Of a stretch of 42,214 nucleotides of DNA, positions 1 through 42,214 are shown piece after piece. How positions within the stretch are numbered: position 1 is the first letter of the stretch; every line of letters starts with the position of its first letter. The position numbers were made by a program, and so were the translations under genes. The stretch lies in the IMG/VR virus record IMGVR_UViG_3300044837_000064, positions 1 to 42,214 of that record; one strand, given 5' to 3'. The stretch comes from a virus. The notes below the pieces were generated by a model that was not told the DNA's origin, ran no database searches, and was given only the letters and a program-made list of their open reading frames with translations.

Positions 1-191
1 CCGGCCAGTTCTGCCTCAAAGCGCCTCGCTGCGATCTCGCAATAGCGTTCCTCAAACTCGCATCCGACAGCCGCGCGCCCCTCGAGGGCCGCCGCAATCA
101 ACCTCGATCTCGGCACAATCGCCGTGGTACAGGGCTACACCTTCGCGAGAATAATAGGGCTTCATTTGCCGCCCTCGCAGTGACCCACAGC
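1..191. repeat. Terminal redundancy with internal deletion (circular-genome overlap)
   Basis: Bases 1-101 are identical to 41512-41612, and bases 93-191 are identical to 42116-42214. The two matches share the 9-mer CGCAATCAA, present once here (93-101) and twice near the right end (41604-41612 and 42116-42124). The left copy therefore equals the right end minus exactly 512 bp, deleted between two 9-bp direct repeats. This shows that the molecule closes on itself: base 192 follows 42214. The deletion may be a genuine minority variant or an assembly error at the closure. Confidence 0.95.
52..165 (-). pseudogene. Deleted copy of the DNA methyltransferase gene
   Basis: It starts with the same 24 residues as the methyltransferase at 41499..42188 (MKPYYSREG...EVDC). 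It then jumps across the 512-bp deletion into the 3' part of that gene in the wrong frame and stops after 37 codons. The DPPY and DPFAGSGS motifs are lost, so no enzyme could be made. It is not a separate gene: it is the redundant end of the sequence carrying a deletion. Confidence 0.9.
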
Positions 192-365
192 AGCGCGAGC
201 GTTCCAGCAGCCAATAAGCTCGTTTTGATCCATGACCTCGCCCGGCATAGAAACCAGACACGCGGGGCAATTGATTGAGCCGTAGCGATGATATTTGCTC
301 GGTTCGTTCAAAAAAATCTTCTTCTCGCCGCAGAACGGGCAGGGCAAGAGATCTGGCTTACTCAT
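162..365 (-). CDS. Lar-like restriction-alleviation zinc-ribbon protein
   Basis: A protein of 67 aa beginning MSKPDLLPCPFCG. Two CxxC pairs (CPFC near residue 9 and CPAC near 34) and a C-terminal CWNAR box match the small Lar family (PF14354). In E. coli prophages Lar modulates type I restriction so that incoming phage DNA is better modified. The stop overlaps the methyltransferase start (ATGA), so the two genes are translationally coupled, a pairing that suggests protection from host restriction. Its start overlaps the end of the preceding gene by 8 bp. The family call rests on the cysteine pattern; the activity is inferred. Confidence 0.8.
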   Translation of the reverse strand: MSKPDLLPCPFCGEKKIFLNEPSKYHRYGSINCPACLVSMPGEVMDQNELIGCWNARAAVGHCEGGK

Positions 366-807
366 GGAGTACCGCGCCTTCCTGTGGGGATTGAAACACC
401 GGCCGCACGACGCACTTAATCGACCAGCCCACGCTGCCGGCATACTTGACGAATCCCGCGCCGCATTCGGCCGGACAATCAAACCGGGTGAATTTATCAG
501 GCAATTCGATCTCGCCATGCTCTCCGCAGGTAGGGCACCTGAAACCATGCGTTGTCATGTTTTTTTGCTCCGGGCGAGGGAGCGCGGAAGTCGTCACCCG
601 CTTGAAACCGGATTTATCGCGCTCTGATTTCATCTCTGCGACGTAGGATTCGGCTTCCTTCTTGGTGTCGAAAAAGACGCCCTTACCGTCCTCGGCCACG
701 TCACACCAGCCCTGACCGACAACGAAAACCTTCGCGCCATAGACTGCCGTGCAGGTGTCCTTGTTTAGCCAAGTTGTCACCTTGTATTTCGTGATCTGGA
801 CGCTCAT
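358..807 (-). CDS. Hypothetical protein with C-terminal zinc finger
   Basis: A protein of 149 aa. The N-terminal half is a small mixed alpha/beta module ending in a KKEAESYVAEM helix, a pattern seen in many phage ORFs of unknown role. The second half has FRCPTCGEHGEI followed by a CPAECG pair, likely one Cys4 zinc site around residues 90-117. A strong ribosome site (GGGGGAG) precedes the ATG at 807. It overlaps both neighbours by a few bases, so it belongs to the leftward early operon. No function is recognised. Confidence 0.8.
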   Translation of the reverse strand: MSVQITKYKVTTWLNKDTCTAVYGAKVFVVGQGWCDVAEDGKGVFFDTKKEAESYVAEMKSERDKSGFKRVTTSALPRPEQKNMTTHGFRCPTCGEHGEIELPDKFTRFDCPAECGAGFVKYAGSVGWSIKCVVRPVFQSPQEGAVLHE

Positions 808-956
808 GCGCTCCCCCGATCCTGCGAAGGCAGTGAAAGTACCGCGTCTGCGATGCGATCAACCAACATCGGGGATGTGTAGCCGTTGTGGCTAACCATT
901 ATGCCGGTGATGGTTCGGACCAAGTTATCTTTCATGCCTATCCGGTTATCACCCAT
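804..956 (-). CDS. 3' half of a small phage gene split by an insertion
   Basis: A protein of 50 aa if it starts at the ATG within the left inverted repeat of the inserted element (MGDNRIGM), or 43 aa from the second ATG at 935 (MKDNLVRT). From KDN onward it continues, in frame, the protein truncated at 1533..1772. Removing 924..1574 rebuilds one 105-aa ORF. The element thus supplies a start codon to the orphaned half. Its stop overlaps the next gene (ATGA at 804-807). No domain is recognised. Confidence 0.75.
   Translation of the reverse strand: MGDNRIGMKDNLVRTITGIMVSHNGYTSPMLVDRIADAVLSLPSQDRGSA
925..932. repeat. Target-site duplication, left copy
   Basis: TTATCTTT immediately outside the left 26-bp inverted repeat. 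The identical octamer in the same orientation follows the right inverted repeat at 1576-1583. Direct repeats outside terminal inverted repeats are the footprint of transposition. Confidence 0.8.
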
Positions 957-1191
957 GATCGCTAACCCTAGACCTGTGTGCAGCGAAAAGACGGCGGCTA
1001 TACTTAGACCTGTCGCCGTAGAAGTCGTATCCCCACGGCACGTCTTCCGAGTGCACATAGTCGGGACCGCCGAACCAGTAGCGAACGCGGCGAAACGGGT
1101 CCTTGTCCGGCCAGCAACACGCCTCGCCACAATGGTACGTCCAGACCAAACCTAAGACAAAGACGGCGGCAATCACGACGGCCTCACCCAT
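949..1191 (-). CDS. Cargo gene of the insertion: small membrane-anchored protein
   Basis: A protein of 80 aa. Residues 2-15 (GEAVVIAAVFVLGLVW) are a hydrophobic N-terminal anchor or signal sequence, followed by an aromatic, charged tail with three cysteines (HCGEACC). It lies wholly inside the inserted element. The last codons and stop (SDHG-TGA) are provided by the left inverted repeat. The ATG sits 3 bases after the TAG of the other cargo gene, so the two are coupled. Its role is unknown. Confidence 0.65.
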   Translation of the reverse strand: MGEAVVIAAVFVLGLVWTYHCGEACCWPDKDPFRRVRYWFGGPDYVHSEDVPWGYDFYGDRSKYSRRLFAAHRSRVSDHG

Positions 1192-1193
1192 AC

Positions 1194-1532
1194 CTATCTC
1201 CCGCAGCCGCATGTGGGCCAGCCGCAAGCCAGCCGGTGGCGCTTGCCGTCACAGACCACATCTTCTTTCTCTTGGCCGTAGGGCCGCCCTAGCATCGACT
1301 CCATGGGGTCCACGTAGGGCTTGACCTCTTCTGGCTTGGCAGCCTTCCGCAGGGCCGTTTCTGTGCGGCTGAGAAGGTCCATGAGTCCGTAGTTCCTGCC
1401 GGTATCATGCAGGCTGACGCGGCTGATCTCGTTGGCCAACTCATGAAGCTCAGTCTGCGCCGCGTCTCTCTGCGGCTCCATCATCGCCTGCATGTAGTCA
1501 TCTCCAATATTGGTCGAGAAGTTGGCGCTCAT
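1194..1532 (-). CDS. Cargo gene of the insertion: hypothetical protein
   Basis: A protein of 112 aa starting MSANFSTNIG, with an alternative start at MQAMMEPQ. The ATG is directly preceded by the TAA that ends the interrupted upstream gene, and AAGGGA 9 bp upstream serves as ribosome site, so host-operon mRNA can be read straight through. The middle is helical and charged; the C-terminus has a Cys-rich tail (CDGKRHRLACGWPTCGCG) that may bind metal. It is entirely within the element. No family is recognised. Confidence 0.65.
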   Translation of the reverse strand: MSANFSTNIGDDYMQAMMEPQRDAAQTELHELANEISRVSLHDTGRNYGLMDLLSRTETALRKAAKPEEVKPYVDPMESMLGRPYGQEKEDVVCDGKRHRLACGWPTCGCGR

Positions 1533-1772
1533 TTATCTATCCCTTGATGTCATGGGTGATAACCGGATAGGCATGTTATCTTTGGTTGCAGACGCGTCGG
1601 GGTTCGAACCTTTCGCACCCAGGGCTGACCGGGCGATGGCCCGCATAGAAACCGCCGCAGTAGCATCCATCTTCGTCTTTAAGGCAATCATTCGCAGCGC
1701 AAATTCGAGATCGACGATGCGATCATGATAGGCGATATTCTGCTGCATTAGCGGGTCGTCTAGGTTCAACAT
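1533..1772 (-). CDS. 5' half of a small phage gene split by an insertion
   Basis: A protein of 79 aa. Residues 1-66 (MLNLDDPLMQ...SATKDN) are the native N-terminal part; the last 13 residues (MPIRLSPMTSRDR) are read from the right inverted repeat and element edge. Without the insertion the frame continues into LVRTITGIM... of 804..956 to make 105 aa. The native part is mostly helical (DRIVDLEFALRMIALKTKM). Whether the truncated product still works cannot be told from the sequence. Confidence 0.75.
   Translation of the reverse strand: MLNLDDPLMQQNIAYHDRIVDLEFALRMIALKTKMDATAAVSMRAIARSALGAKGSNPDASATKDNMPIRLSPMTSRDR
1576..1583. repeat. Target-site duplication, right copy
   Basis: TTATCTTT directly after the right inverted repeat, identical to 925-932 and in the same orientation. 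Confidence 0.8.
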
Positions 1773-1774
1773 CG

Positions 1775-1981
1775 CTAGACTCCACTCTCGAACGTCGTGG
1801 AGGAAATCGCCGCAGCCCTCGCGCTCTTCGAGGCGTGCATTCCGTTCCTGGCGTTGGCAAACTCGATGGCCGATCGCATCACGGCACGAGCAAATTCCTT
1901 CTGCTTCGCCGTGATTTTCATGCTGTCGATCGCCTCGCACATATCGCCGACGTATTTCTGGGTGAACAGGAGGGTCATCAC
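1775..1981 (-). CDS. Small hypothetical protein
   Basis: A protein of 68 aa, largely helical (EAIDSMKITAKQKEFARAVMRSAIEFANARNG). It begins inside the stop codon of the upstream gene (ATGA at 1978-1981) and ends 3 bp before the next start at 1772, so it is an integral member of the leftward early operon. No recognised domain. Confidence 0.7.
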   Translation of the reverse strand: MMTLLFTQKYVGDMCEAIDSMKITAKQKEFARAVMRSAIEFANARNGMHASKSARAAAISSTTFESGV

Positions 1982-2853
1982 TGATCCTCCGTATTGTCGT
2001 CGATATAGGCGCCGATGTTGAAGGGAGCCTTTGATTGCGCCGATGGGAGCGAGGGCACCCCCGTGAACTGATGCTTAATACCGTTGCGATCCTCAATTTC
2101 TTCGCCGCTCTGTATTTGCTTCGCCAGTTGCTTCACTTCGACTTCCGCTGCCCCATACGCCTCTGAAAGCCTGCCGAACAAGTTGATGCGCGCCGCTGCC
2201 GCGCCCATTCCGGCGATCCTGCCAGCGGCAATCTGTAGAGCCTCGACAACGCTGGAGGCTGGCGATGCTTGGGCAGCACCGAGGGATAGAATGGCATCGG
2301 CCTTCGCAAGTGACGGCTCGACGCGCCAGAGCGAAACTGGCCCCTGCATCTTCGTCAGCGCGTTGGCGTTGTCGTAAAGCAGCCATGCGTCGGGGTCGAT
2401 GATGCGAGCGACGGCTTCCCGGCTCTGCACCTCGGATCGCTCACCCCCCGCACTGCCCTGAGAGGTGGTGGATGCAGCAACTAGGTAAGCGTCCCTCTCT
2501 TCGTCTGACATGCCATCCCAACTTACTTCGATCTTTCCTTGACTAAACAAGATGTCGGCAAACCGCTGTGCTATCTCCCCCGCTCTGCCATGAGAGGCGG
2601 CTTGCGACTTGCCCACGTTCGGATATTTGGCGTCCGGCACTAAGCCGGAAGTCGCCAGCTTTTTTCGCATGCAAGGGTTGGTCGAGCACACCTCAGCCGA
2701 AAATCCGCAGTCGCAGTTTGTATTGCCCTGAGAGGCGGCTTGGATTGCGCTATCTAGCCGTTTCCAGCCATTGTGAGTGCCGCGCTTCGCAATCTCGTCA
2801 ACGAGTGCCTGCGCAGCCTTCAGCAACTCTCCTGCATCTGTATGGGGGCTCAT
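1978..2853 (-). CDS. Hypothetical early protein with cysteine cluster
   Basis: A protein of 291 aa. An N-terminal helix (SPHTDAGELLKAAQALVDEI) is followed by a Cys-rich stretch near residues 47-61 (CDCGFSAEVCSTNPC) that could bind a metal. An Ala-rich helical region, ending in a probable coiled coil (EVEVKQLAKQIQSGEEIEDR), follows. It overlaps both neighbours by 4 bp. Parts resemble the loosely conserved ORFs of rhizobial phages with a Dxx-WLLYDNANALTKMQGP segment, but no function can be assigned. Confidence 0.75.
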   Translation of the reverse strand: MSPHTDAGELLKAAQALVDEIAKRGTHNGWKRLDSAIQAASQGNTNCDCGFSAEVCSTNPCMRKKLATSGLVPDAKYPNVGKSQAASHGRAGEIAQRFADILFSQGKIEVSWDGMSDEERDAYLVAASTTSQGSAGGERSEVQSREAVARIIDPDAWLLYDNANALTKMQGPVSLWRVEPSLAKADAILSLGAAQASPASSVVEALQIAAGRIAGMGAAAARINLFGRLSEAYGAAEVEVKQLAKQIQSGEEIEDRNGIKHQFTGVPSLPSAQSKAPFNIGAYIDDNTEDQ

Positions 2854-3044
2854 GGGCGCACCTGTAGGACGGAGATGCTTTTCTTGAGGCGCTTGGCAAA
2901 CATCGTTGCAACCGGCTTGCCGGTTCCGTCTGTCTGCGACGTGACCGCATCTTTATGCTCGGGGTTTTCGAGCAGATATTCCGCAGCGTCACATGCGAGG
3001 GCGAAATGTTCTGGATCGCAAAGAAAAATGAAACGGCCGATCAT
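2850..3044 (-). CDS. Small hypothetical protein
   Basis: A protein of 64 aa beginning MIGRFIFLCDPEHFALACDAAEYLL. Compact and without transmembrane segments. It is joined to both neighbours by ATGA overlaps (3041-3044 and 2850-2853). No family recognised. Confidence 0.7.
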   Translation of the reverse strand: MIGRFIFLCDPEHFALACDAAEYLLENPEHKDAVTSQTDGTGKPVATMFAKRLKKSISVLQVRP

Positions 3045-3487
3045 GTCGCACCTCCCGACCTCTCCAGAGGCACTACTGGGCTCCCCGGAATCGGCATCCA
3101 GTGGGTCACAACGTCAACGATCTTGTTGGCGCTATTCCGCCACTTGCCATCTCGATAGCGGGCCACCTCGGCAGGGTGATATTTGGTGTTGATATATCGC
3201 TCCCAAACGAGAACCCACTTCTCGTCTTTCGGCGCCGTTTCAATCGGCTGCCACTCCAGCGCCTTCGTAAGCTCCGCGATGCGGGCATCTGCCTGTTCAA
3301 CATTTGTCGCGGCCTGTCTGAAAAGGTCCATGCGCTCGATGGCGATTGAGCGAATTCGCTCGATTTCGTCGGCGGCCTCGGTGACCCACTTAGCGTTTTC
3401 TTTGCCGGTAGCGTCGGCGATGAACACGGCTGTCCTACGCAAGCGTTTCACGATCCCTGGCCGGCACTGGGTATGCGGAGCGGTCAT
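3041..3487 (-). CDS. DUF551-containing phage protein
   Basis: A protein of 148 aa. The C-terminal half (from about residue 79) reads WQPIETAPKDEKWVLVW and ends with VVTHWMPIPGSPVVP. These are the two conserved boxes of the DUF551 domain (PF04448), common in temperate phages and of unknown biochemical role. The N-terminal half is a charged helix (EAADEIERIRSIAIERMDL) that probably forms a coiled coil. It overlaps its neighbours by 4 bp on both sides. Confidence 0.8.
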   Translation of the reverse strand: MTAPHTQCRPGIVKRLRRTAVFIADATGKENAKWVTEAADEIERIRSIAIERMDLFRQAATNVEQADARIAELTKALEWQPIETAPKDEKWVLVWERYINTKYHPAEVARYRDGKWRNSANKIVDVVTHWMPIPGSPVVPLERSGGAT

Positions 3488-3873
3488 AGTCCAACCACCA
3501 ATACGGGCTTATCGAGCCGCAGTTTCTCGCCCCGGATACGATGAAAATGCGTCGTGCCGTAGTGCCAAGGCTGCGGCGGGTCATAGCTCAGGTCATAGGT
3601 CCAGAAGCGATCTTCTGTCCCGGCATCCATGTGCGTGCCCACGATGTAGAAGTGCACCCACTGGCGCAGTGTCTTTCCGGCCGCCTCGGCTTCGATCTCA
3701 AAATAGACGCGTTGGCCCGGCCAAAATTCAGGGCCATTCTTCGCGGCCTGCACAAGCCAGCGCCAACCGTCGTTGTTATCGAGTAGGCCCGCCTCACACT
3801 CGAAGGCGCATTTCTGCACCTGCTCAATGGCGGACTTCATCGACCAATTTTTTACGGGCAGTTTGTCAGTCAC
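3484..3873 (-). CDS. Hypothetical protein, GTG start
   Basis: A protein of 129 aa from a GTG at 3873 (VTDKLPVKNW). The GTG overlaps the TGA of the upstream gene (GTGA) and has AAGGGAG about 8 bp upstream, which decides the start over the longer open frame to 4035. It is rich in aromatics (WRWLVQAAKNGPEFWPGQRVYFEIE) and resembles a small beta-sandwich. No function is recognised. Confidence 0.7.
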   Translation of the reverse strand: MTDKLPVKNWSMKSAIEQVQKCAFECEAGLLDNNDGWRWLVQAAKNGPEFWPGQRVYFEIEAEAAGKTLRQWVHFYIVGTHMDAGTEDRFWTYDLSYDPPQPWHYGTTHFHRIRGEKLRLDKPVLVVGL

Positions 3874-4067
3874 TTTCCATCTCCCTTCAAAACTTCCGAA
3901 CCCGCCATCCTGTAATGCGTGACGGTGTGCGGGCTGCCCAGCATGTAGGGCGCAAAATCGATTTTGAATTGCTCGTACTCGACCATCGTCCCGGGCCAGA
4001 CCCATTGGCCGTTTTGAAGCTCGGTGAACCACCACACGCGGCGGCGTTTCCAGGTCGGTTTTTCCAT
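3870..4067 (-). CDS. Small hypothetical protein
   Basis: A protein of 65 aa starting MEKPTWKRRRVWWFTEL. The ATG shares a base with the stop of the 25-aa membrane peptide gene upstream (TGATG), and its stop overlaps the next GTG start. Basic and aromatic N-terminus; no recognised domain. Confidence 0.65.
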   Translation of the reverse strand: MEKPTWKRRRVWWFTELQNGQWVWPGTMVEYEQFKIDFAPYMLGSPHTVTHYRMAGSEVLKGDGK

Positions 4068-4144
4068 CACATCACCACCAGCGCGTAGAGTGCCGCCACG
4101 ATAATTCCAGGAACGACCCACGGCGCTAATTCGAAAATGCTCAC
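4067..4144 (-). CDS. 25-aa membrane peptide
   Basis: GTG start at 4144 overlapping the HNH gene stop (GTGA). The product reads VSIFELAPWVVPGIIVAALY then ALVVM and is almost entirely one transmembrane helix. Its TGA overlaps the next ATG. Perfect start and stop overlaps on both sides make it a convincing gene despite its size. Role unknown; an inner-membrane location is inferred. Confidence 0.6.
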   Translation of the reverse strand: MSIFELAPWVVPGIIVAALYALVVM

Positions 4145-4494
4145 GGCATCCACCTGTCGATCGGACGGGAGGCGGTTCGCTGCGGAGATCGTTTTTGGAA
4201 TCCCGCCGACTGGATCTTCGGCTTTTCGTTCTTGATGCCCTGGTGCTTGTCGCTGATGCGCTTGACCTTCGCGATTAACGGAACGTCGTGCTTGCGGGTT
4301 TTCTCGTTGTGGCAGGCGTGGCAGAGCACCTTGCAGTTATCCAGGGTCGGTTCGCCACCAAGGCCGTCTGCAATGTCGTGGTCGAAATGGAATTTGTGGC
4401 CGAACAGCGCGCCACAGGTTGCGGCCTCGCACTTGCCGGCAGCCCGGCGTAGTGCATCGCGTTTTACCTGTTTGGGGAATTCACGCCGGCTCAT
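4141..4494 (-). CDS. HNH endonuclease
   Basis: A protein of 117 aa. HFDHDIADGLGGEPTLDNC followed by CHACHNEKT (about residues 36-66) is a typical HNH motif: the DH pair and NC...H..CH residues form the metal-binding beta-beta-alpha active site. CEAATC near residue 22 may form a second half of the zinc site. The basic tail probably contacts DNA. It sits beside NinB, exonuclease and Erf, so a role in recombination or DNA processing is likely. It overlaps ninB by 14 bp. Confidence 0.85.
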   Translation of the reverse strand: MSRREFPKQVKRDALRRAAGKCEAATCGALFGHKFHFDHDIADGLGGEPTLDNCKVLCHACHNEKTRKHDVPLIAKVKRISDKHQGIKNEKPKIQSAGFQKRSPQRTASRPIDRWMP

Positions 4495-4867
4495 GAAATA
4501 CCACTCCATGATTGGCGCCGAAGGCTGCGATGATTTCCAGCAAATCTGAAAATTCGGCCTTCGATAAATCGGATGAAGATCGGCCCAGACTGACAAACCC
4601 GTTTCCGTCAATATTGGGAACCATGCGGACTTCACGCTTGAGGGCGTCAAGGAACAGCAGTTTCCAGTCATCGGGTGATAACTTGATGCCGTGCCAAGGA
4701 AGCTGCGTTGCGATATCCGTGAGACTTGCCCAGAGTTTTGAATTTTGGTCGGTCGTTCGCTTGGCCTGCTTGAACTCGAGGCGCGTCCCTGCCGGCGCCT
4801 GCTCAACCCAACGGGCTGCGCGGAGACGGTCGCTAGGAGAACTGAGGACGAGGGCTGCCCGGCTCAT
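4481..4867 (-). CDS. ninB: NinB-like recombination protein
   Basis: A protein of 128 aa, a typical length for NinB (PF05772). Diagnostic segments are KRTTDQNSKLWASLTDIA, WHGIKLSPDDWKLLFLDALK and the C-terminal EFSDLLEIIAAFGANHGVVF. In lambda, NinB (Orf) binds ssDNA/SSB and substitutes for RecFOR in recombination. Here it follows the exonuclease and Erf genes in the same operon, as expected of a phage recombination module. Confidence 0.9.
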   Translation of the reverse strand: MSRAALVLSSPSDRLRAARWVEQAPAGTRLEFKQAKRTTDQNSKLWASLTDIATQLPWHGIKLSPDDWKLLFLDALKREVRMVPNIDGNGFVSLGRSSSDLSKAEFSDLLEIIAAFGANHGVVFHEPA

Positions 4868-5493
4868 GCGGCTTCCTTCTCGCCATAGAGGCTGTTGAGC
4901 TGCGAAAGCTTCACGGCCAGTTCCAGGAGAAAGCCGGCGATCTCGGATTCCAGTTCCTTGATACGCGTGTCGTCGCGGGGCACGCGCTTGATGAATAAGC
5001 GCATGTTCTCCGGCATCCGCGGATCGTAGGAAACAAAGTCACAATAGCTCCGACCCGTGCAGGCCATCTGGAATTGCATCTGGGAATCGTATTTGGATGG
5101 GACGGCCTGACCGAGAAGCGTTTCCAAATGCGTTGCCGTATTCGGGCACTTGATCTCGACCAGACCATCCCCGCCGACCAGACCGTCCGGGGAGCATCCG
5201 GCTTGGTCGATCTTGGGATGGGGGACGAACGCGACTTCCTCGACCGTCACGCCCTGATAAAACTCATAAGCGGCGCGGGCCTCGGGCTCGGTCTCGGTGC
5301 CGTGTTGCATCGCTGCGTTGGTGTAGGATTCCGCAACCGTGCCCGTCAGGCGCTCGGCAATGAGCTGGGCGGCGTAGTTCGCCCGGCCGGCGCTGTATCC
5401 GCTCTTGGTCTTGGCTACCACGTCAGCAACGCGGGAGGCGGTCACCTTGCCGAGACGCAAGGCTTTCCATTCGTCTGATCCCTGGATAATCAT
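4864..5493 (-). CDS. YqaJ-type viral recombinase (lambda-exonuclease-like)
   Basis: A protein of 209 aa. The N-terminus QGSDEWKALRLGKVTASR, then H64-G-T-E-T-E, GCSPDGL with D103 and the VEIKCP box with E113-x-K115 are the PD-(D/E)xK core of YqaJ/lambda Exo nucleases (PF09588). Such enzymes resect dsDNA 5' to 3' to give a tail for the annealing protein, here the adjacent Erf homologue. A C-terminal helix (RIKELESEIAGFLLELAVKL) follows the catalytic core. It overlaps both neighbours by 4 bp. Confidence 0.92.
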   Translation of the reverse strand: MIIQGSDEWKALRLGKVTASRVADVVAKTKSGYSAGRANYAAQLIAERLTGTVAESYTNAAMQHGTETEPEARAAYEFYQGVTVEEVAFVPHPKIDQAGCSPDGLVGGDGLVEIKCPNTATHLETLLGQAVPSKYDSQMQFQMACTGRSYCDFVSYDPRMPENMRLFIKRVPRDDTRIKELESEIAGFLLELAVKLSQLNSLYGEKEAA

Positions 5494-6209
5494 TTTGCCC
5501 TCTTTTTGTTGAGTGCGGCGACGGCGCGCGGGAAGTCTTTCGCCGAAATGTCTGCGAAGCTTTCAACCCGGAAATATTTGCAGAAGGCTTCCTTGTCGGC
5601 GGAAACTTCGTCGCAAAGTGTGACCAGTTCCTCGACCTGTTCGAGCGTGATTGCCCCGCCAGCGCTCGCCATCTTCCCGTCATCGTCATTCGACGCGGCG
5701 AGGCCCAAAGCCTGCACAAGCGAGTAGCGCTGCAAATACGTCAGCGTCGATCCGAGGCTGTGGATGGGGCTTTTGTTGCCGCTGCTGTCGGGCGGGCCAG
5801 TAAGGGTGTTTTCCTCGCTGTGGCCGTGACCGAACAGAACGCAAGTGACCGTGATGGCCTTTTCCGTCTGCACCGTGCGGAAGCGGTAGGAGAGGCCGTG
5901 CCTGCCCAGGATCGGATCAACAACGGCAGCGATGGCGGCAAAGTCCGCATATTTCTTATCGTTGTGGCCTTTGGCGTTGCGCGCGATCGGGGGAATCTGG
6001 CCCTTCGCTGCGGCAACGGCTTCGTCAAAAGCCTTGCGGGCTTGCTTGACTTCGGCCTTGTCGCGCATGTCCATCAGCTTCAACATCTTGTCCATATCGA
6101 CGGACGGATCACGCGCGGCGCGCTCGATCATGTGAAGGACGGCGGCGGTTTCGGAACGATCAACCGGGATCGGCTCGGACGGGCCTTGAATGGTGAGGGG
6201 CTGGTTCAT
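5490..6209 (-). CDS. erf: Erf-family ssDNA-annealing protein
   Basis: A protein of 239 aa. HNDKKYADFAAIAAVVDPIL, GLSYRFRT, and SLGSTLTYLQRYSLVQALG followed by NDDDG are the conserved blocks of the P22 Erf family (PF04404). These proteins anneal complementary single strands, circularising phage DNA and driving recombination independently of RecA. The C-terminal 60 residues form the usual small oligomer-associated domain. It pairs with the downstream YqaJ nuclease. Confidence 0.92.
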   Translation of the reverse strand: MNQPLTIQGPSEPIPVDRSETAAVLHMIERAARDPSVDMDKMLKLMDMRDKAEVKQARKAFDEAVAAAKGQIPPIARNAKGHNDKKYADFAAIAAVVDPILGRHGLSYRFRTVQTEKAITVTCVLFGHGHSEENTLTGPPDSSGNKSPIHSLGSTLTYLQRYSLVQALGLAASNDDDGKMASAGGAITLEQVEELVTLCDEVSADKEAFCKYFRVESFADISAKDFPRAVAALNKKRAK

Positions 6210-6212
6210 GGT

Positions 6213-6503
6213 TTACTCCGCTGCCTGCTGCATGATCTCGGCGACCTGAAACTGTGTGAGCATCGCGTCAGTCTCTTCGGAGACCTCGCCGAACGCTTCC
6301 AGATCAGCCATGGCGCGCTCGTAAAGCTGGCGGGCCTCGGTCGTCTCGGCGTTGAACATGCGCTGCGCAAACTCGCGCATCCGGTTCCACTTCGGAGAAT
6401 TGCGATAGGGCGCGGCATCGGCCATGCGCTCGTTGTATTTGGCGAGCTGCGGCTTGGTGGCCTTGGCGAACCAGCGGCCCATGAACTCTGTGTCGGTCGT
6501 CAT
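6213..6503 (-). CDS. First gene of the leftward operon, hypothetical
   Basis: A protein of 96 aa from the ATG at 6503 (MTTDTEFMGRWFAKATKPQL). Charged and helical with no membrane segment. It is the first gene after the leftward promoter. Its ribosome site (AAGGGG) lies in the 3' arm of a 7-bp hairpin at 6508-6529, so its translation may be controlled. Three bases separate it from erf. No family is recognised. Confidence 0.75.
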   Translation of the reverse strand: MTTDTEFMGRWFAKATKPQLAKYNERMADAAPYRNSPKWNRMREFAQRMFNAETTEARQLYERAMADLEAFGEVSEETDAMLTQFQVAEIMQQAAE

Positions 6504-6507
6504 GTTC

Positions 6508-6537
6508 GGCCCCTTGTTCTTTAGGGGCCGTAGCCCC
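6508..6537 (-). promoter_or_regulatory. 5'-leader hairpins hiding the ribosome site
   Basis: On the minus strand the leader reads GGGGC-TAC-GGCCCC, then a short A-rich loop, then AAGGGGCC four bases before the ATG. GGCCCCT can pair with the upstream GGGGC or with the downstream AGGGGCC that contains the ribosome site (6508-6514 with 6523-6529). The two hairpins exclude each other, the layout of a simple translational switch. No known riboswitch class is recognised. Confidence 0.4.
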
Positions 6538-6551
6538 GTTCGATGAGGAAG

Positions 6552-6593
6552 ACCATAACCTAGGTTATTATAACCGTCAATAAGAAAAGTTAT
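6552..6593 (-). promoter_or_regulatory. Leftward early promoter with two repressor operators
   Basis: Minus strand: TTGACG (6575-6580), a 17-bp spacer and TATGGT (6552-6557). The perfect dyad ATAAC-CTAG-GTTAT at 6555-6568 covers the spacer and -10. A second copy with one mismatch (ATAAG-AAAA-GTTAT) lies at 6580-6593, 25 bp away and overlapping the -35. The same dyad recurs beside cro, so the CI-like repressor probably shuts this promoter in lysogens. Confidence 0.7.
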
Positions 6594-6658
6594 AATCTTG
6601 GATAAAAAGATTGCTGCGGTGCATGATGCGGGCGAATATGCACTCAAGGGGGCTTAGC

Positions 6659-7348
6659 TTAGCGGCCTGATTCTTTGCCGACCGCGACGTGGCACTTTTG
6701 CCAGTCAGCCTTTTTGACCGTGAATTTCTTCGGCGGGTTGCTCTGGCTCAGGAAATAAACGGTCTCGCTGGCGTCAGGCGACCGTTCCAGGTACTTCAGC
6801 ATGGCCTCAATGGAACCGTCATCACGCTCGCCTTGGAAGACGCAGGGATCGCCCTTGCGCGGGTGCAGGTTCGGATCGATGTAGGCAATATCGTTCTCGC
6901 AGTATTCCCGGGCCATCGAATCGCCTTTGACCAAAACACCGTAGCTATTTTTCTTGGAAAGCAGCCTTTTTGGTCTAGTTGTGTGTGTAAACGGTTCATT
7001 TTCCAAAACCAGTGCTCCCCGACCGCCCTGCACGATGGAAAATACAGGGAGATCCACGTCTCCTAACAGTTCAACGGACGGAATGACATTCAACGAATAG
7101 TTGCTAGGCGTGAGGGGGCTACGCTCCGCGAGCTTAATGGTTCCGTTGTTTTGCGACAAAGATGTGTCAAGATCAGACAGGAGGATGCCCAATTCCTCGG
7201 CAATCTTCGGAAGATATTTGGACTTTACGGTTCCGCCGGCTTCGATTTTTTTAATCGCGGGTTGCGAAATACCAACGCGCTTCCCCAGTTCCGCTTGGGA
7301 CCATCCCCGGTTAAGTCGTTCCGCTCTGATGAGTTTTCCAGCTTGCAT
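6659..7348 (-). CDS. CI-like phage repressor (HTH plus S24 peptidase)
   Basis: A protein of 229 aa from the ATG at 7348. Residues 5-60 are an HTH_3 DNA-binding domain (WSQAELGKRVGISQPAIKKIE). The C-terminal S24/LexA-like domain shows GDSM with the nucleophile S144 and MLKYL with K185 as catalytic dyad. Such repressors hold the lysogenic state and are inactivated by RecA-stimulated self-cleavage. I see no clear Ala-Gly cleavage pair in the linker. A longer frame from 7393 exists but begins within an operator. The ATG at 7348 lies just downstream of a TATATT box, suggesting a nearly leaderless mRNA as for lambda cI. Confidence 0.93.
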   Translation of the reverse strand: MQAGKLIRAERLNRGWSQAELGKRVGISQPAIKKIEAGGTVKSKYLPKIAEELGILLSDLDTSLSQNNGTIKLAERSPLTPSNYSLNVIPSVELLGDVDLPVFSIVQGGRGALVLENEPFTHTTRPKRLLSKKNSYGVLVKGDSMAREYCENDIAYIDPNLHPRKGDPCVFQGERDDGSIEAMLKYLERSPDASETVYFLSQSNPPKKFTVKKADWQKCHVAVGKESGR

Positions 7349-7361
7349 GAGTCTGGAATAT

Positions 7362-7427
7362 ATAACGTCTGTTATTGTTGGTCCTGATAACATTGGTTCT
7401 TGACTTTCCCATAACTTTCGTTATTTT
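7362..7427. promoter_or_regulatory. Three-operator immunity control region with divergent promoters
   Basis: Three dyads ATAAC-N4-GTTAT: 7362-7375 (GTCT spacer), 7387-7400 (ATTG spacer, one mismatch) and 7411-7424 (TTTC spacer), 24-25 bp apart. A rightward promoter for cro fits TTGACT (7400-7405), 16 bp, TATTTT (7422-7427). A leftward repressor promoter has TATATT (plus-strand 7357-7362) with a poor -35, as expected of an activated promoter. The layout mirrors lambda OR1-3. Confidence 0.7.
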
Positions 7428-7435
7428 CCGAAGTT

Positions 7436-7693
7436 ATGGACGACAAAGAACCGAACTTTATCGAACGCGCCATTACCCTCGCAGGGGGCTCAGAAGCCGC
7501 GTTGGCGCGTGAAACTCATCTAAGTCAGCCATTGATCCACAAGGCCAAGAAAAGCGGGCGTGCAGGCCCGAAACTGGCATTGGCGATCCATCATTTTAGC
7601 AAGGGCGTTATCCCAGCCTCCGAAATCCGGCCTGACCTGTGGGAAAAGCCTGAAGACGTGCCGAGCGCTCCAGAGCGGGAGAGCGCGGCATGA
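7436..7693 (+). CDS. Cro-like regulator (YdaS/CII-type HTH)
   Basis: A protein of 85 aa. EAALARETHLSQPLIHKAKKSGRAGP is a helix-turn-helix (about residues 19-45), and the terminal EIRPDLW motif is typical of Cro/YdaS proteins. It is the first rightward gene, divergent from the repressor and separated by three operators, so it probably represses the repressor promoter and commits to lysis. No good ribosome site is visible and the predicted mRNA start is only a few bases upstream, so initiation may be nearly leaderless. Confidence 0.88.
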   Translation: MDDKEPNFIERAITLAGGSEAALARETHLSQPLIHKAKKSGRAGPKLALAIHHFSKGVIPASEIRPDLWEKPEDVPSAPERESAA

Positions 7694-8199
7694 CCGAACG
7701 CAAGTTCAATGCGGATGTATCGGTAGAACAATTGCGGGCTTTGCTCGAATATGACCCCTCTACAGGGATATTGCGATGGAAAGTTACTCGCGGCGGATCG
7801 GCGCGTTGCGGCGACACTGCGGGCGTTACGCAAGCCACTGGCTACGTCGTTATTATGGTTTCCGGGAAAAACTATCTCGCCCATAGGCTTGCATGGGCCA
7901 TTGTTCATGGCGAGTGGCCTACAATCTACATCGACCATATCGACGGTGACAGGGCCAACAACCGCATCGCCAATTTTCGTCTGGCAACTAGAGCGCAGAA
8001 TGGTCGGAATAAGCCCGCTCGCGGATACTCGTTCGTCCCGAAGCATCGAAGATATAGAGCGGTCATCCAAGTTAACGGGAAAAATATACATCTTGGCTCG
8101 TTCATGGAGCCGGCGAAGGCACATGCTGCTTATCTCGCGGCCACGAAAAGATATTTTGGCGACTTCAGCGTCACCAACCGCACGGCGGAATTCGTATGA
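7690..8199 (+). CDS. HNH endonuclease with AP2 DNA-binding domain
   Basis: A protein of 169 aa. HRLAWAIVHGEWP (65-77) and IDHIDGDRANNRIANFR (81-97) are an HNH_3 motif. Residues 118-158 (KHRRYRAVIQVNGKNIHLG then AYLAATKRYFG) form an AP2 domain. This pairing is typical of free-standing homing-type endonucleases in phages. It overlaps cro by 4 bp, an unusual position in the immunity region, so it may have been captured there or act in phage competition. Confidence 0.9.
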   Translation: MTERKFNADVSVEQLRALLEYDPSTGILRWKVTRGGSARCGDTAGVTQATGYVVIMVSGKNYLAHRLAWAIVHGEWPTIYIDHIDGDRANNRIANFRLATRAQNGRNKPARGYSFVPKHRRYRAVIQVNGKNIHLGSFMEPAKAHAAYLAATKRYFGDFSVTNRTAEFV

Positions 8200-8441
8200 G
8201 CCGCAACCATTTCATTCCAGAGGAATATTTTATCTCTTTCGTCGCATCGCGGCGGGAATATTCAGGTTCCGTTGATAGCGCGACTCTCGACGGAACGGCG
8301 GCGACTGCTGGATTATGGCCCCGGCTCCAGACGGTCGCCGCCGATAATTCACTGCGGCAATCCGAACGCGCCACACCAGGCGAGCAGCGCAAGCACCGCC
8401 AGCAAGACCATCGCAATCCAACGCATGGAGGAATCCTGTGA
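8196..8441 (+). CDS. Hypothetical protein
   Basis: A protein of 81 aa starting MSRNHFIPEEYFISF inside the stop of the HNH gene (ATGA). Its second half is polar and of low complexity, without recognisable structure, and the antisense strand has a short hydrophobic frame (8349..8426). The start and stop overlaps (ATGA and GTGA) favour it being translated, but the coding evidence is modest. Confidence 0.5.
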   Translation: MSRNHFIPEEYFISFVASRREYSGSVDSATLDGTAATAGLWPRLQTVAADNSLRQSERATPGEQRKHRQQDHRNPTHGGIL

Positions 8442-8701
8442 GCCATTGGAGGACGACCCGCGCGGCGTCGGGGGCACAACCACCGCGCGGGCCTTACATC
8501 GCGCAAAGAACGCCGCGCGAATACGTGAATAGTTATTTCCCTCCGGGCTCAATTCTTACCGGCGACCCTTCGCTCGAAAGCCGCGATGTCTCTGACGCGC
8601 TTCGCGACGTAATCGCTGTGGGCTTTGCGTTTCTGTTCATCAGTTCGGTTGGCGTCGGGTTTGCCTTCGCCATGTTCTGTCTCTTGTTCGTCGGGCTTTG
8701 A
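8438..8701 (+). CDS. Membrane protein, GTG start
   Basis: A protein of 87 aa from a GTG at 8438 that overlaps the previous stop and has GGAGGA 6 bp upstream, which decides the start. Residues 59-87 (VIAVGFAFLFISSVGVGFAF then AMFCLLFVGL) form one or two transmembrane helices; the N-terminal part is basic and cytoplasmic by charge. An early membrane protein of this kind could affect superinfection or host physiology, but that is conjecture. Confidence 0.65.
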   Translation: MSHWRTTRAASGAQPPRGPYIAQRTPREYVNSYFPPGSILTGDPSLESRDVSDALRDVIAVGFAFLFISSVGVGFAFAMFCLLFVGL

Positions 8702-8704
8702 AGC

Positions 8705-9139
8705 ATGAGCCAGGTATTTGACAAGCTGCTCGCTTCGAGGCCGGTAAATCAGGCGGCTGCGAGGGTTATTGGCGGCGGGGTTCATTATGAGCCTGACAAG
8801 GCTATAGCCCAGCGTCATTGGTCCGCGCCTCCGGTAACAATCCCCCTGACGCAACTGCAATTGGAAAATCCGCAGTTCAGGAATTTTTCCGGGGTCTCCT
8901 TTGGTCGGTTCAAGGTCATTGGGTATCTTGGGGTGTTGGGACAAGGGAAAAAAGCAAAGGGTCTCTGGTTGGTGAAGTGTGTCTGTGGCGACTACGAATC
9001 GCGCGCAGCCAAATCGATCTTGAACCCTGAAAATCGCGGCGACCGTTGCGACAAGTGCCGCCATCTTTCCTATTTGAAGAGAACTGAAGTCTATCTGCGG
9101 AATCCGACTGCGCCACAGCCGGATATCCGCGATCTCTAA
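8705..9139 (+). CDS. Phage protein with Cys4 zinc site
   Basis: A protein of 144 aa. The C-terminal half reads GRFKVIGYLG, WLVKCVCGDYESR and DRCDKCRHLSYLKR, giving CxC plus CxxC cysteines (about residues 91-118) suited to one zinc. Similar ORFs occur in early regions of alphaproteobacterial phages with no known function. Begins 4 bp after the membrane protein gene. Confidence 0.75.
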   Translation: MSQVFDKLLASRPVNQAAARVIGGGVHYEPDKAIAQRHWSAPPVTIPLTQLQLENPQFRNFSGVSFGRFKVIGYLGVLGQGKKAKGLWLVKCVCGDYESRAAKSILNPENRGDRCDKCRHLSYLKRTEVYLRNPTAPQPDIRDL

Positions 9140-9165
9140 TTCTATCTTTGTTGCAGGCGTTCTTC

Positions 9166-9582
9166 ATGCCCCGAACTAAACAGCATGAGGTTTTGCAAAT
9201 GTTCAAAAAGAGGCTGCCAATGTCTGACGCTGCGTATCTGGATCAGGCCGCTCATTGGTCGAAAGACCTCACGCGCATGAAGGCGCGCGGTCCAGGTGAT
9301 ATTGAAAATGCCATGAGGCAGATCGAACGTGAGTATGGAGTGGATTACGGTTTCCTCTGGAGTCTTCGTTATCGCCGGGACCGTTTGAGGACAATTAGCA
9401 TCTCGGTCTACGAGGGCATCAGGGCGGCTTATCGCGCAGAATGTGAACGACAAATGCGAAAGCTGGAACATGAAATCAAAGTTACCGAAACGCTCGCCGG
9501 GGCTGACAACGCTGCTCTGGTACAGATTAAGGCTGCTGTGCGTGAGGCTACGCACACGCATAGCGTCGATCCGCCGAAATAA
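9166..9582 (+). CDS. Hypothetical early protein
   Basis: A protein of 138 aa from the ATG at 9166, preceded by an AGGCG site; starts at 9199 or 9220 (MSDAAYLDQ) are possible. Helical and charged throughout, with RQIEREYGVDYGFLWSLRYRRDRLRTIS in the centre and a C-terminal helix ECERQMRKLEHEIKVTETL likely to be a coiled coil. A DNA-associated regulatory role would fit, but no family is recognised. Confidence 0.7.
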   Translation: MPRTKQHEVLQMFKKRLPMSDAAYLDQAAHWSKDLTRMKARGPGDIENAMRQIEREYGVDYGFLWSLRYRRDRLRTISISVYEGIRAAYRAECERQMRKLEHEIKVTETLAGADNAALVQIKAAVREATHTHSVDPPK

Positions 9583-9626
9583 ATGACATCCCGCCAAGCA
9601 TCACGGCGGGGAAAGGGGCAGAGGGA

Positions 9627-9836
9627 ATGGCATTTGGTCCGCGCGGTGAACTTCACCGCAAGTTAAGCGAATCCGAAGAATGGGGATTGTTAGCCCTTTG
9701 GCATAAGGGCCTGGATACCTACGACATTTCAATCCGTCTCGGTATCCACGAATGCGAAGTCGCAAATCGCCTGATGCACCTGCGCCAGCTCGCAAAACTT
9801 GGGGGGCGCTTCGATGCATTACGGGCCGCGCAGTAA
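9627..9836 (+). CDS. Small HTH protein, GcrA-like
   Basis: A protein of 69 aa. EEWGLLALWHKGLDTYDISI then RLGIHECEVANRLMHLRQL is a trihelical helix-turn-helix with the spacing of the GcrA N-terminal domain (W...G.....IS..LG.....V..R...L). GcrA is an alphaproteobacterial cell-cycle regulator acting with RNA polymerase at methylated GANTC sites. A phage homologue could redirect host transcription. The similarity is by pattern only. AAGGGG lies upstream. Confidence 0.6.
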   Translation: MAFGPRGELHRKLSESEEWGLLALWHKGLDTYDISIRLGIHECEVANRLMHLRQLAKLGGRFDALRAAQ

Positions 9837-10302
9837 AATTCCATGGACGGCAGAACAGGATAAGATGCTTGTCGAGCTTCGCGCCCAGCGAATGCCTTGG
9901 GTCGCGGTTGCCGCTCGCGTTGGCCGTAGCCTGGAGGCCTGCTGCGGTCGTTATCGAACCATCACCCCGAAGGAAAGCCGCAAGCGCTACATCAGCGTTC
10001 GCAATTGGTCTGTGGATGAAGAGACACTTCTGCACAGGTTGGTCGCCGAGAAGAAACCGATCCTTGAAATCGCAACGACGCTTGGCCGTACTCGGTCAAT
10101 GGTTCACTCCAAAATCTATTACGACGAACGGCCGCAGCGCCGCGTCCATATCGAAATGATCCCTCGGGTTTTTGTTCCGCCGGATCGGGAAGCTGACCGG
10201 GACCGCCGTTTGGCGGCCGAGCGCGATTTGACCGCGGAGTTTTTCGGAGATCCCGCGCCAGGTTGGTCCGCACTCGATAAGAAACAGGGAGCCTTCGCAT
10301 GA
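9814..10302 (+). CDS. Two-repeat Myb/SANT-like DNA-binding protein
   Basis: A protein of 162 aa from the ATG at 9814 (GGGGGG ribosome site, 23-bp overlap with the previous gene). IPWTAEQDKMLVELRAQ...WVAVAARVGRSLEACCGRY and NWSVDEETLLHRLVAEK...IATTLGRTRSMVHSKI are two consecutive Myb/SANT-like or GcrA-like trihelical motifs. It probably binds DNA and regulates early or late transcription. The C-terminal third is charged and unassigned. Confidence 0.7.
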   Translation: MHYGPRSKIPWTAEQDKMLVELRAQRMPWVAVAARVGRSLEACCGRYRTITPKESRKRYISVRNWSVDEETLLHRLVAEKKPILEIATTLGRTRSMVHSKIYYDERPQRRVHIEMIPRVFVPPDREADRDRRLAAERDLTAEFFGDPAPGWSALDKKQGAFA

Positions 10303-10439
10303 AGCCGCTTCGCCAGATCATATCCCGCCGCAAGAAGGCCCTGCAATCCGCCAGCCCGAAGAGCCGGGACAGGCTTCGCTATCAATTGCGCGTAGCCCAG
10401 GTTGCCGCGCAGCTACGCAAGGAAGGTAGGGCCGCGTGA
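10299..10439 (+). CDS. 46-aa basic peptide
   Basis: MKPLRQIISRRKKALQSASP... is a strongly basic helical peptide. It starts in the stop of the previous gene (ATGA) and ends in the start of the next (GTGA), so it is certainly in the operon's translational chain. The charge suggests nucleic-acid binding; no family is known. Confidence 0.6.
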   Translation: MKPLRQIISRRKKALQSASPKSRDRLRYQLRVAQVAAQLRKEGRAA

Positions 10440-10642
10440 GCAAGTCTCCCACGGCCTGTCTCAACGAAGTGCTGCTTCGGGCCGCCTTGCGTTTCGAACG
10501 CGCCAATGAAGCCCGCCTGTTGGATGGCGAGGCCTCTCAGCTCGCCAAGCGCAACGACAACTACGCAAGTTTGTATCAATCGCGTTCCCGTAAACCACAA
10601 ACCGAGAGCGCAAATGAGCAGCGAGCCGCAAGCGGGGCATAA
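10436..10642 (+). CDS. Small hypothetical protein, GTG start
   Basis: A protein of 68 aa from a GTG overlapping the upstream TGA. Helical (CLNEVLLRAALRFERANEAR) with a polar C-terminal tail. It overlaps the DUF2312 gene by 29 bp. No recognised domain. Confidence 0.55.
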   Translation: MSKSPTACLNEVLLRAALRFERANEARLLDGEASQLAKRNDNYASLYQSRSRKPQTESANEQRAASGA

Positions 10643-10874
10643 TTCAATATCGAAGGATCAGCTCAAGGCAATTATCGAGCGCATCGAACGCCAGGAGGAA
10701 GAAAGGAAAACTATTTCGGACGATATCCGCGACATTTATGCGGAAGCCAAAGGCAATGGGTTTGACGTGAAAACCCTGCGGACGATCGTGCGAATGCGAA
10801 AGCAGGACGCCAACGATCGCAGCGAGCAAGAAATGCTCCTGGAATCCTACATGCTCGCTCTCGGAATGATCTGA
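10614..10874 (+). CDS. GapR/DUF2312-family nucleoid protein
   Basis: A protein of 86 aa. SKDQLKAIIERIERQEEERK, DDIRDIYAEAKGNGFDVKTL and RTIVRMRKQD are the diagnostic blocks of DUF2312 (PF10073). The Caulobacter member GapR binds overtwisted AT-rich DNA ahead of replication forks and stimulates type II topoisomerases. A phage copy directly upstream of the replication gene could assist replication of phage DNA or interfere with host GapR. The length matches the cellular protein. Confidence 0.88.
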   Translation: MSSEPQAGHNSISKDQLKAIIERIERQEEERKTISDDIRDIYAEAKGNGFDVKTLRTIVRMRKQDANDRSEQEMLLESYMLALGMI

Positions 10875-10876
10875 GA

Positions 10877-11677
10877 ATGGCGCGCATCCGTTCGATTAAA
10901 CCTGAGTTTTGGACAAGCGCGCAAGTCATGGAATGTTCCATGAATGCTCGGCTAATGTTCATTGGCATGTGGAATTTCGCCGATGATCTCGGGCGCTTGC
11001 CTATGTCGCCGAAAACCATAAAAGCGCAGATTTTTCCGAGCGACGATATCTCTTCTGATGGCATTCTTGGAATGATCAACGAACTTTCCGAGAATGGTCT
11101 TTTGTTGACCTATATCATTGGCGACAAAGAATATTTGCAAATTACGGGTTGGCAACATCAACGCATTGATAAGCCCCAACCCGGCAAGCACCCGCCTCCA
11201 GTCAACGGCTATTCCAAGAGCATTCTAAGAACGCTCGCGACTGATCTGATGGGAGGGGAAGGGAAGGGAGAGGATAAGAATGCAGAAGCTAAAGCTTCTG
11301 GCGCTGACGCGCCTCGCGATGTTCGCGCTGAGTTGTTCCAGCGTGGCCTACAAACTCTTTCTCGCATTACAGGCAAAGGCCCAGACGCTTGCCGCTCGTT
11401 TGTCGGCAAATGCCTGAAAGCCGCTTCTGACGACGCCGTCACGGTACTCGGATTGATCGAGGACGCCGACCGAAACCGCGTTGTTGACCCTTCCGCATGG
11501 ATAGCCGCTCGCCTCAAAACCCCGGAAAATGGACATGGAAAACCGAAAAACGGAATCATTCAAGCCGCTGACGATCTCGTTAGAAAACTTGCCAGCTTCG
11601 ATGGCCCGGCAAGAGGGCCTGACGAGCTACGCGGCATCGAGGGCGAAGCTTCTACTCGGCTGCTATCGCACGGGTGA
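10877..11677 (+). CDS. Replication-initiation (O/DnaD-like) protein
   Basis: A protein of 266 aa. The N-terminal 110 residues (MARIRSIKPEFWTSAQVMEC...LMFIGMWNFADDLGRLPMSP) form the winged-helix module common to phage replisome organisers. A linker follows, then a helical C-terminal part ending in AWIAARLKTPENG, as in DnaD/helicase-loader-like proteins. The probable role is recognition of the phage origin and loading of host helicase. Its last 149 bp overlap the next gene in another frame, which is a long overlap. Confidence 0.75.
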   Translation: MARIRSIKPEFWTSAQVMECSMNARLMFIGMWNFADDLGRLPMSPKTIKAQIFPSDDISSDGILGMINELSENGLLLTYIIGDKEYLQITGWQHQRIDKPQPGKHPPPVNGYSKSILRTLATDLMGGEGKGEDKNAEAKASGADAPRDVRAELFQRGLQTLSRITGKGPDACRSFVGKCLKAASDDAVTVLGLIEDADRNRVVDPSAWIAARLKTPENGHGKPKNGIIQAADDLVRKLASFDGPARGPDELRGIEGEASTRLLSHG

Positions 11678-12191
11678 CGCCAACGATCCTGAGACCTACG
11701 TGGCGGCGATCACGGCCATTCTGGCGCGATATCCTGAGCAGGTTATTACCGATGTAACGCATCCCGCGACGGGTTTGCCATCCAAAAAAGGTTGGCTTCC
11801 GACCGTCAAGGAAGTCCACGACGCTTGCGATGATGCTGTGGAATTTAGCGTTCAACACGAGGCGCGGCTGAAGCGCATCAAGGAACAATTGGAGGCACGC
11901 GAGCGTGAGGACCGCGGGGAAAAGCCGACCTTGGCGCAATTGAAAGAACGGTTTGGGGATAACTGGGGTTTGGCGCCGGCCGTCAATGTCAAGACGCTGG
12001 ACGAAAAGGCCGAGGAAAACGCTACGGCAATGGCTCGGGAGCAGGCCCGCGTCAAGGCCGAGTATGAGGCGATTGGATTAGCCGTGCCGTCAAAATTCGC
12101 GCTGAGCCCGACAGCGCTTCGCCTGATCCAGGAGCAGAACGAAAACCGAGCGGCGGCCGACCGCACGAAAAACGCCGCCGATGGTCAATAG
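11529..12191 (+). CDS. Replication-associated hypothetical protein
   Basis: A protein of 220 aa if it starts at 11529 (MDMENRKTESF); MARQEGLTSYAASRAKLLL at 11601 is an alternative that shortens the overlap with the replication gene. ETYVAAITAILARYPEQVI then DVTHPATGLPSKKGWLPTVKEVHDACD resembles the helicase-loader-associated proteins found after replication initiators in rhizobial phages. The C-terminal half is a long charged coiled coil. A role in primosome assembly is inferred from context. Confidence 0.65.
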   Translation: MDMENRKTESFKPLTISLENLPASMARQEGLTSYAASRAKLLLGCYRTGDANDPETYVAAITAILARYPEQVITDVTHPATGLPSKKGWLPTVKEVHDACDDAVEFSVQHEARLKRIKEQLEAREREDRGEKPTLAQLKERFGDNWGLAPAVNVKTLDEKAEENATAMAREQARVKAEYEAIGLAVPSKFALSPTALRLIQEQNENRAAADRTKNAADGQ

Positions 12192-12390
12192 CTGGCTCAA
12201 GGCGGAAGGCCCGCAAGCGGATTCCCGCTGGTCTCATGTCGTCAATGACCGGAATTTAAACGTGAGAGTGCTCGGGACCTTGGAGGGTTATGTGGTTTGC
12301 AGACATACCGGGTGTGTTCCGTTTCTGGTTCATTTGAGTGAGTTCAATAAAGATTATCAGCCCGCGCAGACATTCGCGCGGCAATCTTGA
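12181..12390 (+). CDS. Small hypothetical protein
   Basis: A protein of 69 aa (MVNSWLKAEGPQADSRWSHV). The middle, LNVRVLGTLEGYVVCRHTGC, looks like a small beta-sheet fold. It overlaps the previous gene by 11 bp. No recognised family. Confidence 0.6.
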   Translation: MVNSWLKAEGPQADSRWSHVVNDRNLNVRVLGTLEGYVVCRHTGCVPFLVHLSEFNKDYQPAQTFARQS

Positions 12391-12404
12391 ACAAGGGGAA
12401 GATA

Positions 12405-12962
12405 ATGGGAATGGCTAAGCGCATCACGCTCATTGAGCGTCGTTCGGACGGACCTACCGCGGAACGACTCCTGAAGGCCCAGAACCACGTCCACATCGGC
12501 GACGACAAGCAAGGGCAGAAGATATACCAGTTTCACGACAGCACGATGGACAGGCTCTACAGCCGTCTTACGCGGGCAACCAAATCGCGGGCGCTGGAGG
12601 AAGGTTTGCGGTCGGAATACATCGCGCTCCAGAAATACAAGCACCACTGGTTTTCCGCGGGGCTTCAGTCGGCGCTGGGCTCGGCAGACCTGAACCGGGT
12701 ATTCGCATCGGATCCAGGCTCGATGTCCGGCATGGCGAAATCCGAGAAGCAGGCACATCATCGGCAGCAATACCGGGAAGCCCGCGACTTGATAGGTCAC
12801 AAACCGGGCATCGTTGTGGATAACGTGGTATGCGCAGAAACCTCGCTGGAGGTGGCTGGCTGGTCGATCGGGTATAATTCGAGGACTACCGCAAGGGACA
12901 ACGGCGAGCGGATATTGCGGGAAAGTGCTAGGATGTTGGCGAAGCTGTGGGGGATTGGGTGA
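12405..12962 (+). CDS. DUF6456-like DNA-binding regulator (tentative)
   Basis: A protein of 185 aa from the ATG at 12405, 5 bp after AAGGGGAAG. The C-terminal part has YREARDLIGHKPGIVVDNVV followed by C, then AETSLEVAGW and RILRESARMLAKLWG. This order resembles DUF6456 proteins of alphaproteobacteria and their phages. The basic centre (YIALQKYKHHWFSAG) may bind nucleic acid. As the second-last gene before the terminator that precedes the late operon, it is a candidate late activator or antiterminator. Confidence 0.55.
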   Translation: MGMAKRITLIERRSDGPTAERLLKAQNHVHIGDDKQGQKIYQFHDSTMDRLYSRLTRATKSRALEEGLRSEYIALQKYKHHWFSAGLQSALGSADLNRVFASDPGSMSGMAKSEKQAHHRQQYREARDLIGHKPGIVVDNVVCAETSLEVAGWSIGYNSRTTARDNGERILRESARMLAKLWGIG

Positions 12963-13159
12963 TGGAGGAATACGAGTTTGAGATTATCCAAGGCGGCATC
13001 GTGGTAGCCGTTGCTTCCTCTGCCGATCGGGATCAGGCACTGCGGGAAATCATGCATTACGCAATGCAGTATGCACAGGATGGGCAGGTTATCATGCGCG
13101 AAAATATACGGCCGCTTGACATTCCGTCACAAATCACCCCAAATCAGGCAGGTTCGTAA
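12962..13159 (+). CDS. Small hypothetical protein
   Basis: A protein of 65 aa (MEEYEFEIIQGGIVVAVASS). It begins in the previous stop (TGATG). It has a short beta-hairpin then helix pattern (ADRDQALREIMHYAMQYAQDG), an arrangement frequent in small phage regulators. It is the last gene before the terminator at 13165. Confidence 0.65.
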   Translation: MEEYEFEIIQGGIVVAVASSADRDQALREIMHYAMQYAQDGQVIMRENIRPLDIPSQITPNQAGS

Positions 13160-13164
13160 ATTGC

Positions 13165-13196
13165 GCCCGCCAGCTTAATTGCTCGGCGGGCTTTTT
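13165..13196 (+). terminator. Rho-independent terminator of the rightward early operon
   Basis: GCCCGCC (13165-13171) pairs with GGCGGGC (13185-13191), extended by an inner AGC/GCT pair, followed by TTTTT. It lies 6 bp after the last early gene, so it separates early from late genes and is where an antiterminator would act. Confidence 0.85.
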
Positions 13197-13209
13197 CGTG
13201 GAGGATTCA

Positions 13210-13374
13210 ATGTCTGCGGATATTATCCTCTTCGTCCCACGTTCAAATCCCAAGGCAGACCGAGCCTTCTGGAAGGGCCGTGAACTAACGCCCATCGAAC
13301 AGATGGCCTATGAACTGATGGACGTGCAAGTTCCAGTGTCGGAGTTCATGGCGCCCGAGAATGATCCAGCCTGA
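13210..13374 (+). CDS. 54-aa hypothetical protein
   Basis: MSADIILFVPRSNPKADRAF... with GGAGG 7 bp before the ATG. It contains WKGRELTPIEQMAYELM, a helical segment common in short rhizobial-phage ORFs just before the terminase. The first gene after the terminator and 14 bp overlapped by the next. Confidence 0.65.
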   Translation: MSADIILFVPRSNPKADRAFWKGRELTPIEQMAYELMDVQVPVSEFMAPENDPA

Positions 13375-13687
13375 GCCATTCAACTGGTTCCGCTTTAGAC
13401 GATACGCCAGAGAGCTTTCAAAGGCAGTTCAGGAAATCTCCATGCCGACGATTGGTGAGCAGCTAAAGGCGGCGAGGGCGGATCTGGCAAAGGCGCGCGA
13501 GGAAGCCGCGACGGCCGGCCCGGAGGCTGCCGCTGCGGCCAAGGCCGTGCTGGCTGAAGTCACTAAGGTCAGGGCTGAGACTGCGGATTTGCTGGCAGAG
13601 ATTGCCGAGGTAACCAATGGCGGCCCTCCGATTGAGGAACCGCATGTCACGCCTATGCCCGCCACCAGGCCGGGAGCTTGGGACTGA
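13361..13687 (+). CDS. Coiled-coil hypothetical protein
   Basis: A protein of 108 aa from 13361, or 81 aa from MPTIGEQL at 13442, which has the better AGGAAA ribosome site. The middle (KAARADLAKAREEAATAGPE then an Ala-rich run) is a long Ala/Glu/Lys coiled coil; the tail is Pro-rich. It directly precedes the terminase pair, so a virion or packaging role is possible. Confidence 0.55.
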   Translation: MIQPEPFNWFRFRRYARELSKAVQEISMPTIGEQLKAARADLAKAREEAATAGPEAAAAAKAVLAEVTKVRAETADLLAEIAEVTNGGPPIEEPHVTPMPATRPGAWD

Positions 13688-13696
13688 ACCGATCCA

Positions 13697-13712
13697 ATCA
13701 AACGGATTTGAT
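13697..13712. promoter_or_regulatory. Perfect dyad upstream of the terminase
   Basis: ATCAAA-CGGA-TTTGAT, six-base arms with a 4-bp centre, in the 47-bp gap just before terS. It could be a regulator site for late genes or a pac-type TerS recognition site. Only the symmetry and position support it. Confidence 0.35.
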
Positions 13713-13734
13713 ATGAAATCAGAAATTCAAGGCG

Positions 13735-14004
13735 ATGGCTGCCGGAGGACGTAGGCCCGGCGCAGGACGCCCCAAGGGCGCTGCCAATAAGCTAAACGAC
13801 CAAGCGCGGGCACAGGCGTTGGAGGGAGGCATATCACCTCTGGACTACCTCCTAGGCGTTTTGCGAGATGGGCAGTTAGACCGAGAAACCAGGATGGATG
13901 CAGCCAAGGCCGCGGCGCCTTACGTGCACGCGAGGCTGGCTGCCGTCGAGCATTCCGGCGACAAAGACAAGCCGATTGCTCATACGGTTTCATGGGCCGA
14001 ATAA
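13735..14004 (+). CDS. terS: Terminase small subunit
   Basis: A protein of 89 aa. It opens with GGRRPGAGRPKGAANKLNDQ, the basic GAGRPKG DNA-binding segment typical of phage small terminases, then a helical region SPLDYLLGVLRDG...RMDAAKAAAPYVHARLA. TerS recognises phage DNA for packaging and feeds it to TerL. It overlaps terL by 13 bp. Short for the class but comparable to related phages. Confidence 0.82.
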   Translation: MAAGGRRPGAGRPKGAANKLNDQARAQALEGGISPLDYLLGVLRDGQLDRETRMDAAKAAAPYVHARLAAVEHSGDKDKPIAHTVSWAE

Positions 14005-15302
14005 TAATCCCGTACACGCCGCGGGAAGTCTTTAGGCCATTCCATAACCGAACCGAGCGCTTTGCCATCGGGGTGGCGCATCGCCGTTGTGGCAAGACCG
14101 TTGCCTGCATCAACGACAAGATCAAGCGAGCAATCCTGAGCCCGAAGGAAATGTACCGCGCCGGGTACATCGCGCCGTTCCTGAAGCAGGCCAAGGACGT
14201 GGCCTGGGAATATCTGAAGCGATACTCAAGGCCGGTATGGGGAGCGAGTCCGAATGAAAGCGAACTCTTCGTCACGCTCCTTGGAGGCCAGCGCATCCGC
14301 ATCTACGGTGCTGACAATGCTGACGCCCTCCGAGGCGGCTATTTTGATGACGTCACCCTTGATGAATACGCAGACATGGCCCCTAGCGTTTGGGGTTCCA
14401 TCATTCGGCCCATGCTGGCTGATCGGCAAGGCTCAGCGACGTTCATTGGAACGCCAAAAGGCCGGAACAGCTTCCACGAACTCTACGAGCGGGCAGCGGG
14501 TGATGATGACTGGTTCCGGTTCATGCTGCGAGCCAGCGAAACCGGGCTGCTAGCCGAGAGCGAATTAGCCGCCGCCCGGCAGGACATGACGCCGGAGCAG
14601 TTCGACCAAGAGTTCGAGTGCAGCTTCGATGCCGCGATCTTGGGCGCCTATTACGGCAAGGACATTGCCGAGCTGGAGCGTAAAGGCAGGATTGTTGAGG
14701 TTGAGCCGATTGATGCGCCCGTGCATACGGCATGGGACCTGGGTATCGGGGATTCAACCGCCATCTGGTTTTGGCAGGCGGTCGAGAACGAGATCAGGAT
14801 CATCGACCATTACGAGAACCACGGGCATGCCATCCCGCATTACGTCGCCGAGATCGAGGCGAGGGGATATTCCAAGGGGACTGACTACGTTCCCCACGAC
14901 GCCAAGGTGCGAAGCCTGGAGACGGGCCGCACCCGGATTGAGACGCTGATAGGCCTCGGTCGCAAGCCGATGCTGGTAGCCAACCACAAGATCATGGACG
15001 GTATCAACGCCGCGCGGCTGACAATGCCGCGGATATGGATCGACGCCGGCAGGTGTAAGGACGGCATTGAGGCGCTGAGACAATACCGCGCTGACTTTGA
15101 CGAGAAGACGCGGGCCTTCAAGGACACACCGAAGCACGATTGGACCTCTCACACGGCGGATGCGTTCCGGTATCTCTGCATGGCGTGGCGGGAGCAGGCC
15201 AAGCCGGAAGAGAAGCCTGACGTACCGCCCGTGAAGGCCATCACCGATTACAAGGTTGAAGAAATGTGGAAGTTCAACAAACGGCCGAGGGATCGCGTCT
15301 AA
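13992..15302 (+). CDS. terL: Terminase large subunit
   Basis: A protein of 436 aa. Walker A AHRRCGKT (29-36), Walker B YFDDVTLDEYAD (117-128) with catalytic acids D124-E125, and coupling motif FIGTPKG (151-157) make up the packaging ATPase. The C-terminal RNase H-like nuclease shows D249 in AWDLGIGDST, D303 in VPHDAK and D390 in SHTADAFRY. Together they translocate and cut phage DNA at the portal. The redundant, permuted ends of this sequence fit headful packaging. Confidence 0.96.
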   Translation: MGRIIIPYTPREVFRPFHNRTERFAIGVAHRRCGKTVACINDKIKRAILSPKEMYRAGYIAPFLKQAKDVAWEYLKRYSRPVWGASPNESELFVTLLGGQRIRIYGADNADALRGGYFDDVTLDEYADMAPSVWGSIIRPMLADRQGSATFIGTPKGRNSFHELYERAAGDDDWFRFMLRASETGLLAESELAAARQDMTPEQFDQEFECSFDAAILGAYYGKDIAELERKGRIVEVEPIDAPVHTAWDLGIGDSTAIWFWQAVENEIRIIDHYENHGHAIPHYVAEIEARGYSKGTDYVPHDAKVRSLETGRTRIETLIGLGRKPMLVANHKIMDGINAARLTMPRIWIDAGRCKDGIEALRQYRADFDEKTRAFKDTPKHDWTSHTADAFRYLCMAWREQAKPEEKPDVPPVKAITDYKVEEMWKFNKRPRDRV

Positions 15303-16856
15303 GTGACCGATGACGACGCCAAGCCCAAGGATCAGCAGGATGCCGAAGAGAAGGCCCGCCGCTGGCTGAGGGTCATCGACACCTACGACCGCGAGTTCAA
15401 GCCGTGGCACACCCGCTGCGAGAAGATCATCAAGATTTACACGGAGAAGCGCCGCACGGAGGGAACTGAGGTTCGCCGCATGTCGCTGCTGTGGTCGAAT
15501 GTCTCGGTCCTTCAGCCTGCGATCTACGCCAAGATGCCCGAGCCGAACGTAACGCGGAGATTCAAGGATGATGACCCTGTGGCTCGGACTGCCTCGGAAA
15601 TGGTGGAGCGGGCTATTCACTATAGCTTTGATGATGCTGACTTTGACGGCGTCATGCGTGGTGTTCGCGACGACTTTCTGCTTGTCGCTCGCGGTACTGC
15701 TTGGGTTCGTTACGATGCTGAGTTTTCGCCGCTTATGGGCGACGATGACAAGCCGCTGAACAAGGAAGGCGCCCCGCTGAACGACGGCGAGGAAGCCGGC
15801 GAGCAATTGGAAGGCGAGCATGTCTGTTGGGATTACGTTAATTGGCGCGATTTTGGCCATAATGTCGCGCGCACTTGGCAGGAAGTAACGACCGTCTGGC
15901 GCAAGGTCTATATGGATCGGGCACAGGGCAACAAGCGGTTTGGCGAGAAGAAGTTCAAATCCGTTGAGCTTGATCACAAGATCGGGGACGATGCCGAGAC
16001 CCGCAACACGGAAAGCCAGCAGCCGGCCAAGGCGACCCTTTACGAGATCTGGGATAAGACCTCGAACAAGGTGATCTTCCTTGCCAAGGGCGCCAAGGAG
16101 CTATTGGAAGAGACCGATCCTTATTTGAATTTCAAGGACTTCTTCCCGTGCCCCAAGCCGGTCTATGGCACGCTGCAGACTTCCAGCCTCGTGCCCGTGC
16201 CGGACTACGTGTTCTACCAGGATCAGCTCGAGGAAATTGACGACCTCACCGCCCGCATTGGGGCGTTGCTGGATCAATTGAAGGTGGCGGGTTTCTATCC
16301 GGCCAGTGCGTCCGATAGTTCGGAGGCCATCCAGCAGATCGCCATGAAGGGTGTCGAGAACGTCCTGATCCCGATACCGAACTGGAACCAGTTCAAGGAA
16401 GGCGGGGGCGCTGCCGGCATGATCGAGTGGTGGCCGGTCGATCAGGTCATCAAGGTTCTGGAGGGTTCGTTCACGGCCCGCAAGCAGTTGATTGATGACG
16501 TGTACCAGATCACGGGCATTTCTGACATCATGCGGGGCGAGGGCGAGAAGGAAGAAACCGCGACCGCGCAGAAGATCAAGAGCCAGTGGGGATCGGTTCG
16601 TATTCGCGAACGTCAGGCCGAGATGGCGGCGTTTGCCAAGCAGGCGGCGCGGCTCACGGCCGAGATTATTTCCGAGCAGTTCCAGCCGCAAACGCTGATG
16701 GACATGACCAACATGAATCTGCCTAGCGATGCCGAGATACAGGCGCAGGCGTTGCAGCAGCAGATTGCGGCCATGAGGGCGCAGGCGCAACAGCAGGCGA
16801 TCCCCAACGGGGGGCCTCCGATGGGTGGCCAGCCGCAGCAACCGGGTGCGATGTGA
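15303..16856 (+). CDS. Portal protein, main body
   Basis: A protein of 517 aa from a GTG immediately after the terL stop. LLWSNVSVLQPAIYAKMPEP, ERAIHYSFDDADFDGVMRGV and DDFLLVARGTAWVRYDAEF are conserved in the large portals of short-tailed phages, as is GISDIMRGEGEKEETATAQK further on. It forms the dodecameric DNA channel at one capsid vertex. Relatives are longer, ending with a region that here is encoded by the next gene, so the portal is split. The Gln-rich C-terminus ends at a GTGA overlap. Confidence 0.9.
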   Translation: MTDDDAKPKDQQDAEEKARRWLRVIDTYDREFKPWHTRCEKIIKIYTEKRRTEGTEVRRMSLLWSNVSVLQPAIYAKMPEPNVTRRFKDDDPVARTASEMVERAIHYSFDDADFDGVMRGVRDDFLLVARGTAWVRYDAEFSPLMGDDDKPLNKEGAPLNDGEEAGEQLEGEHVCWDYVNWRDFGHNVARTWQEVTTVWRKVYMDRAQGNKRFGEKKFKSVELDHKIGDDAETRNTESQQPAKATLYEIWDKTSNKVIFLAKGAKELLEETDPYLNFKDFFPCPKPVYGTLQTSSLVPVPDYVFYQDQLEEIDDLTARIGALLDQLKVAGFYPASASDSSEAIQQIAMKGVENVLIPIPNWNQFKEGGGAAGMIEWWPVDQVIKVLEGSFTARKQLIDDVYQITGISDIMRGEGEKEETATAQKIKSQWGSVRIRERQAEMAAFAKQAARLTAEIISEQFQPQTLMDMTNMNLPSDAEIQAQALQQQIAAMRAQAQQQAIPNGGPPMGGQPQQPGAM

Positions 16857-17563
16857 TCCAGTCCCCGCCGGCCCAAGGCCAACCGATCCCGCAGGCTCCG
16901 CAAGGGCCGCCGCAGGTGACGATAGATCAGGTTGTCAAACTGCTCCGCGACGACCGGATGCGCGGCTTTCGGATCGATATCGAAACTGACAGTTTGGTCG
17001 AATCCGATCAGCAGGCAGAGAAGGCCGCGGCGAACGAGTTGATCCAGTCGATCGGCGGGTTTTTCAAGGAGTTCGGGCCGATCGTTGCCCAGATGCCACC
17101 CTTGGCGCCGATGGCAAGCCAACTGCTTTGCTTCGCGCTGCGGCGTTACAAGGTCGGCGCCGAGCTGGAAGAGATTGTCGAAAAATCCATGACCGAGGTG
17201 GTGCAGCGGTTGGAAAACCCGCCGCCGCCCCAGCCTAACCCGGTTGAGCAGGCCAAGACGGAACAGGCGCAGATCAAGGCCCAGGCTGAAGGCCAAAAGA
17301 GCCAGATGGCAGGCCAGATCGCGCAGATGGAAGCGCAGTTCAAACAGCAAGAGATGGCGATGCAGGCGCAGGCTGATCAGCAGCGGATGGCGATGGAAGC
17401 CCAGGCGCAGAAAATGGACATGCTGATCAAGATGCTGGAGCACCAGCAGACGGTCAAAGAGCACCACCTGACTGCCCAGCAGACCGAACGCTCGCACGAA
17501 CTGAATATGGAAGTCGCGGAACACAAGGCCAAAGAGGCCACGAAACCAAAGGCTGACACATGA
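16853..17563 (+). CDS. Portal C-terminal part encoded separately
   Basis: A protein of 236 aa from a GTG overlapping the portal stop (GTGA). VKLLRDDRMRGFRIDIETDS then SDQQAEKAAANELIQSIGGF continues the C-terminal part of single-chain portals of this type as I know them (R.YRIDIETDST..D.QAEK). The second half is a Gln/Met-rich coiled coil (about 130-230) resembling a P22-like barrel. The frame is open upstream of the GTG, so a -1 frameshift is conceivable, but no good slippery heptamer is visible; coupled re-initiation is simpler. Confidence 0.75.
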   Translation: MIQSPPAQGQPIPQAPQGPPQVTIDQVVKLLRDDRMRGFRIDIETDSLVESDQQAEKAAANELIQSIGGFFKEFGPIVAQMPPLAPMASQLLCFALRRYKVGAELEEIVEKSMTEVVQRLENPPPPQPNPVEQAKTEQAQIKAQAEGQKSQMAGQIAQMEAQFKQQEMAMQAQADQQRMAMEAQAQKMDMLIKMLEHQQTVKEHHLTAQQTERSHELNMEVAEHKAKEATKPKADT

Positions 17564-17856
17564 GCTTTGATCTTTACGGCAACCAAGGCTCCGCCTCGGG
17601 ATTTGCTACCGCCTATAACGTCGCGGCCTCAACTGTCATCAAGGCTGGGGCAGGCAGATTGGTCCGGGTGTCCGTCATCACGGCCGGCGCGGTCGGAACC
17701 GTCAACGACTGCCTGACCGTCGCGGCGGCTGCAATCGGCAACCAGATCGGGGTAATTCCTGCGGCTGTCGGAATTTATTATTTTGATTGGCCGTGCGCTA
17801 CCGGAATTGTCTACGTGCCCGGCGCCGCTCAGGTCGTCGCTATCTCGTATGTCTGA
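17560..17856 (+). CDS. Probable head-decoration-like protein
   Basis: A protein of 98 aa (MSFDLYGNQGSASGFATAYN). Small, Ala/Val/Gly-rich and beta in character, typical of minor capsid surface proteins. It overlaps the portal C-terminal gene by 4 bp. The assignment is from composition and position only. Confidence 0.6.
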   Translation: MSFDLYGNQGSASGFATAYNVAASTVIKAGAGRLVRVSVITAGAVGTVNDCLTVAAAAIGNQIGVIPAAVGIYYFDWPCATGIVYVPGAAQVVAISYV

Positions 17857-17899
17857 GCACCACGATCTTAGAACCATCATCCGAAATCAGGAGAAAATC

Positions 17900-18061
17900 A
17901 TGGCCGATCTTTCGAGACTGAATGCCGCCGTTGCTGACCTGTCGGCCAAGGTGGATGCGATGAATGCCAAGCCCGCGCCGGTTCCTCCGGTTGACCAGCA
18001 GTCGGAGGTAGACGCGGTCACGTCTGCGGTCGAGGCCATCGCGGCGAAGATCCCCACGTAA
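17900..18061 (+). CDS. Short coiled-coil protein
   Basis: A protein of 53 aa from the ATG at 17900, chosen because CAGGAG lies 7 bp upstream; a longer form from 17849 (MSEHHDLRTIIRNQEKI) would overlap the previous gene. LSRLNAAVADLSAKVDAMNA is a heptad coiled coil. Such short trimeric coils often accompany fibre or decoration proteins. Its stop overlaps the next start (TAATGG). Confidence 0.6.
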   Translation: MADLSRLNAAVADLSAKVDAMNAKPAPVPPVDQQSEVDAVTSAVEAIAAKIPT

Positions 18062-18387
18062 TGGCCTTGCGTCTCTGTCGAGCCTGCGAAGGCTGGCATG
18101 ACCTTAACGCAGCGTGGCCCCGTGAGTGCGCCAATCACTTCAAGCGCACCACGGAAGCCCGCTCCGATCTACCGCGCCCAATGGTCATCTCTGACGATGT
18201 GGACGTGGCAAGCCCGGTGAGCGGGGAACGTTTTACCAGCAAGTCCGAACTGCGCAGGCACTATCAGGCGAACGGCGTTCGGGAACTCGGCAACGATACG
18301 ATCAAGCCGAAAGACAATGACGAAACCGATATCGCCCTTGCGCCGATCGAGCGCGAAGTGGCCCAGGCGTTCAATTCTGTAAGCTAG
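18061..18387 (+). CDS. Conserved phage protein upstream of the scaffold
   Basis: A protein of 108 aa. An N-terminal CRACEGWHD...ECANH segment may bind metal. The middle, DDVDVASPVSGERFTSKSEL then RRHYQANGVRELGND, matches the small protein often encoded just before the scaffold in podoviruses (pattern: published/set of residues SPVSG..I.SR...R.H....V.EVGN). The role is unknown. Confidence 0.7.
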   Translation: MALRLCRACEGWHDLNAAWPRECANHFKRTTEARSDLPRPMVISDDVDVASPVSGERFTSKSELRRHYQANGVRELGNDTIKPKDNDETDIALAPIEREVAQAFNSVS

Positions 18388-18424
18388 TCGGCCCGGACCT
18401 CAACCGGACGGCGCAACCCCTGAC

Positions 18425-19507
18425 ATGACAATGGCTGACAACGTTGCCGCACCAGCGGCAGACGAAGACTATGACGTGACCGCAGACCTGACCGCGGCTT
18501 TCGATGCTGCGGAGAGTGAAGCGCCGGAACCCGTAAAGGAGCCGGTCGAGACGGCAGAGCAGGCAGCGGACCTTGTCAGGGACGACAAGGGCAGGTTTGC
18601 CGCCAAGACGGAAGAAGTTGAGCCGGTAGCAAAGGAGCCGGTCAAGGCCGATGAGCCCGGCGCTAAAGCCGCTTTAGCGCCACCTGTTGTCGATCCTCTC
18701 GCCCAACCGGCCGAAGCCGTCAAGCCGCCTCCGGGCTTCTCGCCCACGGCCAAGGTGGTCTGGGACAAGGAAACACTGTCGAAAGATGAGTGGGACGCGG
18801 TCAAGCGCGACATTGCCAAGCGCAACGATGAAGTCGGCAAGGGATTTGAGAAGCTGGCGGAATACAAGCCGCTCGATCGCTATGCCGAAATGGCCCGCAA
18901 CGGCGGGACAACGCTCGACAAGGCGCTAGAGCGATACGTCAATATCGAGCAGCAGATCAGCCGCGACATGGTCGGCGGCGTTGCTCAGATCGCACAGAAC
19001 CAGGGCATCCATCCCGTCGCCCTCGCAAACCAGATTTTAGCCCGTTACGGCGCTGCCCCCTCAGAAGGGCAGACGGGCGATCAACCGCAGGCCCGTCAAC
19101 CGGCCCCGGTCGATCCGAACGCCATTGCCCAGAGTGTCCGTGAGCAGATTCGAGCGGAGCAGATTCAAGAGGAAGTCGGCCGGTCCATCAAACAGTTCGG
19201 CAGCGACCCCAAGAACCAGTTCTTCGAAAACGTTCGATCGGACATGAAACGGCTACTTGAGGCCGGCGCAGCCGAAAACCTTGAGGACGCATACGACAAG
19301 GCGTGCTGGGCCAACCCGGAGATCCGCGGACTGCTTATCAAACAGCAGCAGACGGCATCAGATCCCAGCGCGAAGGTGGCGGCGGCAAATCAGGCCCGCG
19401 CGGCTTCCAAGTCAATCACTGGCTCTCCTGTTCCCGGAGCCGGGAGCAAAGGGCCGTCCACCTCACTGGAGGACGAAATCCGTCAACTGATGGACGCCTC
19501 CGTATAA
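18425..19507 (+). CDS. Scaffolding protein
   Basis: A protein of 360 aa. The N-terminal 110 residues are acidic, Ala/Pro/Glu-rich and disordered. A conserved core follows: KPPPGFSPTAKVVWDKETLS, DEWDAVKRDIAKRNDEVGKG and RYAEMARNGGTTLDKALERY. The C-terminus is polar and basic-acidic mixed. Composition and position directly before the major capsid gene identify it as the assembly scaffold. MADNV at 18431 is an alternative start. Confidence 0.8.
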   Translation: MTMADNVAAPAADEDYDVTADLTAAFDAAESEAPEPVKEPVETAEQAADLVRDDKGRFAAKTEEVEPVAKEPVKADEPGAKAALAPPVVDPLAQPAEAVKPPPGFSPTAKVVWDKETLSKDEWDAVKRDIAKRNDEVGKGFEKLAEYKPLDRYAEMARNGGTTLDKALERYVNIEQQISRDMVGGVAQIAQNQGIHPVALANQILARYGAAPSEGQTGDQPQARQPAPVDPNAIAQSVREQIRAEQIQEEVGRSIKQFGSDPKNQFFENVRSDMKRLLEAGAAENLEDAYDKACWANPEIRGLLIKQQQTASDPSAKVAAANQARAASKSITGSPVPGAGSKGPSTSLEDEIRQLMDASV

Positions 19508-19524
19508 TCCCAAAGGAGCCTTAA

Positions 19525-20493
19525 ATGGCATCGCCCAATCTTGGTGAAATCATCACCACGACGCTGCGAAACCGTACCGGCAAGCCCGCCGACTCGGTAT
19601 CGAAGAACAACGCACTGCTCAACCGTCTCCTGGAAAAGGGCCGGGTGGATACTGCCGATGGTGGCCGCACCATCGTCCAGGAGATCGAATACCAGGAGAA
19701 CGGCACGTTCAAGCGTTACGCCGGCTACGACCTCCTGAACATCGCGCCCTCCGACGTTCTGACCGCTGCCGAATACGACTGGAAACAGGCTGTTGCCGCG
19801 ATTTCCATCTCGGGCCTTGAGCAGATGCAGAATTCCGGCAAGGAAGTGATGATCAAGCTGTTGGCTGCGCGCATCAAGAACGCGCAGAAAACCCTCCGCA
19901 ACAACATCGCCCTCGATTGCTATTCGGACGGCACTGCGGACGGCGGCAAGCAGGTCGGCGGCCTTCAGGCGGCTGTTCCGACCACCAACAACACCGGCAC
20001 GTTCGGCGGTATTCCGCGCGCCTCGTGGGCGTTCTGGCAGAACCAGGCTTACAACGGTCTGAGCAATGGCGGCGTTGCGACCGCGGCAACCAACGTCCAG
20101 AGCTACATGAACCAGCTCTGGTACAAGACCACCCGCGGCGCCGATCATCCTGACCTGATCGTGGCCGACAACACCATGTACGGCTTCTACCATTCGTCGT
20201 TGCAGTCGATCCAGCGCATCACCTCGGACAAGATGGCTCAGGCGGGCTTCACCTCGCTCAAGTACATGAATGCCGACGTGGTTCTGGACGGCGGCTTTGG
20301 CGGCGGTGCGCCGACTTCCACGATGTACTTCCTTAACACGGACTACATCTATCTGCGTCCGCACTCTCAGCGCAATTTCGTCGAAATCGGCGGCGAGCGC
20401 GTCAACCCGAACCAGGATGCACTGGTGAAGCTGTTGGGCTGGATGGGCAATATGACCGTCTCCAACATGTTCCTCCAGGGCGTGCTCACCTAA
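19525..20493 (+). CDS. Major capsid protein
   Basis: A protein of 322 aa, without a visible prodomain. GRTIVQEIEYQENGTFKRYA then GYDLLNIAPSDVLTAAEYDW, and KTTRGADHPDLIVADNTMYG with FVEIGGERVNPNQDALVKLL, belong to a well-represented HK97-fold coat family of podoviruses. A ribosome site AAAGGAG precedes the ATG. It is probably the most abundant virion protein. Confidence 0.9.
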   Translation: MASPNLGEIITTTLRNRTGKPADSVSKNNALLNRLLEKGRVDTADGGRTIVQEIEYQENGTFKRYAGYDLLNIAPSDVLTAAEYDWKQAVAAISISGLEQMQNSGKEVMIKLLAARIKNAQKTLRNNIALDCYSDGTADGGKQVGGLQAAVPTTNNTGTFGGIPRASWAFWQNQAYNGLSNGGVATAATNVQSYMNQLWYKTTRGADHPDLIVADNTMYGFYHSSLQSIQRITSDKMAQAGFTSLKYMNADVVLDGGFGGGAPTSTMYFLNTDYIYLRPHSQRNFVEIGGERVNPNQDALVKLLGWMGNMTVSNMFLQGVLT

Positions 20494-20506
20494 GGAGAAT
20501 GGATCA

Positions 20507-21280
20507 ATGACTGTCGCAACTTTCCAGACCGCAATCGACGGCGTCAATCCGTTCATTGTGGAAGGCCCCGCCACGCTTGGCTCGGGCGTCATCGTTCCTC
20601 AATACCGGCTCGGCCACGTCTCCTATGGAGACGCGGAATCCGAGTGGGTCTATTGCAAATACACCTCTGTATCAAACCAGGTTCTTTCGCCTGGTGTGCT
20701 CTTTACGGTGGACGACGACTACACGGCAACGCTTCTCACCACGGCCAACAGCCCGCGCGGGTCGAAGGTCATGGTCTGCGGCGTCGGCCTTGGGTATGGC
20801 GGCCAGTCGGTCACGACGGTTACCGGCTCGGTCTACTACATGTGGCTGGCTCGCTCCGGCCAGATGCCTTGCGCCTACACCACCATGGCAACCGTGGGCA
20901 ATCTCGCGGAAACCACGGCAACCGGCGGCGCCGCGAACTTCCCCAACTCGGCCACGGTTTCGTCCAAGCTCATCACGGGCCTGTACATCACCAAGGCTGT
21001 CGGCGGGACGTTCACGGGCACCACCACGAACGGCTCCAAGATTGTCACGATGGCTGCGGGTCAGTTGACCGCAGACAGTGGCCCGTCCTGGATCGGTTCG
21101 ACCCTGACTGCGACCGGCATCGCCGCGTCTCAGACCGTTGCCTCGCTGATCTGGACAGGCACTAATATCACCGGCCTCGTTCTGTCGGCGAATGCTACCG
21201 CCTCCGGCGCCGTCACCATCACAAACTCGCTGGTGGCTCAGGCTCGCGTCCTTTGGCCATACGTCGATAAGACGAACTAA
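20507..21280 (+). CDS. Capsid-associated beta-rich protein
   Basis: A protein of 257 aa. The first 150 residues (RLGHVSYGDAESEWVYCKYT...YMWLARSGQMPC) resemble the proteins following the coat gene in related phages; the C-terminal 100 residues are Thr/Ala/Gly-rich beta repeats. Probable decoration or spike protein. It is followed by a terminator. Confidence 0.65.
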   Translation: MTVATFQTAIDGVNPFIVEGPATLGSGVIVPQYRLGHVSYGDAESEWVYCKYTSVSNQVLSPGVLFTVDDDYTATLLTTANSPRGSKVMVCGVGLGYGGQSVTTVTGSVYYMWLARSGQMPCAYTTMATVGNLAETTATGGAANFPNSATVSSKLITGLYITKAVGGTFTGTTTNGSKIVTMAAGQLTADSGPSWIGSTLTATGIAASQTVASLIWTGTNITGLVLSANATASGAVTITNSLVAQARVLWPYVDKTN

Positions 21281-21300
21281 GCGATCCTCTCAAAACTCAG

Positions 21301-21329
21301 GGGCGGCTCTCGAGCCGTCCTTTTCTTTT
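21301..21329 (+). terminator. Intra-operon terminator after the capsid genes
   Basis: GGGCGGCT (21301-21308), loop CTCG, AGCCGTCC (21313-21320, one G-T pair), then TTTTCTTTT. It likely limits transcription beyond the highly expressed capsid genes. Confidence 0.8.
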
Positions 21330-21354
21330 CACCTCCATCAACCGAGGAATTACC

Positions 21355-21936
21355 ATGGCCGAAGGGCACGGACTGCACGTTGAGTTCTACATCGAAAGCA
21401 AGCTGATGCCGTTCAAATCGGAGGAAGCTGGCCGACCGATCCACGAGGATACCGAGTTCATCAAGATCATGATCCCCGGCGACAAGAACTTCGCGCCGGA
21501 ACGGGAAGCCAACGCGAACGATCGATCGCGGTTTCCGCTGGAATATGCCCGGTTCAAGAACGGCCTGAAGGATGAAGAGCAGGCGGTCGGAACCAAGCTG
21601 AAGGAGTGGCCGGCCATGTCGCGCTCACTCGTCAAGGATTTTGCCCATTTCAACGTTCACACGGTCGAACAGCTAGCCGGCATGAGCGATCCTGCAATGC
21701 AGGCGTTTGGCATGGGTGCGCGTGAATGGGCAACCAAGGCCAAGGCGTTTCTGGAAGTCTCCGGCAACAGTGCGGCGGCCGAAAAATACGCGGTCGAAAA
21801 CGAGAACCTGCGGCGAGAAATGGCTGATCTGCGAGCGGAGATGGCAAAGATTTCCGCCTCCGTCGAGGAAAAGCGCGGACCTGGGCGTCCTCGCAAGCCT
21901 GAAAACGCCGTCCACGAACTGACCGAGGCGCTTTAA
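21355..21936 (+). CDS. Conserved virion-region hypothetical protein
   Basis: A protein of 193 aa after a clear GAGGAATTACC-ATG start. VEFYIESKLMPFKSEEAGRP, FIKIMIPGDKNF and DRSRFPLEYARFKNGL are conserved in podovirus structural cassettes. HFNVHTVEQLAGMSD is a helix-hairpin-like motif, and the C-terminus is a coiled coil (ENLRREMADLRAEMAK) ending in a basic GPGRPRKPE hook. The function is unknown. Confidence 0.7.
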   Translation: MAEGHGLHVEFYIESKLMPFKSEEAGRPIHEDTEFIKIMIPGDKNFAPEREANANDRSRFPLEYARFKNGLKDEEQAVGTKLKEWPAMSRSLVKDFAHFNVHTVEQLAGMSDPAMQAFGMGAREWATKAKAFLEVSGNSAAAEKYAVENENLRREMADLRAEMAKISASVEEKRGPGRPRKPENAVHELTEAL

Positions 21937-22640
21937 TGTCGCTACTGACCGCCATTCAAGACGCGATGCTGCTGTGTGGCCTGACCAAGCCATTGGCGGT
22001 CATCACGTCAACTGATAACGCGGTACAGCAATTCGTTGCGTTTGCCCAACAGGAAGTGGACGAAACCTTCACGGGAAATAACTGGCGCAATTCCCGCATC
22101 GATATGCAAATCACGGGAGACGGCACAAGCACGCTTTGGCCACTCCCGACTGACTTCGAACGGATGCTTCCCGGTCAGGCGTTATGGTCGCATAAATATC
22201 CATCGATCCCGCTGCAAGGCCCGATCGGAGAGGCCGACTATCTCGCTTTGAAGGCGTTGCCGGTCATGCCGGTACGTCCGGTTTGGCGCTTGATCGGCGG
22301 CATTCTTGAGATTTGGCCGGCGCTATCGAGCGGTGAAATCGTCAATGGCGTTTATTTCTCTACCAATCCGATTGCATCGGCGGACGGTCTGACCCGCTAT
22401 CTGCGCTGGACCAACGATACTGACTTTGCGATGTTCCCGGAAACCATCTTGCGCTCCGGGATTATCTGGCGGTGGAAGAAATCGAAGGGCCTCGATTATG
22501 CCGAGGACTTCCGGACATGGCAAATGGAACTGGAGAAGAAGGCCGGCCATGAAGCCGGGGCCAAGATCGTTCGCATGACGAACACGTACAACATGGGCGC
22601 TCATCAGTGGCCTGGCGTTGTGAGTGTGATTTCGCCCTGA
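21936..22640 (+). CDS. Head-tail adaptor protein
   Basis: A protein of 234 aa. LLTAIQDAMLLCGLTKPLAV, FAQQEVDETFTGNNWRNSRI, LPTDFERMLPGQALW and a C-terminal helix DFRTWQMELEKKAGHEAG are typical of the podoviral neck adaptor (P22 gp4/T7 gp11-like role). It should form the ring beneath the portal. It begins in the stop of the previous gene (TAATG). Confidence 0.78.
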   Translation: MSLLTAIQDAMLLCGLTKPLAVITSTDNAVQQFVAFAQQEVDETFTGNNWRNSRIDMQITGDGTSTLWPLPTDFERMLPGQALWSHKYPSIPLQGPIGEADYLALKALPVMPVRPVWRLIGGILEIWPALSSGEIVNGVYFSTNPIASADGLTRYLRWTNDTDFAMFPETILRSGIIWRWKKSKGLDYAEDFRTWQMELEKKAGHEAGAKIVRMTNTYNMGAHQWPGVVSVISP

Positions 22641-24208
22641 TGCTAAAGCCGCTTCGCAGCAAAGCCGCAGCACGGGCTCCGGTTTCCGAACCGGCGTTTC
22701 TGCCGGCTCCTACCAAGGGCTGGTACGTCGGGGCGAATTTGGCGGATGCGCCGGCCGGGACCGCCTACGTTCTCGACAACGCATTTCCGCAGCTTGATTA
22801 TATCCGAATGCGGCGCGGCTCGGCGGCCTATGCAACGGGCATGACGAGTGCTGCTGTTTCAGCCTTGATGCCCTATACATCGGGATCGGCCAGCAAGCTA
22901 TTTGCGGTCTGCTCTGGTTCGATTTTCGACGTATCGAGCGCTGGCGCTGTGGGAGCTGCGGCTGTCACCGGATTAAATTCGTCGGCGACGTTTGAATACG
23001 TCCAGTTCACCAACACGGCGACGACTTGGCTGATGGCGGTCAATGGCGTCGATGCAGCGCAGCTTTACAATGGATCGGCGTGGGTGACGGCGCCTGCCAT
23101 TACCGGGCTGACCGGCGGCAATCTGGCGCAAGTCTGGGTCTGCAAAAACCGGGTTTATGGCGTTCAAACATCGTCGCTCAGTGCCTGGTATCTCGGATTG
23201 AGCAGCCTTGGCGGCGCGGCAACACAACTGGATTTGTCGGGGATCTTCAAATACGGCGGCTCGCTGCTGTGCGGAACGGAATGGGCGATATCGTCCAATA
23301 GCGGGCTCTATCAGGTCAACGTGTTCATCACGACCGAGGGCGAGGTCGCGATTTACGACGGGCTTTTCCCCGGTGACACGTCATGGGCCATCAAGGGCCT
23401 TTACAAGATTTCAAAGCCGCTCGGGCGGCGCTGCTTCATTCGTGCCGGCGGTGATTTGGCTATCATGACCGAGGACGGGATAATTCCCATGTCCCAGGTG
23501 ATGACGCTGGATCAGATCGCGTTGCAGAACAAGGCCATCACGGCTCCGATTGCTCCGGCCTGGCGCAGAGCCGTGCTGGATCGAACGGGGCAGACTGGCT
23601 GGCAGCTTTTGCTTTGGCCGCTGGAGTCGATGGGCATCGTCAATCTGCCGAAGTCGAATGCCGGCGACAGGACGCAGTTCATTGCAAACGCCCGAACGGG
23701 AGCATGGGCGCGGTATCAGGGATGGGATGCCAACTGCTTTGCGGTCTACAACAACAATCTGTATTACGGCACGTCTGACGGACGGGTCATGCAGGCCGAG
23801 ACGGGCGGGCAGGACGACGGCGGCAATTATACGATGACCATTTTTCCGTCGTATAATTCGCTGAAAGCCGCGGCAAGCCGCAAGTTTGTCAAGATGGTAC
23901 GGCCAAGGGTTCAAGCCTCTTTCCCGATCACGCCGCAGATCACCGTCAAGATCGATTACGACACCACGACGCCGAACGTTCCGAGCGCCAATCCGATCAC
24001 GTCGGCCGGCGCGGTCTGGGATACGGCGAAATGGGATATCGATGTCTGGCCCTCCGAACTGTCGGATCAATCCACATGGATTGCGGCGCAGGCTTTGGGG
24101 ATGGTTGTTTCCCCGGTGTTTCAATTGACGCTTTCGACTTCGCAAAACCCCGACATTCGGCTGACGGCAACCGAGATGCTTTACGAATTAGGCAACGCTC
24201 TTGGTTAG
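22640..24208 (+). CDS. Tail hub / DNA-stabilisation protein
   Basis: A protein of 522 aa from the ATG at 22640, which overlaps the adaptor stop (TGATG). FLPAPTKGWYVGANLADAPA and LDNAFPQLDYIRMRRGSAAY open a beta-propeller-like chain with repeated W/Y-G patterns, as in P22 gp10 or T7 gp12 tail-hub proteins. It probably caps the neck, retains packaged DNA and carries fibres. Position between adaptor and ejection genes supports this. Confidence 0.8.
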   Translation: MLKPLRSKAAARAPVSEPAFLPAPTKGWYVGANLADAPAGTAYVLDNAFPQLDYIRMRRGSAAYATGMTSAAVSALMPYTSGSASKLFAVCSGSIFDVSSAGAVGAAAVTGLNSSATFEYVQFTNTATTWLMAVNGVDAAQLYNGSAWVTAPAITGLTGGNLAQVWVCKNRVYGVQTSSLSAWYLGLSSLGGAATQLDLSGIFKYGGSLLCGTEWAISSNSGLYQVNVFITTEGEVAIYDGLFPGDTSWAIKGLYKISKPLGRRCFIRAGGDLAIMTEDGIIPMSQVMTLDQIALQNKAITAPIAPAWRRAVLDRTGQTGWQLLLWPLESMGIVNLPKSNAGDRTQFIANARTGAWARYQGWDANCFAVYNNNLYYGTSDGRVMQAETGGQDDGGNYTMTIFPSYNSLKAAASRKFVKMVRPRVQASFPITPQITVKIDYDTTTPNVPSANPITSAGAVWDTAKWDIDVWPSELSDQSTWIAAQALGMVVSPVFQLTLSTSQNPDIRLTATEMLYELGNALG

Positions 24209-24593
24209 GCAAGACAGCGAAGCCGCCAAGCGGTTCGTTGAAACCCGTGAACAGGTAGCCATTTGCGACCCCTATATCGGGTTGATTGTTGAAAATGGTA
24301 ACAAGCAAGTCGGTGCGTTCATTCTCAATGATTACACGCCGGGGCAAAACATCGAAATGTCCGCGGTGATAACCGGGGCGGTCCCGATGCGGGATCTGCG
24401 GGATATCTTCCGGTATTGCTTCGATCGGGTTCGGCGGGTGACGGCGCGAACCTCGGTCAACAACACAAGAACGATCTACATGCTCGGGGTGCTCGGCTTT
24501 AGGCGCGAGGGTCTTTTGCGTGAGTGGTTTCGGGACGGCAGCGATGGCGCGCTGTTCAGCCTCTTAAAGAAAGAGCAGAGAATTTATCGATGA
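24201..24593 (+). CDS. GNAT-like acetyltransferase
   Basis: A protein of 130 aa from a TTG at 24201. EQVAICDPYIGLIVENGNKQ then VGAFILNDYTPGQNIEMSAV and the final TRTIYMLGVLGFRREGLLREWF follow the beta-strand order of GNAT folds, ending with the usual L.FR.EG.LR element. Such genes frequently lie between tail hub and ejection proteins in podoviruses; the substrate is unknown. Overlaps both neighbours. Confidence 0.7.
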   Translation: MVRQDSEAAKRFVETREQVAICDPYIGLIVENGNKQVGAFILNDYTPGQNIEMSAVITGAVPMRDLRDIFRYCFDRVRRVTARTSVNNTRTIYMLGVLGFRREGLLREWFRDGSDGALFSLLKKEQRIYR

Positions 24594-25369
24594 AAAGCTC
24601 TCCGACACCGCCTGATCCATATCAGACCGCGCAAACTCAAAACCAGTTCAACGTCGGCACCGCCAACGCAAATCAGCGCGTTAACATGGTCGATCAATCG
24701 AATCCGTTTGGCAGTCTGGCCTATAACCAGACCGGAACCAACCCGGACGGAACGGCGAAGTTTTCGGCCAACAGTTCGCTCTCGCAGCCGTTGCAAACGG
24801 CCTTGGGCGGCCTGTACGGGAAGGGGGCTCTATCGGGCAATGCGCTCGATCTGTCATACGACGGCACGGCGGGCCGGCTGGATGCGCTTAACAAGGCCCG
24901 GCTCGATCCGCAGTGGCAGCAGAACACGGATAGCCAGGAGTCCAAACTTGCAGCTCAGGGCCTCACGCCTGGGATGCCCGGCTATGACAACGCCATGCGC
25001 GTCTTTAATCAGGGCAAGAACGACGCTTACAACAGCGCAAACCTTGCCGATTACGGGCAGGCGGCGAGTGCGGCACAGGCGGAATATAATTCACCGCTTC
25101 AGACCGCGCAGGGCATCAGCTCGCTCGCCAATGGTGCGCGGGTCAATACGCCGACAACCAATGTGGCCGGAACGAACTACGCGGGCCTTGCGGAGGATGC
25201 CTACAAGCAGCAATCCGCCAACGCGAACGCAGCCAACGGGCAATTGGGCGGCATCTTCGGGAGCATACTCGGCGCGGGGGCTAATCTTGCGACGGGTGGA
25301 GCGTCTGGCATGTTCAGTAAAATGGGAGGCCTGTTCGGCGGCGGATCTCCCAGCGGTTACGGGAAATAA
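24590..25369 (+). CDS. Internal virion protein, small
   Basis: A protein of 259 aa from the ATG at 24590 (ATGA overlap). It begins SSPTPPDPYQTAQTQNQFNV...NPFGSLAYNQTGT, a signature of a common podovirus protein encoded before the ejection genes. The rest is Gln/Asn/Ala-rich and helical, ending in Gly-rich GGIFGSILGAGANLATGGAS that may insert in membrane. A role in DNA ejection is inferred. Confidence 0.7.
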   Translation: MKSSPTPPDPYQTAQTQNQFNVGTANANQRVNMVDQSNPFGSLAYNQTGTNPDGTAKFSANSSLSQPLQTALGGLYGKGALSGNALDLSYDGTAGRLDALNKARLDPQWQQNTDSQESKLAAQGLTPGMPGYDNAMRVFNQGKNDAYNSANLADYGQAASAAQAEYNSPLQTAQGISSLANGARVNTPTTNVAGTNYAGLAEDAYKQQSANANAANGQLGGIFGSILGAGANLATGGASGMFSKMGGLFGGGSPSGYGK

Positions 25370-25372
25370 TCC

Positions 25373-26785
25373 ATGGCCCTGACTGACTATTCGATCGACA
25401 CTTCCGGCTCCCCGCAAGACGTTACGCGCAAGCAGGCGCTTGCCGATGCGTTGATGAAGCAGGGCATGGATAGTTCGCCGGCAGCCGGCGGTAAAAATGG
25501 CGGGTGGGTCACGGCGCTTAACCGCGGGCTGGCGGGAGCATTGGGGGGGTATCAGCGCGGTGCAGCAGCGAACGAGGAACAGACGGGAAGGGATTCAGTT
25601 CGCCAGCAGTTGGCCGCAGCACTATCGGACGATGGCAAGGTCACGCCACAAACGATGATAGGGCTTGCGAGCAACCCGTGGGCTACGCCGGGGCAGACCC
25701 AGGCCGTTACGCATGTAGCGGATATGCAGAACCAGCAGGCGCGGCAGGGTGTAGAGGATCAGCACTGGGGTGCAACGTACCAGCTTCAGAAGGAAGCGGC
25801 GGCGAGGGCTGCGGATAAGACACCTGCCGGGTTTATAGCCGATCCTGCCAATCCGGGCGGTTACAAGCCAATTGCTGGCGGCCCTGCTGACCCGGCCTAT
25901 CTATCGAGCGCCAATGCTGCAAAGGGCTCCGATACGCCAAACAGCGTTAAGGAATACAATTATTATACAAAGACGTTCCAGCCGACGCCGGAAAATCCGC
26001 AACCTATGGACTACGGCACGTTCTCGACCGCAAAGGCCAGGGCTGCGGCCACCAACGTCACCACCAACGTCGATACCAAGGGGCCCGACAAATACGATAC
26101 CGTCATGGGTGAGGGGTTGGCGAAGTCTCACGCCGCCCTTTCGAACGGCGTTGAGGATGCCCAGGCGCGGGCGCGAGACCTCGCCGCGATGCAGGGTGCG
26201 GTCGATGCCATCCAGAAGAACGGCGGCACCACGGGCGGTATGGGGCAGGCTCAGGCCCTGGAAGTTCAAAAGACCATCAATGCCGGCGCCGCGGCGCTCG
26301 GAATGGAACCGCCGATCAATGAAAAGGGCATTGCTGACAAGGAGTTTCTGACCAAGTTCAACCGGCAGATTGCCGGAGCGCAAGCTAAGGGCGCTGTCGG
26401 TTCGCGCGTTACCAACTTCGAAATGTCGAACTACCTGAAGGCAAATCCGGGTCTGGAAATGTCGATCACGGGCAATCAACGTTTGATCGGTATTCAGTCG
26501 CAGATCGAGCAGCGCAATGTTGCAGTTGGCAATGCCATTCGGGAAGCTACTGCGGCTGCGGTCGGTGCCGGCAAGCGCGTCAATCCCTCTGAAATTCAAA
26601 CCATCATCAAAAAATACGACGAAGAGCATCACGTCATGGACCCGGTGACGGGGCAGGACTTGACGCAGAGCTATACGCTTCCCGAGTTTCAGACGGGTGG
26701 AAACAACCCCGCGCTATCAGCCGATCACGGCGCAAACCTGAAGAAAATCCGTGTCTGGAACCCGGCAACCGGGAAGGTTGAATAA
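25373..26785 (+). CDS. Ejection (internal virion) protein
   Basis: A protein of 470 aa. Ala/Gln/Gly-rich, helical and without membrane segments; GGWVTALNRGLAGALGGYQR near the N-terminus is typical of podovirus ejection proteins, and AAAVGAGKRVNPSEIQTIIK closes the helical core. It lies between a small internal protein and a 681-aa protein, the usual three-gene ejection set (as P22 gp7/20/16). The stop overlaps the next ATG (TAATG). Confidence 0.7.
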   Translation: MALTDYSIDTSGSPQDVTRKQALADALMKQGMDSSPAAGGKNGGWVTALNRGLAGALGGYQRGAAANEEQTGRDSVRQQLAAALSDDGKVTPQTMIGLASNPWATPGQTQAVTHVADMQNQQARQGVEDQHWGATYQLQKEAAARAADKTPAGFIADPANPGGYKPIAGGPADPAYLSSANAAKGSDTPNSVKEYNYYTKTFQPTPENPQPMDYGTFSTAKARAAATNVTTNVDTKGPDKYDTVMGEGLAKSHAALSNGVEDAQARARDLAAMQGAVDAIQKNGGTTGGMGQAQALEVQKTINAGAAALGMEPPINEKGIADKEFLTKFNRQIAGAQAKGAVGSRVTNFEMSNYLKANPGLEMSITGNQRLIGIQSQIEQRNVAVGNAIREATAAAVGAGKRVNPSEIQTIIKKYDEEHHVMDPVTGQDLTQSYTLPEFQTGGNNPALSADHGANLKKIRVWNPATGKVE

Positions 26786-28830
26786 TGGACGCTATCCACG
26801 TCCAGGCCCCTGACGGCTCGGTTATCCAGTTCCCGGCGGGGACGCCTGACGCAACCATTAACGGCGTCATGGCGTCGGAATACGGCGACAAGAAAGCTCC
26901 CGCAGAGAAGGGAGTTCTTCAGTCTGTTCGTGAGGCTATCCACGCGCCTACGCGGATATTGGAGAACGGCCTTCTTATGGGCCTTGGCGATCGAGCCCGC
27001 GCCGGCATGGATGCCATCATCGGCAAGGGCGATTACGGCTCGAACCTAAAGAGCGAGCAGGCGCAGACCGGGCAATTCGAAGCAGATCACCCGATTGCCG
27101 CGCCCATTATTGGTGGCGTGGGTGGCGCTATTGCTCCGATCGGAATGCTGGGTGCAGCCGGCCAAAGCGCTAGTTTAGCCGGCAAGGTTGGTTACGGCGC
27201 TGCGGCGGGCGCTGGCATCGGCGGTGCGCAGGGCGGTTTGTCGTCGCATGATTGGACCGACTTGGGGCAGACTGCCAAGGACACGGCTGTCGGCGCGGGC
27301 ATTGGGGGCGTGCTGGGCGGCTCCATTCCGCTGGCAGGAAAAGCCATTGGCTCGGGTTACAACGCCATAGCGAGCGCGCTGACGACTCCTGAAGGCATCT
27401 CTCGGGGAGCTTCCCGACACCTGATCGAAGCGCTGTCGGCCGATGGCGCGCCGGCTGTTCAAGGGCGTATGGGTCAACTTGGCTCCGATGCGATGCTGGC
27501 GGATTCCGGCCCGGCGTTCCTTGGTAAAGCACAAGGCGCGGCGCTGAACAGCGACGAAGGCCGCTCGGTCCTGGCGAATGCCCTGACGGCGCGCAACGAG
27601 GGGACAAACCAGCGGATCATGGGCGATGTGAACCGGGTACTCGGACCGGCTGAAGATCCCCAGACGGTCACGAATGCCATTCGAGCGCAAAGGTCAGCGG
27701 TGGATAATCAGTCATATCCAGCCGCACTCGGAAATGCTCCCGAGGTCCAGACCGCCCACATCCTGACGCAACTGGACGACATGATCCCACGCGCTGTTGG
27801 TGCCGAGCGTCGGGCTCTTGAAAACCTGCGCGGCATGATGATGACGACCGAACGTCGCCCTCTGGTGGATGCTCAGGGCCATCCACAATATGACCACTTG
27901 GGCAACGAGCGGTTTCACGAGGCCCCGGTTTCGCAGAATGACGCCGAAGTGCTTCACAAGGTCAAACAGGAAATCGATAACGTAATTCAATACGACCAGC
28001 CGGGCTTAGGTGTCCCGGCCGGTGCGTTGACTCGCCAACAGGGCGCGTTGAAGCTCATGCGCGGCGAGGTTAACAACGCCCTTGAGGCCCAAGTTCCGGG
28101 ATATCGAGAGGCGAACCGTCAATCTGCAGCCCTTGCCAGGCGCGGCGAGGCGGTAGACGCGGGTACGCAATATCTCGGGTCCGGTAAAACGACGCCTTCG
28201 CCCGACCGGTTTGCGGCCGAATTTGACCCACTTTCACAGGGCGAGAAGATCGCGTTCGCCAAGGGAAGCCGCGGCAATATCGAGCGCATTCTCGGGACCA
28301 AGGCCAACGACCTTCAGGCGCTCCGCGGCGAACTGCAGGGCGAGGGCGGTTGGAATACAGCCAAGATCGGCACGGTTCACGGACAGGAAGCCGCCGATGA
28401 ATTAGCCGCCTCGGTCGATCGCAACCTGAAATTCCGCGATACCCATAACAAGGTGGTCGAGAACAGCCAGACGGCGCAACGGCAGGCCGCAGCGCGCAAC
28501 ATGAAGCCTGAGCCATCGAGTGAAACGCCACTCATTGGTCCTTCGACAAACCTGACAGGATTGCTTGCCACGGGCGGGAAGAGGGCGTTGGGAGCCGCAC
28601 TCAATGCCATGCGGCCCGATCCGACCAAATCATTTGGGGAAGTCGCTAGGGTTTTGTCTGCCCAAGGAAGCGACCGCGACCGCCATCTGGCAGCGTTGGT
28701 TGATGCTCTATCGCGTCGGCAGGGTCATACCGCAATGGCTCAGGACGTGGGGAGCCGTGGGGCATTGATCGCTGCATTGCTCGGGAACGGTTACGCTCAA
28801 TCGCATCCCAGCCAAAACCAATCACAATGA
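26785..28830 (+). CDS. Large ejection protein
   Basis: A protein of 681 aa. The N-terminal VQAPDGSVIQFPAGTPDATI module with NGVMASEYG is a short repeat-like domain found at the start of many podovirus ejection proteins. Residues about 110-210 are Gly/Ala-rich, with GAAAGAGIGGAQGG and GAGIGGVLGGSIPLAGKAIG, compatible with membrane insertion. The remainder is helical. It probably enters the host envelope to conduct phage DNA. Its 3' end is overlapped on the opposite strand by 28646..28966. Confidence 0.75.
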   Translation: MDAIHVQAPDGSVIQFPAGTPDATINGVMASEYGDKKAPAEKGVLQSVREAIHAPTRILENGLLMGLGDRARAGMDAIIGKGDYGSNLKSEQAQTGQFEADHPIAAPIIGGVGGAIAPIGMLGAAGQSASLAGKVGYGAAAGAGIGGAQGGLSSHDWTDLGQTAKDTAVGAGIGGVLGGSIPLAGKAIGSGYNAIASALTTPEGISRGASRHLIEALSADGAPAVQGRMGQLGSDAMLADSGPAFLGKAQGAALNSDEGRSVLANALTARNEGTNQRIMGDVNRVLGPAEDPQTVTNAIRAQRSAVDNQSYPAALGNAPEVQTAHILTQLDDMIPRAVGAERRALENLRGMMMTTERRPLVDAQGHPQYDHLGNERFHEAPVSQNDAEVLHKVKQEIDNVIQYDQPGLGVPAGALTRQQGALKLMRGEVNNALEAQVPGYREANRQSAALARRGEAVDAGTQYLGSGKTTPSPDRFAAEFDPLSQGEKIAFAKGSRGNIERILGTKANDLQALRGELQGEGGWNTAKIGTVHGQEAADELAASVDRNLKFRDTHNKVVENSQTAQRQAAARNMKPEPSSETPLIGPSTNLTGLLATGGKRALGAALNAMRPDPTKSFGEVARVLSAQGSDRDRHLAALVDALSRRQGHTAMAQDVGSRGALIAALLGNGYAQSHPSQNQSQ

Positions 28831-28966
28831 GCGCGGCAATGCCGATAACGCTGAAAATCATGAACCCGGAAAAGCTCATCGCCTTCGCGAGCCGGTGCAG
28901 CCAGTAATTCTCCAGCAGTATGAACCCGAACAGGGTGGCGCTGCAAATCGCTAATGCTTTGTTCAT
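28646..28966 (-). CDS. Antisense membrane protein in the late operon
   Basis: A protein of 106 aa. AAGGAG 6 bp before the ATG is a strong ribosome site. Residues 5-25 (ALAICSATLFGFILLENYW) and 33-55 (GFMIFSVIGIAALIVIGFGW) are transmembrane helices. The C-terminal 60 residues are polar and are antisense to the end of the large ejection gene. Opposite orientation suggests expression in the lysogen, perhaps as a superinfection or conversion gene; the role is unknown. Confidence 0.6.
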   Translation of the reverse strand: MNKALAICSATLFGFILLENYWLHRLAKAMSFSGFMIFSVIGIAALIVIGFGWDAIERNRSRAMQRSMPHGSPRPEPLRYDPADAIEHQPTLPDGGRGRFLGQTKP

Positions 28967-28970
28967 CAAG

Positions 28971-28991
28971 GGCTCCTTCGGGGGCCTTTTT
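28971..28991 (+). terminator. Terminator with TTCG loop after the ejection genes
   Basis: GGCTCC, loop TTCG, GGGGCC (one G-T pair) and TTTTT on the plus strand. It may separate the tail-fibre transcript from the upstream genes. It also covers the ribosome site of the antisense gene at 28646..28966. Confidence 0.7.
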
Positions 28992-29005
28992 CTATTAGGA
29001 GGCCA

Positions 29006-29566
29006 CTAGTCAACGCTCCAAAGCGTAGCCCATCTAGTTCCGGCCTTGATGCGTGAAATCGTAGTATCCCTCACCTCATAATCCAAGGCTATCGCGGTGC
29101 AGGGACGCTTGTCTGCTCTAATCGCAACAACCTGTTCGGGCGTCAACTTATTGTTGGGTCTGAATTGACCTCGTTCCACTGAGTCCCGGCCATTATCGGC
29201 CTTTGTGCCCGGCAACAGGTGCGCCGGGTTTACGCATCGTTTGTTATCGCAAGTATGTCGTAGGAGTTTGCCCTTTGGGATTGGGCCGACGAAATGCTCA
29301 TACGCAATCCGGTGAGCACGTTGAACTTTCGGCCACATCTGAATGGTGCCGTAACCGTGGGTTATAGCGCCTGTCCAATTCCAACATCCGGTCAGTTGCT
29401 CTTTCTCGACCTTCGACATGATGCGCTGCTCTAAATCTTGCTTGCTCGTTCCCGCCTCGACCTTGGTTTTATGCCGAGATAGTTCACCGCGCCTTTGAGC
29501 GGCTTCGTAGTGCGGCCTGCAAAGCCCGCGTCCGATCACCTTCGCCCCGCAAATAGAACAACCCAT
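29006..29566 (-). CDS. HNH homing-type endonuclease, antisense to late genes
   Basis: A protein of 186 aa. The N-terminus CSICGAKVIGRGLCRPHY is a zinc finger. AHRIAYEHFVGPIP (84-97) and RHTCDNKRC then VNPAHLLPGTKADN (103-125) are an HNH_3 motif with zinc cysteines. LTPEQVVAIRAD and DTTISRIKAGTRW form a C-terminal HTH. GGAGGT precedes the ATG. The domain order and reverse orientation in the late operon point to a mobile homing endonuclease gene. Confidence 0.9.
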   Translation of the reverse strand: MGCSICGAKVIGRGLCRPHYEAAQRRGELSRHKTKVEAGTSKQDLEQRIMSKVEKEQLTGCWNWTGAITHGYGTIQMWPKVQRAHRIAYEHFVGPIPKGKLLRHTCDNKRCVNPAHLLPGTKADNGRDSVERGQFRPNNKLTPEQVVAIRADKRPCTAIALDYEVRDTTISRIKAGTRWATLWSVD

Positions 29567-29630
29567 TGCAATGCACCTCCGGTTGACGCCCGGAATTGCA
29601 TGTAATGCCTATGGATAAGGAATACAACCT

Positions 29631-30926
29631 TTGCCTCGACAAAGTAACGGCACCTACGTCGCCCCGGCCAATACTGCCGCGGTATCCGGTGGCACGATCA
29701 GTTCCAGCGCATTTAACACGTTGGAAACCGATATTGGCACAGAAATCACCAACTCGGTAGACCGGTCCGGCCGTTCTGCCATGACCGCCGCCCTTCCGAT
29801 GGGGGGCAATAAAATCACGGGCCTGGCCGACCCGGTCGCCCTGACGGACGCCGCAACGCGGAATTACATTCTCCAGGCCAATCAACAGTCTGTAGCGCAG
29901 TCCTACGCCAATACGGGCACGGTTGACGCGCTGACGTGTGCGGCAACGCCGACGATTACCGCGCTCACGAACGGCATGACGTTCTTTATCCGCTGTGCCG
30001 GCGCAAACGCCACGACAACCCCGACCTTTGCGCCGGATGCCATCGCTGCGGCGGTTATCGTCAAGGGAGCCGGCGTCGCTCTGGCTGCGGGTGATATCGC
30101 AGGGGCAGGATACTGGGCCTCGCTGACCTATGACAGCACGCTTACGAAGTGGGTATTGAACAACCCCGCGACCGGCGTTGTTGCCACTCCTGCGGCGGTT
30201 GGGTTTTTCAGGAACCTTTCAGTCAAGGTCGCGAGCAACACTACGGTAACAGTTGCCGCCGATGCCATCGTTACTTCCAACGGCTCCACGTTCCAGACTA
30301 CTGCGCTCTCGGGGACAATCAACCTCGGCACCAATGGCGTAGCCAATGCGCTCGATGCAGGCACGATTGCGTCGAACACGTTTTATTATATCTGGGCGAT
30401 TGCGAAGGCTGACGGGACTACGGCGGGGCTTGCTTCTACGTCCTCAAGTGCCCCGACGCTCCCGAGCGGATATGCCTACAAGGCCCGCATCGGAACGGTA
30501 AAAACCGCCTCGGGTTCCGCTCAGTTGATGGGTACATGGCAGCTCGGCCGGACCACTCAGTATGTTGTCGGGCTTGGACAGACCTCATCTGTTGTCGTCA
30601 TGACTAGCGGCATTGCTGGAAATGTCGGTACCCCGACATGGGCCGCCGTTAGCGTTTCCAATTTCGTCCCGCCAACGGCGGCTCGCATCAGCCTGATGTT
30701 GTCATCCGGTATTACTGCGAGCGGTTGCATGGCCGCGCCGAACAATTCCTATGGCGGCAACGCCTCGCTGGCGAACATGCCGCCCATGCTGATTAACGGC
30801 GCCGGCACGGTCAACCAGAACGTATCCATGGTTGGGCAATTCATCCTCGAGAGCACAAATGTCTATTACGCCTCCAGTCAGGCCAATGCGCTTTTGGGCT
30901 GCATGGGGTGGGAGGAAAATCTCTGA
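29631..30926 (+). CDS. Tail fibre protein
   Basis: A protein of 431 aa from a TTG at 29631, supported by AAGGAA 8 bp upstream. The N-terminal PRQSNGTYVAPANTAAVSGG then TISSSAFNTLETDIGTEI, and SAMTAALPMGGNKITGLADP with DAATRNYI, are standard phage tail-fibre attachment modules. The rest is Ser/Thr/Ala-rich beta repeats. It should bind the host surface. The rare TTG start may hold its level down. Confidence 0.85.
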   Translation: MPRQSNGTYVAPANTAAVSGGTISSSAFNTLETDIGTEITNSVDRSGRSAMTAALPMGGNKITGLADPVALTDAATRNYILQANQQSVAQSYANTGTVDALTCAATPTITALTNGMTFFIRCAGANATTTPTFAPDAIAAAVIVKGAGVALAAGDIAGAGYWASLTYDSTLTKWVLNNPATGVVATPAAVGFFRNLSVKVASNTTVTVAADAIVTSNGSTFQTTALSGTINLGTNGVANALDAGTIASNTFYYIWAIAKADGTTAGLASTSSSAPTLPSGYAYKARIGTVKTASGSAQLMGTWQLGRTTQYVVGLGQTSSVVVMTSGIAGNVGTPTWAAVSVSNFVPPTAARISLMLSSGITASGCMAAPNNSYGGNASLANMPPMLINGAGTVNQNVSMVGQFILESTNVYYASSQANALLGCMGWEENL

Positions 30927-31933
30927 TGGCCGGATCAATCACGACCACGCCTCCTATTATCGAACTTCCTCCGGGTTCCTCGCCGTCGTCCATCGCGCAG
31001 GGCATTCAAGGGCCGGCTGGTCCATCCAACGTGCTTTCAATTGGCAGCGTCACTAACGGCGGCGCAGCGGCGGCCACCATTACCGGAACGACCCCGGCGC
31101 AGGTTTTGAACCTGACGCTTCCGCAAGGTCCAACCGGGGCAACAGGCAATACAGGCCCGGCAGGAGCAACCGGCATCAGCGGCACGCCGACCGCAAACCA
31201 GTTGGCGACGTTCTCCAACAGCACGACGATCCAGGGCGTTACAATCACGGGCCTTGTGAAAGCGAATGGCGCATCGGCGCCAGCCGCCGCCGCAGCGGGA
31301 ACGGATTATCTCGCGCCTCCGAGCGGAACGGCACTTCTGAAGGCCAACAGCGGCGGTGCCTTGGCAAACGCGACAGCCGGAACCGACTATATCGCGCCTC
31401 CAAGTGGCACAGCGTTGCTGAAGGCCAACAGCGGCGGGGCTCTTGCTAATGCCACGGCCGGTACTGATTATCTTGCACCTCCGGCAGGCGCCGCATTGTT
31501 GAAAGCCAATTCCGGCGGGGCATTGGCGAACGCAGCAGCCGGAACGGATTATCTCGCGCCAGCGGCTATCGGAACGACAGTCCAAGCCTTCGATGCCCAG
31601 CTCTTCAGCAACATCCCGGTCAACTCGCAAAGCGCCGCTTATACGCTGGTCGCGGCCGATGCGCAGAGACAGATTTTGCATCCGTCAGCGGACACAACGG
31701 CACGAACATGGACGATTCCAGCTAACGCGAGCGTAGCGTTCCCTGTCGGTACTATGATTACCTTCGTCAATCAGAACGCCGCAGGCGTCATTACGTTGGC
31801 GATTACGACTGACACCATGCGCCTCGCCGGTCCCGGCACCACCGGCAACCGCACGTTGGCGGCGAACGGTATGGCGACGGCGGATAAGATCACGACGACG
31901 GAGTGGATTATCAGCGGCACGGGGCTCACTTGA
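30926..31933 (+). CDS. Tail fibre with collagen-like and 27-aa repeats
   Basis: A protein of 335 aa from the ATG at 30926 (TGATG overlap). GIQGPAGPS and GPTGATGNTGPAGATG (about 30-90) are collagen-like Gly-X-Y stretches. They are followed by about four copies of a 27-residue unit (GTDYLAPPSGTALLKANSGG then ALANATA). The C-terminal 100 residues (AYTLVAADAQRQILHPSADT...TWTIPANASVAFPVGT) are a fibre tip domain common in phages. A trimeric fibre shaft is likely. Confidence 0.85.
   Translation: MAGSITTTPPIIELPPGSSPSSIAQGIQGPAGPSNVLSIGSVTNGGAAAATITGTTPAQVLNLTLPQGPTGATGNTGPAGATGISGTPTANQLATFSNSTTIQGVTITGLVKANGASAPAAAAAGTDYLAPPSGTALLKANSGGALANATAGTDYIAPPSGTALLKANSGGALANATAGTDYLAPPAGAALLKANSGGALANAAAGTDYLAPAAIGTTVQAFDAQLFSNIPVNSQSAAYTLVAADAQRQILHPSADTTARTWTIPANASVAFPVGTMITFVNQNAAGVITLAITTDTMRLAGPGTTGNRTLAANGMATADKITTTEWIISGTGLT
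31298..31560 (+). repeat. 81-bp in-frame tandem repeat
   Basis: Units begin at 31298, 31379, 31460 and 31541 (GGAACGGATTAT-like starts), giving an exact 81-bp period and a 27-residue protein repeat. The copies differ at synonymous and a few coding sites, so they are not very recent. Copy number may vary and set fibre length. Confidence 0.85.
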
Positions 31934-32622
31934 TGTCGGGCGCAAGTTTTCAAGCACTATTTGAGAAGGGCACCATAGGCATTCCGGTATCGCTCGGCTC
32001 GTTCGCCTCGCCATCATCCACGTTCAGTTCCGGATCGCTAACTACTAGCGCCCCCATCGCTGCGGGTGATCTTGTGGTCGTAGGGGTCCATAACAACGCG
32101 ACGAATACGATTACCGTTTCATCGATTTCAGACGGAACGAACACATACACAAGGGCGACTTCACAAGTTCCGAGCGCCAACACCGAAGTTGAACTTTGGT
32201 ATTGTTCGAATTGTGTTTCGCTGTCTTCCGGTGCCACGATAACTGTGACGTTCAGCGGAAGCTCTGGAGCGTCATCCGGATTCGTTATCTGTGCAGCGCG
32301 GGTGGCTTTTATTATCCCTGTATCCGCACAGGATCAAATCAGCGGCGCGACGGCGGCGAGCGGAACATCCGTAACAACGACAACGCCAGCGTTGAGTCGT
32401 GCTGGTGAAATCGTCTTTGGCTATAGTGTCATTGTGGGTACGCCCACGTACACCGGAGCGGCCGGTTTCACCGCAATCAACAGCGGGTCCTCCGTTGGCA
32501 ATGGCGAATCGTTTCTTGACTACCAAATAGTGAATGCAAGCGCGGCGGTGACGTTCACGCCAACGTGGAACGCCTCGGGCCTCCGTTTAGCAGCCCTGCA
32601 AGCAACCTTCAAAGGTTACTAG
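31933..32622 (+). CDS. Beta-rich fibre-associated protein
   Basis: A protein of 229 aa from the ATG at 31933 (TGATG overlap). Ser/Thr/Gly-rich, with GDLVVVGVHNNATNTITVSS then ISDGTNTYTRA, WYCSNC and a final SGLRLAALQATFKGY. This resembles Ig-like or jelly-roll domains seen in phage distal proteins. A receptor-binding or accessory role is inferred from its position after two fibre genes. Confidence 0.65.
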   Translation: MSGASFQALFEKGTIGIPVSLGSFASPSSTFSSGSLTTSAPIAAGDLVVVGVHNNATNTITVSSISDGTNTYTRATSQVPSANTEVELWYCSNCVSLSSGATITVTFSGSSGASSGFVICAARVAFIIPVSAQDQISGATAASGTSVTTTTPALSRAGEIVFGYSVIVGTPTYTGAAGFTAINSGSSVGNGESFLDYQIVNASAAVTFTPTWNASGLRLAALQATFKGY

Positions 32623-32831
32623 GGCCGCTGTGTCATGTGCGGTATTTGGCCGTTTTGTGCAATCGCGTCTGTCAGCTTATCGCGGTAGGGGATGATCTCA
32701 AATCCAGCCGAATAAAGACGGGCGAAGATATCTAGCGCGTGGGCGTTGGTGGTCTTTCCGTCCCCCATGATCGTTTCGACGATTTTCTGGCGTAGTTGCG
32801 GCGTGTCCGCGAAGGCCGTGTAGGCGTTCAT
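32619..32831 (-). CDS. Small antisense gene between fibres and endolysin
   Basis: A protein of 70 aa (MNAYTAFADTPQLRQKIVETIM). AGGGA lies about 8 bp before the ATG. Soluble and helical. Its stop lies in the last codon of the fibre-associated gene on the other strand. It is the third reverse gene in the late operon and may be expressed in lysogens. No domain recognised. Confidence 0.5.
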   Translation of the reverse strand: MNAYTAFADTPQLRQKIVETIMGDGKTTNAHALDIFARLYSAGFEIIPYRDKLTDAIAQNGQIPHMTQRP

Positions 32832-32897
32832 CTAATCATCCCTCGGTTGTTTGCGCGGTCAGCAATACCACCCCACCCCCACCGCGATCAACCCGAG

Positions 32898-32925
32898 CCG
32901 CCCCTTAGCAGGGCGGTTTTTCTTT
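32898..32925 (+). terminator. Terminator before the lysis cassette
   Basis: CCGCCC (32898-32903), 7-base loop, GGGCGG (32911-32916), then TTTTTCTTT. It lies just upstream of the endolysin, so lysis genes may depend on read-through or antitermination. Confidence 0.75.
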
Positions 32926-32936
32926 GGAAAAATGAA

Positions 32937-33632
32937 ATGACCGATCTAGTCGCGCTCAAGGTGGCGAATGCAAAACGCTGGCAAAATGCCAAGATCACGC
33001 GGGGAAGCACGTTTGCCACGGTCGCTAAGCACCTGACGGCCCCGGATGCCAAGGCCCGCTACAAGGCTGTAGAAGCCCGTACAGGCGTGCCATGGCCGTT
33101 TATCGCAGTTGCCCATGAGCGGGAGTCCTCGCAGGACTGGACGGCTTCGCTGGCGCAGGGAGACCCCTGGAACAGGGTTTCTGTGCATGTGCCGGCCGGG
33201 CGAGGGCCGTTCATATCATGGGATGACGCCGCGGTTGATGCGCTGATGAACTGTTCGCCCTTCGCTGCTCGTAACAAGGATTGGACGATTGGCGGCACGT
33301 TGACGATGCTCGAGCAATACAATGGCCTCGGCTATGCCTCCCGTGGCCGTCCGTCGCCTTATATCTGGTCAGGCACGGATCAGTACGTCTCCGGCAAATA
33401 CGTCAGGGACGGGGTTTATGATCCGAACGCGATCGATCAGCAGCTCGGCTGTGCCGGGCTCCTGATGGCGATGATGCAGATCGATCCAACCATCACGTTC
33501 ACAGGCGTGACGATCAAGCCGGTCATCCCCGGCCCTGTGCTTGTGCCGCCCGTTGTCACCCCAGTACCGCCCGCGCCTTCCGGCTGGGCTGCGTTCCTGT
33601 CTGCCATTCTCGCAAGCTTCAAAAGGAAATAA
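32937..33632 (+). CDS. Endolysin (lysozyme-like)
   Basis: A protein of 231 aa. GVPWPFIAVAHERESSQDWT (about 50-70) carries the likely catalytic Glu. It is followed by SLAQGDPWNRVSVHVPAGRG then PFISWDDAAVDAL and LEQYNGLGYASRG with SPYIWSGTDQY, a conserved peptidoglycan hydrolase architecture of phages and prophages. The C-terminus is Pro/Val-rich and ends in a short hydrophobic helix (GWAAFLSAILASF) that may tether it to the membrane. Role: degradation of the cell wall at lysis. Confidence 0.85.
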   Translation: MTDLVALKVANAKRWQNAKITRGSTFATVAKHLTAPDAKARYKAVEARTGVPWPFIAVAHERESSQDWTASLAQGDPWNRVSVHVPAGRGPFISWDDAAVDALMNCSPFAARNKDWTIGGTLTMLEQYNGLGYASRGRPSPYIWSGTDQYVSGKYVRDGVYDPNAIDQQLGCAGLLMAMMQIDPTITFTGVTIKPVIPGPVLVPPVVTPVPPAPSGWAAFLSAILASFKRK

Positions 33633-33634
33633 CC

Positions 33635-33901
33635 ATGTGCTCAACGTCCGCTGTGAGCGACTATTACACCAACACATATCCCGGCCGTCTAGGTCAGACC
33701 AATCCCAGTTTGTACCAAGGTCTCGGGTCGCCAATTCCGGTTGTCCACACGTTCGACGCGGAAACCAAGGAAATGATGCGCCAAGCGCTGAAGCTTCTCG
33801 ACAAGATCGACAAGCGGCTTGGCGACGTTGAATGCCAGGATGCTGCAAAGGCCGCGTTCATGAAATCTCTCGATCTCGATCCTACCAACATCGGAGGCTA
33901 A
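33635..33901 (+). CDS. Hypothetical lysis-cassette protein
   Basis: A protein of 88 aa (MCSTSAVSDYYTNTYPG). The C-terminal half is helical and charged (KEMMRQALKLLDKIDKRLGD). It directly follows the endolysin. A cysteine at position 2 is too close to the start for a lipobox. No family recognised. Confidence 0.65.
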   Translation: MCSTSAVSDYYTNTYPGRLGQTNPSLYQGLGSPIPVVHTFDAETKEMMRQALKLLDKIDKRLGDVECQDAAKAAFMKSLDLDPTNIGG

Positions 33902-33905
33902 CACC

Positions 33906-34061
33906 ATGACTATCTGGATGATCTCAGGCGTTCTCGGCTTCGCTGGCGGCGGCGCGTTCGTGTGGTTCTGCAAGACCTGGATCATGGGTCTTGTCATGAA
34001 TGCGAACACGCTTTCGGCGAAGCTCCACGCAGAAGCCGACAAGATCAAGGCCGCGGTCTGA
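33906..34061 (+). CDS. 51-aa membrane protein
   Basis: MTIWMISGVLGFAGGGAFVW then FCKTWIMGLVM: one N-terminal transmembrane helix, then a charged amphipathic tail (LSAKLHAEADKIKAAV). The stop overlaps the next start (TGATG). Size, topology and place in the lysis cassette suggest a small holin or antiholin. Confidence 0.6.
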   Translation: MTIWMISGVLGFAGGGAFVWFCKTWIMGLVMNANTLSAKLHAEADKIKAAV

Positions 34062-34303
34062 TGTTGGCAAGGGTCAAAGCCTTCTGCCTCAACTCCCTGA
34101 CGATAGCGTGGGGGTACGTTCTGGCTTTCGCTGGGGCCATCATGCAGTGCATCGATTCAGCCGCCGATGCACTGGGTGATCCCGGCTTGAAACAGCAAAT
34201 CACGGACGCGATCGGAGATCCAAAGACGGTTGGCCGCGTTGTTCTTGGCATATCCGTCATCACGATCATTGCCCGGCTTCGTTCGATCAAGAAGGCGGCG
34301 TAA
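34061..34303 (+). CDS. Holin-like membrane protein
   Basis: A protein of 80 aa. Two hydrophobic segments (LTIAWGYVLAFAGAIMQCI and VGRVVLGISVITIIARL) are separated by a polar loop, and the C-terminus is basic (RSIKKAA), the class II holin layout. It would form membrane lesions that release or activate the endolysin. Inferred from topology and position. Confidence 0.7.
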   Translation: MLARVKAFCLNSLTIAWGYVLAFAGAIMQCIDSAADALGDPGLKQQITDAIGDPKTVGRVVLGISVITIIARLRSIKKAA

Positions 34304-34304
34304 G

Positions 34305-34697
34305 ATGTGGCTGAGCATCATGTCGTTCATCGGCGGCCCCGTCATCAAGGGGCTGATCGATGCCTACAACATCCATGTGAAGGCGCAGTCAGCGGATGCG
34401 GTTACCGCGGCCAATCTCGCCGGCAAGGAGATCGCTGCACAGACGGCAGAAAACAACGCGATCTATAATCTCAGGATAGCGCAGATTGGTCACCCGTTTG
34501 AGCCAGAGAAAATCGCGATGTACATCACACTCGTGTACTACGCGAAGTGCATCATTTGGGACAAGGTTCTCGGGCTCGGTTCTACCGATGTCGTCGCCGG
34601 TCCAATTGCGGTTTGGGCTGGCCTCATCATGTCGTTCTATTTTGCCAAACGCGGCGCGGAGAACGTGACCACCATCATTAAGTCGATCCGCAAATGA
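34305..34697 (+). CDS. Membrane protein of the lysis cassette
   Basis: A protein of 130 aa from the ATG at 34305. An N-terminal amphipathic part and an Ala-rich helix are followed by two transmembrane segments (IAMYITLVYYAKCIIW and GPIAVWAGLIMSFYFA) and a basic end. This is a second possible holin. It is found in similar positions in related phages as an unnamed protein. Confidence 0.65.
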   Translation: MWLSIMSFIGGPVIKGLIDAYNIHVKAQSADAVTAANLAGKEIAAQTAENNAIYNLRIAQIGHPFEPEKIAMYITLVYYAKCIIWDKVLGLGSTDVVAGPIAVWAGLIMSFYFAKRGAENVTTIIKSIRK

Positions 34698-35014
34698 TGA
34701 TCGATTATACTATTTCAATCGGAAACATCATCGAAATCGGCTCGATTGTAGGCGGCGGAATCCTTGTTCTATGGACGCTAAAGGCGGACGTGGGGACGCT
34801 CAAAGTAGGAGCTGAAACATTGAAAGCCGATCTGGAGTCGATGCAAGCCGAGATCAAAAAGCTAGGTGAAATCCTGATTAACCTGGCTGACATTCGCGGC
34901 GAAATCCGCGTTCTTGGAACACGCATCACGGCGAACGAGCAAGACATTCGTGAGCTTCGGCACGGCAATGGCTTTGTGACAGGTCCGCGCGGCGTAGATC
35001 GCGAATACCCGTGA
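34694..35014 (+). CDS. Membrane-anchored coiled-coil protein
   Basis: A protein of 106 aa. Residues 11-28 (IIEIGSIVGGGILVLWTL) form one transmembrane helix, followed by a long coiled coil (LKADLESMQAEIKKLGEILI). It resembles XhlA/DUF2730-type or inner-membrane-spanin-like subunits that assist lysis. Starts in the previous stop (ATGA). Confidence 0.65.
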   Translation: MMIDYTISIGNIIEIGSIVGGGILVLWTLKADVGTLKVGAETLKADLESMQAEIKKLGEILINLADIRGEIRVLGTRITANEQDIRELRHGNGFVTGPRGVDREYP

Positions 35015-35193
35015 TCCGGTTTCTCATCGTCCTCGCCTTCCTGTCGGCCGATCTCCCTCCCGGCGTCGATTGCAACATGATCCGCAGTTACGTCGCAGAG
35101 CATGGACGGGCAAAGGCTTTGGCTTGGGCAATTCGAGAAGGGTATTCGTGGGGACAAATTCGAGAGGCAAAACGATGTCTCAGAACACCATAG
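35011..35193 (+). CDS. Small exported protein
   Basis: A protein of 60 aa from a GTG overlapping the previous stop. MIRFLIVLAFLSADLPPGVD is a signal-peptide-like start; the mature part (MIRSYVAEHGRAKALAWAIR) is basic and helical. There is no lipobox, so it is not a typical outer-membrane spanin. Function unknown, presumably periplasmic. Confidence 0.6.
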   Translation: MIRFLIVLAFLSADLPPGVDCNMIRSYVAEHGRAKALAWAIREGYSWGQIREAKRCLRTP

Positions 35194-35276
35194 ACAATCT
35201 CATCTGCCTCGCCGTTGGAGTGGCGGTCCTCTGCGGCATGCTCTGGCTGTTCACGCTGCTAAAGACGGTGCTGTGA
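35175..35276 (+). CDS. 33-aa membrane peptide
   Basis: MSQNTIDNLICLAVGVAVLC then GMLWLFTLLKTVL: a single transmembrane helix. AGAGG lies 8 bp before the ATG. It overlaps the previous gene by 19 bp and its stop overlaps the next start (TGATG). Confidence 0.5.
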   Translation: MSQNTIDNLICLAVGVAVLCGMLWLFTLLKTVL

Positions 35277-35404
35277 TGAGGAACTTGTTCCCTCCCGGCT
35301 ACGGCTACCCGAGCGTTGACGATTGGCGAAAGATCAATGCGGAGAACGCCAGACCGCGCTGGGTTTGGCTCAAGAGGATTTGGCGCGCGTTGCGCCGGAT
35401 GTGA
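35276..35404 (+). CDS. 42-aa basic peptide, last late gene
   Basis: MRNLFPPGYGYPSVDDWRKI..., ending RIWRALRRM. It starts in the previous stop. Basic and aromatic; no family. It is followed by a GC stem at 35406-35429 and by the strong terminator at 35483. Confidence 0.45.
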   Translation: MRNLFPPGYGYPSVDDWRKINAENARPRWVWLKRIWRALRRM

Positions 35405-35482
35405 TCCGCCGGACATTCCTTAACCGGCGGTGACTACCAGAGCCATTCACAGTGGTCTCTGTTTGACGCCCTCCCGACTTTG

Positions 35483-35518
35483 GCCGTCGTATCCTTTAGG
35501 GGATGCGGCGGCTTTTTT
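35483..35518 (+). terminator. Main late-operon terminator
   Basis: GCCGTCGTATCC (35483-35494) pairs over 12 bp, with two G-T wobbles, with GGATGCGGCGGC (35501-35512), then TTTTTT. It ends the rightward late transcript just before the converging leftward gene at 35526. An additional stem without a T-run (CCGCCGG/CCGGCGG) lies at 35406-35427. Confidence 0.88.
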
Positions 35519-35525
35519 GTTTCGG

Positions 35526-35723
35526 TCAGCCGCGCAGACGTGCGGCGGGGGCTTCATCTATAACGGCACCTCGAACGCCCGACTCTACGCAAAAATATAT
35601 TCTCTTGTATTTGGCTACAGTCTTACGGTTCACGCCAGCTAACTTCGCTATTTTGCGAACACTCATGTCGGTGGGAGCATAGCAAAAAATAATTTCAACC
35701 TTTTCTCGTAAAATAAGATTCAC
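35526..35723 (-). CDS. Small HTH protein, GTG start
   Basis: A protein of 65 aa from a GTG overlapping the upstream stop (GTGA). MSVRKIAKLAGVNRKTVAKY (about 20-39) is a helix-turn-helix like those of resolvases and transposases. It probably binds DNA. It is the last gene of the leftward accessory operon. Confidence 0.65.
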   Translation of the reverse strand: MNLILREKVEIIFCYAPTDMSVRKIAKLAGVNRKTVAKYKRIYFCVESGVRGAVIDEAPAARLRG

Positions 35724-36052
35724 GTCACGCTCCCGGTGTCTGTTGGCTTCTTAGCCGCCTCTACGCCTTCAAATGCCGCAAGGATGATCGGCTGCGCCTG
35801 TCGGATGACAGCCCGCTTAAGCCGGGCGGCCATGTGCTCGCGCTGGAAAAGCTTGTAGCTTTCCGCCATGTCCGCAACAATCAGGTCTGCGGCTTCCTCT
35901 GCGAACCGTTTTGAGACATGCCAAATCTCATTCTCGCACTTCTCGCCGCGCTGATAGCTGTGTCCGCACTCGCACTTAACAAAGCAGTCGCATCCCGGCG
36001 GCTTCCCGCACGCAGTGCATTTCCATTTCACGTTGGCGAATAAATGGTTCAT
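35720..36052 (-). CDS. Zinc-ribbon hypothetical protein
   Basis: A protein of 110 aa from the ATG at 36052 (GGAGCG upstream). WKCTACGKPPGCDCFVKCEC then GHSYQRGEKC supplies eight cysteines near the N-terminus, enough for two zinc sites. A helical C-terminal part follows (AARLKRAVIRQAQPIILAAF). First gene after a probable promoter at 36070-36110. Function unknown. Confidence 0.7.
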   Translation of the reverse strand: MNHLFANVKWKCTACGKPPGCDCFVKCECGHSYQRGEKCENEIWHVSKRFAEEAADLIVADMAESYKLFQREHMAARLKRAVIRQAQPIILAAFEGVEAAKKPTDTGSVT

Positions 36053-36070
36053 CAACCGCGCTCCAAATCA

Positions 36071-36084
36071 TCTATAAATATAGA
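36071..36084 (-). promoter_or_regulatory. Probable promoter/operator dyad
   Basis: TCTAT-AAAT-ATAGA, a 5-4-5 dyad in the AT-rich 64-bp gap upstream of the ATG at 36052. On the minus strand TATATT could serve as -10. No convincing -35 is visible. Confidence 0.35.
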
Positions 36085-36116
36085 CCATTTCGCGATTCTG
36101 TGATAGCGTTGTGAAG

Positions 36117-36338
36117 TTAAGGCTCCACAATAATCCTGACCGACTTCCTCAACGCCGCAACTCGTTTCGCCTCATCTAATGCATCTGGATACGTTCGTTG
36201 CTTGTCATCCAGGTTTAAAAAGTGGTCCTTGATCGTTATCGTGTCGGATACCAGAACAAAGCACCAGAACTTGCGGCCGACTGGTTTCTGTCCGTGCTCT
36301 CGCTCGTAACGGGTGGTGTTGACTTCGATGTCTGACAT
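36117..36338 (-). CDS. Hypothetical protein
   Basis: A protein of 73 aa from MSDIEVNTTRYEREHGQKPV. The ATG overlaps the upstream stop (TGATG). FWCFVLVSDTITIKDHFLNL then a charged helix (ALDEAKRVAALRKS). No known family. Confidence 0.6.
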   Translation of the reverse strand: MSDIEVNTTRYEREHGQKPVGRKFWCFVLVSDTITIKDHFLNLDDKQRTYPDALDEAKRVAALRKSVRIIVEP

Positions 36339-36550
36339 CAGGTCGGTTTCTTCTCCCAAAGCTTCGGTCCAGGAACTAAGCTCTTCCGATATTCCGGATC
36401 GACAACATATCGCTCAGCTTCCGCCCGATCCGAAAAGTACTTCACGCCGATTCCATTGCACGTCACCTCGAACCATCCCTCCGGGAAGTCAGTAGGTCCG
36501 ACTTCATAGGCTTCGTTCGGGTCGTTATCGGGATCGAGTTTGAAGGGCAT
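36338..36550 (-). CDS. Hypothetical protein
   Basis: A protein of 70 aa (MPFKLDPDNDPNEAYEVGPT). GWFEVTCNGIGVKYFSDRAEAERYV is the strand-strand-helix pattern seen in short phage proteins with an ...F.....AE.Y. core, related in pattern to the N-terminal half of 358..807. Unknown role. Confidence 0.6.
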   Translation of the reverse strand: MPFKLDPDNDPNEAYEVGPTDFPEGWFEVTCNGIGVKYFSDRAEAERYVVDPEYRKSLVPGPKLWEKKPT

Positions 36551-36581
36551 CCCGGCATTTTAGATCGGGCAGGGGCGGGAG

Positions 36582-36758
36582 TCATCCTTGGCCAGCAGCG
36601 CCGAACCCCTGGTCCCATTCCCCAAAGAACATAAAGCCGCAACGGGAGCACCGCGTTCCGGTCCACATGAAGCCATTGTGCGGCACTCTCAGATCCATGT
36701 GATCGGCCTCGCACACGGCCCTTTCCGCTAGTCTCTCGGCAAGCTGCTGTTCGTCCAT
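36582..36758 (-). CDS. 58-aa zinc-finger protein
   Basis: MDEQQLAERLAERAVCEADH...GTRCSRCGFMFFGEWDQG. One CxxC pair plus a CEADH segment could bind zinc. The N-terminal part is a charged helix. The frame is open and complete in an otherwise empty 230-bp interval between two leftward genes. Confidence 0.6.
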   Translation of the reverse strand: MDEQQLAERLAERAVCEADHMDLRVPHNGFMWTGTRCSRCGFMFFGEWDQGFGAAGQG

Positions 36759-36779
36759 TGGGGGACTCGCTGTAATCGC

Positions 36780-36965
36780 TTAGGTGCGCTGTAGGGGGAA
36801 GCGACCCTTGATGCGCTCCCAGTTGGCCGCTCTGACGTACATCATGTGCCCCACGCGAGACATCAGAACGTCATTCGGGCCTAGCGCCTCAAGGACATCT
36901 TTTGGAATCCTCGGGTCTGCATTGGCGTCGTCGTCGGGGACGACTTCAACTCGTGTTCCAAACAT
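36780..36965 (-). CDS. Hypothetical protein
   Basis: A protein of 61 aa from MFGTRVEVVPDDDANADPRI; GAGGAC lies 8 bp upstream. IPKDVLEALGPNDVLMSRVG resembles the AbrB-like swapped hairpin pattern (IP..V...LG..D......) but is too short to be sure. Confidence 0.55.
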   Translation of the reverse strand: MFGTRVEVVPDDDANADPRIPKDVLEALGPNDVLMSRVGHMMYVRAANWERIKGRFPLQRT

Positions 36966-36999
36966 TGGGTTGTCCTCACTGCTCAACACCGCTGGACCC

Positions 37000-37179
37000 C
37001 TACTGGCCGAGCACTTTGTAGACGTAGCTGTTTATCTGCTTTAGCCGGTCGATCGCGTCGTCGCCCGTCATCAGGGATGGCGTGAGGGTCTGGCAGTCCC
37101 GCACCGCCACCTCCAGTTCCTCGATGCGCCGCTCAGCCGCTAGCCACGCTTCATGGGCTCGAGTTGCCTCATCGCACAT
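37000..37179 (-). CDS. 59-aa coiled-coil protein
   Basis: MCDEATRAHEAWLAAERRIE then ELEVAVRDC... is a helical, probably coiled-coil protein, ending KQINSYVYKVLGQ. It overlaps the upstream gene by 11 bp. The ribosome site is weak, suggesting translational coupling. Confidence 0.55.
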   Translation of the reverse strand: MCDEATRAHEAWLAAERRIEELEVAVRDCQTLTPSLMTGDDAIDRLKQINSYVYKVLGQ

Positions 37180-37402
37180 CGGAAGCCCATCGGCTCAACG
37201 TGCGACGCGACGGCTCCTTACGGTCCAGCCACGCGGGCGAGGCATCGACCTCATCGCCAGTCTCGCAATCAACATCGACCGCACCCGTTCCTTCGCATTC
37301 CGGGCAATCGACGCCGTTGTCCATCGGGTCGCCGTTGCACCCGTCGCTATGGATTTTTCCGTTCCCGTAGCAAAAACGGCATTCAGCTTTCGTCACGATC
37401 AT
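37169..37402 (-). CDS. DnaJ-type zinc-finger protein
   Basis: A protein of 77 aa. CRFCYGNGKIHSDGC and CPECEGTGAVDVDC form two CxxCxGxG-like repeats, as in the DnaJ central zinc domain. It may be a small zinc protein mediating protein contacts. The ATG overlaps the upstream stop (ATGA). Confidence 0.7.
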   Translation of the reverse strand: MIVTKAECRFCYGNGKIHSDGCNGDPMDNGVDCPECEGTGAVDVDCETGDEVDASPAWLDRKEPSRRTLSRWASDVR

Positions 37403-37668
37403 TTCATGTCCTCCGGTTTCGGGTTCAATTTCACGCAAAGCCGCATCGTTTGATCCTTTGGGAATCCGCGCGTCCACCAAGCGGCAAAATCCGCGCCCTT
37501 TGACAGCGGCCCAGGAGGCGTCGGTATAGCGACCTTAGTCCGCAACTGCTCAATTTCCGAAATAGCCTCATCAAGCAACTTCCGACCCTCCGCCCAATCC
37601 GGCGAGTGCAAAAACGTCTTTTGCGTGCAAGCCTTCGCTTCACGCAGGCGGTCTACGATATCGGGCAT
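37399..37668 (-). CDS. Hypothetical protein
   Basis: A protein of 89 aa from MPDIVDRLREAKACTQKTFL; GGAGAA 8 bp upstream favours it over the ATG at 37704. Helical, with LLDEAISEIEQLRTKVA and then a Pro-rich segment. DIVDRLR is a frequent opening of small phage ORFs. No function known. Confidence 0.6.
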   Translation of the reverse strand: MPDIVDRLREAKACTQKTFLHSPDWAEGRKLLDEAISEIEQLRTKVAIPTPPGPLSKGADFAAWWTRGFPKDQTMRLCVKLNPKPEDMK

Positions 37669-37738
37669 TGTCGGTTCTCCGTCGCAGACGCATTCGGGGA
37701 TCATGTGAAGGCATCGCTTCGCTTCGCGGCAGGACGCA

Positions 37739-37903
37739 TCATGCGACTTCCGAAGCCATCAAGTTCCACCAACGGCCACCCACCTGAACGCGCAGGATGT
37801 GCGCGCCGAAATGACGGTAATCGGTCCAAGCGGCGCACTTGCCGGCGGCAAACAGGGCAGCTCCGACTTGCTTGGCTTCTGCGGCGGTATTGAACTTGGC
37901 CAT
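37739..37903 (-). CDS. 54-aa hypothetical protein
   Basis: MAKFNTAAEAKQVGAALFAA...HILRVQVGGRWWNLMASEVA. Strong GGGAGA ribosome site and an excellent promoter (TTGACA-17-GATATT) upstream. Divergent from the ribbon-helix-helix gene at 37981, which probably regulates it. Confidence 0.7.
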   Translation of the reverse strand: MAKFNTAAEAKQVGAALFAAGKCAAWTDYRHFGAHILRVQVGGRWWNLMASEVA

Positions 37904-37928
37904 GACGATCTCCCTTGCTGATGTCACC

Positions 37929-37970
37929 AATATCGTATATATGTTTTCCATTGTCAATAACATATGTACG
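37929..37970 (-). promoter_or_regulatory. Divergent promoter with an 11-bp inverted-repeat operator
   Basis: On the minus strand TTGACA (plus 37952-37957), 17 bp and GATATT (37929-37934) form a near-consensus promoter for 37739..37903. CGTATATATGT (37934-37944) and ACATATGTACG (37960-37970) are inverted copies with one mismatch, centred 26 bp apart and straddling the -35. They look like paired sites for the adjacent ribbon-helix-helix protein. Confidence 0.7.
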
Positions 37971-37980
37971 AAATAATCGC

Positions 37981-38133
37981 ATGGGACGAAAAAAACTTTG
38001 GACTGACCGGCTAACCCTGCCGCTGACCGCTGAAACGGTAGAACGGATGGATGCTGCGCTGCGGGATGGCGAGGCCCGGCTGGACTTGATTCGGGAAGCC
38101 ATCGAAAAGGAGCTAAAGCGGCGCAAGGCATAG
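37981..38133 (+). CDS. Ribbon-helix-helix regulator
   Basis: A protein of 50 aa. MGRKKLWTDRLTLPLTAETV then ERMDAALRDGEARLDLIREA has the strand (LTLPL) plus two helices of Arc/CopG proteins and a basic end. It is the only plus-strand gene in the accessory region and is divergent from 37739..37903, with an inverted-repeat operator between them. It probably represses both directions. The frame opens upstream without a good ribosome site. Confidence 0.75.
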   Translation: MGRKKLWTDRLTLPLTAETVERMDAALRDGEARLDLIREAIEKELKRRKA

Positions 38134-38247
38134 GGCAGCGTCCATGCCCCACAGGATACGAAGGCGGAAAATATGGTCAGTCGCCTCCCATTTAGTTTTG
38201 AATGAGCGAACGACTCCGTTGCATGTGACGACATATGGGTATGTCAT
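38113..38247 (-). CDS. 44-aa hypothetical protein
   Basis: MTYPYVVTCNGVVRSFKTKW then EATDHIFRLRILW. It starts in the upstream stop (ATGA), with GAGG 6 bp before the ATG. The 3' end is antisense to the last codons of the ribbon-helix-helix gene. VTCNGVVRSF resembles the strand pair in 36338..36550. Confidence 0.55.
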   Translation of the reverse strand: MTYPYVVTCNGVVRSFKTKWEATDHIFRLRILWGMDAALCLAPL

Positions 38248-38465
38248 GTTAGACCTCGAACGGTGCCATCAGGCAGTATTTCAATATCTCCGAGCGATTC
38301 TGACTGAAGGATTGATTCAAGCTCCGAGATCGTAGGCTTCGCGTCGCGGACGGCGAAGTAGACGGCATAGACAATCGCCGCGTCCTTCGTGTCCTTCCCA
38401 AACTTTACGCGGGTCTCCCGGAGTGCGGCGACGCCGGCCGCTAGTTGCTCATTTGTGAGTTGCAT
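38244..38465 (-). CDS. Hypothetical protein
   Basis: A protein of 73 aa (MQLTNEQLAAGVAALRETRV) with AGGAGC 6 bp upstream. Helical N-terminal part, then AAIVYAVYFAVRDAKPTISE and a beta-like tail. Soluble; no known family. Confidence 0.65.
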   Translation of the reverse strand: MQLTNEQLAAGVAALRETRVKFGKDTKDAAIVYAVYFAVRDAKPTISELESILQSESLGDIEILPDGTVRGLT

Positions 38466-38474
38466 TTGTCGCTC

Positions 38475-38615
38475 CTATTCACGCCCGCGCGGGCAATAGT
38501 TCCAGTGTTCGACGGGGCAACTACCGACCATCCCCTTAGTGATTTTGCGTCCGCACTGACGGCAGCGCCTTGGCTTCTTCTCTGGTTCCGGCTTGTCAGG
38601 TTTGCGCGGTTTCAT
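38475..38615 (-). CDS. 46-aa zinc-ribbon protein
   Basis: MKPRKPDKPEPEKKPRRCRQ then CGRKITKGMVGSC...CPRGRE. Four cysteines arranged for a single zinc site, with a basic Pro-rich N-terminus. Size and charge suggest nucleic-acid binding. Confidence 0.6.
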   Translation of the reverse strand: MKPRKPDKPEPEKKPRRCRQCGRKITKGMVGSCPVEHWNYCPRGRE

Positions 38616-38637
38616 GCCTCAGTCCCCCGGTGTTCGG

Positions 38638-38817
38638 TCAGCGGTTCGGTAGCGCGGCGTACTTCGCGCGCTGGATTGCGCGGTTCGTGATGCCGGCGCG
38701 TTCCTTATTCAATTTCAGCCAGCGCGCCTTGGCCTTGTCGGCGGCGTCTAAGGTCGCCAGTTCTTCTGTCGTTAAGTGGGATCGCCAGTCCCATTTCGCC
38801 TTTCGTTTCTCGTACAC
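38638..38817 (-). CDS. 59-aa hypothetical protein
   Basis: Starts at GTG 38817 (VYEKRKAKWDWRSHL), 2 bp after the previous stop; a longer frame to 38925 would overlap the zinc protein upstream by 106 bp. Two helices (TEELATLDAADKAKARWLKL and TNRAIQRAKYAA), strongly basic. No known family. Confidence 0.5.
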   Translation of the reverse strand: MYEKRKAKWDWRSHLTTEELATLDAADKAKARWLKLNKERAGITNRAIQRAKYAALPNR

Positions 38818-38819
38818 GG

Positions 38820-39092
38820 TCAGTCCGCGCTTTCTGCCAGGGAGCCGCCTAGATTGACTGGCAGGCACGATAGGCGCTGCCTGCACTTCTCGGGGCAGCA
38901 CCGGGAGCAAACGTCGGCGCCGCACGGGTGGTCGCCCTGCGTGGCCTCACAGCCGCCGTAGAAACGCTGGACAGCAACTTCCTTTATCTTGCCGTCAACA
39001 GCCTCCAAACGCTTCCCGTGCAAGCGCATCCATCTCCCGCATTCAAAGCATTGCAGGCGTGGGTTTGCTGAGCCTCGATCTAGTACCGTCAT
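38820..39092 (-). CDS. Cysteine-rich zinc-binding protein
   Basis: A protein of 90 aa with GAGGGAG 6-7 bp upstream. CFECGRWMRLHGKR (about 15-28), GGCEATQGDHPCGADVC and SRCCPEKCRQR give about ten cysteines in three clusters, likely two or more zinc sites. Resembles small phage zinc proteins that modulate host enzymes, but the target is unknown. Confidence 0.65.
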   Translation of the reverse strand: MTVLDRGSANPRLQCFECGRWMRLHGKRLEAVDGKIKEVAVQRFYGGCEATQGDHPCGADVCSRCCPEKCRQRLSCLPVNLGGSLAESAD

Positions 39093-39117
39093 GCCGCGCT
39101 CCCTCGATCCCCATTCG

Positions 39118-39240
39118 TCACTTGCGACGCCACGGCGGCGGCGTCCGTTGTGTCCACTTGAACCAAAGAACCGGGATGCCGCCGTACAGGCCGATCATGA
39201 TCTCGACGTGCCAGTCCCAGATCCATTTGAGCTTGGTCAT
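39118..39240 (-). CDS. 40-aa membrane-associated peptide
   Basis: MTKLKWIWDWHVEIMIGLYG then GIPVLWFKWTQRTPPPWRRK. A short hydrophobic stretch flanked by Trp and a basic Pro-rich end. GAGG 6 bp before the ATG. It is the first gene on this side of the presumed attP. Confidence 0.5.
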   Translation of the reverse strand: MTKLKWIWDWHVEIMIGLYGGIPVLWFKWTQRTPPPWRRK

Positions 39241-39250
39241 ATTCATCCTC

Positions 39251-39397
39251 ACGCGTCCCTACGCGTCCTTTACGGCTTGAATGACTAACGGTTGTCGTCC
39301 TAAGTGCCCATTCTGCCTATGTTTTTAGAAATTCATCGCCATGAATAACAGGCAGTGAACTAGGGCAAATTCAGCAATCAAAACAACAACCGTTAGT
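39251..39397. other. attP: Presumed phage attachment region (attP)
   Basis: 162 bp without a gene, directly after the integrase. A perfect 13-bp inverted repeat (39283-39295 and 39385-39397, GACTAACGGTTGT and its complement) encloses smaller nested dyads: CTGCCT/AGGCAG (39313-39318, 39350-39355) and ATTCAT-CGCC-ATGAAT (39331-39346). All are centred near 39334-39340. ACGCGTCC is repeated 10 bp apart (39251, 39261). This fits Int core and arm sites. The exact core cannot be set without a host junction. Confidence 0.6.
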
Positions 39398-39402
39398 CGG
39401 AT

Positions 39403-40719
39403 TTAGTCATCTCCGGTTTTTGGTCTGTTCCGGCTCTCAGATCGAATTTTCATGCTCTTGGCGTTCGCCTCGGCTTGGCTCCTATCATAGTCCGAGGTCT
39501 GGGAAATATCGCTGTGGGTGGCGGCGTGCCGGACAAACTCAATCGGGACACCGGCCTGGATGGCTTCCGATATTGCCCCGCTGCGCGAATCCATATTCCA
39601 GATATTCAATGGCACCCCGGCCTTGTTGGCAACGAGCCGCCATTTGCGGCGATATTCGTTCCCGGTCCATGGCAGGCCGGTGGTGTCGCAGATCACGATC
39701 GGCCCCGAGGCCGGCAGCAGTCCGCGGTTGACCGTGACCTTCTTGGTGATCTCGTCCACCACTACAAGCGGCTCCCCGCCGGCAATGAACTGAAACTCGG
39801 CCAGAACCATAGGCGCTAGCTTCAGGTCGATCTCGGTCAACTTCTGCTTCTTGCTGGTGATGTGGCGCAAGATCAGCTTGTCATCGATCTCCTGCCAGAC
39901 GACGCCGCGGAGCCACTTCACGTCCCGGGCTATCGTGGCTGACATCCCGGGCTCTGCTAGTGGCACCCATTCTCCAATCACGTCCTTCTGCCGCAGGGTG
40001 CCCTCAAACTGGAGGGCCTGCCCCAGGCCGATCGAGGGCCAACCAAAATGATCATGCGCCGTCTTGATAATGGCGGTCGCATATTCATAGGTCACGCTGA
40101 CGCCGCGGGCCGTCGTGCCCGGGAAGCGCATCTTGGTCATGACGCTGCAAAGCCGCTCGCACTCGGGATCCTCAAGCAACGTCGCGCCAAAGCTGAAACA
40201 CGCTCGGAGTTGACGAACGAAAGACGATGCAGTTGCCAGATGTAGCCCGCCGCTACTCCAGTCCTCGTGCCAAGTGAGCAGCAGGCGGGCCTTGATCTCG
40301 GATATCTTCACCTCGCCGTGGCGCTTGGCGATGCGCTTGAGCATGCTGTCCCGGCTCTGGCGAACGTGATAGCGGTTCTTCGCGTAGGGCGAAGCCGAGT
40401 CCGTCCGGTAGCAGTGGATCAGCGAAGTCAGATTGCCGGTGAAGTGGTCCGGCAGCGGTTTCTCAGGCGGCGGCAATTCCTTCCCCCAGGTCAGCATGTC
40501 GAACTGCTGGTGCTGGCAACGCTGGATGATGTCGGCGGCCATCCGCTCGTCGAGCTCAGCGCCGGACCAAAGTTCAATGTGCTTGGGACGATAGCCGGCC
40601 TTGATCTTATCGGTGCGGGCGAGCCACGTTGCGACCCATTCGCCCTTCCGGTGACGCTTCCGCCAAACAAGCCCAGGCGCCGGCTCTGGGAGCCGCGGCG
40701 GGTGATCTTCATCGGTCAT
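39403..40719 (-). CDS. int: Tyrosine integrase
   Basis: A protein of 438 aa. The N-terminal part has arm-binding and SAM-like core-binding regions (about 1-200). The catalytic domain shows R243 in LQFEGTLRQKDV, then R379, H402 and the nucleophile Y411 in THSDISQTSDYDR. The usual HxxR box reads MDSR (residues 376-379), so the first His is replaced by Met. It catalyses integration and excision of the phage at attP/attB. Overlaps the excisionase-like gene by 11 bp. Confidence 0.88.
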   Translation of the reverse strand: MTDEDHPPRLPEPAPGLVWRKRHRKGEWVATWLARTDKIKAGYRPKHIELWSGAELDERMAADIIQRCQHQQFDMLTWGKELPPPEKPLPDHFTGNLTSLIHCYRTDSASPYAKNRYHVRQSRDSMLKRIAKRHGEVKISEIKARLLLTWHEDWSSGGLHLATASSFVRQLRACFSFGATLLEDPECERLCSVMTKMRFPGTTARGVSVTYEYATAIIKTAHDHFGWPSIGLGQALQFEGTLRQKDVIGEWVPLAEPGMSATIARDVKWLRGVVWQEIDDKLILRHITSKKQKLTEIDLKLAPMVLAEFQFIAGGEPLVVVDEITKKVTVNRGLLPASGPIVICDTTGLPWTGNEYRRKWRLVANKAGVPLNIWNMDSRSGAISEAIQAGVPIEFVRHAATHSDISQTSDYDRSQAEANAKSMKIRSESRNRPKTGDD

Positions 40720-40975
40720 GGGAACCCCTTTGATTTGGTTTAGAGGGGTCCATGGTAAGCCCGTTGTGCCTGTCCAGCCACGTTTTCACGGCCGGCCAGT
40801 ACCTTCTTCCCCCGAATAAGGGGGACTTTTTAGGGAAATTGTAGTTCTTTTCGAGTCCGGGCAGCATGGACCGCATCACCTTTACCGGGACGCCAATGCG
40901 CCGGATCAGCTCTGCATCACTAAGATACAGCTTGTCCTTTTCGCGCTCTAGCGTCTCGGTGGCGGGTGCGGTCAT
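40709..40975 (-). CDS. Excisionase-like protein
   Basis: A protein of 88 aa from MTAPATETLEREKDKLYL. YLSDAELIRRIGVPVKVMRS...FPKKSPLFGGRRYWPAVKTW is a winged-helix MerR/Xis-type motif (about residues 20-75). Its place directly before int and the 11-bp overlap indicate a directionality factor or DNA-bending partner of the integrase. Confidence 0.75.
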   Translation of the reverse strand: MTAPATETLEREKDKLYLSDAELIRRIGVPVKVMRSMLPGLEKNYNFPKKSPLFGGRRYWPAVKTWLDRHNGLTMDPSKPNQRGSHDR

Positions 40976-41001
40976 TAGCGGCAGATCCTCGGTGTATCGG
41001 T

Positions 41002-41012
41002 GACTAACGGTT
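41002..41012. repeat. Third copy of the attP-flanking repeat
   Basis: GACTAACGGTT, identical to the first 11 bases of the 13-bp repeats at 39283 and (inverted) 39385. It lies just upstream of the excisionase-like gene and overlaps the stop of 41004..41330, so copies flank the int/xis pair. Confidence 0.55.
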
Positions 41013-41330
41013 CGTTTCGGGTGGTGCTCCGACAACAGCGCTAGCCCCGCCCTCAATCACTTTTAGCTGCGGCTTGCGGGGCTTCTCGGCAGATGGCGCG
41101 GTATCTCCCCACAGCAACGGATCATCATGCTTGAAGCCCATCGCTTCGTTCGCAAAGACTTTGAGGGCTTCGAGGTAGCCGCGCTGAAAGTCAGTATCGG
41201 GCGGATCGACCGTGAACAGGCGCAACGCCGCTTGCATATAGTCGTTCACGCCATTCATGTGACCTGCCGCACCCTCAAGCATTTGGAGCGCGGTTTCCAA
41301 TGTCTGCTTTGTGGTTTCACGCTCATCCAT
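41004..41330 (-). CDS. Hypothetical protein
   Basis: A protein of 108 aa from MDERETTKQTLETALQMLEG. Two helices, then DFQRGYLEALKVFANEAMGF and a Pro/Lys-rich tail. It starts just within the previous gene (ATGGATGA overlap). Its stop is within an integrase-site-like repeat. No known family. Confidence 0.65.
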   Translation of the reverse strand: MDERETTKQTLETALQMLEGAAGHMNGVNDYMQAALRLFTVDPPDTDFQRGYLEALKVFANEAMGFKHDDPLLWGDTAPSAEKPRKPQLKVIEGGASAVVGAPPETNR

Positions 41331-41502
41331 TGCCAGACTCCGTTGGTGAGGACACAGCAAGTGCCCGTTCGGCTTCTTTTCTCCAAACGTCGATCACTCG
41401 GATTCCGCCATCGGCGGCCAGATCCTCAGGATCGTTGTCGATCAGGCACCGCACCAAATCTTCAAGCGTTTTGATGTAGCGAATTTGCTGGGCAGTTGTC
41501 AT
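41323..41502 (-). CDS. 59-aa hypothetical protein
   Basis: MTTAQQIRYIKTLEDLVRCL...ADGGIRVIDVWRKEAERALA. Starts in the methyltransferase stop (ATGA) and overlaps the next gene by 8 bp, so it is part of the chain. Helical and soluble; unknown function. Confidence 0.6.
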   Translation of the reverse strand: MTTAQQIRYIKTLEDLVRCLIDNDPEDLAADGGIRVIDVWRKEAERALAVSSPTESGNG

Positions 41503-42188
41503 GCTGCGACTCCGGCCAGTTCTGCCTCAAAGCGCCTCGCTGCGATCTCGCAATAGCGTTCCTCAAACTCGCATCCGACAGCCGCGCGCCCCTCGAGGGC
41601 CGCCGCAATCAAGGTGCTGCCGCTACCGGCAAACGGGTCATAAATGATCTCGCCCATGACGCTGCTGCTTTCGATAAGCTGGCGAAGGATGTCCACGGGC
41701 TTTTCGGTGGGATGGTGCTTCACGCGACCGCTGATGGCCCTCATACTTCGCACAACGCTGCCTTTGCGGAGGCGGGCCGATAGATTGCCGTAGCCCTTCT
41801 CGCGGTTGGCTTTGCTCAATTCGCTGGTGGCAAAGTTGATGTTTTCGTGCTGCGGACCCCACGGCTGGGTAAGGTCGCCCATACCGATAACACCTTTGTC
41901 CCAGATGATTTCCGTGAAGTCACAAAGGTTGAGACTGGTCAGGGGCAGGCGGGTTCCGAAGATATAGACGTGCCGTCCTCGCCGCAGAGACTTCAGGACG
42001 TGAGCGAGCCTTGCAGTCGTGCCCGCTATGTCGTCGTCGCCCTTGATCGGTCCCCAGAGGTCGGATTTCCCGCTCTTGAACTCCTGCCCATATGGTGGGT
42101 CCGTGACAAGTAGATCGCAATCAACCTCGATCTCGGCACAATCGCCGTGGTACAGGGCTACACCTTCGCGAGAATAATAGGGCTTCAT
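41499..42188 (-). CDS. DNA methyltransferase (N6-adenine/N4-cytosine type)
   Basis: A protein of 229 aa. Catalytic motif IV TDPPYG (29-34) comes before the AdoMet-binding motif I DPFAGSGST (184-192), the order of beta-class enzymes; HPTEKP (159-164) precedes motif I as usual. No target-recognition insert of any size is present, so the site is short. No restriction partner is adjacent, so it is an orphan, likely protecting phage DNA or mimicking host modification. The start overlaps the Lar-like gene. A deleted copy of this gene is at 52..165. Confidence 0.93.
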   Translation of the reverse strand: MKPYYSREGVALYHGDCAEIEVDCDLLVTDPPYGQEFKSGKSDLWGPIKGDDDIAGTTARLAHVLKSLRRGRHVYIFGTRLPLTSLNLCDFTEIIWDKGVIGMGDLTQPWGPQHENINFATSELSKANREKGYGNLSARLRKGSVVRSMRAISGRVKHHPTEKPVDILRQLIESSSVMGEIIYDPFAGSGSTLIAAALEGRAAVGCEFEERYCEIAARRFEAELAGVAA

Positions 42189-42214
42189 TTGCCGCCCTCG
42201 CAGTGACCCACAGC
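42185..42214 (-). CDS. Partial: last codons of the Lar-like gene
   Basis: The final 30 bases repeat 162-191, the 3' end of the Lar-like protein gene described at 162..365. They are the redundant end of the circular molecule and not a second gene. Confidence 0.9.
   Translation of the reverse strand, partial: AVGHCEGGK

Follow-up and report, generated by a model that had tools for sequence, protein, structure and literature searches.

The question raised by this locus is what kind of DNA has been inserted into a small gene of a soil phage, and by what means. The window, i.e., the whole 42,214-nt contig IMGVR_UViG_3300044837_000064, contains a 643-bp element at positions 933 to 1575, whose terminal arms are 26 nt each, 100% complementary, and separated by 591 nt. 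The 3' (cargo-stop) arm occupies 933 to 958 on the plus strand and the 5' (cargo-start) arm 1550 to 1575 on the minus strand. Directly outside them lie the two copies of an 8-bp target site duplication, TTATCTTT, at 925 to 932 and 1576 to 1583, to which no strand is assigned. A first-pass annotation of the window had described perfect inverted ends with an 8-bp duplication, and both the coordinates and the full complementarity were confirmed. The 26-mer is confined to its two sites in the contig, with none expected in shuffled sequences when up to three mismatches are allowed. The earlier claim of a real insertion also held, as precise removal of the element, joining 804-924 to 1576-1772, gives back an unbroken 105-aa frame (MLNLDD...DRGSA, then a stop). 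The upper half of this minus-strand gene lies at 1584 to 1772, with its start ATG at 1772, and the lower half at 804 to 924.

Inside the element are two small genes on the operon strand, as had been annotated. Cargo gene 1 (1194 to 1532, minus strand) encodes a 112-aa protein (MSANFSTN..) with a Cys/His-rich C-terminus, and cargo gene 2 (949 to 1191, minus strand) an 80-aa protein (MGEAVVIAAV..) with a hydrophobic N-terminus. Neither retrieved a match in Pfam or PHROGs, and cargo 1, when modelled alone by AlphaFold, reached a mean pLDDT of 63, too low for a fold search. The earlier description of stops and restarts at the two ends was borne out. At the cargo-start end, a stop/RBS/start module (AAGGGATAGATAA followed by ATG; 1530 to 1549, minus strand) places the TAA of the interrupted frame immediately 5' of the cargo 1 start, with a stop-start junction of ..AAGGGATAGATAAATG; the interrupted gene continues through N-MPIRLSPMTSRDR-TAA, after which the ATG of cargo 1 follows at once. 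At the opposite end, the TGA of cargo 2 falls within the left arm and is overlapped by an ATG at 954 to 956, whose frame (MGDNRIGM-KDNLVRT..) is that of the lower half and from which the latter can restart.

The first-pass annotation recognized no IS family with these ends. This proved incorrect: they belong to the IS1595 family, as indicated by full-length viral copies carrying PF12762 and by the end core of ISAcr1. Scanning viral contigs for exact copies of the 26-mer turned up four other contigs. In L003, L005, and L006, the 26-mer is the right terminus (26/26) of full-length elements that encode an IS1595-family transposase of 347-348 aa (for L005, PF12762 at 3.6e-35 and PF12760 at 4.9e-13). 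The annotation had proposed looking for full-length elements with a transposase and the same ends; full-length elements with a transposase and this right end are present in viral contigs, and two of them are bounded by 8-bp duplications of their own (ATTGTAAA in L006 and AGCTATTC in L003). ISAcr1, a plasmid member of the family (65.6% at the amino acid level), has ends CTTGCCTATCCGGTT.. and a duplication GAATCAGC. The window element resembles such ISAcr1-like elements, found as full IS on Acidiphilium plasmids and as viral copies in L003, L006, L052, and L142, in the core end TGCCTATCCGGTT and in the 8-bp duplication, and it has the identical 26-bp right end and transposase C-terminal codons of the viral copies. 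In contrast to these IS, it has no transposase, holds two unrelated small genes, and has two ends of the right-end type (ATCACCC), whereas the left end of the full-length IS in L005 and L006 is GACACCC.

The transposase has nevertheless left a trace. The left 39 bp of the element (933 to 971, plus strand) are identical to the 3' end of the L003 transposase gene plus the right terminal repeat and encode, on the minus strand, ..RVSDHG and a stop, which is why cargo 2 ends in these residues; its last six codons are a transposase remnant. Likewise, the second ORF of a cassette carrying a Mom-like gene terminates in ..GSDHG and a stop. The retained tail and the IS1595 ends therefore lead us to read the cassette as an IS1595 derivative without its transposase. 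No PF12762 transposase was detected in the element or in the whole 42-kb contig, in agreement with the earlier annotation, and the window element is therefore not itself an IS. We consider it very probable that this is a non-autonomous IS1595-family cargo cassette, i.e., a mobile insertion cassette, in a Bradyrhizobium-type phage, moved in trans and with its cargo expressed by reinitiation. The movement in trans, by a cognate transposase, is suggested by the identity of the ends, and the reinitiation by the anatomy of window-type cassettes. Against this reading weigh the two right-type ends of the window element and the fact that neither an empty-site relative of this locus nor a second copy of its cargo was found.

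Neither the 26-mer nor a 21-mer had an exact match in 85k species genomes; set against the several matches in viral contigs, this hints, for this end subtype alone, at an association with phages. Further matches from a 16-mer scan (L011-L022) were single sites with no partner and were dismissed as chance, as was, from its context, the one 18-bp match of the consensus cassette end among isolate phages, in a T4-like Klebsiella phage (OM971648).

The phage itself is related to the Bradyrhizobium phage ppBjS10J-1, with a major capsid protein 94.7% identical and much of the structural region at 75-79% DNA identity. The insertion region is not similar to that phage, and therefore no empty-site relative of the locus was obtained. 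Cargo 1 and the fused 105-aa protein retrieved no relatives in viral_contigs or INPHARED phages, and cargo 2 and the flanking proteins of 149 and 68 aa none in viral_contigs. The whole element, searched by blastn against plasmids, yielded chance matches only. The annotation had asked for relatives with an uninterrupted 105-aa ORF; for this exact locus, these searches found neither a relative with the empty site nor one with the filled site. The lack of an uninterrupted form would fit phage-native genes in their ancestral order, with the repeats arriving later, and so would the base composition of the cargo, given that cargo 1 has a coding-like GC content by codon position (0.60/0.44/0.77) and that GC3 in both the 112-aa and the 80-aa ORF is phage-like. 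Such a history is, however, very improbable in view of the exact duplication and the in-frame restoration, the ends of IS1595 type, and the transposase tail with which cargo 2 finishes.

A phage-hitchhiking gene cassette had been suspected, and cassettes of this kind do recur in viral contigs. Searching with a degenerate end pattern yielded 83 loci in viral contigs, in which convergent ends less than 4 kb apart were paired; because the loci were gathered by their ends, the counts that follow are not frequencies. Exact 8-bp repeats bound 48 of the 79 convergent end pairs, compared with 0-2 when the right octamer is shifted by -6 to +6 (12 other offsets), and the sequence signature of the cassettes is a pair of TGCYTATCCGGTT ends with 8-bp repeats. 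Deduplication left 49 distinct sequences, of which three are plasmid reference IS and about nine are composite or carry a transposase. Approximately 35 elements are cassettes that lack a transposase; most are 0.25-1.3 kb long, with one or a few accessory genes taking up the interior, and many contigs hold two or three of them. PF12762 is missing from 33 of 43 cassette-bearing records. A phrog_2 terminase shares the contig in 12 of 38 cases, a figure that covers one terminase family only, in mostly metagenomic contigs of which many are fragments.

Several cassettes of the set are, judging from sequence comparisons, demonstrably mobile. Three of them (G014, G036, and G039) share one cargo, a nucleoside deoxyribosyltransferase (81-85% nt; phrog_12607, 2e-46 for the L092 copy). 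Their homology sets in at base one or four of the element and persists to its final base, their flanks are unrelated, and each has its own duplication (GTCTAGAC, ATTGAATC, and CATGCTTG). The record G018 offers two paralogous regions with reciprocal empty sites. In G037 (L154:13831-15114), a methyltransferase cassette interrupts a transposase gene of the IS1595 family, and its flanks, once joined, give an unbroken alignment to intact transposases; here, a cargo carrier has broken a potential helper transposase gene.

These observations bear on two further explanations. Perfect inverted repeats around a short segment, in an operon, can be the sites of an invertase, and the 26-bp repeats might on this account be regulatory or recombinase sites, i.e., a conserved operator or an invertible segment, the former having been named by the annotation as an outcome that would overturn its reading. 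We reject this idea as scarcely credible: 8-bp direct repeats lie outside the ends and vary between elements, the same end occurs on full-length, transposase-bearing IS1595 elements, and there are empty sites. The other explanation deserves more weight. The element could be a decayed autonomous IS1595 from which an internal deletion took the transposase, leaving two ORFs as leftover passenger genes or filler, in which case such elements would be dead ends and there would be no phage-specific system. The transposase 3' end still held in the left 39 bp speaks for this, as do the full-length phage copies in L006, L052, and L142, which have small genes upstream of the transposase. Yet the transposase-less forms have intact ends, exact duplications, and intact ORFs, the same cargo occurs at different sites, and the elements are compact, with cargo filling most of them. 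On balance, we find mere decay unlikely, and internal deletion of IS1595 may be the history of many cassettes rather than a rival to them.

The cargo of the cassettes includes a Mom-like DNA modification protein (PF25680, 3.9e-30), N6/N4 DNA methyltransferases (2.8e-43 and 1.3e-25), another DNA methyltransferase (phrog_799, 1.1e-55), an RNA ligase (8.3e-20), a SpoU methylase (1.3e-15), and an ADP-ribosyltransferase-like protein (8.5e-12), together with MazG-like pyrophosphohydrolases, a PAPS reductase, an HNH endonuclease, and unassigned proteins. A blastn search of the Mom cassette against phages found similarity in the Mom gene only and none in the cassette ends. The layout seen in the window element is repeated across the set: in 31 of the 33 cassettes with a callable start, the cargo begins 24-50 nt from the outer edge, commonly with a purine-rich RBS before the start, and a stop codon stands directly 5' of the start codon in 12 of 33, against about 1.5 expected for a random codon (3/64). 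Among 21 decided cases, the cargo is co-directional with the neighbouring genes in 16 and opposed in 5. This arrangement suggests that translation of the cargo is coupled to the upstream gene.

A mechanism for the cargo cassette can be proposed along these lines. An IS1595 transposase encoded by the host or by a co-resident phage, prophage, or plasmid would act in trans on the cassette ends, and the cassette would go into AT-rich 8-bp targets. The cargo-start end brings its own stop, ribosome-binding site, and start. A co-directional landing in a phage operon would allow the cargo to be translated at once from the operon mRNA by termination-reinitiation, and the cargo would need no promoter of its own. 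Phages would then retain cassettes with useful cargo, such as anti-restriction DNA modification and enzymes of nucleotide and RNA metabolism.

The first-pass annotation had suggested a new class of element, which was right in part. The kind is known: mobile insertion cassettes have been described for IS231 in Bacillus cereus (cited in PMC3281130 and PMC3129680), with IS-type ends around non-transposase genes and dependence on a helper IS. The window element has known-IS ends flanking non-transposase genes, and its family is mobile; unlike the IS231 cassettes, it has IS1595 ends, lies in a phage genome, carries a stop/RBS/start module in its end, and belongs to a set with mostly phage accessory cargo. 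Within the same family, IS1595 elements with passenger genes are known as "transporter IS" (Siguier et al. 2009, cited in PMC3129680), but those are IS copies with extra genes, and most elements here have no transposase. MITEs, which have been reported in viruses (Nadal-Molero 2024 preprint, cited in PMC11389934), are likewise short, transposase-less, and helper-dependent with IS ends; they have no protein-coding genes (PMC11389934), whereas here the interior is nearly all coding, with the 112-aa and 80-aa ORFs in the window element and Pfam/PHROG enzymes in its relatives. Integron gene cassettes offer an analogy, as small promoterless gene units that can be slotted into a place where they are expressed, but neither an attC site nor an integrase was noticed in window-type elements, which have DDE-type ends and target duplications; perfect terminal inverted repeats with an 8-bp duplication point to DDE transposition and not to attC recombination. 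What remains of the novelty claim is a phage-borne set with a stop/RBS/start module and phage accessory cargo: the open-access literature searched nowhere describes cargo cassettes of the IS1595 type from phages, the viral-MITE preprint falling outside that scope.

The cassettes suggest a route by which phages obtain ready-to-use genes. Whether they form a dedicated phage gene-exchange system, promoterless, translation-ready, moved in trans through co-infection or prophages, and spreading genes for anti-restriction modification and for nucleotide and RNA metabolism between unrelated phages, is in our judgement evenly poised. If so, they would represent the transposon equivalent of integron cassettes and offer a concrete way for phages to acquire "morons". 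To our knowledge, the uptake of single accessory genes by unrelated phages outside homologous recombination is largely unexplained; for acquisitions of this sort, the cassette set defines the boundaries exactly, adds target duplications and empty sites, and suggests a plausible means of expression. The acquired genes include ones expected to shield phage DNA from restriction (Mom and methyltransferases), and the cassette ends provide a sequence signature with which to find more.

Several loci deserve a separate mention. The near-identical contigs L111, L047/L086/L043, and L056 (records G045, G009, and G015) have 5-9 ends each, in nested and adjacent elements, with the same 8-bp duplication, TTAATCAT, used again and again, which may reflect an insertion hot spot or serial insertion beside earlier ends. 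L052:3600-5559 is a composite in which an IS1595 transposase with upstream cargo is followed by a stretch of about 420 bp; this closes with a cassette-start end, AAGGAATAGATAAATG, that barely differs from the one in the window element. At L105:3228-7205, a 3,978-bp element without PF12762 and with ends ..AGCACCCCCTGAAAGT encodes two large proteins of 536 and 546 aa that are paralogues of each other. At L010:1-62 (record G008), a viral contig terminates inside a cassette-start end, as though the assembly had broken at the element. In the window itself, positions 1-190 repeat the contig end (41512-41612 plus 42116-42213) minus about 504 bp inside a DNA methyltransferase gene (41499-42188), with the junction at a short common stretch of about 9 bp; this is either an overlap of the contig termini involving a deletion variant or an artefact of assembly.

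Follow-up and report, generated by a model that had tools for sequence, protein, structure and literature searches.

The portal of the window, by which we mean the whole stretch analysed (a 42,214-base virus record from an uncultured soil phage), is encoded by two overlapping genes, and their products very probably form one portal together as two translationally coupled chains. The first gene, ORF1, matches positions 11–508 of the 715 in the portal profile phrog_12082 (E 3.8e-174) and the second, ORF2, positions 500–694 (E 3.3e-36); the full profile is covered only by the two jointly. A sequence-only reading had claimed that the portal is split in this way, that a GTGA overlap joins the genes, and that ORF2 carries the C-terminal region of single-chain portals. 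These claims are borne out: both ORFs match the profile at adjoining positions, the overlap is present (Table 1), and ORF2 also aligns to the intact relatives L014 and L009.

The gene order (terminase, portal, head genes) is as expected for a tailed-phage portal. One polypeptide per subunit is the usual state in this family: among 337 fetched loci, 295 had a single gene, 25 were split, 13 had the N part alone, at the edge of a contig, two were mixed and two lacked a portal; many of these loci lie on the same contigs and all were found with seeds from this portal family, and these proportions therefore cannot be read as population frequencies. The window has two ORFs instead, and we class its portal as a two-chain variant of the phrog_12082 family, not as an ordinary single-chain member. 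Neither half had a Pfam match above cut-off.

Table 1. Coordinates of the portal genes, their parts and neighbouring features; positions refer to the window unless a locus is named.
Feature	Position	Strand	Basis or remark
Large terminase subunit gene, directly 5' of the portal genes	13992..15302	+	phrog_2, E 5.7e-36
ORF1, portal core chain, 517 aa	15303..16856	+	GTG start
Gln/Pro-rich extension at the ORF1 C-terminus, following residue 473, the last one aligned structurally	16722..16853	+	model and alignment ranges
Six-G run, suspected indel site, rejected as the source of the split	16809..16814	+	absent in split relatives with the same ORF1 ending
GTGA stop/start overlap of ORF1 and ORF2 (4 bases)	16853..16856	+	sequence
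ORF2, putative crown and barrel chain, 236 aa	16853..17563	+	GTG start
ORF2 part matching L014 helix 485–494 and strand 500–504 (FRIDIET in the window), before the crown	16916..16987	+	alignments and L014 model
ORF2 part matching L014 crown helices 512–582	16988..17233	+	alignments and L014 model; L014 to P22 residue 599
ORF2 part matching L014 long barrel helix 591–693	17234..17560	+	alignments and L014 model
phrog_21669 gene	18061..18387	+	near 3' side of portal in many relatives; homologue between L105 halves
Major head protein gene, downstream of portal	19525..20493	+	phrog_9953, E 9.5e-119
Four-cysteine gene between halves, L004	3946-4137		
Four-cysteine gene between halves, L005	6545-6724		
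Four-cysteine gene between halves, L006	3294-3461		
Four-cysteine gene between halves, L011	6548-6748		

Proposed structural roles of ORF1 and ORF2

A profile search of solved-structure sequences returned chance matches only, and fold comparison was needed instead. The AlphaFold2 model of ORF1 (pLDDT 78.8, pTM 0.71) shows a portal core fold: its residues 9–473 align to solved portals with VIA-align and also with Foldseek, and the 50 structure matches listed are portals or portal/tail complexes (Z 19.4–30.7). The best match is the portal of the cyanopodophage Pan3 (9vyf; Z 30.7, rmsd 6.5, 381 residues), which shares about 10% identity and, unlike that of the window, is one chain. The same core fold is found in P22 gp1, both in the mature portal (5jj3; Z 21.4, rmsd 5.9, 364 residues) and in the procapsid portal (9jga), where ORF1 residues 16–471 align on 6–490 (Z 23.7, rmsd 4.4, 322 residues). 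The P22 portal is a single 725-residue chain, whereas the crown and barrel of the window portal would be the product of a second gene. Two sequence relatives of ORF1 likewise differ from the window in having a single portal gene, each with a terminase gene just upstream: those of Myxococcus phage Mx8 (NC_003085; 32% identity, 1992 bp) and Rhizobium phage RHph_I3_18 (EVC14_004; 40%, 2352 bp).

ORF2 was placed through the model of L014, an intact single-chain relative of 699 residues (pLDDT 79.5). This model has the core to about residue 472, a helix at 485–494, a strand at 500–504, crown-like helices at 512–582 and a barrel helix of about 100 residues at 591–693, and it aligns to residues 6–599 of the P22 procapsid portal (9jga; Z 25.8, rmsd 5.5, 406 residues). 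ORF2 aligns to this C-terminal part of L014 (tblastn, query 24–183) and of L009. The crown helices and long barrel helix are seen in the L014 model and are matched to ORF2 by sequence alignment, which suggests that ORF2 is the counterpart of the region of the intact relative that holds the strand, the crown helices and the barrel helix. If the L014 secondary structure is a guide, the ORF2 strand would pair with the ORF1 sheet.

The chain break falls near the wing-crown hinge, within a Gln/Pro-rich linker; this extension of ORF1 differs among relatives. In PMC5290284, the P22 crown (525–600) is described as flexibly joined to the wing, with a hammer loop at 456–505 and the barrel at 600–725. 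Given that the break lies in the linker at a junction that is flexible in P22, the split would cost little.

We propose that a ribosome finishing ORF1, which would make the wing, stem and clip of the ring core, restarts at the overlapping GTG to make ORF2, which would contribute the crown and barrel as well as the final strand of the wing. These products would then associate without a covalent bond, presumably with twelve of each per ring. We infer this coupled translation, non-covalent association and 1:1 stoichiometry, as well as the presence of both chains in the virion. By eye, no clear Shine-Dalgarno sequence precedes the ORF2 GTG, and the yield of ORF2 might be low; ORF2 could be absent from the ring or substoichiometric.

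Close relatives and a gene between the halves

Seven relatives are split at the same place (L002, L004–L008 and L011). L002 is the Bradyrhizobium phage ppBjS10J-1 (OP596615) and L004–L008 are viral contigs. Their ORF1 proteins are 85–88% identical to that of the window, and that of L011 68–69%. Together with the window they form a clade of eight members on one starred branch of our tree, nested within single-chain portals. The GTGA overlap recurs in L002 and L008, and L007 has TAGTG. In L004, L005, L006 and L011, a gene of 55–66 codons encoding four cysteines lies between the halves and overlaps each by 4 bases. This gene matches phrog_15838 weakly (E 0.003–0.016) in three of the four and has no Pfam match above cut-off. 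Its protein evolves fast and has a possible metal-binding role.

Both halves appear to be under purifying selection. Between the window and its six close relatives (L002, L004–L008), dN/dS is 0.085–0.106 for ORF1 and 0.15–0.25 for ORF2, and L011, which is more distant, gives 0.17 and 0.28; these ratios are rough, since dS is about 0.85–2.1 and near saturation.

A tentative account of how the window clade became split, compatible with two chains forming one portal, is that a small mobile four-cysteine gene was inserted into the portal gene and later lost in the window lineage. Homologous four-cysteine genes occupy the same spot in L011, the outgroup within the clade, and in L004–L006, and the window junction equals that of L006 minus the four-cysteine gene between two TGA overlaps. 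Against this origin, relatives of the gene beyond the clade are scarce (only L110 and L111), and the genes between the halves of L105 and L093/L095 normally sit downstream of an intact portal, which favours duplication rather than insertion. We consider insertion possible and rather doubtful.

Repeated origin of split portals

The 25 split loci represent 14 distinct contigs (window, L002, L004–L008, L011, L023, L028, L060, L093, L095 and L105). Further scans for split lineages, which brought in most of 147 extra loci, gave no new split contig. Among the 14, the C-chain gene starts in an overlap with the stop before it in 13 and directly next to that stop in one, and every junction has a spacing of -4, -1 or 0. 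Such spacings are also common among the other late genes of the window (5 of the 14 listed, with mechanically chosen starts), and close packing is therefore no proof in itself. One late-region ORF (25373–26785, 470 aa) has no PHROG match at E 0.001.

A tree of the N part with 107 rows, 13 of them split, requires at least six changes between one gene and two, and the starred branches alone force six. Seven loci whose match came in two pieces were left out of this tree; restoring them in a second tree of 146 rows again gave six changes. Long branches, L023 and L028 among them, leave some placements unsure. These comparisons indicate that the two-gene portal is a genuine and repeatedly evolved arrangement. 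Since it is rare in the sample and clade-specific, the split may be near-neutral.

Other lineages also carry genes between the halves: two small ORFs in L028, one of 305 aa in L060, three in L093/L095 and one of 96 aa in L105. Nothing between the halves of L028, L060, L093, L095 or L105 matched Rfam above the gathering score, which speaks against a known structured RNA there, for instance a group I intron. The gene in L105 belongs to phrog_21669; in L047, L048, L085, L122 and other relatives, this gene adjoins the 3' end of an intact portal. In L121, L097, L101, L058 and L059, relatives of the first gene between the L093/L095 halves have their start in the final bases of an intact portal gene. 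The phrog_21669 protein, of unknown function, had 94 tblastn matches in the fetched loci, the listed ones downstream of the portal.

Locus L242 retains an intact portal (3769–5808) together with a copy of its last 148 residues 2.75 kb downstream (95% identity). The repeat blocks (5362–5842 and 8110–8587) are 91–92% identical in nucleotides, and the repeat extends into the next gene. Unrelated genes lie between the copies, one of them bearing HELGH, which we take to be a protease-like motif. We regard L242, a single metagenomic contig that could be a chimera, as a likely intermediate: if the first copy lost its 3' half and the second became complete, the layout of L060 and L093 would result. 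In the lineages outside the window clade, recombination probably duplicated the portal 3' half together with the downstream gene, and complementary loss followed.

Many portals of this family finish in a recurring C-terminal tail, PK-x-[IV]-x-RD-x-x-[GT]...G; it is carried by the C-termini of L015, L025, L064 and L102, by the L105 C-chain and by the L060 and L093 N-chains. When the N-tails of L093 and L060 were compared with the C-ends of their nearest single-chain relatives, the scores fell within the shuffle range in four of four comparisons, which argues against simple retention of the tail from those relatives. A scan of the L093 N-tail against open-frame C-ends of 190 loci gave portal chains only as best matches beyond its own copies (18 rows listed), scoring 82 for the L060 N-tail, 74 for the L105 C-chain and 42–63 for single-chain portals; 20 shuffled L093 tails scored 33–48. 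We regard these tail matches as suggestive. The splits of L060 and L093 might share one origin given that their N-tails are alike; a test of the two as one clade with N-part sequences gave a p-AU of 0.009, the group having been named after the tree was seen.

A broader proposal, which we consider unlikely, is that the crown-barrel is a separable subunit joining the ring later, or in other numbers than the core, and that repeated recombination past the portal 3' half split the gene of a portal that is modular at the wing-crown hinge.

Alternatives to a two-chain portal

ORF1 might instead be a working portal alone, with ORF2 a separate and perhaps non-ring protein that is internal or ejection-related. 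Several solved portals are shorter than that of P22 and lack the long barrel. The P22 barrel is moreover mostly unfolded without DNA, according to PMC5290284. Yet by alignment ORF2 keeps the strand and crown and not the barrel alone, it is under apparent purifying selection, and in 14 of 14 split contigs the C-chain gene lies downstream of the core gene within a single string of tightly coupled genes. This alternative is accordingly improbable, and two chains forming one portal is the better reading.

The sequence-only reading had left open whether the subunit is two chains or one made by a -1 frameshift. Two chains is the best reading; the frameshift, which near the end of ORF1 would yield some or all of the portal as a single chain of about 750 aa, lacks a slippery site and is very improbable. 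ORF2 does lie in the -1 frame, which is free of stops over the 42 codons that precede the ORF2 start, a stretch that includes the six-G run, and openness of at least 42 codons upstream in this frame occurs at 14% of 452 ORF1 positions and is thus unremarkable. The corresponding stretch is 43 codons in L002, 64 in L007, 29 in L023 and just 12 in L008. No X_XXY_YYZ heptamer is present in the overlapping open stretch of any of the five direct-overlap loci (window, L002, L007, L008, L023), and the six-G run is not conserved among relatives. The relative frame of the two halves also varies among relatives. Four of the seven close relatives have a separate gene between their halves, and these halves stand in a different relative frame; joining them by a -1 frameshift is impossible there.

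An indel error in the assembly, suspected because a homopolymer run (the six-G run, whose position had been given correctly) lies near the junction in a contig from an uncultured virus record, has a negligible probability and is refuted for the window clade by sequence comparison: the identical split occurs in seven relatives, one of them a named phage with a complete genome, from a host sequenced by both PacBio and Illumina; separate genes lie between the halves in four of them; and past the run ORF1 (GGPPMG...GAM, stop) reads in the homologous frame, aligning with relatives that lack the run. A true frame error looks different, as in L187, where the break lies within the conserved core.

A split portal in a particle-producing lineage

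Portal subunits are regarded as single chains that pass the signal from packed DNA, at barrel and crown, to the terminase side. In the open-licence literature, which set the scope of our search (subscription papers lay outside it), we found no report of a split portal. The named phage ppBjS10J-1 has a two-gene portal with the identical GTGA overlap, and its ORF1 is 87% identical to that of the window. As described in PMC10127595, podophages visible by TEM arise spontaneously in B. japonicum S10J, with a 65 nm capsid and an 18 nm tail; the single enriched region in S10J viral-fraction reads is the prophage ppS10JBj-1 (OP596615), and enriched regions reach 60,000x–150,000x across the strains studied. 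On this evidence from ppBjS10J-1 (PMC10127595), a lineage with a split portal makes DNA-filled, short-tailed particles.

If the portal of such a lineage is indeed built from two chains, peptide continuity at the wing-crown hinge is unnecessary, and the phage would offer a ready system in which to remove, swap or titrate crown and barrel against the core. Repeated fission with neighbour genes between the halves would also mean that a gene can be broken and keep its function even when its product is an obligate ring protein. The word 'portal' is absent from the main text of PMC10127595, and the GenBank annotation of ppBjS10J-1 (24350–26625 of OP596615.1) lists the two portal halves as hypothetical proteins, with the start of the second placed 189 bases downstream of its likely GTG.
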